Assembly (NCBI GenBank): GCA_902806435.1
Contig: CADCWO010000264.1
Location: 1 to 64,000, forward strand
Origin: an uncultured Synechococcales cyanobacterium
GTDB lineage: Bacteria; Cyanobacteriota; Cyanobacteriia; Thermosynechococcales; Thermosynechococcaceae
Direction: 5' to 3'
Length of the DNA: 64,000 nt
Position 1 is the stretch's first letter. Each line of letters opens with the position of its first letter. Position numbers and translations under genes: made by a program. Under the pieces are notes generated by a model that ran no database searches, was not told where the DNA came from, and was given only the letters and a program-made list of their open reading frames with translations. Of the stretch, positions 1 to 64,000 are shown in pieces.

Positions 1-168
1 GCATGAATCAGAATGGGATTTTCCATCAGCATCTCCAGGGGGGTATTGACGCCATACTACTGCACAATGATTTGTGTGTACTTAGTAGCTTTGCGGTACA
101 GGTGAGGCTTACTGGCTTGATAGCTAAACCTGAAGTTACTGGTGAAAGGTGTAAGCAGTCAAAGTGGT

Positions 169-546
169 TCACCGCAGAATTGTTGCCTTGATGCTAGTGG
201 GCAACTCTTTCACTAAAGTTGCTGTTGCTTCGGGAGTTGTGATCAAACCACCCTCAGGGTGCGATGCAAAATCTCTACCAGCCTTAAAACCATGCTCTAG
301 AAGTTCCTTTGTACAAGCTTCTGTAGCAACCTCACCAAGCTGGCTCAACGTCTCAGGAGAGATTAACATCTGCATTGCCCAGCTAAAGGCTTCTGGTGAC
401 TCTAAAGCTAGGTCTCGAATGGCACTACTGATAGCATCACCGACTACCTGATGCGGTAGTACTTCAAGTAACGTCCGGATTACCTGGGATACTCGCTTAG
501 TCTCTTTTGTTCTAAAGGCTAGCTTTAGGACCAGCACTTGACTCAT
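169..546 (-). CDS. hypothetical protein, 125 aa
   Basis: I do not recognise this protein. The start ATG is preceded by an AAGGG ribosome binding site about six bases upstream, which supports it as a real gene. The product is soluble, mostly helical and acidic in its middle, with no signal peptide or membrane segment. A central stretch rich in Ala, Glu and Leu is followed by a short Gly/His/Pro turn (HPEGGL) and a Thr/Ala-rich tail. Gene spacing to both sides is wide, so no operon context helps. No function is proposed. Confidence 0.6.
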   Translation of the reverse strand: MSQVLVLKLAFRTKETKRVSQVIRTLLEVLPHQVVGDAISSAIRDLALESPEAFSWAMQMLISPETLSQLGEVATEACTKELLEHGFKAGRDFASHPEGGLITTPEATATLVKELPTSIKATILR

Positions 547-715
547 AGTTTCCCTTCAGTTTCGTTGGCTGTTGACAGAAGCTTGGCTGCTGAGGATGAA
601 AGCAAATACAAATAAGCCTATACATAAGCCGATTGTTAGCGCCTTCAAGGCCTCTCCAAAAAAAGAGTTTTGCAAGCTCCATCTGCCACTGTTATTACCT
701 AGTTAGGTACTTCCG

Positions 716-835
716 TCAAGACTGCATGAGTTGGTCTATGATAATCTCTGGGAAGACATCCTGTTTGGAGGTAGAGCGATTGCTCTCCAATACACACTTC
801 ACAAGAACGGCAAGAGCATCAACAATAGCCTTCAC
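716..835 (-). CDS. possible 39-aa ORF
   Basis: A GTG-initiated frame encodes an amphipathic peptide beginning VKAIVDALAVLVKC and ending IIIDQLMQS. Its composition looks coding-like (alternating hydrophobic residues, acidic C-terminal half). There is no clear ribosome binding site and an in-frame stop lies just upstream. It could be a small gene, a relic or chance. Confidence 0.2.
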   Translation of the reverse strand: MKAIVDALAVLVKCVLESNRSTSKQDVFPEIIIDQLMQS

Positions 836-855
836 CTGTTAGGCTGGGCTGCCGG

Positions 856-882
856 AAGCTAGTTAATGCCATGAACTAGCTT
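856..882. repeat. 9-bp perfect inverted repeat
   Basis: AAGCTAGTT at 856-864 is repeated inverted as AACTAGCTT at 874-882, with a 9-base spacer. It sits about 60 bases past the stop of the minus-strand cupin gene. There is no T-run in either direction, so it may be a hairpin or operator-like site rather than an intrinsic terminator. Confidence 0.45.
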
Positions 883-944
883 ATTGAGATGAGTGCTTGG
901 TAAACAGTAGTGGCTTGCTAGCTAAAACCACTATCCTCAGACGG

Positions 945-1313
945 CTACGAAGGGACACTATCCTCTGGCCGAGATGGCCAGCGAATCGTCAACACGGTAG
1001 AAGTAGTCTCAGCAGACCAGGAGTGTGGTAGGCCTGGCGGCCAGATTACATAGTCTCCTTCACGGCATAGGAGTATCTCTTGCTCTGGTAGTTGCAGCCG
1101 GAACTGCCCGCTAACCAAAATTGTGAGAGTGGTCGCTTCAATATTGGTTTCCCATTGGGCACGATGATCACCTGCTTGATGCACACCCCACTTCACTTCT
1201 AGTATGTCAGTGTGACGGGGATCGTCTTCAGATTTAAAAAAGTAACCCAGGAACCAACCTGAGTCTTTCTCACCCTCAATGCGGGCATTTCCAGTGACAA
1301 CCTGCTGTGGCAT
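945..1313 (-). CDS. cupin-domain protein
   Basis: This small (122 aa) single-domain protein has the pattern of a cupin beta-barrel. A central segment reads LVSGQFRLQLP, then a Gly-Asp turn (CREGDYVIWPPGLPHSW) matches cupin motif 2 with its Pro-Gly-x-x-His signature. Motif 1 His residues are incomplete, so metal binding is uncertain. The C-terminal part TTSTVLTIRWPSRPED resembles cyanobacterial signal-type cupins. It lies 65 bases downstream of dxr on the same strand and may be cotranscribed with it. Substrate unknown. Confidence 0.75.
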   Translation of the reverse strand: MPQQVVTGNARIEGEKDSGWFLGYFFKSEDDPRHTDILEVKWGVHQAGDHRAQWETNIEATTLTILVSGQFRLQLPEQEILLCREGDYVIWPPGLPHSWSAETTSTVLTIRWPSRPEDSVPS

Positions 1314-1378
1314 TAATTTAGCTCTCTAGGAGGGGCTTATGCGTTGGTTACAAAGACGATTGATCCTCGAAAGGACTA

Positions 1379-2551
1379 TCAAACTGGCACCTTCCGGCTT
1401 GCTGCCAGGATTGCTCGTCTGGCCCATTGGTCGGCGGCAAGGATGTCATCAAGGCAGGGATGGGATTGGTTCTGAGCCGTGTAGCGATCGCAGACAGTTT
1501 CAATCAGTCGGGGAATATCCAAAAATTGGATTTTTTCTTCTAGGAATAAAGCTACTGCCTGTTCATTGGCAGCGTTCAATACAGCTGGCATGGCCCCACC
1601 GGCGCGACCGGCGGCGTAGGCAAGTTGCATACAGGGATACTTAGCATGGTCTGGCTCTCGGAAGGTTAAATCTCCAGCTTTCACTAAGTCTAGAGGCTTC
1701 CAGTCGGTGGCAAGGCGTTCCGGCCAAGATAGGGCATAGAGAAGGGGCAAGCGCATATCTGGCCAACCTAGCTGGGCAAGCACAGAAGTATCCTGGAGTT
1801 CAATCAAAGAGTGAATGATGCTCTGGGGATGGATAACAATCTCAATCTTGTGATAATCCACCCGGAATAACCAGTGAGCTTCGATTACCTCTAATCCTTT
1901 ATTCATCAGGGTGGCAGAGTCAATGGTGATTTTGCGTCCCATCGACCAGTTAGGATGTTTGAGGGCATCGCTGACGCCCACTGCAGCCAGCTTTTCGACG
2001 GGCCAATCCCGGAAAGCTCCTCCGGAAGCTGTAAGCAAGATGCGCCGCAGCCCCCCGGGTGGCACCCCCTGGAGGCACTGAAAAATTGCGGAGTGTTCTG
2101 AGTCTGCTGGCAGCAACTTCACGCCATGCTTTTCCACCAGCGGCAAAACAACCGGACCGCCAGCGATCAAGGTTTCTTTATTAGCCAGAGCAATATCTTT
2201 ACCGGCTTCAATCGCGGCAAGCGTTGGTAGTAGACCGGCACAGCCAACAATGCCCGTAACCACTACCTCAGCTTCCGGGTGGCGGGCCACCTCAACTACC
2301 CCTGCCTCCCCAGACACCAGGTATGGCTGCGGGTCAAGATCGGCGATCGCCGCTTGTAGTTCCGCTAGTTGCGCCGCATCCGCGATCGCCACAATTTGGG
2401 GATGAAACTGCCGGATTTGGGTCGCTAGCCGCTCAATGTTCCGTCCAGCACTTAATCCCACAATCCGAAACTGGTCTGGGTACTGGGTAACAATATCCAG
2501 CGTCTGAGTACCGATTGAGCCAGTCGAGCCAAGGAGAGTAATTGCTTTCAC
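1379..2551 (-). CDS. dxr: 1-deoxy-D-xylulose 5-phosphate reductoisomerase
   Basis: Dxr converts DXP to 2-C-methyl-D-erythritol 4-phosphate with NADPH, the committed step of the MEP isoprenoid pathway in the cytosol. The N-terminal NADPH-binding loop LLGSTGSIG is intact. The middle carries the catalytic-loop signatures [14 protein letters not shown] and [10 protein letters not shown], and the substrate region [18 protein letters not shown] chose a GTG start because AAGGA lies about ten bases upstream and the family normally begins VKAITLLG. An alternative ATG at 2608 overlaps the ppx stop as TAATG and would add 19 residues not typical of the family. The gene follows ppx directly, so coupling is plausible. 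Confidence 0.95.
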
Positions 2552-2607
2552 GGGTCTTTGATCCTTAGAGGCGATAACCCCCATCTTAAGTTCTGGCGCA
2601 CCAACCA

Positions 2608-4242
2608 TTAACTAACAATTGCCGGTGCGAGTGCTACTTTGGATTCCAATTTGGAAACTAACTTAACCGCAAACTCTACTTCAAAGCAGTCTTTTTTGTA
2701 ATCAAGGCTCCAAAGTTCTAACGCACAGCTATCTCCTGGCTGGGCAGCTTGCAAGTGTAGGTAAAATTCTTTGGCTTGCGCGTCGTACTCGCCGCGAATT
2801 CCTTGAATTGCTCCAATGTGCCGCCGATCCAAGGATACAGCTAACCGCAACAGTGGACTAAGCTGGTCAACCACCTTCCGGTCTCTTTTAGTCGCTAGGC
2901 TGCGATAACTTTCATGCTTCTTCTTCGGGCAACTGCGACGATGGTAACGAGCTAAGTTGGCAATAATCTCAATCTCCCCTTCCGTATAGCCGAGTAGTTC
3001 CCCATTGCGAATTAGATAATAGGAGTGCTTGTGGTGGGCGGAGTGACTCACATAATGCCCACAGTTATGCAAAATTGCTGCCGCCCATAGCAGTTCTCGT
3101 TCTTCCGGCCCCCAGCCATGTAAAACTCCTGCAGTTTGATCAAACAAATCGACGGCGAAAGCAGCAACCCGTTCACTGTGTTCTAACTCCCCTTGATATT
3201 TTTGGGTTAGCTTAATCGCACTGCGTTGACGGATAGATCCTTGATAGCGCAGTCGATCCTCAATCAAGCCATGGGTTAGCATCCAGTCCACAACGATGCC
3301 TTCCCTGAGCGCCCGCTCACAAATGGTGATGGACTCAAACTTCAGCAGCATCATTGCTTCTTGCAGAACTAGCGCTCCGGCGACAATAATTTCTGCTCGT
3401 TGCTCTGGCATGCCTGGGATTCTACAGCGTTCCGCATAGTCCAGCTTCCGCAGCCGCTCAACTAGCCCTTGTAGGTCCTTCAGGCTCATCTCGTAGCCAT
3501 TCAGGGGTGAAGGGATGCTTCCTTGCTTTTGCATGGCATGGATGGCGATTAGGCTTTCAATTGTGCCAGAGGTTCCCACTAGGCGTGGCTGTTCTGCCGG
3601 TTCTAGATGCGATCGCAGCTCCTCCACCGGCCACTCCAACATTCCCCGCACATAAGCCTGTAAGCGCTCAAATTCATGCTTACTAATTGGATCAGTACTA
3701 ACGAACTGCTCACTCAGCCGGACAGCACCAACCTTAGTACTACTAAGGCAACGCGGCTCGTGGCCATCGCCTAGAATTAACTCTGTAGAGCCACCACCAA
3801 TGTCAATCATTACATGGGGCTGGTGATCGAATGCCATACCCGATAGGACACCCAGGTAGATCCGCCGCGCCTCTTCTTGACCAGAAATCAACCTGATTGC
3901 TAGCCCTAACTCTGCTTCTACATCTTTCAAGAAATCTTTGCCGTTAGCTGCTTCCCGCACAGCACTGGTTGCCACCGCCACAATTTGTTCGGCATTGAAG
4001 CCTTGGGCAATCTCTTGGCAACGCCGCAAGGCCGCGATCGCCCGTTTCATTGCCTCTGGGGTCAACTCGCCGGTCGTGCGGTTTCGCTCCCCCAGCCGCA
4101 CCGTATCTTTCTCTCGGGTAATGATTGTGAAAGTTGGCAGAGAAGGTTGCACCCGGACTACAACCATATGAATGGAGTTAGTTCCAACGTCAATAGCGGC
4201 AAGAATTCGATCGGGCGCAGCAACACTGAGGGAAGCATTCAT
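2608..4242 (-). CDS. ppx: Ppx/GppA family exopolyphosphatase
   Basis: The enzyme removes terminal phosphates from polyphosphate and/or hydrolyses pppGpp. The actin-like ATPase fold occupies about residues 14-310, with phosphate loops [11 protein letters not shown] and [12 protein letters not shown] and the adenosine motif [12 protein letters not shown]-terminal HD-type domain follows ([29 protein letters not shown]), in which the HD doublet reads His-Asn as in many Ppx proteins. At 544 aa it has the usual two-domain length. It abuts dxr downstream and is divergent from ubiA, sharing a roughly 270-bp intergenic region. Ppx versus GppA activity cannot be decided from sequence alone. Confidence 0.92.
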
Positions 4243-4519
4243 GCAATTACCTGCTGTTGTCTTGAATTTTATAGTTTGGATGGTTCATTTGCACTTTTAG
4301 AAAGCGTTTCACTGAGGCACTGACTGCCAAACTTCTGGCTGCCAAAGGAGCGAGGTACGTCTGTTGAGTCTTTGAGATCCACCTAACCAGCTTAAATATC
4401 CCTCTGGTATGAAATTTATGACTAAGGGGGTCTCAGGTCAATTCTGATCCTAGAGCCATCCAGGCACGTACATCCGAAAAGTTTTGCCATTATGGAATAG
4501 AAGTGTCATCCCCCAAATC

Positions 4520-5401
4520 ATGAGCTGGGCTCAGCCTGAATTTAAGCGCTCGACCTGGTATGCTATTGTCCGGCTGCTACGGTGGGACAAGCCGTCAGGA
4601 CGGTTAATCTTAATGTTGCCTGCACTTTGGGCTGTCTTTTTAGCGGCTCAAGGAACTCCGCCCTTACCGCTTGTTAGCGTAATTGTGGTTGGCAGCTTAG
4701 CGACGAGTGCCGCCGGATGTGTCGTCAACGATCTTTGGGATCGCAATATCGATCCCCATGTGGAGCGGACCCGCGATCGACCATTGGCCTCCCATGCCTT
4801 GTCCGTCAAGGTAGGGTTAATCGTGGCGATGATTGCTTTTGGATGCGCCTGGGCATCGACCCTCTACCTCAACTCCCTCAGTTTTTGGTTATGTGTAGCA
4901 GCGGTCCCAGTCATTGTGATGTATCCCTTAGCAAAGCGAGCCTTTCCGGTGCCGCAACTGGTAATGGCTTTCGCCTGGGGCTTTGCAGTTTTGATTGGCT
5001 GGAGTGCTGTAACTGCAGGTTTAGAAACAGCAACCTGGTTGCTTTGGGGGGCAACACTGCTTTGGGCGTTAGGGTTTGATACGATCTACGCTATCCCTGA
5101 CCGAGAAGCCGATCAAGCACTTGGGGTCAACTCTAGTGCCCGCTTTTTTGGCCTCTACACGCCTCATGCTGTGGGGATTTGCTTTGTCGGGACAGTATTG
5201 CTGCTGGTTGGGGTAGGCAGCATCCTCCAGTTACAGCTCGGTTTTTGGCTAGCTTTAGGGCTGAGCGCCCTGCTTTGGGGCTGGCAGGTCTACCAGTTAT
5301 GCCAAAAAGACTTGCCCCAAGCTGCTTGTGCTCGACTGTTCCAGCAAAACGTGGGGATTGGATTTTTACTGCTAATTGGGATGATCGCTGGACTGTTGTG
5401 A
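4520..5401 (+). CDS. ubiA: 4-hydroxybenzoate polyprenyltransferase (UbiA family)
   Basis: This membrane enzyme attaches a polyprenyl (solanesyl) chain to 4-hydroxybenzoate in cyanobacterial plastoquinone synthesis. The N-terminal signature LLRWDKPSGRLILMLPALWA is characteristic. The first Asp-rich motif is NDLWDRNIDPHVERTRDRP and the second YAIPDREADQALG, both needed for Mg-diphosphate binding. About eight hydrophobic segments follow. I chose the ATG giving MSWAQPEF; a TTG at 4484 in frame would add 12 residues. The stop codon is one base from the convergent anti-sigma gene's stop, so the two transcripts must overlap or terminate inside each other. Confidence 0.9.
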   Translation: MSWAQPEFKRSTWYAIVRLLRWDKPSGRLILMLPALWAVFLAAQGTPPLPLVSVIVVGSLATSAAGCVVNDLWDRNIDPHVERTRDRPLASHALSVKVGLIVAMIAFGCAWASTLYLNSLSFWLCVAAVPVIVMYPLAKRAFPVPQLVMAFAWGFAVLIGWSAVTAGLETATWLLWGATLLWALGFDTIYAIPDREADQALGVNSSARFFGLYTPHAVGICFVGTVLLLVGVGSILQLQLGFWLALGLSALLWGWQVYQLCQKDLPQAACARLFQQNVGIGFLLLIGMIAGLL

Positions 5402-5402
5402 T

Positions 5403-5999
5403 TTAACGGATACCCTCACTCGGATCGAAGTACAACCCGGCATCACCCGGTGCTTTCTGATCCGGCTTAGCGGTTGGATTTGTCGGAATGTCAACGGGAG
5501 GGCGCTCTAAAGCGAGCATCAAATCTTCTGGGCCATTAGAGGCTGGCGGTTGGGGTGCTCGCTCCGCAACTTGTGGCGAGAAGGTTTGGCCGCCTGGTAA
5601 AACACCCGTAAGGGCACCTGTGAAAACTGCAGCAGCTGTGCCGGCAATCCCTAGAATTAGACCTAGCTTGGGCCTTCGGTCGATGCGGGCAAATACTTGG
5701 CTAGCGGTTTTATCTGCTGATTGGCTAGTGACTGGAACGGGTAGACTTTGGAACCCATGGCGTAGCTTCAAAAGTCGAGTATGTAACTGCTGGATTTCTG
5801 GATCGGTAGCCAGCCAACTTTCAACTTCTTTGCGCTCGGTTGCAGTGACTTCACCATCTAGGTAACAACTGAGCAACTCAAAGCGATCGCGTTTCAAGAT
5901 ATCTAAAGCATCCATGGCTGGATCAGGGTTAGTGAAGGGAGTTGAGGACGAGGCTGGAGAATCAGGGTGCTGGGGACCCTCTGGAAGGGTAGGGCTCAT
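5403..5999 (-). CDS. anti-sigma factor, partner of SigG
   Basis: A 198-aa membrane-anchored anti-sigma protein. Residues about 36-85 contain the RseA/zinc-finger-like N-terminal pattern ELLSCYLDGEVTATERKEVE, which binds the sigma factor in the cytoplasm. One transmembrane segment lies at about 112-134 (LGLILGIAGTAAAVF), followed by a Pro-rich outside tail. It lies 122 bases downstream of the ECF sigma gene on the same strand, the arrangement seen for cyanobacterial sigG and its regulator. The full HxxxCxxC zinc motif is absent, so this is the zinc-independent type. Confidence 0.82.
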   Translation of the reverse strand: MSPTLPEGPQHPDSPASSSTPFTNPDPAMDALDILKRDRFELLSCYLDGEVTATERKEVESWLATDPEIQQLHTRLLKLRHGFQSLPVPVTSQSADKTASQVFARIDRRPKLGLILGIAGTAAAVFTGALTGVLPGGQTFSPQVAERAPQPPASNGPEDLMLALERPPVDIPTNPTAKPDQKAPGDAGLYFDPSEGIR

Positions 6000-6121
6000 A
6001 CGGTATGCTCACCAGTCGATAAAAAAAGTTTAAACCAGTCATCAAACACAAGTTTTATTATCAATACTTGTCCACATAGATTTCAAGACTACTGAAGGTG
6101 GATATTCTAGAAAAATAGCTA

Positions 6122-6778
6122 TCAACTCTCGAGGTAAACTTGTAACTCCGATTGCAGCCGCTGACGGGCTCGGGCAATTCGAGACTTGACGGTTCCCAGG
6201 GAGACTCCTGTAATCTCAGCAATCTCCTCGTAGGCCAGACCTTCAATTTCTCGTAATACAATCGTGGTTCGAAAAACTTCAGGCAGCTCAGCGATCGCTT
6301 CACGTAGCTGGTCGTAGAACTCATGGGTTGTCAAGTCTTCAGCCGGCCCGGGATCTCCAGAAGCGATCTCCCACTCTACTTGCCCATCTTCCATTGATAA
6401 CGGGGCATCCATTGAAAGAGGATTTCGGGTCCGCTTGCGCTTGCGTAACTCGTCATAAAATAAGTTAGTGGCAATTCGGCTCAGCCAGCCCCGAAACTTT
6501 GCCGGTTCTTGGAGTCGTTTGATATTGCGATAAACGCGAATCCACACTTCCTGGGCCAAGTCAGCCCGGTCTTCCCAATCAGGCGCTAAATGGTACAGTA
6601 CTCGGTCCACATGGGATTGATAGCGACGCAGCAGTTCAGAAAAAGCAGCACGCTCAGGACGAAATCCCACCTGACAAAGGGCGACAAGGTCGTAATTAGA
6701 GAGTTTGGTAGCTTGTAATTGCACTTGAGGAATCTTAACCTCAACCGTTGACCACAATACAGGAAGACTTGGCGTCAT
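6122..6778 (-). CDS. sigG: ECF-type RNA polymerase sigma factor SigG
   Basis: A group 4 sigma factor of 218 aa. Region 2 (about residues 40-116) contains the -10-binding helix DLAQEVWIRVYRNIKRL and the core-binding segment FRGWLSRIATNLFYDELRK. Region 4 (about 155-210) has the helix-turn-helix YEEIAEITGVSLGTVKSRIA that reads the -35 element. The acidic linker MEDGQVEWEIASGDPG is typical of cyanobacterial SigG. A membrane anti-sigma gene follows directly, so activity is probably held at the membrane and released by envelope or light stress. The gene is divergent from thiG. Confidence 0.92.
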   Translation of the reverse strand: MTPSLPVLWSTVEVKIPQVQLQATKLSNYDLVALCQVGFRPERAAFSELLRRYQSHVDRVLYHLAPDWEDRADLAQEVWIRVYRNIKRLQEPAKFRGWLSRIATNLFYDELRKRKRTRNPLSMDAPLSMEDGQVEWEIASGDPGPAEDLTTHEFYDQLREAIAELPEVFRTTIVLREIEGLAYEEIAEITGVSLGTVKSRIARARQRLQSELQVYLES

Positions 6779-6958
6779 AGGTGAATTGGCAATAAACAGC
6801 TTTCACCTCAATCAGACGCCGCTGGAGTTAGAGAAGTTCCCTTTTTTAATCTAATCATTCCCACCGCAGATGTTTAAACCAACAGAAATCAAGGTAAAAG
6901 CATTAAGGTGTAAAGAGAGCGTTTCCCGCTCAGACGATAGCATTAGATACCAAGTCCT

Positions 6959-7783
6959 ATGCAGACTTTAGAGCCTTTACCCCAACAAGCCTTGCGGAGC
7001 TTGATCATCGCTGGCCGCACTTTTCAATCTCGCTTGATGACTGGTACGGGTAAGTACCGTAGCTTAGACGAAATGCGCCAGAGCCTTGCCGCTAGTGAGT
7101 GTGAGATTGTCACTGTTGCTGTGCGCCGCGTTCAGACTAATGCTCCTGGACACGCAGGACTTGCCGAAGCAATTGATTGGACGAAGATTTGGATGCTGCC
7201 CAATACTGCCGGTTGTCAGACGGCTGAAGAGGCCGTGCGGGTGGCGCGGCTGGGGCGGGAGATGGCAAAGTTGCTGGGCCAGGAGGAAAATAACTTTGTC
7301 AAGCTGGAAGTCATTCCCGATGCCAAGTACCTGTTACCTGACCCAATTGGTACCCTAGAGGCCGCCAAGCAATTGGTTAAAGAGGGGTTTGCTGTCTTAC
7401 CTTATATTAACGCTGACCCTATTTTGGCCAAGCATTTAGAAGATGCTGGCTGTGCAACAGTAATGCCTTTAGCATCCCCGATTGGCTCCGGTCAGGGGCT
7501 GAAAAATGCTGCCAATATTCAAATAATTATTGATAACGCTCAGATTCCGGTTGTGGTAGATGCGGGCATTGGCACCCCTAGTGAAGCCACACAAGCAATG
7601 GAAATGGGTGCAGATGCTTTACTGATCAATACTGCGATCGCCCAGGCTCATGACCCGGCGACTATGGCTCGCGCCATGAAGCTTGGAACAGAAGCAGGTC
7701 GTCTAGCTTACTTAGCAGGACGCATCCCTTTAAAGAACTATGGCAGTGCTAGTTCACCATTAACAGGAACGATCACGAGCTAG
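6959..7783 (+). CDS. thiG: thiazole synthase ThiG
   Basis: ThiG forms the thiazole phosphate of thiamine from DXP, glycine-derived imine and ThiS thiocarboxylate. It is a TIM barrel. The Schiff-base lysine is in [11 protein letters not shown], the phosphate-binding turns are PIGSGQGL and [10 protein letters not shown], and the N-terminal signature is [10 protein letters not shown]. At 274 aa it is slightly longer than stand-alone bacterial ThiG because of its tail. It uses DXP, the product upstream of dxr. I looked for a TPP riboswitch in the 180-bp leader and saw none. No thiS or thiE gene is adjacent here. Confidence 0.95.
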
Positions 7784-7828
7784 AGTCTTTTGGCTATCAG
7801 GAGAGCTCAGCTAGTCTGCGCTCTGGTA

Positions 7829-7846
7829 AACTTAAAAAAATGTAAA
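7829..7846 (-). promoter_or_regulatory. HLR1-like element upstream of psb34
   Basis: Read on the minus strand the site is TTTACATT, two bases, TTTAAGTT. The HLR1 consensus bound by the response regulator RpaB is two (G/T)TTACA(T/A)(T/A) halves two bases apart. The first half matches fully and the second at six of eight positions. It lies only 17-34 bases before the psb34 ATG, close for a promoter element, so the call is tentative. Confidence 0.25.
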
Positions 7847-7862
7847 GAAACTAGGATCATTT

Positions 7863-8033
7863 ATGCCCTATACCAGTGAAGATGGTGGTCGCCTCAACAA
7901 TTTTGCCAATGAACCTAAGATGTACCAATCTGAACCCCCCACACCCACCCAGAAGCGAAATTATTTAATTCTTGGTGCTGCTGTAGTGACGCTTCTGAGT
8001 GGCCTCATGTTTGTTGCTTTCTCGGTCTCATGA
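7863..8033 (+). CDS. psb34: Psb34, photosystem II assembly protein (ssl1498 family)
   Basis: A 56-residue thylakoid protein. The N-terminal half MPYTSEDGGRLNNFANEP and the following YQSEPPTPTQKRNY match the conserved stromal arm of the ssl1498/Psb34 family. Residues about 34-54 form one transmembrane helix (LILGAAVVTLLSGLMF). Psb34 binds CP47 in PSII assembly intermediates and occupies the site used by Hlip proteins. An AGGAT ribosome binding site lies about five bases before the ATG. The gene is flanked by its own intrinsic terminator, so it appears monocistronic, 79 bases after thiG. Confidence 0.9.
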   Translation: MPYTSEDGGRLNNFANEPKMYQSEPPTPTQKRNYLILGAAVVTLLSGLMFVAFSVS

Positions 8034-8068
8034 GCAACTACTTATCTCGCTTTGTCAGTTGTCAACAG

Positions 8069-8096
8069 CCAGGTTGCAGAAATACCTGGTTTTTTT
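8069..8096 (+). terminator. intrinsic terminator of psb34
   Basis: A 6-bp perfect stem (CCAGGT at 8069-8074, ACCTGG at 8084-8089) with a 9-base loop is followed at once by seven T residues. It lies 36 bases past the psb34 stop codon. Confidence 0.85.
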
Positions 8097-8315
8097 GTAA
8101 CTATTTAGTAGAGGATGGGGCTCAGGCCCTGGAGGCTATTCCCTTCAATAGAAGATTAGAGAATGGGATGCATCTGTTACGTGATTGTGGGTCTTGGGGT
8201 GACCGTAAGTCATCCGATCAGTAGAGTTCAGAAGTCGCTACTTATTGCTTAGACCACAATCTACGTTTCTTTGTTGCACCACCCCGAGAAGTAATCCCTA
8301 ACAAACTATTCGCTG

Positions 8316-8981
8316 TCAGATGAATCCGTGCTCTACCAGAAATTCTGGGGTCACGTCAACTGAAGAGGCAGCCCGTTCCAAGGGTGAGTTGGGTAACTTA
8401 AGAAGTTTTTCAGCATACTTACCCAACAAATCGGCTTCTAGGTTAACCAAGCTCCCAGTCTGCAAGAGCTGCAGGTTTGTTGTAGCAAAGCTATGGGGAA
8501 TCACCGCTGCTTTGAACCAAGTGCCTTCAGGGTTACAGTCTGCTACGGTCAAACTGACGCCATTGACGGCAATGCTGCCTTTAGCCACAATGTAACGGCC
8601 AAGGCTGGTAGATGCAGTAAAACTCATTTCCCAGGACTCTGCCGTCTGTTCTGATGCTTGTAGGTAGCCAACTCCGTCTATATGCCCGGTCACGAAGTGC
8701 CCGCCGAGCTTACTACCGACTCTTAGGGCAGCTTCCAGATTAACTGGAGTGCCGGTCCTGGCTTGTTGCCCTAGCGTAGTACGATTAAGAGTCTCTGGTG
8801 AAGCTGCGACTAGAAACCCTACAGTTAGTACGTGCTCAACAGTCAGGCAAGCACCATCAACAGCAACACTATCCCCGATCGCCAAGTCTGACAAAATTAA
8901 CGGGGAGTCGCAGTGAACTTGCAGCCGACCAGGTGCTGCTAAGCTAAGACTACCTAAGGCTTGAATTAATCCAGTGAACAC
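8316..8981 (-). CDS. ribE: riboflavin synthase, alpha subunit
   Basis: The enzyme dismutates two 6,7-dimethyl-8-ribityllumazine molecules to riboflavin. It shows the internal duplication of two lumazine-binding barrels. The first begins with the invariant MFTGLIQALG and contains GDSVAVDGACLTV. The second contains GSIAVNGVSLTVAD. The linker GHFVTGHIDGVG is the family signature. At 221 aa it is full length. It is convergent with psb34 and nothing nearby belongs to flavin synthesis. Confidence 0.94.
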   Translation of the reverse strand: MFTGLIQALGSLSLAAPGRLQVHCDSPLILSDLAIGDSVAVDGACLTVEHVLTVGFLVAASPETLNRTTLGQQARTGTPVNLEAALRVGSKLGGHFVTGHIDGVGYLQASEQTAESWEMSFTASTSLGRYIVAKGSIAVNGVSLTVADCNPEGTWFKAAVIPHSFATTNLQLLQTGSLVNLEADLLGKYAEKLLKLPNSPLERAASSVDVTPEFLVEHGFI

Positions 8982-9223
8982 GACGTTAAGTTGATGATTG
9001 ACTGGCGGCTAGGATTAGCAACACTACGTTGTCAAAGGTCAAGTGCCCAGCTAGGATGAGGACAGGAACCCAAACCAGGTTTGCCCTCAGCCGGTTAGAG
9101 CATATTGTGTTTGACTAACTGTATATACTTATCTCTTAGAATACTAAATCATTCCATTTAGCGAAGAGTAGTAATGGGTCTTAGTTTCCTCTACTTGTCT
9201 ATCGTAGTGCAGAGGCTGAGCTG

Positions 9224-9739
9224 ATGATAGAAATGAAAGTTGCTGGGATTGCATTAGACGCGGCAACTCGCATTCCCATCGTGCTGTTGAAGGATGCTAC
9301 AGGGCGCCGAGCTTTGCCGATCTGGATCACCCAGGACATGGCAAAGGCGATTCTTACAGCCCTAGAAAACCAGCGATCGCCACGGCCTTTAACTCACGAC
9401 CTAATGGTCAATCTTTTAGATGCCTGGGATATGACCCTGGAGCGCATCGTGATCCATGCCCTTCAGGACAACACTTTCTATGCCATCCTCACCATCCGCC
9501 AGGGGGAAGTCAAAAAGGAAATTGATGCCCGGCCCAGTGATGCGATCGCTTTGGCCTTGCGAACAGACTGCTCGATCTGGGTTTTAGAAGAAGTGGTTGC
9601 CGATGCCTCTATCCCTGTAGATCGAGATGCCGACGAAGCAGAGCGGCAAGCCTTCCGGCAATTCCTGGCTAACCTGCGACCAGAAGACTTTACGGAAAGT
9701 GGAGGGCGCGGGGAAGCGGATGAGGCTTCATCCGCTTGA
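9224..9739 (+). CDS. bifunctional nuclease (BFN/DUF151) family protein
   Basis: The N-terminal 130 residues match the BFN domain, with MIEMKVAGIALD, the core PIWITQDMAKAILTALE, and the conserved RPSDAIALALR near residues 105-115. Plant members have nuclease activity, while the role of cyanobacterial members is not established. The C-terminal 35 residues are acidic and Ala/Glu-rich. The stop codon is three bases before the ATG of the aldo/keto reductase, so the two are almost certainly one operon. Confidence 0.85.
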   Translation: MIEMKVAGIALDAATRIPIVLLKDATGRRALPIWITQDMAKAILTALENQRSPRPLTHDLMVNLLDAWDMTLERIVIHALQDNTFYAILTIRQGEVKKEIDARPSDAIALALRTDCSIWVLEEVVADASIPVDRDADEAERQAFRQFLANLRPEDFTESGGRGEADEASSA

Positions 9740-9742
9740 GCT

Positions 9743-10876
9743 ATGCACTATCGCCGTCTTGGCAAAACCAACTTACACCTCTCCGTTTTCTCACTGGGAA
9801 CCATGCGTTACCTGGCCTCAGCTGAAGTTGCCCAACAAACTGTGCAACGTGCCCTCCAGCTTGGTATTAATCACATTGAGACTGCTCAAGGCTACGGCAA
9901 AAGTGAATCCTATTTAGGAACAGCGTTGCAAGGGGGATTAGTTCCCCGCCAGCAACTGCATGTCACCACGAAACTTACTCCTACTCTGGACGCTGATGGG
10001 ATGGCTCGCCGGATTGACCAGTCTTTGCAGGCTCTTGGCTTGGACTACTTGGATGCTCTAGCGATTCACGGCTTGAATACGCCGGAACACTTGGCCTGGA
10101 TACGCTCGCCACAAGGATGTATGCAGGCGGTGCAGCAAGCTTTAGCAGATGGACGAGTACGCCATGTTGGATTTTCGACCCATGCTGCCTTGGAGGTGAT
10201 CCTAGCGGCGATCGCCACGGAACAGTTCGAGTTTGTCAATCTTCATTACTCCTATTTTTTTCAACGCAATGCCCCTGCGATCGCTTTAGCACACCAGCAG
10301 GATATGGGGGTGTTCATCATTTCTCCGGCGGATAAAGGTGGTTTACTGTATACTCCACCGCCAACCTTGCAAGCCCTCTGTGCTCCTTACACTCCCTTAC
10401 ACCTGAACTATCGCTTCCTGCTGAGTGACCCCCGCATCACAACACTAAGTGTAGGAGCAGCCAACCCGGAAGAGTTGGACCTGCCATTGGTAGTTTCCGA
10501 TCAAAGCGGTCCCTTGAGCAATGAGGAGGCTAAGGCTCTGGAATGTCTCAGCCTGCACCAGATCAATGCCTTAGGAACAGACCGCTGCAGCCAGTGCTAC
10601 GCATGCCTACCCTGCCCAGAATTAATTCAGATCCCCGAGGTGTTAAGGCTGCGGAACCTAGCAGTGGCTTACGACATGCAAGCATTCGGGCGCTACCGCT
10701 ACCAAATGTTTGAAAATGCTGGGCACTGGTTTCCCGGTACGAAAGCCAATCGTTGTACCGCCTGCGGTGATTGTTTGCCGCGGTGTCCAGAACAGTTGGA
10801 TATTCCAGCGCTGCTGCAAGATACCCACCAACGACTCAATGGTCAAACCCGCCCCCGGCTTTGGGAATCCATCTAG
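9743..10876 (+). CDS. aldo/keto reductase with C-terminal 4Fe-4S domain
   Basis: Residues about 1-270 form an AKR TIM barrel. The start MHYRRLGKTNLHLSVFSLG, the catalytic-Tyr region ETAQGYGKSES, the Lys in TTKLTP and the His in DALAIHGLN are all recognisable. After residue 285 two ferredoxin-like cysteine clusters appear, CSQCYACLPCP and CTACGDCLPRCP, suggesting two [4Fe-4S] centres and electron transfer to a ferredoxin. The substrate is unknown. It is cotranscribed with the BFN protein (three-base gap). This fused architecture is common in cyanobacteria and clostridia. Confidence 0.88.
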   Translation: MHYRRLGKTNLHLSVFSLGTMRYLASAEVAQQTVQRALQLGINHIETAQGYGKSESYLGTALQGGLVPRQQLHVTTKLTPTLDADGMARRIDQSLQALGLDYLDALAIHGLNTPEHLAWIRSPQGCMQAVQQALADGRVRHVGFSTHAALEVILAAIATEQFEFVNLHYSYFFQRNAPAIALAHQQDMGVFIISPADKGGLLYTPPPTLQALCAPYTPLHLNYRFLLSDPRITTLSVGAANPEELDLPLVVSDQSGPLSNEEAKALECLSLHQINALGTDRCSQCYACLPCPELIQIPEVLRLRNLAVAYDMQAFGRYRYQMFENAGHWFPGTKANRCTACGDCLPRCPEQLDIPALLQDTHQRLNGQTRPRLWESI

Positions 10877-11034
10877 TATTTTCAAGCCTGGTTTAATCGC
10901 TTCTAACCTTTTACTCCTCCTTAGGGGTGAGTCTTAGTCCAACTTTCAGTCTGTATCTCCTCCCCGTGAGCGATTCTAGCCAGAGGTAACATTTTGTTAC
11001 TTTAAATACCAGTTCAATTCTTAGGAAAATAGGT

Positions 11035-11808
11035 ATGACTGCTAGCTCCCCAACTAAAGTAGAACGCTCAATCTCTGCCGTTTTTAAGACTCACGAGCAG
11101 GTTGATCAGGTCATCCGGCGTCTCTTAGACAGGGGCATTACCCAAGACGACATTTCTGTGCTGGGCAGAAACTTCCACTCAGAAACTCGGATCTCCGGTT
11201 TTGTGACTAAGAAAGATGTGATTCTGGAAGGACTGAAGCGGGGTGGACTGTTTGGTTCCCTCTTTGGTTCCACGCTTGCCCTCCTGACTGGTGTCGGCGT
11301 TCTGTTTATCCCCTTTGTGGGAGCTGTAGCTGCTGCCGGACCCCTAGGAGCAGCCTTGCTGGGGGCAGCAAGCGGGGCAATTTTGGGTTCTGCAGGCGGG
11401 GGCTTAGCCTCAGCCTTAGTTGCATTAGGCTTGCCAGAAGATAAGGCAGCAGTTTATCAAACACGGGTAGAAGCTGGAGAATTTCTTCTAGTGGTGGAAG
11501 TTCCAGTCGATAAAGCAGGTGAGATTCAATTACTTCTGGAAAGTGCTGGCGCAGAGGAAGTTTCCACTTCTGAAACGACTTTGCCACGTCCCAGCATGGG
11601 CGCGGTCAACAGCCCTAGTGACTTGTCTCCCGAAGTCCGCAATCACTTATCGCCGGAAGCACAACAGACATTTACCGAACGCTATAACGCCGCTTTATCA
11701 GCATCTAACAACCCCTCTGAGGCTGAGCATGAGGCTTGGGACGCTGTGCATCAAGAATATGAAGCGGATGAAAATGGTGTTTGGTCTAAGCCAAAAGTTG
11801 CTGCTTAA
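11035..11808 (+). CDS. stress-type protein with Gly-rich membrane segment and ChaB-like C-terminus
   Basis: Three parts are visible in 257 aa. Residues about 10-70 resemble the general stress protein 17M fold ([20 protein letters not shown]). Residues about 71-125 are a Gly/Ala-rich hydrophobic stretch with many small-residue zippers ([17 protein letters not shown]), able to insert in a membrane. Residues about 198-257 match the ChaB family ([17 protein letters not shown], then [12 protein letters not shown]). The gene is isolated and ends in a strong terminator. Function unknown; a membrane-associated stress role is inference. Confidence 0.7.
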
Positions 11809-12105
11809 TTGTCAACCAGTTCTGCCTTGATAGTAGACCATTAGCTGAATAGGTTACTCCTTGTGGAAGGACAGGTCAATAACCTGTCCTTTTTCATTTT
11901 TCAACCAACAAGCGGCAAAAAAACATTAATAGTCACATCCACTGCGTTAATTCAGGAACAACGTTCTAAGTTATGCTAGTAAAGCCTCAATGCAATTTAG
12001 TCGGTTCGCTTGATTGACTTAGATCAGCATTAGTAACTCCAACTTGAGTTGAGTTATGAAGCTGCTTTAGTTTGATTTACGGCAAAAATTGCCTGAATGG
12101 CATAA
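11809..12105. other. intergenic region before tRNA-Leu
   Basis: It holds the terminator of the ChaB-like gene (listed separately) and the leader of tRNA-Leu. No open frame or other structure stands out. Confidence 0.5.
11869..11894 (+). terminator. intrinsic terminator
   Basis: An 8-bp perfect stem (GGACAGGT at 11869-11876, ACCTGTCC at 11882-11889) with a 5-base loop is followed by TTTTT. It ends the ChaB-like gene 60 bases upstream. Confidence 0.9.
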
Positions 12106-12187
12106 GCGGATGTGGTGGAATCGGTAGACACGCACGCTTGAGGGGCGTGTGGCGTAAGCCTTGCGAGTTCGAGTCTCGCCATCCGCA
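12106..12187 (+). tRNA. tRNA-Leu (GAG anticodon)
   Basis: An 82-nt class II tRNA. The acceptor stem pairs GCGGATG with CATCCGC and is followed by discriminator A. The anticodon stem CACGC/GCGTG encloses loop TTGAGGG, giving anticodon GAG for CUC/CUU leucine codons. The T arm contains GTTCGAGTC. A long variable arm fits tRNA-Leu. The CCA end is not encoded. Confidence 0.95.
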
Positions 12188-12239
12188 TTTAATCTGGTCC
12201 TGTTTCTTGACTTTACCTGCTTCCCTAGCAGCTATAACC

Positions 12240-13154
12240 TTAAGCAAAGCTCTCAACTGAAAGTAGCTCTACAATTTTCGGAGTGATGTCGGTAATAGCG
12301 TGTACGTTTTTAAAGGCAGTCGCTTCAGGTCCAATGACTAATAAAGGGACAGGGTTAAGAGTGTGACTTTTAGATGACAAGTCTTCAATGTTGCCATGAT
12401 CACTACTGACAATGAGCGTGACTTGAGAGGATAGGTGGGCAACGACACTCTCAATTAAGGCATCCACCAAAGCAATCACCTGAAGCGCTTGGGCCATATC
12501 TTGGTGATGTCCAGCATAGTCAGGTAGGTAGCACTCAAACAAGGCTAGGTGATGTTGGGTGCCAAGGCTTGCCAGGCGTTGTCCGGCCTCTTGGGGGGTA
12601 ACAGCCGGGACTTCTACACCTCTATCTTTCAAGCGCTCACCGGTAATATCCCAGTAAATTGCTTCACCCTGTGCATAATTTTTGCTCATCCGAAAGGGAA
12701 CCCCAGCAGTTAAAGCCAGTAGTGTGCCGACTGAATAACGGGCACGACGCTGAGCGATCGCTTCAAAGTAAGCAGGCGGATAGAAATTGGTGTGGGTGAC
12801 AGAGCCGCCTAAGGCCAGCGCTTGCTTAAACATGCCACTGGCATTGATCAAACTCCGTAATGACCCGTTGGCAAAAGCAGTTAAATGTCGTCCTAGAAAG
12901 GCCGGAGCGTTGCATCCAGTATAAAGTGCCGTCTGGCCTGTCGCACTCTGCGGTAAACCAGGTACACCCAGCCGTGCATCAATCGGCTGAAATAGTATTT
13001 TAGGAGTGTCTACCCATAGTCCAGACAGCAGGGGCCCCCCTAAAACCTGGTTCAAAAAAGGGGTTGCATCTGCAGATATAAAGGGATTGCTGGAGCAATC
13101 CTCAGCTAAGCCCACACCATCTAAAAACAGGAAGATAAATTGTGGAGATGCCAT
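12240..13154 (-). CDS. PGM/alkaline-phosphatase-superfamily metalloenzyme
   Basis: A 304-aa member of the metalloenzyme superfamily that includes cofactor-independent phosphoglycerate mutase. The metal-binding start FLFLDGVGLAE, the nucleophile motif PQSATGQTALYTG (Thr/Ser in SATGQT) and the second metal site SSDHGNIEDLS are intact. It lacks the inserted transferase domain of true iPGM, so it is more likely a phosphatase or phosphotransferase. The substrate cannot be read from the sequence. It is convergent with tRNA-Leu. Confidence 0.8.
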   Translation of the reverse strand: MASPQFIFLFLDGVGLAEDCSSNPFISADATPFLNQVLGGPLLSGLWVDTPKILFQPIDARLGVPGLPQSATGQTALYTGCNAPAFLGRHLTAFANGSLRSLINASGMFKQALALGGSVTHTNFYPPAYFEAIAQRRARYSVGTLLALTAGVPFRMSKNYAQGEAIYWDITGERLKDRGVEVPAVTPQEAGQRLASLGTQHHLALFECYLPDYAGHHQDMAQALQVIALVDALIESVVAHLSSQVTLIVSSDHGNIEDLSSKSHTLNPVPLLVIGPEATAFKNVHAITDITPKIVELLSVESFA

Positions 13155-13408
13155 ACAAGTTAATTGAGCCAGACAGCCATGGAAGTACCTCTACTGCAAT
13201 TATCTTGTATGGGGGTTTCATGATGATTAAGTCCTATTCCACAACTATGGCTTAAGCTTCTGGCCGTGCCGTATGGAATAAGCTCCTATCCGCTGTAGAA
13301 GACTCATGCATTCGATAAACCGTTTCGTGGCTCATCGCACCTGCTTAAAGTTAGGAGTCAGGCGAGCAGCTAGTTTACTAGTAACGGCTAGCTTGCTAGC
13401 ATGCCAAA

Positions 13409-13727
13409 GTGGCTCAAGCGGCTTTGAGCCGTTCATCTACTCAATCGCTTGAGCCGGATGCAGCAGTGCAAAAGCTGATAGCGAAAAATCAGCGGTTTAT
13501 CCAGCAGTGCTCCCGATATTCCGGCCAATCCTCAGCACGCTTACAGGAGTTTGGAAGCCCAACATCCTTTCAGAACTGTCCGAAGTTGGGCAGATTTACG
13601 AGTGCCGGCTGAGGTTATTTTTGATCAGCGCATTGGAGACAGCTTCGATGTGCAGATTGCTGAATATATTACGACGTTTGAAGCGATCGTCAGTATTGAA
13701 TATGCCGCTGCTCTATATAATTACCGT
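13409..13727 (+). pseudogene. beta-carbonic anhydrase fragment, frameshifted and truncated
   Basis: The first segment (from GTG at 13409) reads AVQKLIAKNQRFIQQ and then SSARLQE, matching the N-terminal helix of bacterial beta-carbonic anhydrases. Near 13547 the frame changes. The second segment continues EAQHPFRTV, WADLRVPAEVIFDQ, IGDSFDVQIAEY and IVSIEYAAAL. The zinc-site signature Cys-Ala-Asp-Ser-Arg has become Trp-Ala-Asp-Leu-Arg, so the zinc-ligand Cys and the Asp-Arg neighbourhood are lost. The C-terminal half, including the His-Cys zinc ligands, is missing where the convergent thioredoxin-fold gene begins. This is a dead gene. Confidence 0.82.
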
Positions 13728-13728
13728 T

Positions 13729-15789
13729 TCAGTGCAGCCGTAGCTGGCTTTGCTGCACTTGCTCTTGTAGCTGAACTGCACTTTGAGCCGGTTCCTGACA
13801 ACTCAAGGCTTGACAGACTAAACCCACAGCTCCAGTTGGCAGGTTGGATTCCAATGCATAGACAACTGTTGGGAAGTACTGCTGGGCCATTCCTTTCATT
13901 TGTGCTGCTGTGGTACGGATCAGTGTGTGGTTTTGGTACCAATCTAAGGCAGTAAACAAACTAGGACAAGCCTGGGGAGACTGGCGCGCCATTTGAGCAA
14001 AAGCTTTTAAGGCTTGCTCTGCCTGAGCTAAATAGTCTATGTTCTCAGTGAGCATTGCCAATCGGACTAAATTGGAGATCGCTACTCCATTCGCTGCCGG
14101 AGTCGCATTGTCAATCCAACTGCGTTCCCGTACCAGTAGCTCCTGACTGGTATCACTGGCCGTGTTGTAATAGCCACCCGAACTCCACAGAAGTTGATCA
14201 AACTCCTGTTGTACCCTATGCGCTTGTTTCCGCCAATCTTCAGAGGCATTACCCTTCACCAGGTTGGCCTGGTGTAAATCTAATAACGCTTTAATCAGCA
14301 GTGCGTAATCTTCAGATTGCGCGGGTACCTCCGCTTTGCCATCGTAATTAATTCGGTGCAATCGCCCCTCAACCCATTGGTAGTCTAGGATGAATTGAGC
14401 GGCGGTGGCTGCTAGCTCGAGGTAGGAGGGTTGATCAAAGGTGGTGGCAGCCTTGACTAGCCCAGAGATCATCAAGCTGTTCCAGGCAACAATCATTTTA
14501 GGATCAGTAACGGGCGGAATCCGGCCCGGCCAAGTTTGGCTCTTCGCTTCCTGATTATTCCGCGCTGGGGGGAAGGTCGATAAGTTGTCGGGCCGAGAGC
14601 CGTAGCGAACGGCAAACAGCTTCGCTAAAGCAGTTTCGACAATAGCTGGCAACTCGCCTAATGCTTGGCGCTGGAGCACGATGCGCTTGCTTTCAAAGTT
14701 GCCAGCTTTAGAAATATGGAACGCCTTCGCCAATTCTGTCAATTCCGGCTGATCCACAATGTCTTGCAGCTCCTGGAAGGTCCAGACGTAAAATCGGCCT
14801 TCTTCCGGTTCTAAATCGGTAGCCGTGACAAAACTATCTGCGTCTTGGGCGGCGTAGAAGTAGCCAGCCGGGGCAGTCATTTCCCGCTGTAGCCATTGAA
14901 CAGTACCCGCGATCGCTCGCCGGATTGCTGGTTCTTGAACCCCAGCAATCCACAGGTTTGACAGGTACTCCATAATCAAACCATTGTCGTAAAGCATTTT
15001 CTCAAAGTGCGGTACCGTCCAATTTGGATCAACGGTGTAGCGGTGGAAACCGCCCCCCACATGGTCGTAAATTCCTCCCAGAGCCAAATCTAAGCCCCTT
15101 TGGGTACATACATTTAAGGCATCCAGTTCAGCTTGTAAGTTAAAGCGACTGCCTTGCAGGGCAAGCTCGGCGTAGGGAATCATTGGAAAACGAGTTCCTG
15201 CACTCTCACGCGCAATCACGGTTGTATTTTCTTGGATTCCCCGTTCCAGTAATTCAGCCTCTAAGATGGCAACAGGATCCAAGGTATTAGCCCGTTCTAA
15301 ATGGCGCATTAGTTCATTTTTTTGGGCTGCCAGCTTATCTTTCTGCGTATCGTAATGACTGCGCAGCGCCTGCAACACCTGTAAAAATCCTGGTCGCCCA
15401 TAGCGCGGCTGTATTGGGAAGTAGGTGCCGCCATAAAAGGGGACTAAATCCCCTGGAGTGAGAAATACATTTAATGGCCAACCCCCTTGGCCAATCATCA
15501 TCTGCACGGCCTGCATGTAAATACTGTCAACATCTGGCCTTTCTTCCCGGTCCACCTTAATCGGTAGAAACTGGGCATTCAAGTACTCAGCGATCGCTGG
15601 GTCGGAAAAAGCTTCCCCTTCCATAACGGTGCACCAGTGGCAGCTTGAATAGCCCACAGACAGAAAAATTGGTTTATCCTCTTTTTGGGCTTTTTCTAGG
15701 GCTTCTTCAGACCAGGGCCACCAATCTACTGGATTCTCGGCATGTTTGCGTAGATACAAGCTGTTGGACTGGGCTAAACGATTAGTCAT
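13729..15789 (-). CDS. thioredoxin-domain protein, YyaL/SSP411 family
   Basis: A full-length 686-aa member of the family related to spermatogenesis-associated protein 20. The N-terminal thioredoxin-like domain (about 1-160) carries CHWC at 50-53, then the conserved [13 protein letters not shown] and [11 protein letters not shown]. The rest is an alpha/alpha-barrel similar to N-acylglucosamine epimerases ([28 protein letters not shown]). Biochemical role unsettled in all organisms; the redox motif is inferred to be active. It ends beside the carbonic anhydrase relic. Confidence 0.9.
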
Positions 15790-16024
15790 GGTGCATTGCC
15801 TACCGGACTACACCCTAGTCTATCGAGATGGAATCCTCAGTTCCAACAATCCCAAGTCTAGCCAGTGAAATTTTCGACACAGTTTAAGCTTCCAATCTTG
15901 CCCAAGTTGAATAGCTTGGAGAGATCACTGCTATAAACCATACCGGCACAGCTTCTCCTTGAAAGCCCCCGCGTTAAATTGCTAAGGGGCAAAATAGGTA
16001 CGGTCAAATTATCCAAAATCCAAG

Positions 16025-17359
16025 TTGTTATCAACCAAACAAAACACTGAAAGTAAACGTCGCCGTCGTACCTCAGCGATCAATCAGCTGCGTCATGAAG
16101 ATCGTGCAGCTCATGATTGGTATCGTTTCGTACTTTCTTTTCCACCCCATCTCGTACAAGTCTACCTTCAGCAGTTTGGTGTAAGTAGTAGCAACCAAGT
16201 TCTAGACCCATTTTGTGGTACAGGCACAACACTAGTTGAGTGCAAAAAGCTTGGCGTTCCTAGTGTGGGGGTTGAGGCAAATCCGATGGCTCATTTTGCT
16301 AGCCAAGTCAAGGTAGATTGGAGCCCTGATCCTGATAGTTTGATTGACCATGCCTACCAGGTTGCTGAAACTCTAAAAGCGGAGTTTGACTTGGAAGGAA
16401 TTCTTGAGGGTGCCTCCAATTCCTTTCTAGAGAAGCAACCTCAGTTGAGAACTCTTCCTGACGAGAGCCAAAATCTACTACTGAAAAATTCAATTAGCCC
16501 ACTGCCGCTCCACAAGACACTAGCTCTACTTAGCCAACTGAAAAAGCACCCCAACAAGCAGTGTGAACGGCACGAACAAGTAGCGCTGGCCAAAGCTTTG
16601 GTTGATTCGATTAGCAATCTGCGTTTTCGTCCTGAGGTTGGTGTAGGTCCTACTAGGCTAAATCCTCCAGTGATTGAAGCTTGGCTATCTGAGGTTAGGG
16701 AGATTGCTAATGACTTACGTGAGTTAAAGAGTATAACAAGCGCTCCAGCGATCGCTCACCACGCAGATTCTCGACAAATTCTTAAAGTGCTGGAGCCAAA
16801 CTCTATTGATGCTGTAATTACATCCCCTCCTTATCCCAACGAGAAAGACTACACCCGTACAACCCGTCTTGAATTGGTTTTACTGGGTTTTATTACGAGT
16901 AAAGCAGAGCTGCAAGCACTCAAACGTGGTCTGATACGCTCAAACACTCGTGGGGTTTATAAGGGAGATGATGATGATCAGTGGATTACAGCTCATCCAG
17001 AAATTCAGCGAATCGCAGCAGAGATTGAAGCAAGGCGGATCGCACTGGGTAAGACTAGCGGTTTTGAAAAACTTTACGGCAAAGTGACTAAACTCTATTT
17101 TGGGGGCATGGCACGGCACTTAGCAGATTTACGGACGATCTTGCGACCTGGCGCTCAGTTAGCTTACGTAGTCGGTGATCAAGCTTCCTATCTACAAATT
17201 ATGCTCCGCACAGGCCAACTGTTAGTAAGTATTGCTCAGTCACTTGGTTACGAGCTGATTAGGATTGACTTGTTTAGGACTCGGATAGCTAGCGCCACTC
17301 AAGAGCAATTACGAGAAGAAGTTGTTGTTTTGCGGTGGCCAGGACAGACACACAGATAA
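16025..17359 (+). CDS. orphan DNA methyltransferase (amino-methylating type)
   Basis: The SAM-binding motif I DPFCGTGTT is at about residues 61-69, and catalytic motif IV TSPPYPNEKDY near 266-276. A Ser/Thr-Pro-Pro-Tyr tetrapeptide marks exocyclic amino methylation (N4-cytosine, or N6-adenine). The N-terminus is very basic (SKRRRR). The 200 residues between I and IV probably form target recognition. No restriction endonuclease gene lies beside it, so it looks like a solitary epigenetic methylase of the kind common in cyanobacteria. The start is TTG; no ATG lies near, and an in-frame stop is ten codons upstream. Target site unknown. Confidence 0.82.
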   Translation: MLSTKQNTESKRRRRTSAINQLRHEDRAAHDWYRFVLSFPPHLVQVYLQQFGVSSSNQVLDPFCGTGTTLVECKKLGVPSVGVEANPMAHFASQVKVDWSPDPDSLIDHAYQVAETLKAEFDLEGILEGASNSFLEKQPQLRTLPDESQNLLLKNSISPLPLHKTLALLSQLKKHPNKQCERHEQVALAKALVDSISNLRFRPEVGVGPTRLNPPVIEAWLSEVREIANDLRELKSITSAPAIAHHADSRQILKVLEPNSIDAVITSPPYPNEKDYTRTTRLELVLLGFITSKAELQALKRGLIRSNTRGVYKGDDDDQWITAHPEIQRIAAEIEARRIALGKTSGFEKLYGKVTKLYFGGMARHLADLRTILRPGAQLAYVVGDQASYLQIMLRTGQLLVSIAQSLGYELIRIDLFRTRIASATQEQLREEVVVLRWPGQTHR

Positions 17360-17928
17360 CCTGGTATTAAGCTGATGGTTCGGATGCTTCCTAAATGTCA
17401 AGGCTGAAATTATTTCCCGGCAGGTATTCACCACTTGCCAAATCTGTAAATTGAGTAATGGTTAGATTCCTTTAGATTTAAAGATTTCAGCGATCACCCC
17501 TAGCCGGTCTTCGATGATCGCGCTTCTGGTAATGTTGGGCTCTACACAACCAAACTTATGACAACTTCTCGCTTGTGCTCACCGCAGGCTCAAGTTACCA
17601 ACGTACCTTATCCCCATGGGTCAATCTCCCCGCAAAAGCCTTTATAAATCTTCGAGAGGGCAAATTGAAAGGTAGTCTCCAGAAGATTGTCTTTCACGGA
17701 AAATTGCCGCTTTAAAAGAGCAAGACGCAAATTAGCAGACCTAAGCTTCGGTTTTGAGAGTATGGCCACTGCACCACACCGCAAGGATGTATTCCCTTCT
17801 CACAACCGAATAGTAGTCAGATCAAAGCTGTGATTATCGAAACAAATGCAGTCTGAATGACCCTATGCCAAGCCGTAGATGCAATAGGATGAAAGACAGT
17901 ACTTAGTTATATCTCCTGTCTTCTGACC
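17360..17928. other. intergenic region, 569 bp
   Basis: No gene, RNA or strong terminator was recognised between the methyltransferase gene and argB. Base composition is like the neighbouring spacers. The last 60 bases must hold the argB promoter, but I cannot assign boxes. Confidence 0.4.
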
Positions 17929-18798
17929 ATGCTCAATGATAGCGACCGCGTTCAAGTCCTTAGTGAGGCTCTGCCCTATCTTCAGGAGTTTGCCGGGCGA
18001 ACCATTGTTGTCAAGTACGGCGGAGCGGCGATGAAAGATAGTCTGCTGAAAGAACAGGTGATCCGTGATGTGGTGTTACTAGCCTGTGTGGGACTGCGCC
18101 CGGTTGTCGTCCACGGTGGGGGGCCAGAGATTAATATTTGGCTAGACAAGCTAGGAATTGAGCCGCAGTTTAACAATGGTTTGCGCGTAACTGATGCCAC
18201 CACAATGGATGTAGTGGAGATGGTCTTGGTGGGCCGGGTGAACAAAGAACTGGTTTCCTTGATTAACCGAGCGGGGGGGTCAGCGATTGGTTTATGCGGC
18301 AAGGACGGTAACTTATTTAAGGCACGGCCGGAAGGCCGCACTGGCATAGGCTTTGTGGGGGAAGTTACCAGTGTTGACATACGTATGTTAGTTCCCCTGA
18401 TTGAAAGTGGTTACATTCCGGTAATTTCCAGTGTTGCTGAGGATAACAACGGCCAAGCCTACAACATTAACGCCGATACGGTTGCTGGGGAATTGGCCGC
18501 CGCCCTCAATGCGGAGAAACTGATTTTACTCACTGATACGCCCGGAATTTTGCAGGACTATCATGATCCAACCAGCTTAATTCGCCGGATGGACATTCAA
18601 CAGGCCCGGAATCTAATTGACACCGGGATCGTTTCTGGGGGAATGATTCCCAAGGTGAGTTGCTGTGTGCGATCGCTGGCCCAAGGGGTACGAGCTGCCC
18701 ACATTATCGATGGCCGAATTCCTCACTCCTTACTGCTGGAAATCTTTTCTGATAGTGGGGTTGGTTCAATGCTGGTTGCTTCTGATTACTCGCCCTAG
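17929..18798 (+). CDS. argB: acetylglutamate kinase
   Basis: ArgB phosphorylates N-acetyl-L-glutamate in arginine synthesis; in cyanobacteria it is activated by PII and inhibited by arginine. The amino-acid-kinase fold is complete. It has [11 protein letters not shown] (ATP phosphate lysine), VHGGGPEIN (substrate glycines), the Asp/Asn turn [21 protein letters not shown] and SGGMIPKV with the catalytic lysine. The tail ELFSDSGVG-like stretch [13 protein letters not shown] is the PII/arginine-sensing C-terminus. At 289 aa it is near standard length. A methyltransferase gene follows 59 bases later. Confidence 0.96.
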
Positions 18799-18857
18799 GG
18801 ATGCCCTGACCTAGAAAAATTCATTAAACTTTACAAGTAGCACTCAGGCAGATTCCT

Positions 18858-19742
18858 ATGGCACGCAAGGATACAATTTTTGAGCGCTTTTTAGCACCCG
18901 TTGTGCGTCTTTTTATTGATGAACCGGCACTTCAACAGTTTTACGACACCACAGACTGGCAATACGAGAGCGATCGCTTTCGTCGGCCGGAGCTGGCTTA
19001 TCCGGCCTACTACGTGCAGGAAAACTTTCACGGCATTGAAGGGGGATATCTAACACCTGGGGCTGCCGTCTCCTACGACCCAATTACGCAATACGCCTTA
19101 CCCCCCAGTGAAACCTTAATTCGCCAGGGTTTAATCGATAACATTCACTGCCAGCCCCGGCGGATTTTGGACCTGGGTTGTGGTACTGGCTCGACTACCC
19201 TGATGCTGAAGCAAGCCTTTCCGCAAGCGGAGGTAATTGGGCTAGACCTATCTCCTTATATGTTGTTCATGGCAGATCGCAAGGCTCAGCAAGCAAGTCT
19301 AGACATTCAGTTTATTCACGCAAACGCAGAGCAAACTAACTTTCCTGCCGCGAGCTTTGATTTAGTCACTGCTGCCTTGCTGTTTCACGAAACTCCGGCA
19401 GCTGTATCGCAAGCCATTCTAGAAGAGGCGTTCCGGCTGCTAAGTGCTGGTGGCCAGGTATTGGTTCTAGACGGCCACCAGAAAGTGCTGCGTCAACTGG
19501 ATTGGCTGCACAACATTTTTGAAGAACCCTACATTGAAGACTATGCTACTGGCAGTGTTGATGCCTGGATGGGAGCGGCTGGATTTGGTGCCGTGCGAAC
19601 GGATGACCAGTGGTGGATTCATCAAGTCACCAGTGGCACCAAGCCTCTGCCTAAAGGGAAGCAGATGTCAATTTCAACCAGTCAACATCCTATTCTGGCG
19701 GAAGTAGTAGGGCCTGCTTTTGCGGTCGATCCGGTGGTATGA
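18858..19742 (+). CDS. class I SAM-dependent methyltransferase
   Basis: The Rossmann-fold methyltransferase core spans about residues 95-230, with motif I ILDLGCGTGSTT, the acidic end of beta-2 in VIGLDLSPYML, and motif post-II NFPAASFDLVTAALLFHE. An N-terminal extension of about 90 residues precedes it. The product is soluble, 294 aa, with no adjacent pathway genes that reveal the substrate. Its last four bases overlap the start of the HAD gene (ATGA), showing translational coupling. Confidence 0.85.
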   Translation: MARKDTIFERFLAPVVRLFIDEPALQQFYDTTDWQYESDRFRRPELAYPAYYVQENFHGIEGGYLTPGAAVSYDPITQYALPPSETLIRQGLIDNIHCQPRRILDLGCGTGSTTLMLKQAFPQAEVIGLDLSPYMLFMADRKAQQASLDIQFIHANAEQTNFPAASFDLVTAALLFHETPAAVSQAILEEAFRLLSAGGQVLVLDGHQKVLRQLDWLHNIFEEPYIEDYATGSVDAWMGAAGFGAVRTDDQWWIHQVTSGTKPLPKGKQMSISTSQHPILAEVVGPAFAVDPVV

Positions 19743-20446
19743 CGCTGAAAGCCGTTTTGTTTGACTTCAACGGGGTAATTTTTGATGATGAGCCGCTTCA
19801 TCAAAAACTGGTTGACCAAATTTTGCTAGTAGAAAATCTGCGCCCCCAACCAGGGGCCTACCAGCAGTTTTGCTTGGGCCGCAGCGATCGCGCCTGCTTG
19901 AGAGATCTACTGACTAATCAGGGGCGGGTAGTGACTGATGCCTATTTAGAAGTGCTAATCAGTCGGAAGTCACAGGCCTACCAGCGCTGCTTGGGGGCCT
20001 TAGGTCAGCTTCCTCTATTTCCCGGATTGGTCAATTTGATCACTGCCCTTCAGACCGCACAACTTAAACTGGCAATCGTTAGTGGAGCATTGCGCTCAGA
20101 AATCAAAGAGGTACTGAGCCAAAGTGGCCTGGTTCAGCTCTTTCCAGTGATCGTAGCCGGTGATGATCTAGAAGCTAGCAAACCCGCACCGGATAGCTAT
20201 CTTCTGGCTCTTCAGCGCCTCAACGACAAATATCCAACGCTAAACCTGCGGCCTGCTGAGTGTTTGGCAGTTGAAGATACTTTCGCTGGAATTGCTGCCG
20301 CTAAGGGAGCAGGAATCTCGGTGATGGCAGTTGCCAATACCTATCCCTTTCACATGCTGCAACGGCAAGCCAATTGGACAGTAGATTCCTTGGTTGATCT
20401 GGAGCTAGAGCGAATCCAATCCGTTTTCACCCACTCCCCCAGTTAA
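19739..20446 (+). CDS. HAD-superfamily protein with DxN catalytic motif
   Basis: A 235-aa HAD subfamily I protein resembling beta-phosphoglucomutases. Motif I reads FDFNGVIFD, with Asn where the general acid/base Asp normally stands (DxD). Motif II is IVSGA, motif III is Lys in ASKPAPDSY, and motif IV is VEDTFAGIAAAK. The same Asn variant is, as far as I recall, shared by a cyanobacterial subgroup, so it is probably inherited and not an error. The Asn would weaken phosphoester hydrolysis. It overlaps the upstream methyltransferase by four bases. Confidence 0.82.
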   Translation: MTLKAVLFDFNGVIFDDEPLHQKLVDQILLVENLRPQPGAYQQFCLGRSDRACLRDLLTNQGRVVTDAYLEVLISRKSQAYQRCLGALGQLPLFPGLVNLITALQTAQLKLAIVSGALRSEIKEVLSQSGLVQLFPVIVAGDDLEASKPAPDSYLLALQRLNDKYPTLNLRPAECLAVEDTFAGIAAAKGAGISVMAVANTYPFHMLQRQANWTVDSLVDLELERIQSVFTHSPS

Positions 20447-20499
20447 CCCAGGAAGCCTAGAAGGGTTGATTGGGGTGATCAGCTTCTCCCGGTGGGCCA

Positions 20500-22809
20500 T
20501 TACTCAAATTCAGCGTCGTCAAATTCCTGGAGATCAAGGTCTAATTCTGGTTCCTCCGAATCTTCAGCCCCCTCAGCAGCTTCACTACCACCCCCAACCA
20601 CTAGCAGATCAATCTGCTGGCGGTAGTAATCGACGCTCTTAACCTGAACTTCGACTAGATCTCCCAACCGATACTGCCTACGGCTCTTGCGGCCAATCAG
20701 AGTCTGCTGCCGGGAGCGATACTCATACCAGTCATCTTTTAAGGAGCTGACGTGGACCAAACCTTCCACCAGAAGTTCTTCAATTTCGACAAAAAAACCA
20801 TAGGACTGGATGCCAGTAATTAGGCCCCGGAAGATCTCTCCAGTTCGCGCTTGCATCTGCTTGGCTTTCTGTAAGCCTTCTAGGTCTTGTTGGGCCTGCT
20901 GAGCAATTTTTTCGCGCTCATTGAGTTGGTTAATTGCGCTAGTTAGACTGGCTTCTAGTTCTCGCTGGGTTTCTGGTGGTAAAACGTTCCAGTTAATCTG
21001 ACCATGACAGCTGCTATGAGACAAATTGACCCGTTCTTTAGCCCGCGTGGTGCGGCGATCACGGCCTTGGGCGAATACTGCATGCAGTACACGCTGGTTA
21101 AAGACATCCGCATAGCGATGCAGCGGAGAAACGGCGTGGCTATAGGCTTGGGCGATAGCAAGACCAAAATGCGGTCCTACTGTGGAGCTGTAGCTAGCTG
21201 GCTTGAGGGCTGAGCGTAACAATTGCGTCAGGATAGGAGAGGCATTAGCCGCCGCAAACTGCTGCACAAAGCTTTGAAAATCTTGGGGCTGCACTCGCTC
21301 TTCCTGCAACAGCGTTAGCTCAATCCCCAGGTTATGGTTGAGCTTGATTAGCTCTTGCACATTGTAAAGCTCAGGCACCGGCTGCGTCCGATAAATCGCC
21401 GGGACGCCTAGAGCTTGCAGGTGGCTGGCGATCACTGCGTTTGCCAGCACCAGTAATTCTTGAAGCAAGCTATGCATTTGCCAACCAGGGACAGCTGCCA
21501 TCGCGCCAATCAGCCCCTCGTCGTCATAGTTATAGACCTGCGGTGTGCCTAGAGCCAGCTCAAAACCGCCACGCTGGACTCGCTGCTGCCGTAGTTTCTC
21601 AGCAAGGACTTGGAGCTGTTCAACCCACTCCAGTAAAGGCGCCAAATCTTGCTCTTGGGTATCTTGAGGTCGAGCGAGCATCGCTTCTGCTTGCTGGTGA
21701 GTAAGTTGATGATCAACTTGGATCACCGAGGGCTGAAGCTCAAACTCCAGTAGTTCTCCCGCTGAATTAAGCGTCAGCAGCACAGAGATCGCTAATCGTT
21801 CCTGACCGGGAGATAAGGCACACAATTGTTGTGACAGTTGCGGCGGAAATAGGGGAAAAGCGGTTTCCCCCAAATAGACTGCCATACCTCGCTTAAGGGC
21901 AACCCGGTCTAGGGGTGAATCTACTGCTACATAAGAGGTAACATCTGCTATATGCACCCCAAGTTGCCACTGCTCTGAGACCGTTTCCAAAGAGATAGCA
22001 TGATCCAGTAGCTGAGTCCCAGCAACAGAATTTTCTAGCGTCACCGTTCGTAGGTGCCGCAGGTCCAGTCGCTTCTTGAAGTCTGTTTTGCGAACTTGCG
22101 CAGGCAATTTCTCCGCCGCCTGAAGTGCCGCACTAGGAAAAGATCGCGGCAAATCATGCTTGCAGCAAACTAGATCTGTATCAGCCGCCGACTGGGCATC
22201 GCTACCCAGGATCTGGGTGACTCTGCCCACGGGGGGGTACTGAGCTAAGGGATAACGCACAATCTCCACATGCACTAATTGATCGATCGCTGCTGTTAAA
22301 TCGGGAGTTTCTTCATCCAGTTTTAGTTCCAACTCGAACAGCAACCGATCATCCAAAGGCACAGCCCGAAAACCTGCATCGGTTTGCTTTACCCGCGCAA
22401 TAACCGAAGGGTTAGCTCGTTCGACGATCAACCGTACTTCTCCTTCCGGGCTACGGCGGCGGCGGCCTTCCTTGGTGACTTTAATTAAAACTTGATCTCC
22501 ATTCCAGGCTGTACTTAGTTGGCTCTCGCGGATGTAAATGTCTTCAGCTTCTTCCACATCCTGAATCGCAAAACAGAAACCCTTGCTAGAGCAGCGCAGT
22601 TTTCCCTCAACTAGACCTTCTTCCGGTACTCGTCGATACTTGCCCCGCTCTTTGACCAAAATCCCAGTTCTTTCTAAAGCATCAAGAGCAATTTGTAATC
22701 GCCGTAGACTGGCTTCATCGTCACAACCTAGTTTTTTCTCTAAAACCTTAGGGGCAACAAGTTTCTCATCCTCAAAGCTAGCCAGTAGTGCACTGATCGA
22801 AGGTTCCAT
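20500..22809 (-). CDS. rnr: RNase II/R family 3'-5' exoribonuclease (VacB-like)
   Basis: The enzyme degrades RNA processively from the 3' end. Order of parts: an N-terminal winged-helix-like region (MEPSISALLASFEDEKLVAPK), an OB cold-shock domain, the RNB catalytic domain from about residue 240 (KRLDLRHLRTVTLEN, then QLGVHIADVTSYV with the metal-binding Asp), and a C-terminal S1 domain (FRGLITGIQSYGFFVEIEEL). The acidic tail EEPELDLDLQEFDDAEFE is unusual. I chose the internal ATG because the family begins at this point; an ATG at 22839 would add ten residues. Confidence 0.9.
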   Translation of the reverse strand: MEPSISALLASFEDEKLVAPKVLEKKLGCDDEASLRRLQIALDALERTGILVKERGKYRRVPEEGLVEGKLRCSSKGFCFAIQDVEEAEDIYIRESQLSTAWNGDQVLIKVTKEGRRRRSPEGEVRLIVERANPSVIARVKQTDAGFRAVPLDDRLLFELELKLDEETPDLTAAIDQLVHVEIVRYPLAQYPPVGRVTQILGSDAQSAADTDLVCCKHDLPRSFPSAALQAAEKLPAQVRKTDFKKRLDLRHLRTVTLENSVAGTQLLDHAISLETVSEQWQLGVHIADVTSYVAVDSPLDRVALKRGMAVYLGETAFPLFPPQLSQQLCALSPGQERLAISVLLTLNSAGELLEFELQPSVIQVDHQLTHQQAEAMLARPQDTQEQDLAPLLEWVEQLQVLAEKLRQQRVQRGGFELALGTPQVYNYDDEGLIGAMAAVPGWQMHSLLQELLVLANAVIASHLQALGVPAIYRTQPVPELYNVQELIKLNHNLGIELTLLQEERVQPQDFQSFVQQFAAANASPILTQLLRSALKPASYSSTVGPHFGLAIAQAYSHAVSPLHRYADVFNQRVLHAVFAQGRDRRTTRAKERVNLSHSSCHGQINWNVLPPETQRELEASLTSAINQLNEREKIAQQAQQDLEGLQKAKQMQARTGEIFRGLITGIQSYGFFVEIEELLVEGLVHVSSLKDDWYEYRSRQQTLIGRKSRRQYRLGDLVEVQVKSVDYYRQQIDLLVVGGGSEAAEGAEDSEEPELDLDLQEFDDAEFE

Positions 22810-23188
22810 GCAACGATAAATCCTTAATCTCCAATTCAATTTTTAGACCCTACCCAGCATTCCCCCGCCGAGATTACCAACTTAGAAGTTTCTCGCAAGT
22901 TAGGGGTTACATATCTGAGACATTGCTCTAGAGGGCAGGGCTGTGGCGGAAATGAAATATTGCAATCCGCGTATCTCCATTAGGGCATTTGGATTGCCAG
23001 GGGGCCATCAACGAGTTAATCGGTGACCATCTCAAAAGGCATCGCTATGAGTTCAGCGTACTCTACCGTGTGGTGCTTACTGTGCCAAACAGTTCCGCGT
23101 GAGATGTCAGCCTATGACGACAGCGGGTGGAAGATTTCCTCCGTTTGTTGTCAGATCAAGCTGATGGTTTTACCTTACTAATCTTAGG
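22810..23188. other. intergenic region, 379 bp
   Basis: This lies between the RNase gene start and the phoU stop codon. I see no open frame, tRNA or terminator with a convincing T-run. It serves as leader of the exoribonuclease gene. Confidence 0.4.
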
Positions 23189-23848
23189 CTAATATCGTCG
23201 ACCTGTAACGATATAGGCAACGCGCTGACCAATGTTGGTCGCATGATCCGCCATCCGTTCTAAATGCCGGATTACCAGTACTAGTAACAAGATTGGTTCC
23301 AAAGGTCCTTGAATACTAGTTTGGTGGGCCAATAAGCTATAAAGTGTTTCGTAGTCAGTATCAACTGCATCATCCTGCACTTTAAGCTGCAAACCAGATT
23401 CAGCGTCTAGATCAGACAAAGCGGCCAAGCTTGTGGAGAACATGGCTCGGCCTCGATTTGACATTTGTTGAACCTGTACCATGCACGGCTGCGCTGGGTA
23501 GAGAAATAATTTAGCAGCAATCTCTCCCAAATCTTCGGCGTAATCACCAATTCGCTCTAAATCTCGCACAAGTTGCATTAAGGTGCTAATTAGCCGCAAA
23601 TCGCGAGCCACAGGTGATTGTAGAGCAATCAAAGTTACACAGTCCAACTCGATTTGACGATAGAACTGGTCAATTTGCTTCTCCTGTAGGGTAATTTGGT
23701 TAGCTGCCTCTAGATTTTGTTCAAACAAGGCTTGATGGGCTAACCAAAAGGAGTTTTCGACCAAAGCACCCATGCGCAAAACATCCTCTTGTAAGCGCTT
23801 AACTTGCCGCTCAAAGTGAGTGCGAGTAGGTTTGGATGTGTCGTTCAC
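23189..23848 (-). CDS. phoU: phosphate-signalling protein PhoU
   Basis: PhoU couples the Pst phosphate transporter to the PhoR/SphS-type kinase and represses the Pho regulon when phosphate is sufficient. Its two three-helix bundles are visible as the duplicated metal-site pattern: ARDLRLISTLMQLVRDLERIGD in the first half and VIRHLERMADHATNIGQRVAYI in the second. At 219 aa it is standard. No pst, phoB or phoR gene is adjacent. It is divergent from the hypothetical gene at 24.1 kb. Confidence 0.94.
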   Translation of the reverse strand: MNDTSKPTRTHFERQVKRLQEDVLRMGALVENSFWLAHQALFEQNLEAANQITLQEKQIDQFYRQIELDCVTLIALQSPVARDLRLISTLMQLVRDLERIGDYAEDLGEIAAKLFLYPAQPCMVQVQQMSNRGRAMFSTSLAALSDLDAESGLQLKVQDDAVDTDYETLYSLLAHQTSIQGPLEPILLLVLVIRHLERMADHATNIGQRVAYIVTGRRY

Positions 23849-24107
23849 AGGTTAAATAAAGTGAACAGATGCTTATTTAAGTATAACGAGCCCATAGATT
23901 AAGAAAAATAAAGTACCAATCTCTGCATAAGTTCTGGAAGGTATTAAGCATTTTCCGCATTCTAGAATTAAGCTAGGTTAAACCTAATCTAGATTCTGCA
24001 TTTATTCCAGAGGTGCTGTCCTCTCAATCACTATCTGTGACTACTGCTGCAATCCCTTTTAGTGATCGCTGGTTCCATCAGGTTTTAATCAGGCTCCTGC
24101 CTACTAT

Positions 24108-24899
24108 ATGTATTCTCAACTGCAAACTCGCTACCCAAACGCTAGCCTCGTCTCAGAATTGCTCCAAATCCAAGACGGTAATTTTGTCGTTCGAGCTGTG
24201 GTCCAGGTAGCAGGGGTTACCTTGACTAGCGGTATGGCAGCCTCACCTAAAATTGAACAGGCAGAGGATCAAGCACGGCTGCGGGCCTTAGCAGTACTTG
24301 GTATTTATCCCTCAACTGAGGAGTTACAAGCTTACGCGATTGAAGACCCGAGAGGTGAGACAAAATCGCTTCCGGCAGGAGCACCAGCTAAGACTGATCA
24401 GGATCACTTAGACCTCAAGCTAGCTAGTCGCCAGCCAGACCTGTCTCTGGGCCAGTCACCAGCCGCAGCCCCGCTAGTAAATTCAGACTTACTATCAGAT
24501 GCTTATCCAACTGAGGCTGCTACCTTTCCGGGTCTAGACTTAGAACCGAATGGTGTGGGCGCAGCAAGCCGTTCCCCTGATTCAACTCCTGCCAAGGCCC
24601 GACCTAGCCCCGACGATGGCACTGCGTTTAGCTCCGATCGAGGATATAATGGCAAGCCGGCCCTTCAATCTCGTCCTGCCCCAAAGGCTGAGACACTGCC
24701 GGAGCCCGTTGATTTATCAGATTTTATTGCTCAAACCAGCGTGGAACTCAAACGCCTAGGGTGGAGCAACATTCAGGGACGGAATCATTTACAGCAGACT
24801 TACGGCAAGCGATCGCGTCAACAACTGACCGATGAAGAACTTCTAGAATTCTTGCAGTACCTACAAGCTCAACCGTCAGCAGATGAGCCCTTCTTCTAG
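24108..24899 (+). CDS. conserved-looking hypothetical protein with disordered middle
   Basis: The first 70 residues look folded (SLVSELLQIQDGNFVVRAVVQVAG then KIEQAEDQARLRALAVLGIYP). The pattern of a strand-rich segment followed by an Ala-rich helix with a charged face is loosely like Rad52-type single-strand DNA modules, but I cannot establish that. About residues 85-200 are Pro/Ala/Ser-rich and probably disordered. The last 60 residues fold again (LKRLGWSNIQGRNHLQQTYG, then QLTDEELLEFLQYL), which resembles a small helical DNA- or RNA-binding tail. No operon partners. Confidence 0.6.
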   Translation: MYSQLQTRYPNASLVSELLQIQDGNFVVRAVVQVAGVTLTSGMAASPKIEQAEDQARLRALAVLGIYPSTEELQAYAIEDPRGETKSLPAGAPAKTDQDHLDLKLASRQPDLSLGQSPAAAPLVNSDLLSDAYPTEAATFPGLDLEPNGVGAASRSPDSTPAKARPSPDDGTAFSSDRGYNGKPALQSRPAPKAETLPEPVDLSDFIAQTSVELKRLGWSNIQGRNHLQQTYGKRSRQQLTDEELLEFLQYLQAQPSADEPFF

Positions 24900-25080
24900 C
24901 TTGGCCAAGGTAATTTCTCAGAGCAATTAAATTTTTAATCTCGGTAGCAGGTCACTTTTACACATTTACAGGTAGCCAAATGCACCATTTCAAGCCAATA
25001 TGAAGTGTTTTATGGGCAAAGCACCTTGTCAATAGAGAATCAAGCTAAGCTAGCTGGAGAGGGAAATGGAAGACAAGCGA

Positions 25081-25689
25081 ATGAGCGAGCAAAGTTCCTA
25101 CGAGAAGCTCGGTGTTTCAGAAGAAGCCTCTTTTGAGGAAATTCAAGCTGCCCGCGATCAGTTAGTTGAGGCCGCTGGTGATGATGAAAAGTCCCGGCAA
25201 CAAATTGAGGTGGCCTACGATGCCGTTTTGATGGATCGGCTGCGTCGACGACAAGAGGGAAAAATCAAAGTTCCTGAGGGGATTCGTTTTCCAGAAAAGC
25301 TAGTAGCTCCTCCCCCTAAGGTTAGCCTGCCCAGGGGAAATCAATCCTTACCTTGGCTACAGCGGCTGATAGATAGACCCACGACCAGAGATGTCCTGTT
25401 ACCAGCAGCCTTCTTTATCACTCTGGGGAGTTTTAGCCTCTATTGGCAAAATGCAGATTCTCTGGCATTTTTATTAGCACTGGGGGTCGGCTTTACTCTC
25501 TACTTCCTCAATCGCAAAGAAGGTAAGCTGGGTCGCGCCTTGCTGCTAACGCTGGCCAGTTTATTCATTAGTGGTTTGTTCGCAACTTTGGTCCAACCGC
25601 AGCTGCCCCTCGGAAGTTTAACCCCGGAGACCTTTGTCAGTCTGGTCATTTTTGTCGTGTTTTGGCTAGTAAGTAGCTTCTTGCGCTGA
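25081..25689 (+). CDS. CPP1-like (DnaJ-like chaperone) membrane protein
   Basis: Residues 1-60 are a divergent J-like domain (SYEKLGVSEEASFEEIQAARDQL) without the HPD tripeptide. Three or four hydrophobic segments occupy the C-terminal half (VLLPAAFFITLGSFSLY, LAFLLALGVGFTLYFL, LLLTLASLFISGLF, FVSLVIFVVFWLV). This matches the CPP1 family, whose plant member stabilises protochlorophyllide oxidoreductase and imports proteins into plastids. The start at MSEQSS has GGAAG upstream; an ATG five codons earlier (25066) is an alternative. Confidence 0.82.
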   Translation: MSEQSSYEKLGVSEEASFEEIQAARDQLVEAAGDDEKSRQQIEVAYDAVLMDRLRRRQEGKIKVPEGIRFPEKLVAPPPKVSLPRGNQSLPWLQRLIDRPTTRDVLLPAAFFITLGSFSLYWQNADSLAFLLALGVGFTLYFLNRKEGKLGRALLLTLASLFISGLFATLVQPQLPLGSLTPETFVSLVIFVVFWLVSSFLR

Positions 25690-25705
25690 GGCTAGAGGCC
25701 AGTTT

Positions 25706-25835
25706 CGAGTTTTTGGTTTTGAGTTAAACTCACAGCTCAAGCTAGGGAAAGGGTAGTGGCACAGGAATCTTGCCGCGTAACTCCACTGAGAGCTTTGGAT
25801 GAATACTTTCTGACTAACTCAGAACTAAAAACTCA
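25706..25835. repeat. imperfect 21-bp inverted repeat flanking an 88-bp spacer
   Basis: The left arm at 25706-25726 and right arm at 25815-25835 pair with three mismatches. Both arms are built of GAGTTTT-like units, a simple repeat type frequent in cyanobacterial spacers. The right arm includes the TGA stop of the HAD gene. It may be a long-range terminator for the two convergent genes or a remnant of a small mobile repeat. Confidence 0.5.
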
Positions 25836-26540
25836 GTATTCCAAACTGCTTACCGAGTCAGTCTGCTGCAAAACTAGCTCTACTGCTGCACCCAGGTTGG
25901 TAGCAATGAAATCAGGTTTGTGGTGTTCAAGTTGAGTGCGATCTCGAATCCCCGTTAGCAGCCCAATTACTTTAACGTTGTGCATTTTCGCCGAGATCAA
26001 GTCGGCTTCTGTGTCCCCAACCATCCAAACCTGACTTGCTGGTGGAAGTTCGCGCAGTGCCCGCTCCATCAGTAGGGGTTTTTCTTTCGTATCTTTCAAT
26101 TTGACATAGTCATCCTCAAGGCAATAACAGCGATCCGCTGGAAAAAACCGGCCCAAATCGTGGCGCTGAAAGGCATACTCGAGTTCTTTCGTTCGGCGCA
26201 TGGTCATCACGGCTAGGTCAATGCCGGCATACTGCGCCTTTTCTAAGGCAGCCACTGCGCCAGGGACCACTGTGTCGTACTCAAAGTAAGGTTTGGTGTG
26301 AACAGTTTGATAGCGCAGATCGGCAAAAGCTTGCGCTTGGCCTGGTTCTAGACCAGAGATCATGCCAATCTCCTTTTCGGGGGTACGCGATCGCTTTAAG
26401 GCCCAGAACTCAGATTTAGATAGAGGCCGCACGGGCTGATCTAGTTGGCGAGTTTTCTCTAAACAAAAGTGATAGACGCGGTAGTAGCGGTCAGAGACAT
26501 CAATAATCGGCCCGTCAAAGTCGGTGATCAGTCTTATCAT
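25833..26540 (-). CDS. HAD-superfamily hydrolase
   Basis: Motif I TDFDGPIIDVSDRYY has both catalytic Asp residues at the very N-terminus. The helical cap follows at about 18-90 (ALKRSRTPEKEIGMISGL). Motif II is VMTMRR, and motif IV is MVGDTEADLISAK, giving a complete set for a Mg-dependent phosphatase of the phosphoglycolate-phosphatase-like group. Size (235 aa) fits. Substrate unknown. Its start lies about 35 bases downstream of the hpd stop, so the two genes are probably cotranscribed. Confidence 0.85.
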   Translation of the reverse strand: MIRLITDFDGPIIDVSDRYYRVYHFCLEKTRQLDQPVRPLSKSEFWALKRSRTPEKEIGMISGLEPGQAQAFADLRYQTVHTKPYFEYDTVVPGAVAALEKAQYAGIDLAVMTMRRTKELEYAFQRHDLGRFFPADRCYCLEDDYVKLKDTKEKPLLMERALRELPPASQVWMVGDTEADLISAKMHNVKVIGLLTGIRDRTQLEHHKPDFIATNLGAAVELVLQQTDSVSSLEY

Positions 26541-26574
26541 GAGCTCAACGTACAGTGAATTTCTGGAATCGTTT

Positions 26575-27657
26575 TTACTTCAAGCTGCCCCGCTTGATTT
26601 GCTCGCGCTCGATCGCTTCAAACAGAGCCAGGAAATTACCTTCCCCAAATCCTTGCGCCCCGGCTTGCCGCTGGATTAACTCAAAGAAAAAGGTGGGCTG
26701 CTGAAAAATTGGTTGGGTAAAGGTTTGCAGCAGCAGTGCCTGAGGAGAGTGGGCCTGCCAATCGACAAGAACTTGATGGGCCTGTAGGGCTTGCCAATCC
26801 AGCAGTAGCTCAGCGGTACGCTGTTTTAACCCTGTGTAGTAGCTAGCGGGAACCTCCAGGAAAGATAAGCCCCGCTCCCGCAACCCGGCGATCGCCTGCA
26901 CAATATTACTCGTTTGCAGGGCGATATGTTGAATCCCCGGTCCCCGGTTGAGATCTAGGAATTCCTGAATTTGGGAACTGGCAGAAGCAGGTTCATTGAT
27001 CGGCACCTGGGCGGACCCAGCTGGATGTACCATGACTTCGCTGCGGAGGGCTGAGCGAGCAGTTTGAATGGCAAACGTGCGCTGTGGCTGAAATTGCAGC
27101 ACTTCTTGATACCAAGCTAAGGCAGGTTCTAAGTCGCCGGTGGCAACGTTCAGGACGACATGATCAATGCCGGTAAAGTGAGTGGTTGAGACGGGCTGGT
27201 TCCCCCGGCTAGGCGCAGGTAGCAGCGGCGGAATCCCACCACCCGTTAACGGGAGGAGGGGCGTTGTACCAGCGCGTTCCAGTAAGGTGTGCTCCAAGGC
27301 CCCCCAGCCTACGATTTTGGCCCACTTAAGACTGCCTTGCTTACTTGGTTCGAGCTGCACCGGCTCTACAACCTTAGCTTTGGCCTGAATCGCGTGGGTA
27401 ATCACAGCTTCAATATCTGCAACCCGAAAGGCCACATCCGCTACCCCTGGGGGGTGAACCCTTAGAAATTCGGCTACGGGGCCGGCACTACTAAGAGGCG
27501 AAGAGAGGACAAAGTAAATCGGCCCACTTTTAACCACTTCTGTCTGAGCGAATTCGCGCCTCCCCCCAGCAACAGGCTCAAAACCCATCGTCTGCACAAA
27601 CCAATCTCGCGATCGCATTGCATCTTCGACGTAGAAGTGAATGTGGTCAATGTTCAT
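26575..27657 (-). CDS. hppD: 4-hydroxyphenylpyruvate dioxygenase
   Basis: HPPD oxidises 4-hydroxyphenylpyruvate to homogentisate; in cyanobacteria this feeds tocopherol synthesis. Two vicinal-oxygen-chelate domains are present. The N-terminal half begins MNIDHIHFYVEDAMRSRD. The C-terminal half carries the iron ligands: His in FTGIDHVVLNV, His in GPGIQHIALQTSN, and Glu in the tail FFFELIQRQAG. I chose the MNID start because the family begins there; an ATG seven codons upstream exists (27678). No homogentisate phytyltransferase was recognised in this window. Confidence 0.93.
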   Translation of the reverse strand: MNIDHIHFYVEDAMRSRDWFVQTMGFEPVAGGRREFAQTEVVKSGPIYFVLSSPLSSAGPVAEFLRVHPPGVADVAFRVADIEAVITHAIQAKAKVVEPVQLEPSKQGSLKWAKIVGWGALEHTLLERAGTTPLLPLTGGGIPPLLPAPSRGNQPVSTTHFTGIDHVVLNVATGDLEPALAWYQEVLQFQPQRTFAIQTARSALRSEVMVHPAGSAQVPINEPASASSQIQEFLDLNRGPGIQHIALQTSNIVQAIAGLRERGLSFLEVPASYYTGLKQRTAELLLDWQALQAHQVLVDWQAHSPQALLLQTFTQPIFQQPTFFFELIQRQAGAQGFGEGNFLALFEAIEREQIKRGSLK

Positions 27658-27881
27658 AGCATCTTTTTCGTCACCCACGAGAATTAAACGTCACTGCAAT
27701 ACCCTCAATCGAGTTCACAGCGCATACAACCTCCTGCACCCTACCGGGATTAAACTACCATCTTCCCGATTAACTCCCTTTCTAGTGTTCAACATTTTGA
27801 GCCGGATTTCTGGCAATCAGTAAGAAAAAGGGGTCTTTGTAAAAATCGTTAGTAGTATAGGGAGACACTCAAAAAACTAAC

Positions 27882-28928
27882 GTGCTAGCAGCAGTACTGT
27901 ACGGTCAAGAAGATTTGCGCCTAGAAGAAGTCGCTGATCCTACTCCAGGGCTCGGGGAAGTTGTGATTCAGGTTACTACGGCAACCACCTGTGGAACTGA
28001 TCTCAAGGTGTGGCGGCGGGGGGGCCACGCCAAGATGTTGCGGCCCCCCACTTTATTTGGGCACGAGGCAGCCGGCAAAATTGTGGCGGTTGGGGATGGT
28101 GTCACAGGCTGGTCCAGTGGCGATCGCGTTGTTGCCAATAACTCCGCCCCCTGTTTCGATTGCTTCTTCTGTCACCGCCATGAATACTCTCTTTGTCCCA
28201 ACCTGACCTTTAACAACGGTACTTTTGCCCAGTACCTCAAGGTTCCCGCCCCAATTGTCCAACACAACCTGTTAAACATTCCAAGTGATCTGCCGGATGG
28301 CTTAGCTGCCCTGACTGAACCCTTAGCCTGTGTCTTGCATGGGGTTGCCCGCTGTGGGCTTAAACAAGGTGCTCTCCGGGAGCGCATTGTCGTTTTGGGG
28401 GATGGGGCAATTGGCTTGATGTTTGTCGCGGTACTAGCTGAGGCAGGTGCTGAGGTACTTTTGTTCGGCGGTCACCCACCCCGATTAGCGATTGGCGAAA
28501 AATTGGGTGCAGTCCAAACCTTTAATTACCATGAACTGAGCGATATCCCAGCCTTAGTACGGGAACTTACCGAGGGCCTAGGTGCCGACATTGTGATTGA
28601 AGCAACCGGGGTTCCTTCCGTCTGGGAGCTAGCAATTGCCTGTGCTCGCCCAGGAGCCACCGTAAATTTGTTTGGTGGTTGTCCTCGGGACTCAACGATT
28701 ACCGTTAACACTGATCAACTTCACTACAGTGAACTGACGCTCAAAGGGGTGTTTCATAATACTCCTGAATACGTCCGCTCAGCCCTAGCACTGCTGGCCA
28801 GCCGCACTCTACCTTTTGAACTGCTGATTAGTGATCAGCAACCTCTGGAGCGACTGGAACAAGTTTTCCAGGATATGAAGCAGCGTCAAACGATCAAAGC
28901 GGCAATTCTGCCTAATCTGGGCCGCTAG
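27882..28928 (+). CDS. zinc-dependent medium-chain alcohol/sorbitol dehydrogenase
   Basis: A 348-aa MDR enzyme oxidising an alcohol or polyol with NAD(P). The catalytic zinc ligands are Cys in TTCGTDLKVW, His-Glu in LFGHEAAGKI, and the structural zinc site has four cysteines (CFDCFFCHRHEYSLC). The nucleotide fold has VVLGDGAIGLMF. The GTG start gives MLAAVLYGQEDLRLEEV, matching the family. The substrate is not predictable. It is isolated between the divergent hppD and the convergent rhomboid gene. Confidence 0.88.
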   Translation: MLAAVLYGQEDLRLEEVADPTPGLGEVVIQVTTATTCGTDLKVWRRGGHAKMLRPPTLFGHEAAGKIVAVGDGVTGWSSGDRVVANNSAPCFDCFFCHRHEYSLCPNLTFNNGTFAQYLKVPAPIVQHNLLNIPSDLPDGLAALTEPLACVLHGVARCGLKQGALRERIVVLGDGAIGLMFVAVLAEAGAEVLLFGGHPPRLAIGEKLGAVQTFNYHELSDIPALVRELTEGLGADIVIEATGVPSVWELAIACARPGATVNLFGGCPRDSTITVNTDQLHYSELTLKGVFHNTPEYVRSALALLASRTLPFELLISDQQPLERLEQVFQDMKQRQTIKAAILPNLGR

Positions 28929-28949
28929 CCAGAAGATCGCTCACATCAA

Positions 28950-29666
28950 TTAATAGGAGCGATTCGTGCCAGCCCGGGAACCGGAAAATAGCCCTAGTAA
29001 AGGGCCCAAAATCGCTCCGAATACAAACCCACCGGCATGGGCCCAATAGGCCACTCCGCCACTTTCCATGCCAATGTTTGACGGGACATTAAGGCTGGCG
29101 GCACCATAAAAAGCTTGTTGAACAAACCAAAACCCTAAGAAAAACACCGCTGGGATGCGTGCAGTGGTGATGAAAAACCCTAAGGGAATCAAAGTCAGTA
29201 CTGCTGCTTTGGGAAACTTCAGAATGTAGGCCCCCATCACTCCGGCGATCGCTCCACTCGCCCCTAAGGAAGGCACGGTTGAGTAGGCGCTAAAGAACCA
29301 TTGGGATAAAGCAGCCAATGCGCCACAGGCTAAGTAAAAGATTAAATACTTTACATGGCCCAGTTGGTCTTCAACATTATTGCCAAAGATCCATAAAAAC
29401 AGCATATTACCGGCAATGTGTAGGAAGCCCCCGTGCAGAAATTGAGAAGTGATCAACGTGATCCACTCCGGTAAGGGTTGCGGTGGCAACTGCCCCGAAA
29501 AGCTAGCTGTTAACTCTCTAGGCACAACAGCCCAAACCCGAAAGAATGAGTCAAGCGCTGGTCCTAAACTCAGTTCATAGATGAAAACTAAGATATTAAT
29601 TGCAATCAGTGTATAAGTGACATAAGGGACAGTCCGAGTCGGGTTGTCGTCGCGAAGTGGAACCAC
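28950..29666 (-). CDS. rhomboid-family intramembrane serine protease
   Basis: The catalytic serine is in SLGASGAIAGVMGAY (GxSG in the fourth membrane helix), and the partner His is in YWAHAGGFVFGAILG. The oxyanion-side motif LHIAGNMLFLWIFG is also intact, as is HG in SQFLHGGFLH. Six to seven hydrophobic helices fit the 238-aa length. It probably cleaves single-pass membrane proteins in plasma or thylakoid membrane. The start is GTG (VPLRDDNPTR). Confidence 0.9.
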   Translation of the reverse strand: MVPLRDDNPTRTVPYVTYTLIAINILVFIYELSLGPALDSFFRVWAVVPRELTASFSGQLPPQPLPEWITLITSQFLHGGFLHIAGNMLFLWIFGNNVEDQLGHVKYLIFYLACGALAALSQWFFSAYSTVPSLGASGAIAGVMGAYILKFPKAAVLTLIPLGFFITTARIPAVFFLGFWFVQQAFYGAASLNVPSNIGMESGGVAYWAHAGGFVFGAILGPLLGLFSGSRAGTNRSY

Positions 29667-29948
29667 GGATATTTTTCCCTAATAGTTAAGTGATCAGTAA
29701 ATTACCTTGACTTATTGAGTCTGTCTCCTAACCTCAGGTAGAAAGCCAACAGATGATTTTCTGGAACGTGCAGCGATCAAACTAGTTTCCAGTTTGGAAC
29801 TAACACATACTGCCGTGAATTTTTAACAGTACGCTTAGTCCAAAATCGGTTTATAACCTGAGCAAGCATAATCGGCATAGAGGCTACAACATCAGGTGGT
29901 TTGCCTAAAAAAATGATCGCTCTGTAAAGCAATACTGCTGTCGATTTC

Positions 29949-30368
29949 CTATCCTCCTGTTTCTTGATCTCTCATTTTTAGTAGCTCCTGGGGAGAGGCT
30001 AAAAGTTTAATTTTGGCTGAAATAATTTGATTCTGTTTGTTCAGAATAAACGTCCAACCAACATTAACCATAACCACAGAAGTTTGGGCTTTACCAGAAA
30101 CTTGAATTTGCCTTTGATCCGCTTCTAAAGGCTGGACCACTCCTTGATTGGGTTGCAATCTAATTCCTTGCGCCTCTTGCTCCAGATAGGCCACGATCGC
30201 GGCTGACCCCACCAGCACCGACTCAAAGGGTGGCTGCATCAGACCATCGGCTGCAAATAAAGCAGCAGTCTCAGCAAATGCACCCGCATTTAAAGTCTGG
30301 AAGTATCGTAAAACTGTCGGTTCATCAATGCCCTTGATAATTTCGAGGGGCGCTAAGCTCTCACTCAT
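29949..30368 (-). CDS. OCP C-terminal-domain homologue (NTF2-fold, CTDH)
   Basis: A stand-alone 139-aa protein matching the C-terminal regulatory domain of the orange carotenoid protein. It has the conserved YFQTLNAGAFAETAALFAAD, PPFESVLVG, and end KLLASPQELLKMRD. Family members bind a ketocarotenoid and pass it to N-terminal helical carotenoid proteins, or quench singlet oxygen. The Tyr and Trp equivalents that hydrogen-bond the ketone (Tyr22 and Trp105) are kept. There is no Cys anywhere, unlike clade members that dimerise by disulfide. No ocp or hcp gene is nearby. Carotenoid binding is inference. Confidence 0.82.
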   Translation of the reverse strand: MSESLAPLEIIKGIDEPTVLRYFQTLNAGAFAETAALFAADGLMQPPFESVLVGSAAIVAYLEQEAQGIRLQPNQGVVQPLEADQRQIQVSGKAQTSVVMVNVGWTFILNKQNQIISAKIKLLASPQELLKMRDQETGG

Positions 30369-30479
30369 AGGCTGGGGATCCTTGCGATTTTCTATATTGG
30401 TAGTAACACTTTCTGAGATAGTGGCTAGTTAGCTGAGGATTTAGCCCTCAGGATAGCCTAGACCTGAGAGACAAAAGCA

Positions 30480-31433
30480 GTGAATGCTGAGCAAGTTAAA
30501 CAAAAAGCTTTGCAACTGGGCTTTCATAAGGTGGGAATTGCCCCAGTAGAATCTGTAGCCCCACCTTCTACTACGGCTCTGCAAGCCTGGCTAGCTCGAG
30601 GTTACCAAGCGGACATGGATTGGATGGCAAACCCCAAGCGCCAAGACATCCGTCGGGTAATGCCAGGGGTGCAGTCCTTGATCTGTGTAGCCCTTAATTA
30701 CTACACTCCCCATACGCGTCCATCCGGAAAGGAGTATGCCAAAATCGCCCGCTACGGCTGGGGAAGAGATTACCACAAGGTATTGGAGAAGAAACTAAAA
30801 GCATTGAGCGCCTGGCTGGAAGTACAAGGGGAGGGTATTCAAGCCCGCTATTACGCTGATACGGGGCCAGTTCAGGATAAAGTCTGGGCACAGCGGGCCG
30901 GAATCGGTTGGATTGGTAAACATAGCAATCTTATTTCACGGGACTACGGCTCCTGGATCTTTTTGGGAGAAGTTCTGACCAACCTGGCTCTAGAACCGGA
31001 TCAACCCCACACGGAACATTGCGGCACCTGTACGCGCTGTCTGGACGCTTGCCCCACCAATGCGATCGTCGACCCCTTTGTGGTGGATGCTAATCGCTGT
31101 ATTGCCTACCACACGATTGAAAACCGGGCAGAAACTTTGCCAGACGCAATTACATCACACTTACAGGGGTGGGTAGCGGGGTGTGATATTTGCCAGGATG
31201 TTTGTCCCTGGAACCAGCGATTTGCCCAGGCGACTGACCTGGAGGACTTTCAACCCTATCCAGAAAACGTCGCCCCGACTTTGGCGCAGCTGGCAGAATT
31301 GTCTGAGCAGGAGCGCGATCGCCGCTTCCCAGCCTCAGCACTGCGCCGGATTCGCTTATCGATGTGGCACCGCAATGCCCGTGCCAACCTACAAGGTGCT
31401 CAACCCAATGATCTTCCATCAGAAGGAGGTTAA
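30480..31433 (+). CDS. queG: epoxyqueuosine reductase
   Basis: QueG performs the last step of queuosine synthesis in tRNA, reducing epoxyqueuosine with cobalamin and two [4Fe-4S] clusters. The ferredoxin-like cysteines are [16 protein letters not shown] near residues 181-196 and [12 protein letters not shown] near 233-244. The central segment [21 protein letters not shown] and the catalytic-region [11 protein letters not shown] (Asp acid) are conserved. The start is GTG ([11 protein letters not shown]). At 317 aa it lacks the extra C-terminal HEAT repeats some members have. Confidence 0.94.
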
Positions 31434-31556
31434 TCTTGATCCTATATCAGACAATATTGCTTATCTCTGCCTTCCTTAGCTCAGGTTCAAGATGTTGAAC
31501 AACTTTGGCGATATTCGGTAAATTCCCTCGCTTCGATAGCCTGTCAACTGTATGCA

Positions 31557-32696
31557 ATGAGCTACTTCCCTCGTCCACCAGTGTCTCACCAAGATCGTCT
31601 GCTAGTTGTAGATGATTTGCCAGATAACTCTTTTTTAATCCAAGCAATCTTAGAGGAGGAGGGGTATCAAATTGCCATCGAGGATAATGGTAAGGATGCC
31701 TTGGCGCGGATTGAACAATCTCCACCCGATCTGGTCTTGCTAGATGTAATGATGCCGGAAATGGATGGCTACGAAGTCACGCGGCGGATTCGAGAAAACC
31801 CTAGCTTGCCTTTTATCCCCATCCTCCTGATTACGGCCTACGACCAACCCAGTTTAGTTAAAGGGCTAGACACGGGTGCCGATGATTTTGTGCGCAAACC
31901 AGTTGAAGTAGATGAACTGCTGGCCCGGGTGCGATCGCTGCTGCGCCTCAAACATACCCTAGATGAACGGGACCATATCGCTAAACAGCGGGAAGACTTT
32001 GTGTCGCGCTTAGCCCATGACTTGAGAACTCCACTGGTGGCTGCGGATCGGATGCTGCAGCTGTTTCTAGACGGGGCATTGGGGGAACTGCCACTAACCA
32101 TCCAAGAGGCTACCGGCACGCTGGCTCGCAGCAACCAAAATCTTTTGGAAATGGTCAATACACTGCTGCAAGTCTACCGCTATGAGGCTGGACGCCAAAC
32201 GCTCAATCTTCAGGCTATGGACTTGCGAGGACTAATTGCCGAAGTTGCTCAGCAGTTAAAGCCTCTGATCCAAGAAAAGGGACTGTCTTTAGATCTAGAT
32301 TGTGCCAAGGATGTACCCCAAGTTCTAGGCGATCGCCTAGAGCTGCGGCGGGTAATTACCAACCTTTTAGGGAACGCGATCAAATTCACCGACCAAGGTA
32401 AAATCTCTATCCACCTGCGAACTGTTTCTGCACCACCGCAGGGTTCATTCTATAAGCAGCAACAGCCACGGGATTGGGTGGAGCTTGAAGTTGAAGATAC
32501 AGGCTCTGGTATTTCTGCAGAAGACCAAGCAAAAATATTCAACCGCTTTCAGCAGGGTCAGCACCGGCGAGCGGGCAGCGGCTTGGGACTGCACTTGTCT
32601 CGTTGTATCGTGGAAGCCCATCAAGGAGAAATTGAAGCCAAGTCAAAACTGGGCGAAGGCAGTTGCTTTATCGTGCGGCTACCTGTAGCTAAGTAA
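31557..32696 (+). CDS. hybrid response regulator / sensor histidine kinase
   Basis: Residues about 13-130 are a CheY-like receiver with phospho-Asp63 (VLLDVMMPEMDG), conserved Thr (LLITAYD) and Lys (FVRKPVE). A HisKA dimerisation domain holds His154 in SRLAHDLRTPL. The HATPase domain (about 250-379) has the N-box VITNLLGNAIKFT, G1 DTGSGIS and G2 GSGLGLHLS. There is no membrane segment or PAS sensor, so the input is probably another kinase phosphorylating the receiver. This REC-HisKA-HATPase order is widespread in cyanobacteria. The partner regulator is not adjacent. Confidence 0.9.
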   Translation: MSYFPRPPVSHQDRLLVVDDLPDNSFLIQAILEEEGYQIAIEDNGKDALARIEQSPPDLVLLDVMMPEMDGYEVTRRIRENPSLPFIPILLITAYDQPSLVKGLDTGADDFVRKPVEVDELLARVRSLLRLKHTLDERDHIAKQREDFVSRLAHDLRTPLVAADRMLQLFLDGALGELPLTIQEATGTLARSNQNLLEMVNTLLQVYRYEAGRQTLNLQAMDLRGLIAEVAQQLKPLIQEKGLSLDLDCAKDVPQVLGDRLELRRVITNLLGNAIKFTDQGKISIHLRTVSAPPQGSFYKQQQPRDWVELEVEDTGSGISAEDQAKIFNRFQQGQHRRAGSGLGLHLSRCIVEAHQGEIEAKSKLGEGSCFIVRLPVAK

Positions 32697-32763
32697 GGTT
32701 AGGGGTTGGGGATACCAGCAGCGTTAGGGAGGAGAGGAGATTTAACCTTGCTTTCTCAACCTG

Positions 32764-33939
32764 CTACCTACTAATGCTGAGTGGCTGAGCTTGGCTAGGC
32801 GCTAAGTATATTTCTCCCAGCGGTACGGCAGAGGCCGCTCCGGTCACACTGGGTAAGTTACCCGGGATTCCTTGTTGTCGCCAGTAGGCTAAAACCGCAA
32901 AGGCGATCGCTTCCTTGTAATCTGCACTCAAGCCCACCTGATCTGTTGTCAACAGGGGAATGCTACCCAGTAGAGCCTGCAGTCGTTGTTTTAAGTAAGT
33001 ATTATGGCTGCCACCCCCACAAAGCAAGACTTCCGCCGGCATTTGTGGTAAAAACCTTTGATAGTTGAGCACAATCGCTGCCGCCGTGAGTTCCGTCAGG
33101 GTGGCCAGTAAGTCGGCATCGCTCAACCCGAACTGAGTTGATGCTGCTATGCAGGCTTGTAAATAAGCTGGACCAAACAATTCTCTGCCTGTAGACTTGG
33201 GCGGTGGCTGTCGGAAGAATGGATGTTCTAACCACTGGTAGACAAGCTCCTGACAAGGAGTACCCGTTGCAGCCCAAGTACCCTCTGCATCGTAAGTTTG
33301 GGTGCCACCTGATAGTTGTTGCACAGCCAAATCGAGCAAGACATTTCCTGGCCCTGTATCCCAACCCTGGACGCCAGCTCCCAATTTTCCAGGCTCTGGA
33401 ATAAATGGAAGATAGGTAAGGTTACCAATGCCACCAATGTTCTGCACACAGCGACTGTGGGCATGGTGACTTAGTAGGCAAACATCAATCCGCGAAACCA
33501 ACGGTGCCCCCTGCCCACCAGCTGCGATATCTCCCGCCCGAAAATTGCTCACGGTTGGAATGCCTGTAGCCTGGGCGATGGCTGCTCCTCGGCCCAATTG
33601 CAAGCTATATCCCAGCCCCCCGTCAGTCGGAGGTTGATGATAGACAGTTTGACCATGGGAGCCAATTAACGTTGCTGTTGTACCTGCGGCTTGGATTGCT
33701 AAAGCGGCCTGGGCAAATTCCGCAGCGATCGCATCATCCAAAGCCGCTAGTTCCGCCACAGATAGCCTTGCTCCACCACAGACGGCTAGGAGCTGCTCTC
33801 GCAAAAGCGCAGGATACGCATAGGTAGCTCCGGCCAACAGGTTAACCGCTAAGTCAATTTCTGAACCCGATATTTCTACCAGAGCAGCATCAATTCCATC
33901 TAACGAGGTGCCGCTCATCAAACCAATAACGCGCATCAT
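32764..33939 (-). CDS. anmK: anhydro-N-acetylmuramic acid kinase
   Basis: AnmK phosphorylates and hydrolyses 1,6-anhydroMurNAc, recycling peptidoglycan. The acetate-kinase-like fold shows the N-terminal phosphate loop [17 protein letters not shown], catalytic Asp in [11 protein letters not shown], the sugar-binding [11 protein letters not shown], and the adenosine loop LLCGGGSHN. At 391 aa it is full length. Two ATG codons begin the frame in tandem (MMRV); either is possible. It is divergent from efp across about 300 bp. Confidence 0.94.
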
Positions 33940-34236
33940 AAAAGTAATTAATTGCTGAATATCAAAATTGTTAGAGTGGCCGGTTGAGTGCTACCAATCC
34001 AGTTGTACATTCTACGGAGTCAATCCGGTAGCCAATCACTGGGATATTTGTTTCTATAGCGCTACTAAGGCAGAACAGGAATGTTGGCGTACTGCTCCAA
34101 AACAGACTGGAGAAGTAGATTATCCCTAGCAGTTGGCAGCATTACTGTGCCAGCGCTTTCTGGCTAGCTGATCAGCTACGGCGCTTAAGAGCGCGGTACA
34201 ATAAGTTGCCGTTTGTTCTTCCTAAGTAGACGCTTC
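33940..34236. other. divergent promoter region anmK / efp
   Basis: It is 297 bp without an open frame. It must hold the promoters of anmK (minus) and efp (plus). I see no confident operator or terminator. Confidence 0.4.
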
Positions 34237-34794
34237 ATGATCTCCAGTAATGACTTTCGCCCCGGTGTCAGTATTGAGCTAGACGGGGCAGTATGGCGAG
34301 TGGTAGAGTTTCTCCATGTCAAGCCAGGGAAGGGTTCAGCTTTTGTCCGTACGAAGCTAAAGAATGTTCAATCCGGCAGTGTGATGGAACGCACCTTCAG
34401 GGCAGGGGAGACGGTGCCCCAGGCCAACCTGGACAAGAGTGTGATGCAGCATACCTACAAAGAGGGTGACCAGTTGGTCTTTATGGACATGGAAACCTAT
34501 GAGGAGTCAAGACTGAACGCCAATCAAATTGGTGATAGCGTTAAGTTCCTGAAGGAAGGCATGGAAGCGAGTGTCATTCGTTGGGGAGAGCAGGTTCTAG
34601 GCGTAGAACTACCCATGTCTGTAACGTTAGAAGTCATTCAGACCGATCCAGGGCTAAAGGGTGATACTGCTACGGGTGGAACCAAACCCGCGATCGTAGA
34701 AACAGGGGCACAAGTCATGGTTCCTTTGTTTATCACTGTTGGTGAACGCGTTAAAGTTGATACCCGCACAGGTTCTTACCTAGGCCGGGAATAG
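34237..34794 (+). CDS. efp: translation elongation factor P
   Basis: EF-P relieves ribosome stalling at polyproline stretches. The three beta-barrel domains are complete over 185 aa. The start [20 protein letters not shown] is typical; the loop that contacts the P-site tRNA reads [15 protein letters not shown]. The C-terminal domain ends [13 protein letters not shown] chose the ATG that gives this start over an upstream in-frame TTG (34213) that would add eight atypical residues. The accB gene follows at 15 bases; efp-accB linkage is standard in cyanobacteria. Confidence 0.97.
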
Positions 34795-34809
34795 GGAGCT
34801 ACAAGTACT

Positions 34810-35256
34810 GTGCAATTTGACCTCAATCAACTGCGTGAGCTTCTAGCAATTGTTGACCAGACAGATATTGCTGAGTTAACTCTCAAAAGTAGTGACTTTG
34901 AGTTAACTATCCGTAAGAGTGATCAAGCTAAAGAAGCTGCACCGCTTTCCACTCAACCCGTGGCAATCATACCCCCTAGCTCTCGTTCAGAGCCCGCGCC
35001 AAGTGTAGCGAAAAAGGGAATTGAAGTTATTTCACCGATGGTTGGTACTTTTTATCGTTCATCATCACCAGACGAAGCACCATTCGTAGAAGTAGATGAC
35101 ACGATCAGCCGCGGTCAGGTCGTTTGCATTATTGAGGCAATGAAATTAATGAATGAAGTTGAAGCGGAGGTGGATGGGCGCGTGATCGAGATTTTGGTAG
35201 AGAATGGTGAACCAGTAGAATATGGACAGCCCCTGATGCGGGTTAGTTCCAGCTAG
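34810..35256 (+). CDS. accB: biotin carboxyl carrier protein of acetyl-CoA carboxylase
   Basis: AccB carries biotin between carboxylase and transferase in fatty acid synthesis. The biotinylated lysine is in the invariant EAMKLMNE of the C-terminal lipoyl-like domain (about residues 75-148), which begins PMVGTFYRSSSPDEAPF. An N-terminal helical part with a Pro/Ser linker precedes it. The start is GTG (MQFDLNQLRELLAIV). It is cotranscribed with efp. Confidence 0.97.
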   Translation: MQFDLNQLRELLAIVDQTDIAELTLKSSDFELTIRKSDQAKEAAPLSTQPVAIIPPSSRSEPAPSVAKKGIEVISPMVGTFYRSSSPDEAPFVEVDDTISRGQVVCIIEAMKLMNEVEAEVDGRVIEILVENGEPVEYGQPLMRVSSS

Positions 35257-35397
35257 CTGATTCTAGGCTGTTTAACCTATGGCAACCGGATCACAGTAGG
35301 GATGGATGAAGATTTGCGGCAATAGTTTAGCTTTGACGCTGATCATTGAGTAGCTTCAATAGTACCCTGGGGGAATGTAATTTACGCTGAGCCCTGC

Positions 35398-35748
35398 ATG
35401 AAAGATAAACCTGTATCTCAAGAGCATATGCCCCAGCTTGCCCAGTACTTTAGCGTCTTGGGAGAGCCAATGCGTCTGCGACTACTAGACTTACTCCGAG
35501 ATGGTGAGAAGTGTGTACAAGACCTAGTAGCAGCAAGTGAAACAAGCCAGGCAAACGTTTCAAAACACCTGAAAGTAATGCTGCAAGCAGGCATCCTAAC
35601 TCGCCGCCGGCAAGGTACTCTAGCCTACTATAGTGTCGAAGACGACTTGATCTTTGAATTATGCAACTTGGTTTACCACCGCCTGCGCGGTCGGGTAGAA
35701 CAGCAGGCTCATTATTTCCGAGACTTCAGCCTGCTCAATAAAAAGTAA
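35398..35748 (+). CDS. ArsR-family transcriptional regulator
   Basis: A 116-aa winged-helix repressor. The helix-turn-helix is KCVQDLVAASETSQANVSKHLKVM, and the wing follows (ILTRRRQGTLAYYSV). The usual metal site CxCxxC on the recognition helix is not present; only Cys39 and Cys89 occur, so classic As/Zn sensing is unlikely. The cyanobacterial redox regulator RexT is of this fold and uses paired Cys residues, which are also absent here. Signal and targets unknown. Confidence 0.85.
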   Translation: MKDKPVSQEHMPQLAQYFSVLGEPMRLRLLDLLRDGEKCVQDLVAASETSQANVSKHLKVMLQAGILTRRRQGTLAYYSVEDDLIFELCNLVYHRLRGRVEQQAHYFRDFSLLNKK

Positions 35749-35764
35749 ATCCTGGCTTGTTAGT

Positions 35765-36385
35765 TTAGAGACTGAAGTTTTGGTCAAAGTTTTGTCGCGT
35801 CATGGGCTGCTCTAGCAGCAGTCCTTCACCACCCAAGTTCTCCAAGGGTTTGCCGTCGACGGATAGCCAGACCTTGGCTGACGGATCTAAACTTGTTGCT
35901 GTGTAAAGCACCTGGGCTACTCGTCCTTGCATGGAAGCACTACCGCCACCACTCGCAAATTCTGCTGACAAATCGATGTGAATCCCATCTGGCTTAACCT
36001 CTAAGGCCTTTAAGGTCGTGCCTTTAGGGATTGTTGTTGTCACTGCTGGGTCGGCGGGGCCTGCTAGCAGCCCGTTAAGCGCTTTTTCTAAGGCAGCATT
36101 CGGCGTCGTGTCTGCCGGAGCCACAGCGGTCGCATTGGGTGCAAGTTTGACCTTGCTATTGTTAGGTTGGAGCCAATAAATATTGGCTTCCTTCTCAACA
36201 GTGGCAGCTGGCGGGGTGGGGCTGATTGGCTCTACCACTGAAGCTGGTTTCTGGGCCTGGGGAAAGTTGGGCTGGGTATGATTTAGGGTCCACCAGGCGG
36301 TTGCACCGCCCACTGCCAATATCAGTGCGGAAAAACCTGTGACCACGCCTAAAGGAATTGTCCGAACTGGATGCTGTTGTTTCAT
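35765..36385 (-). CDS. GerMN-domain protein, membrane anchored
   Basis: A short cytoplasmic start is followed by one membrane helix (GVVTGFSALILAVGGATAWW). A Pro/Ala linker then leads to a GerMN domain (about 70-205), recognisable by VKLAPNATAVAPADTTPNAALEKALN broken over the helix and LKALEVKPDGIHIDLSAEF. GerMN modules occur in spore germination and lipoprotein LpqB-type proteins; in cyanobacteria the role is not known. I chose the ATG (MKQQHP) preceded by GAGGA; an upstream ATG adds seven residues. Confidence 0.8.
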   Translation of the reverse strand: MKQQHPVRTIPLGVVTGFSALILAVGGATAWWTLNHTQPNFPQAQKPASVVEPISPTPPAATVEKEANIYWLQPNNSKVKLAPNATAVAPADTTPNAALEKALNGLLAGPADPAVTTTIPKGTTLKALEVKPDGIHIDLSAEFASGGGSASMQGRVAQVLYTATSLDPSAKVWLSVDGKPLENLGGEGLLLEQPMTRQNFDQNFSL

Positions 36386-36580
36386 GCTCACGTCCTCACT
36401 GCACAATCGTAACGGGGTCGAAACCTCTTGCTAATCGGGCACTACGTGCCACCCGTCTGCTTCTTTCAAAAATGGTTAGTGTTTTGCTCAATCCTCTCAA
36501 CCCTTGGTTGAGCATATTTTCAATTGTAGGCGCTAGATTATCATTCCCTGCCTGCCGGGGGGTACATCTTTTCCGTTCCC

Positions 36581-38446
36581 CTATGCTGGATGCCTCTGTG
36601 GATGAGCCTCAGCTATCCATCCTTGTAAGGTAGTAGCTACTGCCTCTAGGGGCACTTCTTCAGACTTGCCGGTAGCCCGCTGCACTACTTCTACCTTTCC
36701 CGCTGCCAGCGATCGCCCGGTGACAATCCGGTAGGGAATACCAATCAAATCTGCATCTTTAAATTTTACCCCTGCCCGTTCATCGCGGTCATCTAGTAAG
36801 GTTTCAATGCCTGCCGCATTTAGTTCTGTGTAAAGGTTTTCAGCGGCGGTGACCTGAGTAGCCTCATTGAGGTTAGGGATCACAACGATCACTGTGTAGG
36901 GCGCGATCGCTACAGGCCAGATGATGCCATTTTTATCGTAGGACTGCTCTACCGCGGCTTGGGCCAGACGAGAGATCCCAATCCCATAACACCCCATGAT
37001 TAAGGGTTTTTCCTCTCCCTGCTCGTTGGTATAGGTTGCGCTCATTGCCTGGGAATACTTTGTCCCTAGTTGGAAAATATGACCAATTTCAATGCCTCTG
37101 GCACTCTGGAGTACTTGCCCAGTGTCAGGGAACGCCTGATTCTCCAGTGGAGACGCTACGAGATTCTCCTTCGGAGATGCTACGCGATCGCCAGGTCTAG
37201 CCTTCCGTATATCCACCACGCGTGGTAGCTGGAATTGCTCACCCCAATTGGCCCCAACCAGGTGATAGCCCACTTCATTCGCTCCGGTGACATAGTTCTG
37301 CAACTCAACCGCCGTCTTATCGGCTAAGCGCACAAACTCTAAGGACAAATTCTTTGCCGGTTTGATGAAGTCATTGTCAATATCAGGGGCCATATAGCCC
37401 AAAGGCAAAGGCTTTGTCGCCCACAACTGCTGAGCAGTGGCATCAGGAATTTCTAAGGTTAAGAGGGTATGGGCACTGTAGTCGGTTGCTAGCTGCACCA
37501 ACTCATTTTGCAACTTCACCTCATTAATATCCTGGTCGCCCCGGATACTCACTAAAACCAGGACCATCACCCCATTGTCGTAAACAGCCTGGTAGAGAAC
37601 ATTTTTCACCACCTGAGTTGGGGAGCACTGGAGCAGTTGGCAGACTTGCTGGATGGTTTCGGTTCCCGGTGTTGCCCGTTTTTCACAGGTTATAAAGGGT
37701 GAGGGCTCAGTGGGCGGTGGCAGCGAAACCGCCTTTTCCACGTTGGCCGCATAGTGGCCGTCCTCGCTGTAGAGTACTTCGTCTTCCCCGGCCTCAGCCA
37801 GTACCATAAACTCCTGGGAGCCAGAGCCACCAATTGCTCCTGAATCGGCTTCCACAGCGCGAAAGGCTAGACCACAACGTTGCAGGATGTTGCTGTAAGC
37901 TTGGTGCATTGCGGCATAGGTTTGCTGCAAGCTAGCATCATCGACATGAAAGGAGTAACCATCTTTCATAATAAATTCTCGCCCCCGCAGCAAGCCAAAC
38001 CGGGGCCGAATCTCATCACGGAACTTCGTTTGAATTTGGTAAAGGTGAACGGGTAGTTGGCGATAAGAGCGGATCAGATCGCGGGAGATCGCCGTGATCA
38101 CCTCTTCATGGGTTGGCCCTAAGCCCAGCTCTCGTTCCTGGCGATCGCGCAGGGAAAACATGATTCCTTCCGCTTGAGTGTAGGTATGCCACCGCCCAGA
38201 CTCTTGCCACAGTTCCGCGGGTTGAATTTGCGGTAACAAACATTCCTGGGCACCTGTAGCATTCATTTCTTCGCGCACGATCCCAGAAACTTTTTGCAGG
38301 ACACGCCACATCAAGGGTAGGTAAGCATAGAGGCCGCTCCCAATGCGGCGAATGTAACCCGCTCGTAGCAATAACTTATGACTGGGAATTTCTGCTTCCG
38401 CTGGATCTTCGCGGAGTGTAACAAACAGCATCTGAGATAGTCGCAT
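36581..38446 (-). CDS. proS: prolyl-tRNA synthetase with repeat-derived insertion
   Basis: A bacterial type ProRS of 621 aa. Class II motif 1 lies near [14 protein letters not shown], motif 2 around [20 protein letters not shown], motif 3 at [13 protein letters not shown], and the C-terminal anticodon-binding domain from about 500. An INS editing domain is in the middle ([12 protein letters not shown]). Between ARPGDR and [14 protein letters not shown], residues about 421-437 are two near-identical octapeptides ([16 protein letters not shown]) that come from a 24-bp tandem repeat and are, as far as I recall, not part of the family. The reading frame is preserved. Confidence 0.95.
37138..37185. 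repeat. two tandem 24-bp repeats inside proS
   Basis: Units 37138-37161 and 37162-37185 agree at 19 of 24 bases. Each holds a small inverted repeat, CTCC-3-GGAG, followed by GCTACG. This looks like the short dispersed repeat with a GGAGACGCTACG core common in cyanobacterial spacers, here inserted in a coding sequence in frame because the unit is eight codons. Confidence 0.8.
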
Positions 38447-38746
38447 CGGCTTCTTCCTGAATCAGACCTGGCTTCCTCTGGATGAGAGATAGCGCTTTCG
38501 TTAGTCTATTATCTTTCTTCTGTCACCTTGGCAAAATAAAAGTTGAGCATTGACCTAGTAACAAAATTATTTCTTTGGCACAAATTGGGCTTTACCTTGT
38601 AGCCAGAACCGGAGAAGCGATCCTTAGGCGTGAGTATCATTTTTCGACAATGATAAAAGGAAAGGTACTGTAAAAATTTTCTAAAGTGTCCCAAGCGTCT
38701 TGAGACGCTGTTCTTGCCACTTGTCACTAAAGCTCACGGGATTAAT
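38447..38746. other. leader of proS and trailer of the decayed gene
   Basis: About 300 bp without a supported gene. A hairpin AGCGTC-TTGA-GACGCT lies at 38694-38709, about 40 bases past the stop of the decayed gene; it lacks a clear T-run. A minus-strand 72-codon frame here has no coding features. Confidence 0.45.
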
Positions 38747-40085
38747 TTAAATCTGCTCTAGTTTTGTCTGGGCTGCTTGCATCAGGTTCTGGGCTTCTGA
38801 GTAGGCAGTTGTTCCCGGTTGAATTGTTTGCAGTTGGTTCATGATGCCCTGGAGCTGGCTGATCTTCTGTTTGCTTTCTAGGGATGAACTATTAGCAACT
38901 AACGCTTGAACTGAGGTTTGAGCCTGCTTAAGAACCTCTACTGCTTCTTGCTCAGCTTGAAGCTGGGTTTGTGCCGTACCCAAGTTGGTCTGGTACGTCG
39001 CCAAGAGTTTTTGAGCACTAGCATAACCAGGATCTTCTACAGGGATATCTTCCAAGCGCCGAATTGCTTTTTGCCACAAGCTCGTAGTTTAATTCCACTT
39101 CGCATCAGCGTGAGGTGGTTTTTGCTCCATTTGAGTTGCGGCTTGGGCAAACTCCTGGGTGGCCTCAATCAGGGTTCCAGAACGGGCGCTCCCCGCAGCA
39201 AAACTGGTAACCTGTTCATAATCGCGGGTATAAGCAACGAGCTTTGTTTGGGCTATTCGTCCGGCTAAGGTTTTTGGCGGAATTTGCTGCAAAATATCAA
39301 GGGCTGCTTGCCAAGTTGCAACTTCCGCAAAACGACCAGCTACGATTTGAGCTTTTTGATACTGCTGCTTAGAGATCTTCAGCGCCTGTTCAGCTTGTTT
39401 CAAGAGTACCTGAGCCTGCTTTTCTTGGAAGAGGGTCGCTTCCATTCGTCCAACATTGGCTCTAGCGGTTTTGAATTCATCTAAAGTAAACTGTCAACCC
39501 CACCAAAGAGTGTGCTGTGGCCAATACCCTAAAAACCAAACTGGTAGAGCACCTAAGTTCTTTTCTGCCGCCTCTAACTTCTTTTCGCCCAAACTGAGGT
39601 CGGCTGGACTGCTAGGTTGATTAATTAGCTGGTCAGCCTGCTCAACATGAGCGATCGCCTGTCGGTAGTGACGATCCATACTGATATAGCTAGGTAGCAG
39701 TAGAATTGGGGCTATCCTTGCCACCAGCCAACGAATCATTGGATACGGTAAGTTCAATACATATAGCCCTCCCGTTGTCCCGAGCAAGACAACAGCGGCG
39801 AACTTGATTTTGCCTCACGGCCCTGGCGGTTGGTTAGCTTGTGCAGCGGCCTTTAGTACTTTTTGACTGAAGTTGGGGAACATATCTACGATTACACTAT
39901 GCAGCTTGTCTAGGGAAGCAGGGGACCCGGCTGCAACCGCATTTTCTCCAAACGCTTCAACACAATATCCCGCTGTACCTGGCTAGCCAGATCACTACCG
40001 GCACACTTTGAACTTCTGGCCGCAAAAGCCTCAAGGCTTGGTCGCTAAGACGCCGCATAGAACTTACTGAGCTACTGGTCTCCAT
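38747..40085 (-). pseudogene. decayed membrane/coiled-coil protein gene (3 stops, 2 frameshifts)
   Basis: From the ATG at 40085 the frame reads RRLSDQALRLLRPEVQSVP, shifts near 39982 (SQVQRDIVLKRLEKM) and again near 39933 (SPASLDKLHSVIVDMFPN). From there to 38747 one frame continues, broken only by TGA at 39815-39817, TGA at 39494-39496 and TAA at 39089-39091. A hydrophobic part (about KFAAVVLLGTTGGLYVLN) is followed by a long helical, Gln/Ala-rich tail. It matches a conserved cyanobacterial family I recall without a known function. The intact product would be roughly 440 residues. Each stop differs from a likely sense codon by one transition. Confidence 0.78.
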
Positions 40086-40180
40086 GTTCCCCTAAGCAGC
40101 GGTCCAGATCACACTTTCTTAACTCCCTAGCACTTTAGGCAGGGTGCAGCGATCGCACGTAGGGCCAGACAAAGTTAAAG

Positions 40181-40345
40181 TTATAAATAATAAGGTGCAG
40201 TCTGTATCAACCAACCGTTGTAGAACGACAGCAGGATGAGCACTAAAATGCCCATTCCAAGGGCAAAAACTACAAGAGTACCCCAGCTAACAGAATTTGC
40301 CGCTGCCTTCTGTGTAAGATTTTTGAACGGATTGAGGACAGCCAT
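40181..40345 (-). CDS. 54-residue single-pass membrane protein
   Basis: A perfect ribosome binding site (GGAGG, four bases before the ATG) sets this start. An amphipathic N-terminus (AVLNPFKNLTQKAAANSV) precedes one transmembrane helix (GTLVVFALGMGILVLILLSF) and a short tail ending APYYL. The pattern Trp-Gly-Thr before the helix recalls PsbH in a weak way but lacks its N-terminal signature, so no name is given. It lies about 95 bases downstream of the decayed gene's start, on the same strand. A 20-bp motif lies about 50 bases upstream. Confidence 0.72.
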   Translation of the reverse strand: MAVLNPFKNLTQKAAANSVSWGTLVVFALGMGILVLILLSFYNGWLIQTAPYYL

Positions 40346-40395
40346 TTTTACCTCCACCTGCGATCGTCTACCCACTTCAAAGCTAGGTAAAAAAC

Positions 40396-40415
40396 TTGAG
40401 GATCTTGTGAGGAAG
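40396..40415. repeat. 20-bp motif, copy 1
   Basis: TTGAGGATCTTGTGAGGAAG occurs here and, with one mismatch, at 42324-42343. On the minus strand it contains TCCTCA twice, 11 bases apart, like a direct-repeat operator. It is 51-70 bases upstream of the small membrane protein start. Confidence 0.55.
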
Positions 40416-40698
40416 GAGGGTGGAATGAAGTAAAAGTATTGACTTTGCTCTATGGCTGCTCACCTATTCAGCTCGCTCAGGTACGAAAGACTGGCCAAAT
40501 TTCTACCAACTGTTTTACTTCGGCTCAGGTATTGAGGAATAGCTTTAATCAAAGGGGAATCAGGAAAATAAGGCTACTTTCAGACTCAACATACATGTCA
40601 TCTTGTAGTACATGAATTTTGGGCTTGCAAACGCTACGCTGCCAGAGCTGTGGCACGCCTAACCCTTCATAAATACTTAGTTGTGTTAGCAATTAAGG

Positions 40699-40731
40699 GC
40701 AAAAGGATAGTAATTGTCTCGTCCTTTTTGC
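40699..40731 (-). terminator. probable terminator of the 40.7-41.9 kb minus operon
   Basis: GCAAAAGGA at 40699-40707 pairs with TCCTTTTTGC at 40722-40731 with one bulge. Read on the minus strand the 3' arm is T-rich (CCTTTTGC). It lies 12 bases past the stop at 40744. Confidence 0.45.
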
Positions 40732-40743
40732 TATCGCCTTGCT

Positions 40744-41427
40744 TTATTCATAAACTCTGACTTTATAGGCTAAGTTACAGCAAACACAGTCTTGTCCTTC
40801 ATGCCTACCGTAGGAAAAAATTAGAGAAACTGGCCTAGCTAGAGAAGATTTAGCAGTACGTTCTTGAGTTACTTGATCCATGTATGGTTCATTCTGCTGA
40901 TAATCTACTTCATTGACAATGCGTTGTTTGACTAAACAGCCTAGGCCTAGCTCATAAGCACCGTTAGTTAGAGAATTAACTGTGTTTTTTGCTAAAACTC
41001 CTTTTCTTACACTTTCTTTAAATCCCTCATCTTTAAATTTAAGAACCCTAAAGTAGGTAATCGTTTCTTTTTTGTCAAAAACTAATTCCTCTTTAGTCGT
41101 TAAATACCCACAAACTGCGGTGTCGAACGTATCATCGCCAAAAATGCCGTACTTCGTTGTTTTTCTTAAATTGGTTATTTTGGAAAGATCACATTCTTGG
41201 TTTGAACCTACATTATGAATTTTGTTCTTCGGTTGATTTACTTTCAAGTTGACGCTACTTGCTATTGCTGAGGCACTTTTCCATCCCAATAGTTCTTCAC
41301 AACCTGCCGGTGTAAGTAGGGCAACAACAGCGATCGCATATCCGGCACTTATCCTAGCCTTGCCCCTATTCATAGCAGTAGCCAACCTAATTGGTAAATG
41401 AACTCTTGTGGTAAAAGACATGTTCAT
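40744..41427 (-). CDS. hypothetical secreted or lipoprotein, 227 aa
   Basis: The start is uncertain. The internal ATG giving MNRGKARISAG is followed by a hydrophobic stretch AIAVVALLTPAGC, where PAGC could be a lipobox and the Cys the lipidation site. The rest is soluble with seven further cysteines, including a CVCC pair near the end (QDCVCCNLAY) and one in SNQECDLSK. Conserved-looking motifs are absent from my memory. It lies 17 bases downstream of the small gene to the right, suggesting an operon. Confidence 0.55.
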   Translation of the reverse strand: MNMSFTTRVHLPIRLATAMNRGKARISAGYAIAVVALLTPAGCEELLGWKSASAIASSVNLKVNQPKNKIHNVGSNQECDLSKITNLRKTTKYGIFGDDTFDTAVCGYLTTKEELVFDKKETITYFRVLKFKDEGFKESVRKGVLAKNTVNSLTNGAYELGLGCLVKQRIVNEVDYQQNEPYMDQVTQERTAKSSLARPVSLIFSYGRHEGQDCVCCNLAYKVRVYE

Positions 41428-41444
41428 CAGATCAGCAGCTTCAG

Positions 41445-41663
41445 TTAAGCACGCCTTGTTTTTTTATCAGCAGGCTCCCCTGTAAATGGTTGCAGTCCAG
41501 TTGCAGGATAGTGATCGTCAGTTGGGCTAAAGATCGGGATTACTGCCTCTAAAATGTACTGGGCTGTTTCTTGTATCGCGTTTAAGAGAAAACGAATTGA
41601 CTGTGATATTTTCGTGGCCGACATGACTTTTTCTTCAGAAATAGTACGAATTACGCTATTCAT
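41445..41663 (-). CDS. small conserved-looking protein, 72 aa
   Basis: A helical N-terminal half (SQSIRFLLNAIQETAQYILEAV) is followed by a short Pro/Asp-rich segment IFSPTDDHYPATGLQPFTGEP, a pattern I recognise from short cyanobacterial proteins of unknown function. The start is not certain; ATG codons at 41663 and 41624 and a TTG at 41693 are all in frame. It follows the Trp-rich small gene and precedes the 227-aa gene on the same strand. Confidence 0.55.
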   Translation of the reverse strand: MNSVIRTISEEKVMSATKISQSIRFLLNAIQETAQYILEAVIPIFSPTDDHYPATGLQPFTGEPADKKTRRA

Positions 41664-41693
41664 TGAGTTGCGACTGAGGGTTATAAGTGCCAA

Positions 41694-41936
41694 TTAAAAG
41701 GAGTGTTTCTCCAATGCACAATCTTGGAGCCAGCAACGTTCTAATTGACGAACCGACTCTGGCAGCCAGTCGCGCTCTGGTAGTAGCCAGCAACGCTCTA
41801 AGTGCTCAGTTCTGTAGAAGCGCCAGTACTGGATCGGATTCAAAACGGCTGTCCAGGGGCAGCCACAAAGCAGTTGATTGAGAAATTGCCACACTGGGAA
41901 TTTGACTTTGACTTTGTGGGGCTTTTTGTTTATCAC
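41694..41936 (-). CDS. Trp/Cys-rich 80-aa protein with internal repeat
   Basis: A GTG start preceded by TAGGAGG nine bases upstream shows this is a real gene. The product is basic at the N-terminus (INKKPHKVKVKFPVWQF) and unusually rich in Trp (7) and Cys. A unit LERCWL occurs twice (HLERCWLLPERDWLPES and QLERCWLQDC), which arises from a duplicated 16-base sequence (GCCAGCAACG[T/C]TCTAA on the plus strand). There is no membrane segment. I do not recognise it; Trp and Cys pairing suggests binding or a compact fold. Confidence 0.6.
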   Translation of the reverse strand: MINKKPHKVKVKFPVWQFLNQLLCGCPWTAVLNPIQYWRFYRTEHLERCWLLPERDWLPESVRQLERCWLQDCALEKHSF

Positions 41937-42964
41937 TTGGCGTCCTCCTAAGGTAAAAATGTTCAGCAAACGTCTGTCAGGCTAGGGGTTGTCTCGGCTC
42001 TGAGGAGAGGTTGCCTGAGTTACCTGTTCCAAGGGAATTGATTGCACTACCTGTGAAGCGGGCTTCGCTTGTCCCCACCCATTGGTTCCTCCGCTTATCC
42101 CTAGCAAGAACACAGCATAATTTCTCTGCGATTCGGCACAAGTTGCTGGCTTTCAGGTTGTCGCTCCCCAAAATTTGATTGCTCTTGGACGCAGTTGCGC
42201 CTAAGCAGTCTCAAGCCTGCTGGATAAAGACAGCTGGTTCCTAATCAAGGAGATGAATCAGCAGTTAATTTACCCTGTCCAAATTCACTAAGGCTAACTC
42301 TAATTTGAGGTTAGAAAAACATTTTGAGGAACTTGTGAGGAAGCAAATCTGTTGTTCCAGCCCATTCGTTCTTTAACTTGGGCATGCTCAGGATCAAAAT
42401 GTCACCTCTCATACAGCTTATGGAGATTGACTTGATGCTGGCTGACCTCAATCTCCACCTTGAGATATACTTCATCTCCATCTCAGGTAGAAGACAATCC
42501 CTGGATAATGAAGAACAAATTTGACTATGATAAGGTGTAAATTGTCAATATATATTTACAAAATTTCAATTTTGAGATGCTGTAAGTGTTGCGACAACCA
42601 TCATGTCGGTTTAGAAGGTAAGGAATAGAGACAAACTGCACTCTAGATCAGGTCGATTTCAGTAATCCGCTACCGTTTGGTTAAAGAATGCTGTTCTAGA
42701 CAACTGGCTTCAAAAGGTTCAAAGAGGGCAGCTTCTTAATGGCTCATGCGCTCTAGCTATTTACGCCCTTTTGTTCAAAAGCCTTTGTTCTTGAAGGCAC
42801 TCGTTGGGTTGCTAGTCCTCAGCAGAAAAATCCCCAAGTCAAACCTTACTTCTAGCACATTCACTCTTTGAAAAAGTTCGCATCAGCGAATTCAAATGGT
42901 GACGCTTTCAATTACTTAAACTGCGATGTCCCGCAAAGTTTCTAATACCAAAGGCTGTGAAGTC
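41937..42964. other. intergenic region, about 1 kb
   Basis: The longest gene-poor stretch of the window. It carries the leader of the minus operon (AGGAGG at its edge), the second 20-bp motif at 42324, and AT-rich sequence around 42530-42580. A 64-codon minus frame at 41977-42171 has no ribosome binding site and odd composition, so I leave it out. Confidence 0.45.
42324..42343. repeat. 20-bp motif, copy 2
   Basis: It is TTGAGGAACTTGTGAGGAAG, identical to copy 1 except at one position. It lies about 390 bases upstream of the GTG of the Trp-rich gene. Both copies sit upstream of minus-strand small genes. Confidence 0.5.
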
Positions 42965-43894
42965 ATGAAGAGCACCCAACCCGTTGAACTTCCGATCTCT
43001 TTATCCAAATTTAGAAATAATATTTGGAACTTTGGTATTTTAGCTTGGCTATTTGGAATTGCCGATAGAAGCATTGCTGTAATTGCTGATGGCCGTTTAT
43101 TGGCTGTAGAAATTTCTCAACTTTTGACAGCCTTTTTGTTCTTTTTGTGTTGGCTATATCTAAAGCCAGAACAAAGCTCAAGTAGAGGGAATGTAGATAC
43201 GCTTCAACGTTATCAAGGCGATGCACATTCCCAAGTAGGCACTTATCTATCTACAGCTCAAATCAGAATGCTAGAGCTGCAGGAGCAACATTTAATTAGC
43301 CAAGAATATGTTTTGCCTGTTCCCTATCTCTGCCAGATATATCATCTATTGAATTTAAAACATCTCGAAAAAATTCACGATTTTAGCCTTAATAGTTTAA
43401 AGGTTATTGATGTTAGCTACTTTCAGTCTACGGATAGTGGTGGCATCGTAAAATTTAGAACAGTTCTAGATTCTCCAGTTAATCCTTTGAGAATTTGGAG
43501 GCAACCAGTTGTTGAGGTGGGATTAACATTGCATACCCCCTACACTGTTGAACTTAGCATTCCGGTCTACAACAACAAAAAAATTGTTGTCATATTTAAT
43601 GCTCTTCCTCTAAGCAATTCTGAGCACAAGTTCTTGGTTGATATCTACAGTGATCTAGGGTGGCCCAAAATATTCTTGCAAATCCTCTTGCATGCGGCTG
43701 CTTGTTTAACGCTGTTTGAAGATTTACCCTATTTGAGCAGGCTAGCCGATAGAAACATCTATCGTTTGGTCAACTTGAATAAGGTTTCTGACCATAAAAC
43801 AATGTGGCTTTATCGGAGGTTCGTTGAACTTTATGGTTCGAGTATGGAACTCACCCAATCCAATAGGCCCAGGCTCAGCGAAGCTACCACTTAG
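42965..43894 (+). CDS. hypothetical membrane-associated protein, 309 aa
   Basis: Two hydrophobic helices lie near the N-terminus (NFGILAWLFGIADRSIAV and LLTAFLFFLCWLYL). The rest is a soluble domain with many Leu, His and aromatic residues, a beta-rich middle (VELSIPVYNNKKIVVIFNALP) and a helical end. I do not recognise the family. An upstream in-frame ATG (42926) would add 13 residues. Its codon use is more AT-rich than the neighbours, consistent with recent acquisition, though I have not measured this. Confidence 0.65.
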   Translation: MKSTQPVELPISLSKFRNNIWNFGILAWLFGIADRSIAVIADGRLLAVEISQLLTAFLFFLCWLYLKPEQSSSRGNVDTLQRYQGDAHSQVGTYLSTAQIRMLELQEQHLISQEYVLPVPYLCQIYHLLNLKHLEKIHDFSLNSLKVIDVSYFQSTDSGGIVKFRTVLDSPVNPLRIWRQPVVEVGLTLHTPYTVELSIPVYNNKKIVVIFNALPLSNSEHKFLVDIYSDLGWPKIFLQILLHAAACLTLFEDLPYLSRLADRNIYRLVNLNKVSDHKTMWLYRRFVELYGSSMELTQSNRPRLSEATT

Positions 43895-44076
43895 CTGCAA
43901 GCTGAGACATAGCCACCTACAGGAGATGCGTTAAGTACTGAGTTGGTGCGACGAGGAGAGTTTTTAGGTGCTCAGTTCGAGGCGATTAACCGCCGCTGAA
44001 CACGATCGCTAAAACACCAGGGGAGGCAACCCCTCAGTCATAAAAAAAGGTGTATTAAAATCATGGGCAGATTCCA

Positions 44077-45141
44077 TCAGTGGCTAGCAGTAGGCCTACT
44101 ATCGTCTTCCAGATCAGAAAGCATTTTTAGCCGGATGGTGCGGGAGGCTCCGTTACTAGGGTCACCCAGTTGGACTTCCATCATTTCTCCAGTAAGTCCG
44201 TTTAAGCTGTTCAACAGCGATCGCAGGTGGGGGGTGCTAGACCCACTATCCAGATATAAGCGCTCCGCCAAGCTGTTCAGGCGCTTCCAGGTTGTGTAGA
44301 GTTTGACCATAGTTTGTTCAAGCTGGGCAGCCTGGTTTACCAGATCGGCAGCCGAGTTTAAACAGTCCAGCCGCAAAGCTTCTTCTAGGGCAAGCTCCAG
44401 GTTAATCTGTTCCCGATTCAATGCCTGTACCTGAGCAGCAGCAGTCAGATATTTCGCTAGATAGCGAGCCGATGCAGTTACTTGCTTGAGGGTGTCGGTA
44501 TCGGGGTTTTCCACCATCTCCTGGCTGAGAGAAGTTTGATGGGATTCCGGCAGTTTTTCTAACTCCCGCACCAGCGGTGCTAGATAGCGGGCCGGAATAG
44601 CGTGAGTGGCAGCCTTTGCCTTGACTGGCTCCGGCAGCAAGTCTGAAGTCATTGCCGTCCATTCATCGGCTAGTTGCCGCACTTCGCGGCGGGTGATGCG
44701 ATCGCCGTTGCGAGCGGACTCGGTGATCATCTGTTGCACTTCCGGGGCCGCCTGGGCTGTTTCAATAAACGCGCGCTTACTAAAACGTTCAACCGCAGCT
44801 GGATCTAGGCTTTCATTCTCCAAGAGCGTATCCGCACTGTTCGCAAGTTCAATTAACGAGTAGGCCTGACTTTTGCTAATTTCGCGCTCATTCAACCAGT
44901 GCAAAAATCCACTGCCGCGCCGGTCTCCCCCAGCTTTCTCGCGATCGCGAACAACCCGTAAAATGCGACCGCGCCAGATATCGGTTTGTAGATCAAAGCG
45001 ATCGCAGACTTGCCAAGCGGTTTCAATCTGTTGCTGGAACTCAAACTCCGGGAGTTGCTCATCTTGGGGGTCGGGCAACTGAAAATTTAATTCAATGTCG
45101 TCTCCCAGCGCAGCAATAGGAGGAAGGGGGGTCTGAACCAT
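44077..45141 (-). CDS. conserved-looking helical protein with ParB-like DNA-binding region
   Basis: A 354-aa helical protein. The region DRRGSGFLHWLNEREISKSQAYSLIELAN looks like a helix-turn-helix (REISKSQAYSLI), as in ParB/KorB and DUF3102-type proteins. The second half is long amphipathic helices with heptad character (QINLELALEEALRLDCLN, LEQTMVKLYTTWKRL), possibly for dimerisation. There is no nuclease or ATPase motif and no partner ParA nearby. I treat the DNA-binding role as inference; the family name is unknown to me. Confidence 0.65.
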   Translation of the reverse strand: MVQTPLPPIAALGDDIELNFQLPDPQDEQLPEFEFQQQIETAWQVCDRFDLQTDIWRGRILRVVRDREKAGGDRRGSGFLHWLNEREISKSQAYSLIELANSADTLLENESLDPAAVERFSKRAFIETAQAAPEVQQMITESARNGDRITRREVRQLADEWTAMTSDLLPEPVKAKAATHAIPARYLAPLVRELEKLPESHQTSLSQEMVENPDTDTLKQVTASARYLAKYLTAAAQVQALNREQINLELALEEALRLDCLNSAADLVNQAAQLEQTMVKLYTTWKRLNSLAERLYLDSGSSTPHLRSLLNSLNGLTGEMMEVQLGDPSNGASRTIRLKMLSDLEDDSRPTASH

Positions 45142-45452
45142 TCAAGTTTTCCAGTCACAGCCGGATCATTATGACATGATCTCCCGGCAGTCGTAGCCAA
45201 CGGCCAGGGACTAGGTGAGTAAGCATCTTGAGGATAAAGCTTTATCCTTCTCCTGATAGTGCAATGTGCAGGCAAACATTTGCTTGCTCACAAATTTCTC
45301 ACATTCTTTCCCTACCTTCAAAGTATAGGTAGTGTACCGATATAAGCCATTGAATTCCTCAATGTTTAAGCTTAAGACCTTGACCATTTTCAGACTGTAA
45401 ACGCCATAGTTCAGATACACTGCCCTCTTAGCGCATTTATGGGAGAACAATC
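45142..45452. other. intergenic region, 311 bp
   Basis: It lies between the start of the minus-strand ParB-like gene and the 48-aa basic gene. A GGGAG box at its right end is the latter's ribosome binding site. No other structure stands out. Confidence 0.4.
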
Positions 45453-45599
45453 ATGTCCCACCAAAAGTCTAAAGGCAACAAAGAAATTAAGAAATCGAAA
45501 AAGAACCTCAAGCTGAAAGCTAGAAAAAAAGCAACGGATACGAGGATTAATGAGTCAATCAGGGCTTTGTTTCACACACATCCTGCTGAGCTTCACTAA
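45453..45599 (+). CDS. 48-residue strongly basic protein
   Basis: The ATG has GGGAG about eight bases upstream. The first 27 residues are lysine-rich (KGNKEIKKSKKNLKLKARKK) and the last 20 neutral, ending THPAELH. It could bind nucleic acid or be a small stress protein. It lies 46 bases before a prenyltransferase gene. I do not recognise it. Confidence 0.6.
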   Translation: MSHQKSKGNKEIKKSKKNLKLKARKKATDTRINESIRALFHTHPAELH

Positions 45600-45645
45600 C
45601 TGACCTCAAATAGTTGAATTCAGCTCTAACAAATACAAGGGAATC

Positions 45646-46530
45646 ATGGTTAGCGCTCCCTCTTCTACCGGCTCTGGTGGTGGCATAAGTTTGATTCGCG
45701 CTTTTGGCCAGCTTTTCCGGTTGCCAGTCGGTATTCTTGCTGCTCTGGCAGGTTGTGCTACCCTCTACGCCTTGAATCCAGCAACTCACCTACAGCAATA
45801 TCTGCTGACTGCAACTGTATTAGCCTGTATATACTCTGCAGCATGCGCTATCAATGACTATTGGGATTTGAATAAAGATCGAATTGATCACCCTGAGCGG
45901 CCGCTTCCCTCTGGCCGTCTCTCACCGCAGCAAAGTTGGTGGGCTGCTATTATTCTGTTTATCTGTGCTCTGATCGCTGCAATGCCTCTAGGGCTCTATC
46001 CCTTGAGCTTAGTAGCTGTCAGCAATGTCTTGCTATGGAACTACTCTCACCTGCTAAGTTACAACGGCATTCTGGGGAATTTTGTTGTAGCAGTGCTCGT
46101 TGCCGCTCTAATTTTTCTGGGTAGTTTAGTTGTCGGTCAGCCTTTCGCAATGCTTTACCCAACCTGGTTCTTATTCTGCTATACCTTGGCTAAGGAAATT
46201 ATCTGGGATGTGCACGATGTAGCTGGTGATCGCAGCCAGGGAATTTTTACAGTTGCTAATTGGTGGGGAACCCAAACAGCTTTCTTGGTCGCTTGGGGAT
46301 TGATTAGCATACTGATTGGCTCAATCCCTGTCGCACTTCTACTGCTACCGATGGCACATCCCATTCTGTTTGCAGTATTTTCCTCAGTGATGCTGCTGAG
46401 TCTTGGGCTGGCAGTAGTACGCTATCAACAGCAAGGTAGTGTGGGCGCATACAAAAGATTTATTGTTTGGGAACGCTTAAGTATGCTGTTTGGAGTGATA
46501 GGTCTATTAGGGGCTGCTCCCTTACAGTGA
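45646..46530 (+). CDS. UbiA-family prenyltransferase
   Basis: A polytopic membrane enzyme of 294 aa that moves a prenyl chain to an aromatic or polyol acceptor. The first Asp-rich motif is NDYWDLNKDRIDHPERP and the second DVHDVAGDRSQGIFT. The first motif differs from homogentisate phytyltransferase (NQxxD type) and resembles the digeranylgeranylglyceryl phosphate synthase-like branch. About eight helices follow. The acceptor cannot be fixed. Distinct from the ubiA gene at 4.5 kb. Confidence 0.82.
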   Translation: MVSAPSSTGSGGGISLIRAFGQLFRLPVGILAALAGCATLYALNPATHLQQYLLTATVLACIYSAACAINDYWDLNKDRIDHPERPLPSGRLSPQQSWWAAIILFICALIAAMPLGLYPLSLVAVSNVLLWNYSHLLSYNGILGNFVVAVLVAALIFLGSLVVGQPFAMLYPTWFLFCYTLAKEIIWDVHDVAGDRSQGIFTVANWWGTQTAFLVAWGLISILIGSIPVALLLLPMAHPILFAVFSSVMLLSLGLAVVRYQQQGSVGAYKRFIVWERLSMLFGVIGLLGAAPLQ

Positions 46531-46638
46531 TTGGTTGTGAACAAACCACCTAAGCGGTGTAGCAGTTGGAAGTTAGCGAACGAGTATGGGTAGGACTGGA
46601 GCAGTTGCTGGCTAAAAACTCTAAAGCGTAAGAAGCTA

Positions 46639-47802
46639 TTACGGGCTGGCTAAGGCACGAGTGGGCATTAGCCGTTCTATAACTTGTCTGAGGACCAATG
46701 CTGTCCAGTCAATATCGGCTGCCGTTGTGGGTTTTCCTATCGTCAGGCGGATTGCCCCCTGCGCCACCTGGTCAGGGTATCCCATCGCTTTCAGAATTGG
46801 GCTGGGGGTAAGTTTACCACTATGACAGGCCGAGCCGGAGCTGATAGCAATTCCAGCAAGATTCATCTGACGCACTAGCGTCTTGCCAGTCAGGCTTGGA
46901 TCAGGAGAGTCCAGGCAAAGGCTGACATGGTGGGGCAGCCGGTTCCAGGAGTCGCCCGTTGGAAACAAACCGGGAACATCCAATAGCTGATCCAACAGGC
47001 GATCGCGCAGGTGGATTAACCGAGGTGTTTCTACGGCCATCTCTTGTGCCGCAAGTTCTGCGGCAACGCCAAACCCAGCGATCACGGGGACCGCTTGCGT
47101 ACCGGAGCGCCGCTTAAACTCCTGACCGCCGCCTCCCAGTAGGGGGATTAATTCTACGCCAGGCCGGATATAAAGGGCACCAGCTCCTTGGGGACCATAC
47201 AGTTTATGGCTGGAGACAGACAACAGATCAATCGGTAAATTCTGAACATTCAACGGCAAACGTCCGGCTACTTGCACGGCGTCGGTATGAAACAAAGCGC
47301 CATGGGAGCGGGCGATCGCCCCCAAACTTTGAATTGGTTGCAAGGTTCCTACTTCACTCTGGCCATAGATCACGGAAACCAAGACTGTATTTGGTCGAAG
47401 CGCAGCTTGCAAATCTAAGGGATTAATCCAGCCCTGGCGGTCCACCGGCAGGTGGGTGACCTGCCAGCCTTGTTGCTCTAGAAATCGCGCTGGCTCAGCT
47501 ACGGCTGAATGCTCAACACTAGAAATAATTAGGTGCTGAGGCGTTTTGAACTGGCGAGCAACACCAATAATCGCTAGGTTATTTGCCTCTGTACCTCCAG
47601 AGGTAAAGACAACAGTCTCAGCCGAAGCGTGGAGTAGATCGGCAACTTGTATCCGGGCCCGCTCTACAACCGTTGCCGCCCTTTCGCCCCACTCATGCAG
47701 GCTAGAAGGATTACCCCACTGCTCAGTTAAAACCGCTTGCATAGCAGCGATCGCTTCTGGGCGGGGGGGTGTTGTGGCGCTGTAGTCTAAATAGATTTGC
47801 AT
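46639..47802 (-). CDS. cysteine desulfurase (NifS/IscS type)
   Basis: A PLP enzyme that takes sulfur from cysteine for Fe-S clusters and thiolation. The start MQIYLDYSATTPPRPEA, the PLP lysine in SVSSHKLYGPQGAGAL, and the active Cys in SGSACHSGKL are intact; the short loop around Cys suggests the group I (NifS/IscS) class. At 387 aa it is full length. No nif, isc or suf neighbours, so it may be a housekeeping paralogue. Confidence 0.92.
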   Translation of the reverse strand: MQIYLDYSATTPPRPEAIAAMQAVLTEQWGNPSSLHEWGERAATVVERARIQVADLLHASAETVVFTSGGTEANNLAIIGVARQFKTPQHLIISSVEHSAVAEPARFLEQQGWQVTHLPVDRQGWINPLDLQAALRPNTVLVSVIYGQSEVGTLQPIQSLGAIARSHGALFHTDAVQVAGRLPLNVQNLPIDLLSVSSHKLYGPQGAGALYIRPGVELIPLLGGGGQEFKRRSGTQAVPVIAGFGVAAELAAQEMAVETPRLIHLRDRLLDQLLDVPGLFPTGDSWNRLPHHVSLCLDSPDPSLTGKTLVRQMNLAGIAISSGSACHSGKLTPSPILKAMGYPDQVAQGAIRLTIGKPTTAADIDWTALVLRQVIERLMPTRALASP

Positions 47803-48245
47803 GAATAATCGGGTTCAGGTCGCAGCCTCGACTGTACTGGTTCAATCAAGGGTACAGGGAATTAGTTCGACGGAGGAAAGCCCTTTAGGTTAATTGTAAA
47901 ATGAAACAACAAACAACGCCTTCTGGACAGTAGCTTGGCGCGAGAGATTGGGAGAAAGCTCTCGGAAGAACAGGCTTTACCTCCTCCCGCACGCAAAATT
48001 AAGAAATGGCCCAAAATCCAATTTCTTTGTATATAAGAACACAGTTCGTCTTCATCTTCAATCATTCTTAGTGTGTGAGCAGGACAGGCTGCAGGAGGGA
48101 TGTTACTGGTTGCAAGCTGCCCTTGAATAAAGAAAAGCGTCTTGTAACACCGGTTGCGGCTAGCCCATATTTCAGGTTGGATTAGAACCGCTAGCTGGGC
48201 CTTCTGGTTCTTGCAGGCTGCAATTACTGGCAGCGAGTTTGTGAA
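47803..48245. other. intergenic region, 443 bp
   Basis: This is the divergent region between the cysteine desulfurase gene and the glycosyltransferase gene. A minus-strand 130-codon frame (47862-48254) runs through it but has Cys- and Arg-rich composition with no domain and no ribosome binding site, so it is not called. Confidence 0.45.
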
Positions 48246-49583
48246 ATGGCACACTTCGGTATAATTTGCCCACCTCTATCTGGGCACTTGAACCCCATGA
48301 TCGCCCTGGCTCAAGAGTTGCGATCGCGGGGTCATCGCATTACTTTTCTGCAAGTGCCTGATTTAGAACCCAAAGTACGCTCAGAAGGGCTAGATTTTTC
48401 TCCGATTGGGATGTCCATGTATCAACCTGGCTCATTGGCTGAGACTTTAAAGCAGCTTAGCCAATTGAGTGGTCTTGACTCGCTACGTTGTTCCGTTGAC
48501 TTTTGCCAACAGGTAACTGCTGCGTTCTGCCAGGATGCTCCCGCTGCCCTTGAAGCTCATGGAATCGAAGCCCTGCTGGTTGACCAGCTTGAACCAGCGG
48601 GCGAAACAGTAGCAGAATTCCTTAATATCCCTTTTATTTCTGTATGCTGCGCCCAGGCGATTCACCGTCAAGCAGATATTCCTCCCTTCTTTACTGCCTG
48701 GACTTATCAGAATACCTGGTGGGCAAGAATGCGGAACCGTGTTGCCTATCACCTGTTAGATCGCAACAGCAAAGCAATTACGGCAGTCCTGAACCATTAT
48801 CGCCAGCAGTGGCAGCTACCTCCAAAACAGGGCTTTAGCCTCTCTTGTTCTCCACTGGCCCAAATTAGCCAACAGCCTGCCGCATTTGATTTTCCCTGCT
48901 CCACCTTGCCAGCAGCCTTTCACTACACTGGCCCCCTCCGCCAACCCTCATCGCAATCAGTTTCTTTTCCCTTTGAACGTTTGAGCGGGCAACCCCTGAT
49001 CTATGCTTCCTTAGGAACATTACAAGGCTCCAAGCAGGAGCTTTTTCACTGTATTGCTGCAGCTTGCGATGGGCTGGATGTGCAACTGGTTCTTTCCTAT
49101 GGCGGCCAGATAAATCCAGCAGCGTCAGAACTGCCCGGAACTCCCTTGGTTGTTGACTATGCTCCTCAGCTCGAAGTTATTGCCAGAGCCAGCTTAACCA
49201 TCACCCACGGGGGGCTTAACACGGTACTCGATTCCCTTAGCCACGGCGTACCTTTGGTTGCCATTCCTATTACCTATGAACAGCCAGGTAATGCAGCGCG
49301 TATCAAGTGGACGGGGGTGGGAGAAATGGTTCCATTAAACCGCCTCAGCATTCCCAGCCTTCGGTCAACGATTCAGCGGGTGCTCAGTGAGGATGCTTAC
49401 GTAACTAATGCGTTGGCACTCCAGCAATCGATTTGTCAGTCCGGGGGAGTGAATCGAGCGGCTTGGCTAGTGGAGCAGGCCGTCGCAGGCCGATGCTCCT
49501 GGGCTCCCCAGGACAGCTACGCTAATGCAGACGCGATGCGAACGGAGACCATTGCCTCGAGCCCTCAATTCAGGTCCAGGTAG
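48246..49583 (+). CDS. CrtX-like UDP-glycosyltransferase (GT1)
   Basis: A GT-B glycosyltransferase of the macrolide/zeaxanthin type. The N-terminal acceptor domain starts MAHFGIICPPLSGHLNPMIA. The C-terminal nucleotide-sugar site reads FERLSGQPLIYASLGTLQGS, then VVDYAPQLEVIARASLTITHGGLNTVLDSL (THGG signature) and VPLVAIPITYEQPGNAARIK. Likely glycosylates a carotenoid or other terpenoid hydroxyl; acceptor not proven. The last about 20 residues (SYANADAMRTETIAS) look derived from a palindromic repeat at 49498-49548 and are atypical. Confidence 0.82.
   Translation: MAHFGIICPPLSGHLNPMIALAQELRSRGHRITFLQVPDLEPKVRSEGLDFSPIGMSMYQPGSLAETLKQLSQLSGLDSLRCSVDFCQQVTAAFCQDAPAALEAHGIEALLVDQLEPAGETVAEFLNIPFISVCCAQAIHRQADIPPFFTAWTYQNTWWARMRNRVAYHLLDRNSKAITAVLNHYRQQWQLPPKQGFSLSCSPLAQISQQPAAFDFPCSTLPAAFHYTGPLRQPSSQSVSFPFERLSGQPLIYASLGTLQGSKQELFHCIAAACDGLDVQLVLSYGGQINPAASELPGTPLVVDYAPQLEVIARASLTITHGGLNTVLDSLSHGVPLVAIPITYEQPGNAARIKWTGVGEMVPLNRLSIPSLRSTIQRVLSEDAYVTNALALQQSICQSGGVNRAAWLVEQAVAGRCSWAPQDSYANADAMRTETIASSPQFRSR
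49498..49548. repeat. palindrome and repeat-like segment in the GT1 3' end
   Basis: CCTGGG-CTC-CCCAGG forms a 6-bp palindrome at 49498-49512. It is followed by CTACGCTAATGCAGACGCG and ATGCGAACGGAGA, resembling the dispersed GGAGACGC/GCTACG repeats. It encodes the C-terminal tail of the glycosyltransferase. Confidence 0.4.
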
Positions 49584-49596
49584 AGCCTACCGTTTT
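49579..49596 (+). terminator. weak terminator of the GT1 gene
   Basis: GGTAG-AGC-CTACC with following GTTTT overlaps the stop codon. The stem is only 5 bp, so it is a weak candidate. Confidence 0.3.
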
Positions 49597-49657
49597 ATCC
49601 CTAGCTGCCTATCCTGACGACTGAACGATTCAGTTGCGAGAATACAGATTAGCCAGT

Positions 49658-50392
49658 TTAGCTGTGAATCGTACCATCCGGCATCGTTGCTCCACTCAGG
49701 CCTACATTTCTCAAGTCTGTTCCTCTTAAGTCAGCGTCACCTAGGTCTGCGCCAGATAGGTTGGCCAGCCTTAGGTAAGCGCCAGTCAGGAGTGCCCCCC
49801 CGAAGTTAGAGTGGCTCAGGTCAGCCCGGCTCAGGTTTGCCTTCGTCAGGTTTGCCATGAGCAAACTTGCGCCACTCAAACTTGCTGCTATAAAGTTGGC
49901 TTTACGTAAGTCTGTGCGGTCTAAGTTCGCTTGGCTCAAGTCTGCTTGGGCCAAGTTTGCCTCAAACAAGTAAGCTTCAGGTAACAATGCCTTGTGTAGA
50001 TAAGCTTCGCTCAGGTTTACCCAACACAAGTCAGCTCGGCTCATGTCGGCGCCACATAAATTTGCCCGACTGAGATTTGCCCCACACAGGTTTGCCCGGC
50101 ATAGGGTTGTGTTGACCAAGGTTGCCTCCCGCAGAGTGGCACCCTTGAGGCTAGCCCCAGTCAAATCTGCTCGGTTCAGATTGGCCTGGCTTAGGTCAGC
50201 CTGGGCTAGATTTGCCCCACTTAAGTCCGCTTCGCTCAGATCGGCCTCGATCAAGTTGGCCTCACTCAAGTTAGCCCCCCGCAGATCAATGCCAGCCAGG
50301 TTCGCTCCGCGTAGAAGGCTCTTCCTGAGGGTTACTTTGCGAAAATCCCTGGCATGCAAAGCATATCCCCTTAGCAGTTTATCAGTATCCAC
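49658..50392 (-). CDS. pentapeptide-repeat protein
   Basis: Almost the whole 244-aa protein is tandem pentapeptides of the A(D/N)LxX type, for example ANLSEANLIEADLSEADLSG, predicting a right-handed beta-helix of about 40 repeats. The N-terminal cap is MDTDKLLRGYALHARDFRKV. It ends with AGLSGATMPDGTIHS, the usual exit motif. Function of such proteins in cyanobacteria is generally not known; no membrane segment. It is convergent with the glycosyltransferase gene. Confidence 0.9.
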   Translation of the reverse strand: MDTDKLLRGYALHARDFRKVTLRKSLLRGANLAGIDLRGANLSEANLIEADLSEADLSGANLAQADLSQANLNRADLTGASLKGATLREATLVNTTLCRANLCGANLSRANLCGADMSRADLCWVNLSEAYLHKALLPEAYLFEANLAQADLSQANLDRTDLRKANFIAASLSGASLLMANLTKANLSRADLSHSNFGGALLTGAYLRLANLSGADLGDADLRGTDLRNVGLSGATMPDGTIHS

Positions 50393-50528
50393 ACTGCTTA
50401 CTCCTTGCTACCTCAAGCTCAGGCCTATGTTGCATCCGTGCCGAACCTTGAACCACTGTGAGTAGTGTACTGGATAGTTTCTGAATAAATGTCTACCTTT
50501 AGCACTTTTTGCCAGAGAATTCTGATCT

Positions 50529-51581
50529 TTAACTCTGCAGAGTGGCTTGAATTTCCAGGACGCCGGAGCTACCATCCTTATGATGCTCATCTTTCAAGGG
50601 TTGCTGTTCTCGTCCTGATTCACCACGAGCCAGTAACGTATATTTTCCAGGTGTAGTGGGCTGCCATAGGTAGCGCCAAAGAGTCCACTCGTGGGGCGAT
50701 CGCGGATGATTTTGTTCAGCTTTATCCCAAGTTCCTCCACCATCAGTGCTGATTTGGATAGTTTGAATGGGGCTGGCCTTATCCAGGGCAACGCCAGCAA
50801 GTAGGATTCCTTGTCTCCAATCCTGCTCACCGCCTGCATCCAGACTTACCCGGTGATGACCACTCCAGACACGGGTATTTTGGATTTGGCGGAGCATAGC
50901 ATGGGTGGGAATTTCTGCTAAGTTGGACCAACCTAGCTGTTCCCAGAATCCCCGCTCGGTGCTAGTAATCGCTTCAATACCCACTAACCACTTTGGTTGC
51001 TTTTGCCCAAAGTGACCGGGCAAGATAATCCGCACTGGATAGCCATGAGCCTGGGTTAGGGGAGCATCATTCATCCGGTGAACCAAGTAGACTTCGGGCC
51101 GCATCACGTCTGCAACGGGCAGGGTTGTTTTGTACCAGTCTGCACCGTGTAGCGCAAATTCCACTGCCTCTGGTTTAACCCCTGCTTGTTCCAAAAAAGG
51201 TCGTAAGGGAGTACCTGTCCATTGGGCATTGCCAATTAGATTGCCGCCGGTTGGGTTGCCAATACACTCCATTGTTAGGTAAAAATCTGACTGAGGAGCT
51301 GCCAAGATGTCCTCAAAGGTGAGGGTTAACGGGTTGGCAACAGCACCTTTAATTTCTAATGCCCAGGTTGATCGGTCAACCTGGGGCGCTAGGGCATAGG
51401 TCTGAACATAGAACTCGCTCAGCGGCGTGAGCAGGTGTTCCGGTAGGGGAGCTTCTGGGTGAAGCAGCTCAAGGGGAAAGAGGCTGCCCAACGCTTTGCT
51501 GCTACAACCCGGTAGCAAGCTGGCGGCGATCAGCCCCCCAGAAGTTTGTAGGAGTCGTTTGAGAACTTGACGGCGTTTCAC
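50529..51581 (-). CDS. molybdopterin-dependent oxidoreductase (sulfite oxidase/YedY-like), exported
   Basis: The Tat-like signal KRRQVLKRLLQTSGGLIAASL ends in a possible lipobox LLPGC. The Moco domain (about 60-225) has the cofactor Cys in LTMECIGNPTGG, then YPVRIILPGHFGQKQPKWL and WNLAEIP-type segments. A C-terminal dimerisation domain of immunoglobulin fold (about 235-350, ISTDGGGTWDKAE) matches sulfite-oxidase enzymes. The fold supports periplasmic redox chemistry on sulfur or nitrogen compounds; substrate unknown. Full length at 350 aa. Confidence 0.85.
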   Translation of the reverse strand: MKRRQVLKRLLQTSGGLIAASLLPGCSSKALGSLFPLELLHPEAPLPEHLLTPLSEFYVQTYALAPQVDRSTWALEIKGAVANPLTLTFEDILAAPQSDFYLTMECIGNPTGGNLIGNAQWTGTPLRPFLEQAGVKPEAVEFALHGADWYKTTLPVADVMRPEVYLVHRMNDAPLTQAHGYPVRIILPGHFGQKQPKWLVGIEAITSTERGFWEQLGWSNLAEIPTHAMLRQIQNTRVWSGHHRVSLDAGGEQDWRQGILLAGVALDKASPIQTIQISTDGGGTWDKAEQNHPRSPHEWTLWRYLWQPTTPGKYTLLARGESGREQQPLKDEHHKDGSSGVLEIQATLQS

Positions 51582-51840
51582 AAAAATTAGAGCTTGCTGT
51601 TAACATCTATCGCTTAAACCATCTTTACTCAGCTTTTAAGATTGTTGCTAGCGCTGCAGCATCGCCAACTTCTAGTGGGCACTCTAGAACTAGCTTGAGG
51701 GAAGTGAGCTTTTGAAAAAGTACTTGCATAATTTGACTGCGATCGCAGTACCGGCCAGAACAACACCCTCTTTAGCTTCAAAGCACTAGACCCAAAACTA
51801 CCTACTGTCAGTAATACCATTCAACAGCATTAGAAAACTC

Positions 51841-52928
51841 GTGGATCGAACGCTAACAGAACGTTGTAGTCGCTGTGAAGTGCTACCCCGCTCAGTCATA
51901 AGTGAGGGAAGGCTTTACCTGTGGTTTCCTTTAGGGCATAGCTTAAATAAGGGTTTTCATACTTTGCGCCTGTCAGGCCATGAACCTCAACTTCTGGAAG
52001 ACGGGCAATGTTTGCTGGTAGCACTAGATGAGGCAACAAAGAGAGATTTTGCGATTACCTTAGCAGCAACCTTGACCTCGAAAGAGCTCAAAGAAACACG
52101 AGTTTTGTTGATGGCTGGTGATGCCCCACCCGGATTGAGTGACTTCCGGCGGGTTACCTCCTTACAACAGTTTATGACGCTGAGCCAGTCTGGGTGGCTG
52201 TTGGAAATGATCTCCACCAACCGGATAACCAGTTATTTTCAACCGATTGTTTATGCCCAAGACACCTCCCACATCTTTGCCCAAGAAGCCTTACTGCGTG
52301 GCATTGAGGAAGACGGTAGCCTAGTTTTCCAAACCGAATTTTAGAACTTGCCCGTGATGCAGACGTGCTGTTCCAGCTAGATCTAGCGGCACGTCGTAGT
52401 GCGATTCAGGCAGCTTTCAGACATGGTCTTCAAAACAAACTTTTTATCAACTTTATCCCTACAGCGATCTATGACCCGGCCTTCTGCTTGCGCTCTACGA
52501 TCGCCGCGATCGATGAGGCGGGAATTTCTCACGAGAATGTGGTCTTTGAGGTGGTGGAATCGGACCAGTCTCCGGATATTGTTCACCTGCAAAATATTCT
52601 TAGCTTTTACCGGGACTCTGGCTTTCAAGTTGCTCTAGATGACTTAGGTGCAGGTTACTCTGGCCTCAATTTGATTCACCAGTTACGGCCTGACTTTATC
52701 AAGCTGGACATGGCACTGTCTCGAAATGTCCACCAAGACCCTTACAAAGCCTTGATTGCTGAGAAACTTTTGGAGATTGCTCAACACCTCAATATTCAGA
52801 CGATCGCGGAGGGCATCGAGTCTGAGGAGGAACTGCACTGGGTGCGGGAGCACGGGGCTACCTTTGTCCAAGGCTACCTGATCGGCAAGCCTGCGGCACT
52901 GCCTATGAATACAACTCCCACTTTTTGA
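51841..52928 (+). pseudogene. EAL-domain c-di-GMP phosphodiesterase gene with one frameshift
   Basis: Frame 1 (51841-52344, GTG start) and frame 3 (continuing to 52928) together encode one EAL protein. The break is at the T-run near 52325-52332, where GTTTTCC is best explained by loss of one T before CCAAACCG. The EAL signature is FAQEALLRG. After the shift come FINFIPT, EVVES, ALDDLGAGYSG, IKLDMAL, AEGIESEEE and VQGYLIGKP, so every catalytic and metal residue is present. The N-terminal half has a CSRC pair. This may be a real mutation, an assembly error or a programmed slip. Confidence 0.8.
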
Positions 52929-53016
52929 AACCTAAAGTGTAATAGTCGCTTGCTAAAAAACTCTGGTTGCTCTAGAACATAGGCTAGAAACAACTAACGA
53001 AGTAGAGAGTGGACTA

Positions 53017-53571
53017 GTGTTAAAACTCTATGGTGGTGAGTTTAGTCGTGCCTCAATTGTTCAGTGGTACCTAGAGGAACTGCAAACCCCTTATGAATTT
53101 ATCCGGCTGGATATGAAGGCGGGAGAACACTTACAACCAGAGTTTTTGTCGCTTAACCCTTTTGGAAAAGTTCCCACCATCACCGACGGCAAGTTCAAAC
53201 TTTGGGAATCGGGAGCAATTTTGCTTTACCTGGCCGAGAAACATGATCACCTTCCCAGCTCACTGGAGGAGCGCTCAGAGATTTACCAGTGGGTTCTGTT
53301 TGCTAATGCAACTTTGGGGCAAGGTATTTTTATTGAAACCAACCGGGAACGGGAAATGCCTCGCTTACTGACGCCTCTGGACCAGCGGTTTAAGGCACAA
53401 CCCTTTGTGATGGGTGAAGAATTTAGTGTGGCGGATATTGCTGTAGGTTCAGTTCTAGCCTTTATCCCTGTTATGCTGCGGTTGGATTTAAGTGAATACC
53501 CAGAGGTTGTCAATTATATCCAATGCTTAGCGCAGCGGCCCGCCTTTCAAAAAGTGATGAGTCGCTCTTAG
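53017..53571 (+). CDS. glutathione S-transferase family protein
   Basis: The thioredoxin-like N-terminal domain (about 1-78) starts MLKLYGGEFSRASIVQWYLEE and ends with the glutathione-gamma-glutamyl motif GKVPTITDG and WESGAILLYLAEK. The C-terminal helical domain follows (VLFANATLGQGIFIE, and the N-capping motif FSVADIAVG). The start is GTG. Substrate unknown; probable stress or secondary-metabolite conjugation. Confidence 0.88.
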   Translation: MLKLYGGEFSRASIVQWYLEELQTPYEFIRLDMKAGEHLQPEFLSLNPFGKVPTITDGKFKLWESGAILLYLAEKHDHLPSSLEERSEIYQWVLFANATLGQGIFIETNREREMPRLLTPLDQRFKAQPFVMGEEFSVADIAVGSVLAFIPVMLRLDLSEYPEVVNYIQCLAQRPAFQKVMSRS

Positions 53572-53812
53572 ACTGTCAGTTGTACCTTGTAATATTATTC
53601 CCGGCGCTACCGGAAGCTCCGGAGGTTTGGCAGGCAGATGCAGAGATCGGTAGCATATAGAAGGGGAGGCAGTGTAAGCAAAATATCCACTGGACGTGCG
53701 AGTTCGATCTTTGCTGAGGAACTTGGTCCTATAATATTTTCTCTGCGGTATTGCCTTCTAGCTTAAAATCTTAAACGGCAGCAATCTTTATCTAAAGGGA
53801 GCATTTCCATCA

Positions 53813-54997
53813 ATGCCACTCATCGAAACTAGAACCGAACCCATGGTGATCAACATGGGTCCTCATCATCCTTCCACCCATGGCGTTTTAAGGATGATCG
53901 TGACTCTGGATGGCGAGAATGTGGTTGATTGCGAACCCGTCCTGGGCTATCTGCATCGTGGGATGGAAAAAATTGCCGAAAATCGCACGAATATCATGTT
54001 TATCCCCTACGTCAGTCGCTGGGACTACGCAGCGGGGATGTTCAATGAAGCGGTTACCGTCAATGCTCCTGAGAAGTTAGCAAACGTGAAAGTTCCCCGA
54101 CGGGCCAGCTATATCCGAGTGATCATGCTGGAGCTGAACCGGATTGCCAACCACTTGCTCTGGTTGGGGCCATTTCTAGCAGATGTCGGGGCACAAACGC
54201 CGTTCTTCTACATCTTCCGCGAACGGGAAATGATCTATGACCTGTTTGAGGCTGTTAGTGGGATGCGGTTTATCAATAACAACTACTTCCGCATTGGTGG
54301 CGTTGCCGCGGACCTCACCTACGGCTGGGTGACTAAGTGTGTTGATTTCTGTGATTACTTTTTGCCCAAAGTTGACGAGTACGAGCGGCTGATTACCAAT
54401 AATCCAATTTTCGTCAGACGTTTAGAAGGCGTGGGAACCATCACCCGTGATGAAGCAATCAACTGGGGTCTTTCAGGACCAATGTTGCGCGGCTCCGGAA
54501 TAAAGTGGGACTTGCGTAAAGTTGACCACTACGAGTGCTACGACGAGTTTGATTGGGAAGTGCAGTGGGAAACGGCTGGGGATTGCTTAGCCCGCTACCT
54601 AGTTCGGATTCGAGAGATGCGTGAATCAGTGAAGATTATTCGCCAAGCCTTAAAGGGATTACCTGGCGGCCCCTACGAGAACTTGGAAGCTCAACGGATG
54701 GCCGGAGGACCCAAATCAGAGTGGAACGAGTTTGACTACCAGTTTATTGGTAAAAAATCTTCACCCACATTTAAGATGCCGGAAGGGGAACTCTATGCAC
54801 GGGTAGAAACTGGCAAAGGGGAGCTAGGCATTTACTTGATCGGTGGGGATAATGTGTTTCCTTGGCGCTGGAAGATTCGTCCGCCTGATTTCAACAACCT
54901 ACAAGTATTACCTCAGTTGTTGCGGGGGATGAAAGTTGCCGACATCATGCCGATCCTAGGCAGCATCGATGTCATTATGGGATCGGTGGACCGTTAA
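53813..54997 (+). CDS. ndhH: NAD(P)H-quinone oxidoreductase subunit H
   Basis: NdhH is a core subunit of the NDH-1 complex (the 49-kDa/NuoD homologue), which works in cyclic electron flow and respiration in thylakoid membranes. It begins [24 protein letters not shown] with the conserved His-His-Pro, and has [33 protein letters not shown], and end IIMGSVDR-like VIMGSVDR. All conserved blocks are present over 394 aa. A GGGAG ribosome binding site precedes the ATG. The gene stands alone and ends in a strong terminator. Confidence 0.97.
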
Positions 54998-55422
54998 GAG
55001 AAATTACAAAAAATTGATCATCGAAGCCATTAGGGCGGGTCTGATGCCTGCCCTATATTTTTGGCAATCATGATGAAGCTAAAGTTGTGAGCAAGGCGAT
55101 CAAAATAGTAGGGTTTTGCCAAAAGTCAGCCATTCAGAGCCAATCAATTGCTCTAGAGGCCGGTAACCAAGCTAATTGTTTGTGGTGATTCCAATACCGG
55201 TGCGGCAGAATTTAAAAATGTTGAAAGTAACTATTGACATGCTGAATTATCATCCGCTGTTGACCAACTGCTAGTGCTTCCACAATCTACTGTTTGATTT
55301 ATCTTCCTTTATGATGGGGTAAATATTATTCGCAATAGTCGGTATTTGATTTAGCAACAATCATTTTTTTTATTCACTAAATTGTTTCAATCTACCTTGA
55401 TTACTTGTTTTAAGGAGGGCCA
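54998..55422. other. intergenic region, 425 bp
   Basis: It holds the ndhH terminator (listed separately) and AT-rich sequence leading to the secreted protein's GGAGG box. I saw no open frame or RNA in the remainder. Confidence 0.45.
55031..55062 (+). terminator. intrinsic terminator of ndhH
   Basis: TAGGGCGGG at 55031-55039 pairs with CCTGCCCTA at 55047-55055 (one G-T pair), 7-base loop, then TATTTTT. It lies 34 bases past the ndhH stop. Confidence 0.88.
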
Positions 55423-55863
55423 ATGAAAGCAATATTCGTTATAGCTTTTATTCTCGTACCGATGCTCCAGTTGCCTGCTGCAGCTCGACAACTAAGTTTT
55501 GGCCAGTTGTGTGGTCTAATTATTACCAATCCAAAAGAAATTCCTAAGGATCAGGTTTTTGTCGTTCCCGAGGCACCCCAGCCTAATCAACCATTGTTTA
55601 GTGGCGATGTTACCACTTGTGTGATTTACCAGATGGCGGCCTACAGGATGCATGAACCAAACTGGGACTATTCCAAGCAAGCAGTTCAGTGGTACAACCA
55701 GCAAGAACGCTCTCAGCGAGCCGCGATCGCGGCTGACTTAGCACAAGGGAGTAGTCGCTATCCAGATCTGAAAGCCTTGATGGATCTTAACTACGTCAAG
55801 ATCAAGAAATCTATTTTTACGGGGCCTCACATTGCCCTAGGTGAAGGGCCATTTAAGAAGTAG
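55423..55863 (+). CDS. small secreted protein, 146 aa
   Basis: GGAGG lies seven bases before the ATG. Residues 1-21 are a Sec signal peptide (MKAIFVIAFILVPMLQLPAAA, cleavage after AAA or AR). The mature part contains two cysteines (QLCGLI and VTTCVIYQM), which could form one disulfide, a PNWDYSKQAVQWYNQQE helix and a Lys-rich end. I do not recognise the family. It probably works in the periplasm or outside. Confidence 0.65.
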   Translation: MKAIFVIAFILVPMLQLPAAARQLSFGQLCGLIITNPKEIPKDQVFVVPEAPQPNQPLFSGDVTTCVIYQMAAYRMHEPNWDYSKQAVQWYNQQERSQRAAIAADLAQGSSRYPDLKALMDLNYVKIKKSIFTGPHIALGEGPFKK

Positions 55864-56348
55864 TGGGCTACTTTCTAGGGAAGTGATGAAGATTGAAGTA
55901 AGTTTCTATTCGCTTAACGGACCATTGACGGGGCTTGGTTCCAGGTCTTCATCCAGGCTGCATTTCTAATACCTTCAAGAGTTACGCAGTTGAGAAAAGG
56001 GTAGGTGTGGTAGAACCAAGGAATGAATCTCCCCAAGGTCAGCGAGTACGATTAGATCAACTTTTTAATCGCGGCGCACAAGGCATATAGCTGCAGCGAA
56101 GCCGAACGGCGCAACCAGAATCGGGCAAAGCTGCTCATAATTCAATTACACGGTTGTTGGATCAGATGGAACCATCGAGTGACCAATTGCGGCAGGAAGC
56201 ACACATGTTAATTAGTTCTGTTCAACGTCATCTTCAACACTGTCATGCAGCTTGGTGAAATAAAGCGTTTAGATTTAAGCCTCAATGGTCAGCATGTTTA
56301 TGACAAGGTAGCCATGGCGCGTGTCTCCCCTGAAGGCAAATATGCTAA
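55864..56348. other. intergenic region with a broken open frame
   Basis: Apart from the possible relic listed next, there is no supported gene. A further 36-codon plus frame (56245-56352) overlaps the end of the neighbouring GT2 gene and is not called. Confidence 0.4.
56007..56258 (+). pseudogene. possible small gene relic with an in-frame TAG
   Basis: A GTG with AAGGG upstream opens VEPRNESPQGQRVRLDQLFN, then TAG after about 27 codons. The same frame continues ESGKAAHNSITRLLDQMEPS and QEAHMLISSVQRHLQHCHAAW to a TGA. The helical, polar composition looks like coding sequence. I know no homologue, so it may be chance. Confidence 0.3.
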
Positions 56349-57239
56349 TTAGTTATCATCCAGCTTACTAGCCATCATGTTGATCTGCTTTCGGAAATCC
56401 TGAATTAAAAATGCCATTTTCAAAGCCTCGATATGGTCCAGAAATGCTTCTTTGATACCTCTGCCTCTAAACTTGATAATTCCAGGGATGGTTTCTCTCA
56501 CCAAGCGTCTTAAAGTCTGTTTAAGGTAGTACGGCGTATTAAGCCGCTTCAACTCAGTTGGATGGAGCGATAAATACGTGAAAATCGACTCTCGATAGAT
56601 ATTGGGCTTTTTCCAGCCATCTTGCGAACCGCTCTGCAATCTCCATGGATGACAGACTGAAGCCGCCTTAATAAAAGGAAACTCGTATTTCAACTTTCTT
56701 AGCCTAAAACCCAAATCGACATCAGCAAAACTGTATCGATACCGCTCGTCAAATCCAGCTAAGGATTCAAATAGATCTTGGCGAATCGCAAAGTTGCATG
56801 ACCAGAGATAACCGCCAGTTTCATTGACAGGTGACTTTTCAGCAAGAGAATATTTTGGACGATCCACGTAGGTCCGCCCTTCAAACACTAGAGAAGTGGG
56901 GTTAGCTGCTATCGCTTCACTATAGGCTTTCAGCCATTGCGGATCCGGCAGACAATCATCATCTGTAAATGCTAACCACTCACCTTTTGCATACTTAGCA
57001 CCATTGTTGCGGTTTGCGCCGTTACCTGTTCGGGGGCCTGATACCCATTGAGCCCACGGGTAATGCTCACGTACCATCTGGGCCGCTGTTGTCTGGGACC
57101 CATCGTCAGTAACGATGACCTCGTATTGCTCAGGAGCCAGCATTTGCCTACCAGGAGTAAGACAATCAAGACACTTAGCCAGTAAAGCATTGCGATGATA
57201 GGTTGGGATAATGACTGAGAAGAAAGGCTTTGGCTGCAT
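56349..57239 (-). CDS. family 2 glycosyltransferase
   Basis: A GT-A fold of 296 aa. The start FFSVIIPTYHRNALLAKCL, the Asp pair in VIVTDDGSQ, and the metal-binding AFTDDDCLPDPQWL are intact. A second block reads FDERYRYSFADVDLGFRLRKL. The C-terminal 80 residues are basic and may touch the membrane, but no full helix is seen. It transfers a sugar to an unknown acceptor, probably for exopolysaccharide or glycolipid. Alone here. Confidence 0.88.
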   Translation of the reverse strand: MQPKPFFSVIIPTYHRNALLAKCLDCLTPGRQMLAPEQYEVIVTDDGSQTTAAQMVREHYPWAQWVSGPRTGNGANRNNGAKYAKGEWLAFTDDDCLPDPQWLKAYSEAIAANPTSLVFEGRTYVDRPKYSLAEKSPVNETGGYLWSCNFAIRQDLFESLAGFDERYRYSFADVDLGFRLRKLKYEFPFIKAASVCHPWRLQSGSQDGWKKPNIYRESIFTYLSLHPTELKRLNTPYYLKQTLRRLVRETIPGIIKFRGRGIKEAFLDHIEALKMAFLIQDFRKQINMMASKLDDN

Positions 57240-57513
57240 GTATTGCTCTCCATGTTAAAAACCTCCCCCCTTGTATTAAAGTTTTGTAACAGCTGCAGAG
57301 GATAGCTTACTCTAGTTGCCCAGTCATGTCTGTGTCTGATATGACATGACTCAGCTTGGAGCTTTAGCTGGTGGGAACACAGCTTTTTTTATCTCAGATT
57401 GTCAGTGGTTGACATCTGTGCCATCCTGGTTTGCTGAACAAGCCAGCCTGTCCGAAGCAGTTCTGCTGTTTAACCTATCAACTAAGCCGTTCACTAATTT
57501 TTGGTTGTGGCCT

Positions 57514-58296
57514 ATGAAACCTTACCAGCAGACAACCATTGTGGAGTGTGGTGAGCCACTAGTGCCTATTCCCCTAAAGGAATTTGCCTTTGTGCAACCC
57601 CATCCTTATAGATGCTTAGGTGCACCCTATGGCAACGCTTCACCTTTTTACTTGCGCCAAGGGGTACTGGATCGCCTCAGACAAGCTCAGGATTATCTTC
57701 AGCAACACCAGTCAAACTGGCGCATCCAGATCTTTGATGCTTACCGCCCTGTGGCAGTCCAGCAGTTTATGGTGGAGTACACTTTGGCGCAAACTGCGAA
57801 AGCTCAGGGTTTTGATCCCCAAGCTTTAACTGAGGTGCAACGAAAATCAATTCTAGAGCAGGTTTACCAGATTTGGGCAATACCCAACTATGATCTGGCT
57901 ACGCCCCCCCCCCATAGTACCGGTGCGGCAATTGATGTCACCCTAGTCAACGCTACAGGAAAATTGGTGGACATGGGCTCTCCGATTGATGAACTTTCGC
58001 CGCGATCGCACCCCGATTACTTTAAGGCGCTTCTTGGTGACTTGCCTTTGGGGTCACCCGCTGGGTTGGCAACCACTACCACCCGCTCTTCCCATCTAAC
58101 TCAACAACAGCGTGACGCTGCTTACGAAGCTGACCAACACCGTCAATTGCTACAAACAGTAATGGTTGCTGCAGAATTTCAACGCCATCCAGGTGAGTGG
58201 TGGCACTTCTCTTGGGGCGATCAAATGTGGGCTTGGTCAACCAACCAGCAGCGACCTCATAGCGGAATTGAAGCTTGTTATGGGCGAGTTGAGTAA
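57514..58296 (+). CDS. M15 D-alanyl-D-alanine dipeptidase (VanX-like)
   Basis: A zinc dipeptidase of 260 aa. The zinc-binding motif SxHxxGxAxD is seen as HSTGAAIDVTL, and the C-terminal catalytic Glu with zinc His is in EWWHFSW. Further family blocks are FDAYRPVAVQQFM and LYL-type YYLRQGVLDRL (here FYLRQGVLDRL). I chose the ATG giving MKPYQQTTIVECGEPLV, the usual family start; an upstream ATG (57346) would add 56 unrelated residues. It likely recycles D-Ala-D-Ala from peptidoglycan; no van genes are near. Confidence 0.88.
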   Translation: MKPYQQTTIVECGEPLVPIPLKEFAFVQPHPYRCLGAPYGNASPFYLRQGVLDRLRQAQDYLQQHQSNWRIQIFDAYRPVAVQQFMVEYTLAQTAKAQGFDPQALTEVQRKSILEQVYQIWAIPNYDLATPPPHSTGAAIDVTLVNATGKLVDMGSPIDELSPRSHPDYFKALLGDLPLGSPAGLATTTTRSSHLTQQQRDAAYEADQHRQLLQTVMVAAEFQRHPGEWWHFSWGDQMWAWSTNQQRPHSGIEACYGRVE

Positions 58297-58344
58297 TCCC
58301 CTTCCCTAAAATCTTTAGTTCAAGTCTAAGCAAACCTCCAAAAC

Positions 58345-59118
58345 TTAGAACTTGTAGCTGAGCACTTGAATTACTGGTCCAGCCGCGAGGCGTGCTGGCG
58401 TCACAGAAATCGTGTCCCCAGCGCGCTGAATCGGAGTACCTGCCATTACTGTCAGAAAAGCATCTAGCGGAAATAAGTCACAGGCGTCAGCAGCAGCTGC
58501 CTGGGTGCGATAGTGGGTGGGGATTACCATCTTTGGCTCAAGCACTTGAATCGCTGCTTTAGCTTCTTCAGGAGTGTAAGCTTTGGCACTGCCACCGACA
58601 GGAACCAAAAGTATATCTGGACGGCCCAGTAAGATTTTCTGCTCTAGGCTGATTGGAGCCGCAGCTCCCCCTAGGTGCACAATATTTATACCTGATTGAG
58701 TCCACCGCCAAGCAATATTGTCACCAAACCGTTGTCCCCCAAATCGGTCATGGTCTGTACGAATTCCCTGAATTTGAAAGTTACTGGCAGGTTGATAAGT
58801 TCCCGGCTCCAGCAGCAGCTTGGGGTTGCCTGGAAGCCCTTGGACCGCACCTTCATCCAGCAGGCGGCTACTAGCTAGGACTAGGTCGGCCTTGGCACTT
58901 GGCTGTCGATACTTAGCAGTACAGCCAAGGTTGCGAAAAGGATTTACAAGAATTCGACGGCGATCGCCGGTAAACAAAAAACTGGTATGCCCAAGCCACT
59001 GGATTATTAAAGGCTGATTTACTTGGGCCTGAGAGGACTGAAATCGTGAAGCAAAACCGGTGCCAAGACTGGCTAGCAAAGCTACTTGCGTATACCGAAC
59101 GAGCTGTCGCCGCTTCAT
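58345..59118 (-). CDS. MBL-fold metallo-hydrolase, exported
   Basis: The N-terminus has a twin-arginine-like signal (KRRQLVRYTQVALLASLGTG). The metallo-beta-lactamase fold follows: WLGHTSFLFTGDRRRILVNPF is the UlaG-like start, in which the HxHxDH motif is degenerate. TDHDRFGGQRFG and IPTHYRTQAA supply other metal ligands. GAGGG lies before the ATG chosen; an ATG four codons upstream exists. Substrate unknown. Confidence 0.82.
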   Translation of the reverse strand: MKRRQLVRYTQVALLASLGTGFASRFQSSQAQVNQPLIIQWLGHTSFLFTGDRRRILVNPFRNLGCTAKYRQPSAKADLVLASSRLLDEGAVQGLPGNPKLLLEPGTYQPASNFQIQGIRTDHDRFGGQRFGDNIAWRWTQSGINIVHLGGAAAPISLEQKILLGRPDILLVPVGGSAKAYTPEEAKAAIQVLEPKMVIPTHYRTQAAAADACDLFPLDAFLTVMAGTPIQRAGDTISVTPARLAAGPVIQVLSYKF

Positions 59119-59213
59119 TAATTCCCTCACAGAATGACAACGCAGTATATTCTGACACGGTTTTACATCCTCAACTTCAAAAACTGAAATTGGGGCAATC
59201 TGAAGGGGTTCTC

Positions 59214-59810
59214 CTAACCAACTTGCAGCCGAAGCAGAAAATTCTTCAATAACTGCTTACCTGAGTGGGTCAGGATACTTTCTGGATGAAACTGGACGCC
59301 TTCAATATGGGAGTAGTTCCGATGCCGCACCCCCATAATCGTGCCGTCTTCTGTCCAGGCTGTAACTTCTAAAATCTCTGGGCAGGTTTTCTGCTCGATC
59401 ACTAAACTGTGATAGCGGGTTGCTGTAAAGGGCTTTTCAAGGCGATCAAAAACACCAATCCCACTATGATAAATCTCAGAGGTTTTACCATGCATTAGCT
59501 CTGGGGCAGCAACAATCTTGCCACCATAAACCTGCCCGATGCTTTGGTGGCCTAGACAAACACCTAGAATTGGCAAGGTGGGACCTAGTTCGGCAATCAA
59601 TGCCAACGATATTCCAGCTGCTTCAGGACGGCCAGGGCCGGGAGAAATTACCACCCCATCTGGCTGAAGTTGGCGAACTTGATCCAGAGATATCTGATCA
59701 TTACGGTAGACCTTAATCTCACTCGCAACCGACAGCTCTGTTCCTAATTCTCCTAAATATTGAACTAAGTTATAGGTAAAACTATCGTAATTATCAATGA
59801 CTAGGATCAA
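59214..59810 (-). CDS. trpG: anthranilate/aminodeoxychorismate synthase glutamine amidotransferase
   Basis: A class I glutamine amidotransferase of 198 aa giving ammonia to TrpE or PabB. The nucleophile is Cys in GVCLGHQSIG and the partner His-Glu in GVQFHPESIL. The start MILVIDNYDSFTYNLVQYLG is diagnostic of the TrpG/PabA group. In cyanobacteria a single copy often serves both pathways. Its start lies 22 bases downstream of the dgkA stop on the same strand. Confidence 0.93.
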   Translation of the reverse strand: MILVIDNYDSFTYNLVQYLGELGTELSVASEIKVYRNDQISLDQVRQLQPDGVVISPGPGRPEAAGISLALIAELGPTLPILGVCLGHQSIGQVYGGKIVAAPELMHGKTSEIYHSGIGVFDRLEKPFTATRYHSLVIEQKTCPEILEVTAWTEDGTIMGVRHRNYSHIEGVQFHPESILTHSGKQLLKNFLLRLQVG

Positions 59811-59832
59811 CAGTTGTGCTCCGAGCAGTAGT

Positions 59833-60321
59833 TTAAAACAAAGCCCATAGGGGTGGTAAGAGTAAGAATCCAGCTATCAGCACAGCACCAAAGGCTGAAA
59901 TTAAAACTGCTCCAGCAGCGCAGTCCTTAGCAATTTTTGCCAGCTCATGATAAGTCTGCTGAACCGTTAAATCAACCACTGCTTCAAGGGCTGTGTTTAG
60001 CAGCTCCATGGTTAAAACGATACTGGTTGTAAGCACAATAATTGCCATTTCAATGCTGCTAAGATGCAGCCCCAACCCCAAGCTGACAGCAAGCGTCGCA
60101 ATAAGTAAGTGAACACGAAAGTTGCGTTGAGTATACAAGGCATAGCTGAGCCCGGCCCAGGCATACTTAAAACTTGCAAGCAGATTATCGGCAACTTGAA
60201 AAGACGATCTTCTGCTGGGTTTAGTTTGACTCACACTCGTTGTTTGAATCAGAAGTCTGGAAGTCACTGCTGGGGCCAGTGGCTTTTCTTCTGAAGTTGT
60301 TCTTTGTTGATGCGTTTTCAT
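59833..60321 (-). CDS. dgkA: diacylglycerol/undecaprenol kinase family protein
   Basis: A small integral membrane kinase of 162 aa with an N-terminal Thr/Lys/Pro-rich tail. The core has SFKYAWAGLSYALYTQRNFRVH, three membrane helices, and the catalytic block ELLNTALEAVVDLTVQQTYHELAKIAKDCAAGAVLI. It likely phosphorylates undecaprenol, by analogy with Gram-positive members. It sits between ybeY and trpG in a conserved minus-strand run. Confidence 0.9.
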   Translation of the reverse strand: MKTHQQRTTSEEKPLAPAVTSRLLIQTTSVSQTKPSRRSSFQVADNLLASFKYAWAGLSYALYTQRNFRVHLLIATLAVSLGLGLHLSSIEMAIIVLTTSIVLTMELLNTALEAVVDLTVQQTYHELAKIAKDCAAGAVLISAFGAVLIAGFLLLPPLWALF

Positions 60322-60358
60322 GGTTTTTACGAAGACTGTAACTCCAGTTTCGTTTCAG

Positions 60359-60401
60359 TCAAGGAATGACTTGGTTAGTAATTTTACCGTTCATTCCTTG
60401 A
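60359..60401. repeat. 11-bp perfect inverted repeat between ybeY and dgkA
   Basis: TCAAGGAATGA at 60359-60369 and TCATTCCTTGA at 60391-60401 are perfect inverted copies, 21 bases apart. No T-run follows the stem, so it may be an mRNA processing or stability hairpin or a protein site. Confidence 0.7.
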
Positions 60402-60412
60402 GTGCTAAAAGC

Positions 60413-60955
60413 CTAACGCAACATCGAATGAAAGCCAATAGTTTTCAAAAGAATAGTTTGCTGGTTTAACATCTGGATTAAACGCTCCTGGTTAGGGTGG
60501 TCCCAGCCCAAAAGGTGAAGTAGGCCATGGGCTGCTAACCAAGCTAGCTCTTGGGATAAAGAATATTGTTGTTCCTGAGCCTGACGGTGGGCAGTATTAA
60601 CTGAAATGACAATGTCCCCTAAATTAAGGGGTATGCCAGGTAGATGTACTAGTTTTAGGCATTCAACTTCTAAGGCAGCAAATGCTAGTACATCAGTGGG
60701 TGTATCCTTAAGGCGATACTGGGCATTCAGCTCTTGGATTTCATCGTCATCCGTTAATCGTAGGCAAACTTCATAAACACCCGTAGATGAGATTTGAGGT
60801 TGCAAAACTTCTAACCAAGACTGAAACCAGAGCTGCCACATTTCTGAGGAAGGTAGTATTAGAGGCTGTTTTTCCCTCGGGGTTCCTAGACCAGCCTGTT
60901 CTATTTCCGTTAAGGGGAATGAAAAATAGTCTTGAACATTGACTTCGACTTGCAT
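60413..60955 (-). CDS. ybeY: rRNA maturation endoribonuclease YbeY
   Basis: YbeY matures the 3' end of 16S rRNA and takes part in ribosome quality control. The zinc-binding signature HGxLHLxGxDH is AAHGLLHLLGWDHP. Other conserved blocks are RLTDDDEIQELNAQYR and PTDVLAFA. At 180 aa it is full length. It sits between the DUF3285 gene and dgkA on the same strand. Confidence 0.95.
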   Translation of the reverse strand: MQVEVNVQDYFSFPLTEIEQAGLGTPREKQPLILPSSEMWQLWFQSWLEVLQPQISSTGVYEVCLRLTDDDEIQELNAQYRLKDTPTDVLAFAALEVECLKLVHLPGIPLNLGDIVISVNTAHRQAQEQQYSLSQELAWLAAHGLLHLLGWDHPNQERLIQMLNQQTILLKTIGFHSMLR

Positions 60956-60976
60956 CTTCTTCAGGCACTACTTTGG

Positions 60977-61183
60977 TTAGCGAAAAAAATAGGCAAGTCC
61001 GATCAAAGTTGCTAATAGCCCTAAAGTTGTTAAGGAAAAGTGCCGTAGCGAGGTTCCAGACTTACGAACCATATTTCGCATTGCCAACTTGACGTAGCTT
61101 GGTTGAGGGCCTGGTGGTGTTGATGTTGCTGAAGTTGAGCCGGCTGACAATTCAGGCTTTGGGTTGAGGGAATCCTGATGCAT
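60977..61183 (-). CDS. DUF3285 family membrane protein
   Basis: A 68-residue protein. The Pro/Ser-rich N-terminus is followed by the family core PSYVKLAMRNMVRKSGTSLR and one membrane helix (FSLTTLGLLATLIGLAYFF). DUF3285 is found mainly in cyanobacteria, of unknown function. It is the first gene of the ybeY-dgkA-trpG run, 21 bases upstream of ybeY. Confidence 0.85.
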   Translation of the reverse strand: MHQDSLNPKPELSAGSTSATSTPPGPQPSYVKLAMRNMVRKSGTSLRHFSLTTLGLLATLIGLAYFFR

Positions 61184-61422
61184 AGAAATACAGTGGGTGC
61201 ACGAGCAATCACACGAACAGTTTTAGTCTAACGAGGATCTTCGTAGATAGGGCTTGGTGACGTGGTATTCTAGGGAATATTAAAAGGTTGCGGTTCTATA
61301 AGTCCTACTGGCAAACCACATTAGAACATTTGTTTGCTAGCACAACTACTATTAATCTCAATCTGAAGTTGTTAAAAACCAAAGATTGGGACTGTGCTGG
61401 GGTATCCAGACGAGGCTAAGTC

Positions 61423-62088
61423 ATGACTGTAACGCCTGAGTCCGTGCAACAATTGCTAGGCTCTGAAAATTTTGGCGATCGCCTGCGCGGCATAAACCAG
61501 CTCCGCCAGCTTGAACCCGCGATTGCCTACGAACTGGTGCAACCGGCGGTTGTCGATCCCAACACTCGTGTTCGGTATGCCGCGGTCAGTCAGATGAGTA
61601 GCTTGGGCAACCAAAACCGCTCTGCTGCCTTAGAAATTTTGCGCGATCGCTTGCTCAACGACAGTGAGCCAGACGTACAAGCAGTAGCAGCTGATGCCTT
61701 AGCAGCCCTAAAACTCACAGAGGCATTCGACGAATTGGAGCATCTTTATCAAACCACCCCAGAATGGTTAGTTAAATTTAGTATTGTTGCTGCCTTAGGA
61801 GAATTGGGAGATCCGCGTGGATTTATCCTCCTGGAAGAGGCACTAAAGTCTGAGCAAGAGATCATTCAGTCAGCAGCTATTGGCTCTTTAGGTGAACTCG
61901 GCGATCCGCGCGCTGTTTCTTTGCTAGCAGCTCATGCTGAGAATCCTGATTGGCAAGTTCGCTATCGGGTTGTGCAGGCCCTGAGCCGCTTGGGAGGTTC
62001 CCAAGCTAAGTCAATTCTGACCAATCTGGCTCAAGATCACGAACCCCAGGTTTCTCAGGCGGCGAAAGCAAGCCTGGTATCGTTATGA
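61423..62088 (+). CDS. nblB: phycobilisome degradation protein NblB
   Basis: A HEAT-repeat protein of 221 aa. The repeats are helical pairs such as PNTRVRYAAVSQMSSLG, ALGELGDPRGFILLEEAL and SLGELGDPRAVSLLAAHA, spaced about 31 residues. The start MTVTPESVQQLLGSENFGDR is typical of NblB, which helps degrade phycobilisomes in nutrient stress. It is related to bilin lyase subunits, but no partner lyase is adjacent. GAGGC lies upstream as a weak ribosome binding site. Confidence 0.87.
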   Translation: MTVTPESVQQLLGSENFGDRLRGINQLRQLEPAIAYELVQPAVVDPNTRVRYAAVSQMSSLGNQNRSAALEILRDRLLNDSEPDVQAVAADALAALKLTEAFDELEHLYQTTPEWLVKFSIVAALGELGDPRGFILLEEALKSEQEIIQSAAIGSLGELGDPRAVSLLAAHAENPDWQVRYRVVQALSRLGGSQAKSILTNLAQDHEPQVSQAAKASLVSL

Positions 62089-62199
62089 GTGTCTAGTGGA
62101 AGACTCGTCTACCAAAAGCTGGATGAGGATCACAGCAGATAGGTTCTATGATCGCACCAGGCTAAATGTTAAATGGACTGCTTTCAATCAGGAGGGTAT

Positions 62200-62607
62200 G
62201 TGGCAGCAGTAGACACGGCTACAATCCGAGTTTTGATTGTCGATAATCATGAGTTGCTTAGAACTACCCTGGCAATAGATTTGAATCAATATGCTGGTTT
62301 AGAAGTAGTAGGTTTAGCAGCCAATGGTGAAGAAGCGATCGCTCAAACTGAAGCACTCTTACCCGATGTTATCTTGATGGACCTCCAAATGCCCGTTATG
62401 GACGGTTTTACTGCTTCTAAGCAGATTAAACGGGATTACCCCAAGATTTACATCATTGCTTACACCTCGCTAGATGACCCTCAAATTGAAGTGATTGCTC
62501 AAAGTGTACCTGTGGATCAGGTTTGTTATAAGGACACCAAAACCGAGGTTTTAGTACAGTTGATTCGTCAGGCGAGAGACTCCCAATGTTCCGAGAATCA
62601 AGGCTGA
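62200..62607 (+). CDS. single-domain response regulator
   Basis: A lone receiver of 135 aa. The acidic pocket is in IVDNHELLR, the phospho-Asp61 in VILMDLQMPVMDGF, Thr in YTSLDDP, and Lys in VCYKDTKTE. There is no output domain; the tail is short and polar. I chose the GTG preceded by AGGAGG; an ATG at 62173 would add nine residues. A small gene follows one base after the stop codon. It probably passes phosphate within a relay. Confidence 0.85.
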   Translation: MAAVDTATIRVLIVDNHELLRTTLAIDLNQYAGLEVVGLAANGEEAIAQTEALLPDVILMDLQMPVMDGFTASKQIKRDYPKIYIIAYTSLDDPQIEVIAQSVPVDQVCYKDTKTEVLVQLIRQARDSQCSENQG

Positions 62608-62617
62608 GGTGAACCGG

Positions 62618-62812
62618 ATGAGCATTACGAATGTGATTCGGCTACTTGTAGAGGAAGCGCTTCACTACAAACAACTTACTCCCGCAATTGAAAATCAGAT
62701 TAACTTTGAACTTACCCGGTTGGGGTATATCTCGGACATGGACTACGAAGCTTTAGAGTTGCTGATGTCTGAGATGGATGCTGGTAGGATACAGCTTGTG
62801 AGTAGCCGTTAA
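62618..62812 (+). CDS. 64-aa small hypothetical protein
   Basis: A helical acidic protein (NVIRLLVEEALHYKQLTPAI, then MDYEALELLMSEMDAGRIQ) with a GAGGTG ribosome binding site seven bases before the ATG. A GTG three codons upstream is in frame. It follows the response regulator with an eight-base gap, so it is almost certainly translated with it and may act with it. I do not recognise it. Confidence 0.7.
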   Translation: MSITNVIRLLVEEALHYKQLTPAIENQINFELTRLGYISDMDYEALELLMSEMDAGRIQLVSSR

Positions 62813-63038
62813 AGGCTGTTCAGGTTTCTGGTAGTCGTCCTAGCAAAACTTTACTCTTCAGGATTTTTCCGCTCAACTGCTGCGCGGAGGTTTCAACTTG
62901 TCAGCTCAGGAATCGTATTTGGGTAACCTTTGAGCGAGGTCTTGCTCCGAAAAGTTCCGTGTGGCAATTCTAGGCAGCTATTGACTTACTGAGTCTGAAC
63001 TTTAATCATTCCCCGCTCGCAAAACCTTCCCCATTGTT

Positions 63039-64000
63039 GTGCCGTTCTATCGTCCTATAACGTTATGGCTGGTTCTCATCCTCGGCTTAGGTGGATGCCG
63101 TCGATTAGAGTTTCAGGTATCGCGACCTGTCCCACTGCCCCAAGATCCGAAAATTCAAGTTTATTTTAACCAGAATATATCTAGCATCTATGCCGAGCCT
63201 TACCGCGCTCAAACCCGCTCCGGTAATGACCTGGAGCAACTTGTTGTTGATAGTATTCAATCGGCACAATCTACCATTGATGTGGCTGTGCATGAGTTGC
63301 GTTTGCCGCGAATTGCCCAAGCGCTAGCTGAGCGGCGGCAGGCAGGGGTGCAGGTAAGGGTAATTCTCGAGAATACCTATAGCCGTCCTTGGAGCCCCTT
63401 AGCCTCTATAGGCGTTACTCGGCTTGATCCGCGTGGACAAAACCAATACAAAGAATATCGCCAACTGATTGATCGGAATGGCGATCGCAAAATTACCCAG
63501 GCAGAAATTAATCGAGGGGATGCGCTGACGATACTCCAAAACGCTGCAATACCCTGGATTAATGATACTGCGGATGGTTCAAAGGGAAGTGGTCTCATGC
63601 ACCATAAGTTCGTAGTTGTAGATCGCCGGACAGTAATTGTCACCTCTGCCAACTTTACGCTGAGTGATATGCATGGAGATTTTAGCCCTGCTGCTAGCCG
63701 GGGTAATCCAAATGCCCTCCTCAAGCTGGAGAGCCCGGCGATCGCTGCAAGCTTTATCCAAGAATTTGGCTTGATGTGGGGAGATGGACCAGGAAAGAAG
63801 CCTGATAGCCGGTTTGGTCTCGCTAAACCCTTTCGCCCTAGGCAAACGTTTAAATTGGAAAAGACTACGGTTACCGTGCAGTTTTCCCCAACTTCCCAAG
63901 CAATTGCTTGGGAACAAAGTGCCAACGGTCTGATTGGTCGAACCCTGAGCCAAGCTAAGACTACGATCGATCTAGCCCTATTTGTATTCTCAGAACAACC
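63039..64000 (+). CDS. phospholipase-D-like lipoprotein with EF-hand insertion (3' end cut)
   Basis: A GTG start opens a signal peptide with lipobox (WLVLILGLGGC). The first PLD domain has the HKD motif HHKFVVVD at 63600-63623, with VTSANFT after it. Before it, residues encoded at 63471-63506 form a canonical EF-hand loop, DRNGDRKITQAE. The frame stays open past the window end (after SEQAKTTIDLALFVFSE-like text reading IDLALFVFSEQ), so the second HKD domain should lie outside. The protein is probably a periplasmic or outer-leaflet nuclease or phospholipase whose activity depends on calcium. Confidence 0.82.
   Translation, partial: MPFYRPITLWLVLILGLGGCRRLEFQVSRPVPLPQDPKIQVYFNQNISSIYAEPYRAQTRSGNDLEQLVVDSIQSAQSTIDVAVHELRLPRIAQALAERRQAGVQVRVILENTYSRPWSPLASIGVTRLDPRGQNQYKEYRQLIDRNGDRKITQAEINRGDALTILQNAAIPWINDTADGSKGSGLMHHKFVVVDRRTVIVTSANFTLSDMHGDFSPAASRGNPNALLKLESPAIAASFIQEFGLMWGDGPGKKPDSRFGLAKPFRPRQTFKLEKTTVTVQFSPTSQAIAWEQSANGLIGRTLSQAKTTIDLALFVFSEQ

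Follow-up and report, generated by a model that had tools for sequence, protein, structure and literature searches.

Is a coding region that is broken five times still the record of one gene, and what does its loss say about the lineage that carries it? This question is raised by a locus on the minus strand of the window, by which we mean the whole 64,000-nucleotide stretch of cyanobacterial DNA analyzed here. A sequence-only reading had described the locus as a whole gene caught in decay, and had taken this as a sign that a gene which cyanobacteria otherwise maintain was recently lost and that the lineage has changed. As we discuss below, the decay itself is borne out, while the conclusion on the lineage has to be turned around.

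The locus is very probably a pseudogene, derived from a gene for an all-helical, membrane-anchored protein and inactivated not long ago. This is ordinary gene decay, and as a lone pseudogene it matters little. It does, however, flag a widespread and apparently unnamed family of cyanobacterial membrane proteins.

One gene in three frames

When the minus strand is translated in three frames from 40085 to 38747, the first frame yields the N-terminus, MRRLSDQALRLLRPEVQ..., the second a short stretch of about 80 bases, KCAGSDLASQVQRDIVLKRLEKMRLQPG, and the third everything after about 39925, with three in-frame stops ahead of the natural one at 38747. The start is either the ATG at 40085 or a position at about 40058, as in the homologues. 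Together with two frameshifts, each a one-base deficit against the homologous frame at a short homopolymer, this makes five disabling changes, all inside the conserved region (Table 1). Their number, and the coordinates of the gene, had been given correctly in the earlier reading. It had also placed the stops one transition away from likely sense codons; the residues seen in the homologues indeed fit single-base steps, but the earlier codon of the first stop is uncertain.

Table 1 Coordinates of the decayed gene and of its disabling changes in the window.
Feature	Position	Strand	Basis
Whole decayed gene	38747..40085	minus	Joined frames; profile match 38750-39934; homologues cover all segments
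Frameshift 1: one base missing at an A-run (coding strand)	40007..40010	minus	Frame 1 to frame 0, against homologues
Frameshift 2: one base missing at G/C-runs	39920..39930	minus	Frame 0 to frame 2, against homologues
Premature stop TGA	39815..39817	minus	Mainly F, L or W in homologues
Premature stop TGA	39494..39496	minus	Column is W in 80/85 homologues
Premature stop TAA	39089..39091	minus	Mainly Q, E or K in homologues
Hydrophobic (membrane) helix remnant and conserved NLPYPMIR...PILLLPSYISMD stretch	39701..39817	minus	Alignment; helix in model of the Argonema homologue

Intact homologues run across the breaks

Homologues with an intact frame, some 450 residues long, can be aligned with every segment at 40–60% identity, the best being that of Argonema antarcticum A004/B2 (L015) with 60%. 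A profile of the family matches the locus far beyond chance (E = 4.6e-192) and reads straight through two TGA codons and one TAA, so the joined frames do represent one continuous protein, as had been proposed. Homology to one intact gene runs across the disabling changes in both the profile match and the alignments.

For a broader view, relatives were scanned with one genome per GTDB species, which gave 201 relatives, and 80 loci were fetched and kept. All 80 have an open frame and nearly all span the segments of the window copy, although one (L021) is cut by a contig end and some are without the N-terminal part. On the side of the homologues, the BLASTX-type check suggested earlier comes out the same way, and because of these continuous loci the pieces are not separate proteins that end at the breaks.

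The Argonema gene and about 200 other cyanobacterial loci are alignable with the window copy over its whole length and have the same membrane helix and the same C-terminal end; the conserved NLPYPMIR/LLLPSY and ALPVWFLGY stretches are common to the window and Argonema copies. What sets the Argonema gene apart is its open frame, where the window copy has three stops and two frameshifts, and neither it nor the other homologous loci share their gene neighbours with the window.

Could the pieces still be made as small proteins, or the stops be read through? Such a reading would draw on the open segments, which measure 97 to 118 codons and are well conserved. Against it, none of the 80 loci is split at the break points, one stop replaces a near-invariant Trp, and a mix of TGA and TAA plus two frameshifts would require several recoding events. 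We regard such expression as exceedingly improbable and the pseudogene reading as the far better one.

An intact paralogue was considered as well and rejected: in the window's genome (4.79 Mb in 278 contigs, rated 99.98% complete) the family profile finds neither an intact nor a second full copy, and blastn finds no plasmid copies of the gene. Elsewhere the gene varies in number and state. Tandem neighbouring copies occur in three loci (L048, L056 and L064), the second copy of L064 being shorter, and partial or stop-bearing copies in G297, G122, G230 (its second copy) and G258 suggest independent losses in other genomes.

Recent decay or sequencing error?

How long ago would the gene have been lost? 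Near-invariant residues, defined as columns conserved at ≥95% in the homologues and readable in the window copy, are kept in 48 of 49 cases, with the Trp position that the second stop replaces scored as Trp. Neutral simulations started from six intact homologues need a mean of 43–72 substitutions, or roughly 3–5% of sites, to produce three stops; in 13–30% of the runs no more than one conserved residue has changed. Three to five changes at conserved sites would be expected and one is observed, which is on the low side and unremarkable. Judging from this simulation, recent neutral decay accounts for the pattern of stops and the little erosion around them, in agreement with the recent date proposed earlier. 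In such a course of events, selection on the gene would have ceased, and point mutations together with one-base slippage at short homopolymers would then have accumulated neutrally.

The same features invite another explanation, namely an intact gene misread in sequencing or misassembled. Some of the breaks could be of this kind because both frameshifts sit at short homopolymers, where the one-base deficit of an EAL-domain gene in the window is found too, and the near-complete retention of invariant residues also speaks for it. Three of the breaks, however, are substitutions to stops, five breaks fall within 1.3 kb compared with one further break noticed in about 50 kb of coding sequence in the window, and the completeness and contig number of the genome do not point to a poor assembly. 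Errors throughout would thus be a very unlikely account, and genuine inactivation is preferred.

Bacterial pseudogenes with stops and frameshifts in conserved sequence have been surveyed, for example in PMC6211624. The window copy resembles such ordinary pseudogenes in that several disabling changes interrupt a sequence whose homology continues to either side of them, and differs from them in nothing of kind; here a single gene is concerned, in a genome apparently of free-living size.

A gene common in the class, missing from close kin

Is the gene otherwise maintained? Among 290 genomes of the class, drawn evenly, a match is found in 131 at E ≤ 1e-20 and in 119 at E ≤ 1e-80, counting the window genome. 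The gene is common and not universal, with about four in ten sampled genomes of the class carrying it. Within the window's family, which comprises all sampled genomes of its order, 29 genomes were searched and no recognisable copy was found in the 28 others. Nineteen of these reach 90% completeness with no more than 5% contamination and nine do not; the 19 agree on the absence. Five other family genomes give weak matches, none above 32 bits, where other proteins carry repeats like the tail.

Because all 28 of these relatives are without a recognisable copy, this is not a gene kept by close kin. The earlier conclusion, in which a maintained gene was lost through a change in this lineage, is therefore reversed: the kin are without the gene, and the window genome is the one still showing a remnant. 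Absence from close relatives, a mark of horizontally acquired genes, holds here (0 of 28).

What we may be looking at is a recent loss event, at roughly 3–5% neutral divergence in the simulation, in a family otherwise without the gene, and this may help to find the role of the protein. A bolder reading is that for the family as a whole this widespread membrane protein is impossible or unnecessary to keep, and that a copy arriving from another order would decay as well. This is unlikely; if true, the gene would point to a shift in the cell envelope, or in the partners of the protein, across the entire lineage.

Retained from an ancestor or acquired?

The remnant was either retained from an ancestor or acquired later, and the data hint, with a slight preference, at transfer before decay. 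This question refines the pseudogene explanation and concerns its origin only. In the gene tree, the window copy shares a clade (support 98/94) with the copies of Argonema, Microseira, Phormidium LEGE 05292 and one genome of the Chroococcidiopsidaceae. The adjoining proS instead joins that of a genome of the same family, G003 (100/100), and lies outside a clade that holds the genomes of the Argonema set with other Oscillatoriales and Nostocales (98/97).

Such a discrepancy would be expected from a failed acquisition, in which the gene came by horizontal transfer from a cyanobacterium like Argonema, Microseira or the Chroococcidiopsidales and then decayed, with no ancestral loss involved. The 28 relatives without the gene fit this as well, as does the site of the copy, which is rearranged and lies in a stretch poor in genes and low in GC. 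AU tests, however, reject neither a window copy outside the Argonema clade nor one outside the crown group (p values of 0.068 and 0.096). A separate pair of trees, built from 29 genomes, resolves too little to settle the gene's origin, and the proS tree fails to recover the family as one clade, a placement of the window genome (G000) with the Argonema set not being rejected either (p = 0.14). Shared neighbours were not found, and no mobile-element genes were noticed in passing. We give transfer about an even chance.

The alternative is vertical inheritance: an ancestor of the family had the gene, most members deleted it, and the window genome is the last to lose it. The spread of the gene over many orders is what an old gene would show, the AU tests allow the outside position, and broken or partial copies are seen elsewhere too, for example in G297, G122 and the second copy of G230. 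It requires loss without trace in each of the 28 other genomes of the family, however, and the best tree puts the window copy elsewhere. Its chance falls somewhat short of even.

Genomic surroundings

Between proS and a gene at 44077-45141, the interval 38460-43900 is poor in long frames and has a G+C content of 0.38-0.49, compared with about 0.51. In the sister genome G003 the flanks are found on separate contigs: proS adjoins rnhA there and the other flank continues to ruvB, both names being assigned from a reading of the translations. The family profile finds no copy of the gene at either flanking site in G003; a weak tblastn match (E = 0.32) beside a syntenic gene was considered as a remnant and dismissed as chance. 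The only rnhA match in the window genome is on a different contig, at 49% identity. When the window is compared with the homologous loci, no adjacent neighbours are held in common. These surroundings are consistent with a labile site.

Elsewhere in the window, on the plus strand, a one-base frameshift at a T-run (near 52336-52345) divides an EAL-domain gene (51841-52928), with the Pfam EAL domain matching both halves. Either the window holds another broken gene here or the sequence was misread.

The intact protein and its helical tail

What would the intact gene have encoded? Pfam and NCBIfam give nothing above their curated cut-offs for the protein family. An AlphaFold model of the Argonema homologue is all-helical (pLDDT 83.6, pTM 0.47), with a helical N-terminal part, a hydrophobic helix at residues 84–104 and long helices after it. 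A Foldseek search of this model against the PDB returns nothing significant (best E = 0.14), and a sequence search of the PDB yields only weak matches, to designed helical proteins.

Our guess, made because of the predicted model and the reuse of a repeat in the tail, is that in the intact protein a single membrane helix probably separates an N-terminal part in the cytoplasm from a long run of helices outside it. The helical tail may be a scaffold or binding module, and the protein as a whole scaffold or sensor-like in the envelope.

The repeat in question, W..AI..L..IP....Y..A...L..Y, is found again in the C-terminal regions of other cyanobacterial membrane proteins, among them kinase-like and deacetylase-like ones. 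In seven loci (L097, L099, L100, L098 and L011-L013) the C-terminal helical parts carry a W..AI..L..IP....Y..A...L..Y..NL repeat that resembles the tail, whereas the N-terminal domains are others and the similarity is weak and local, at 19–32 bits.
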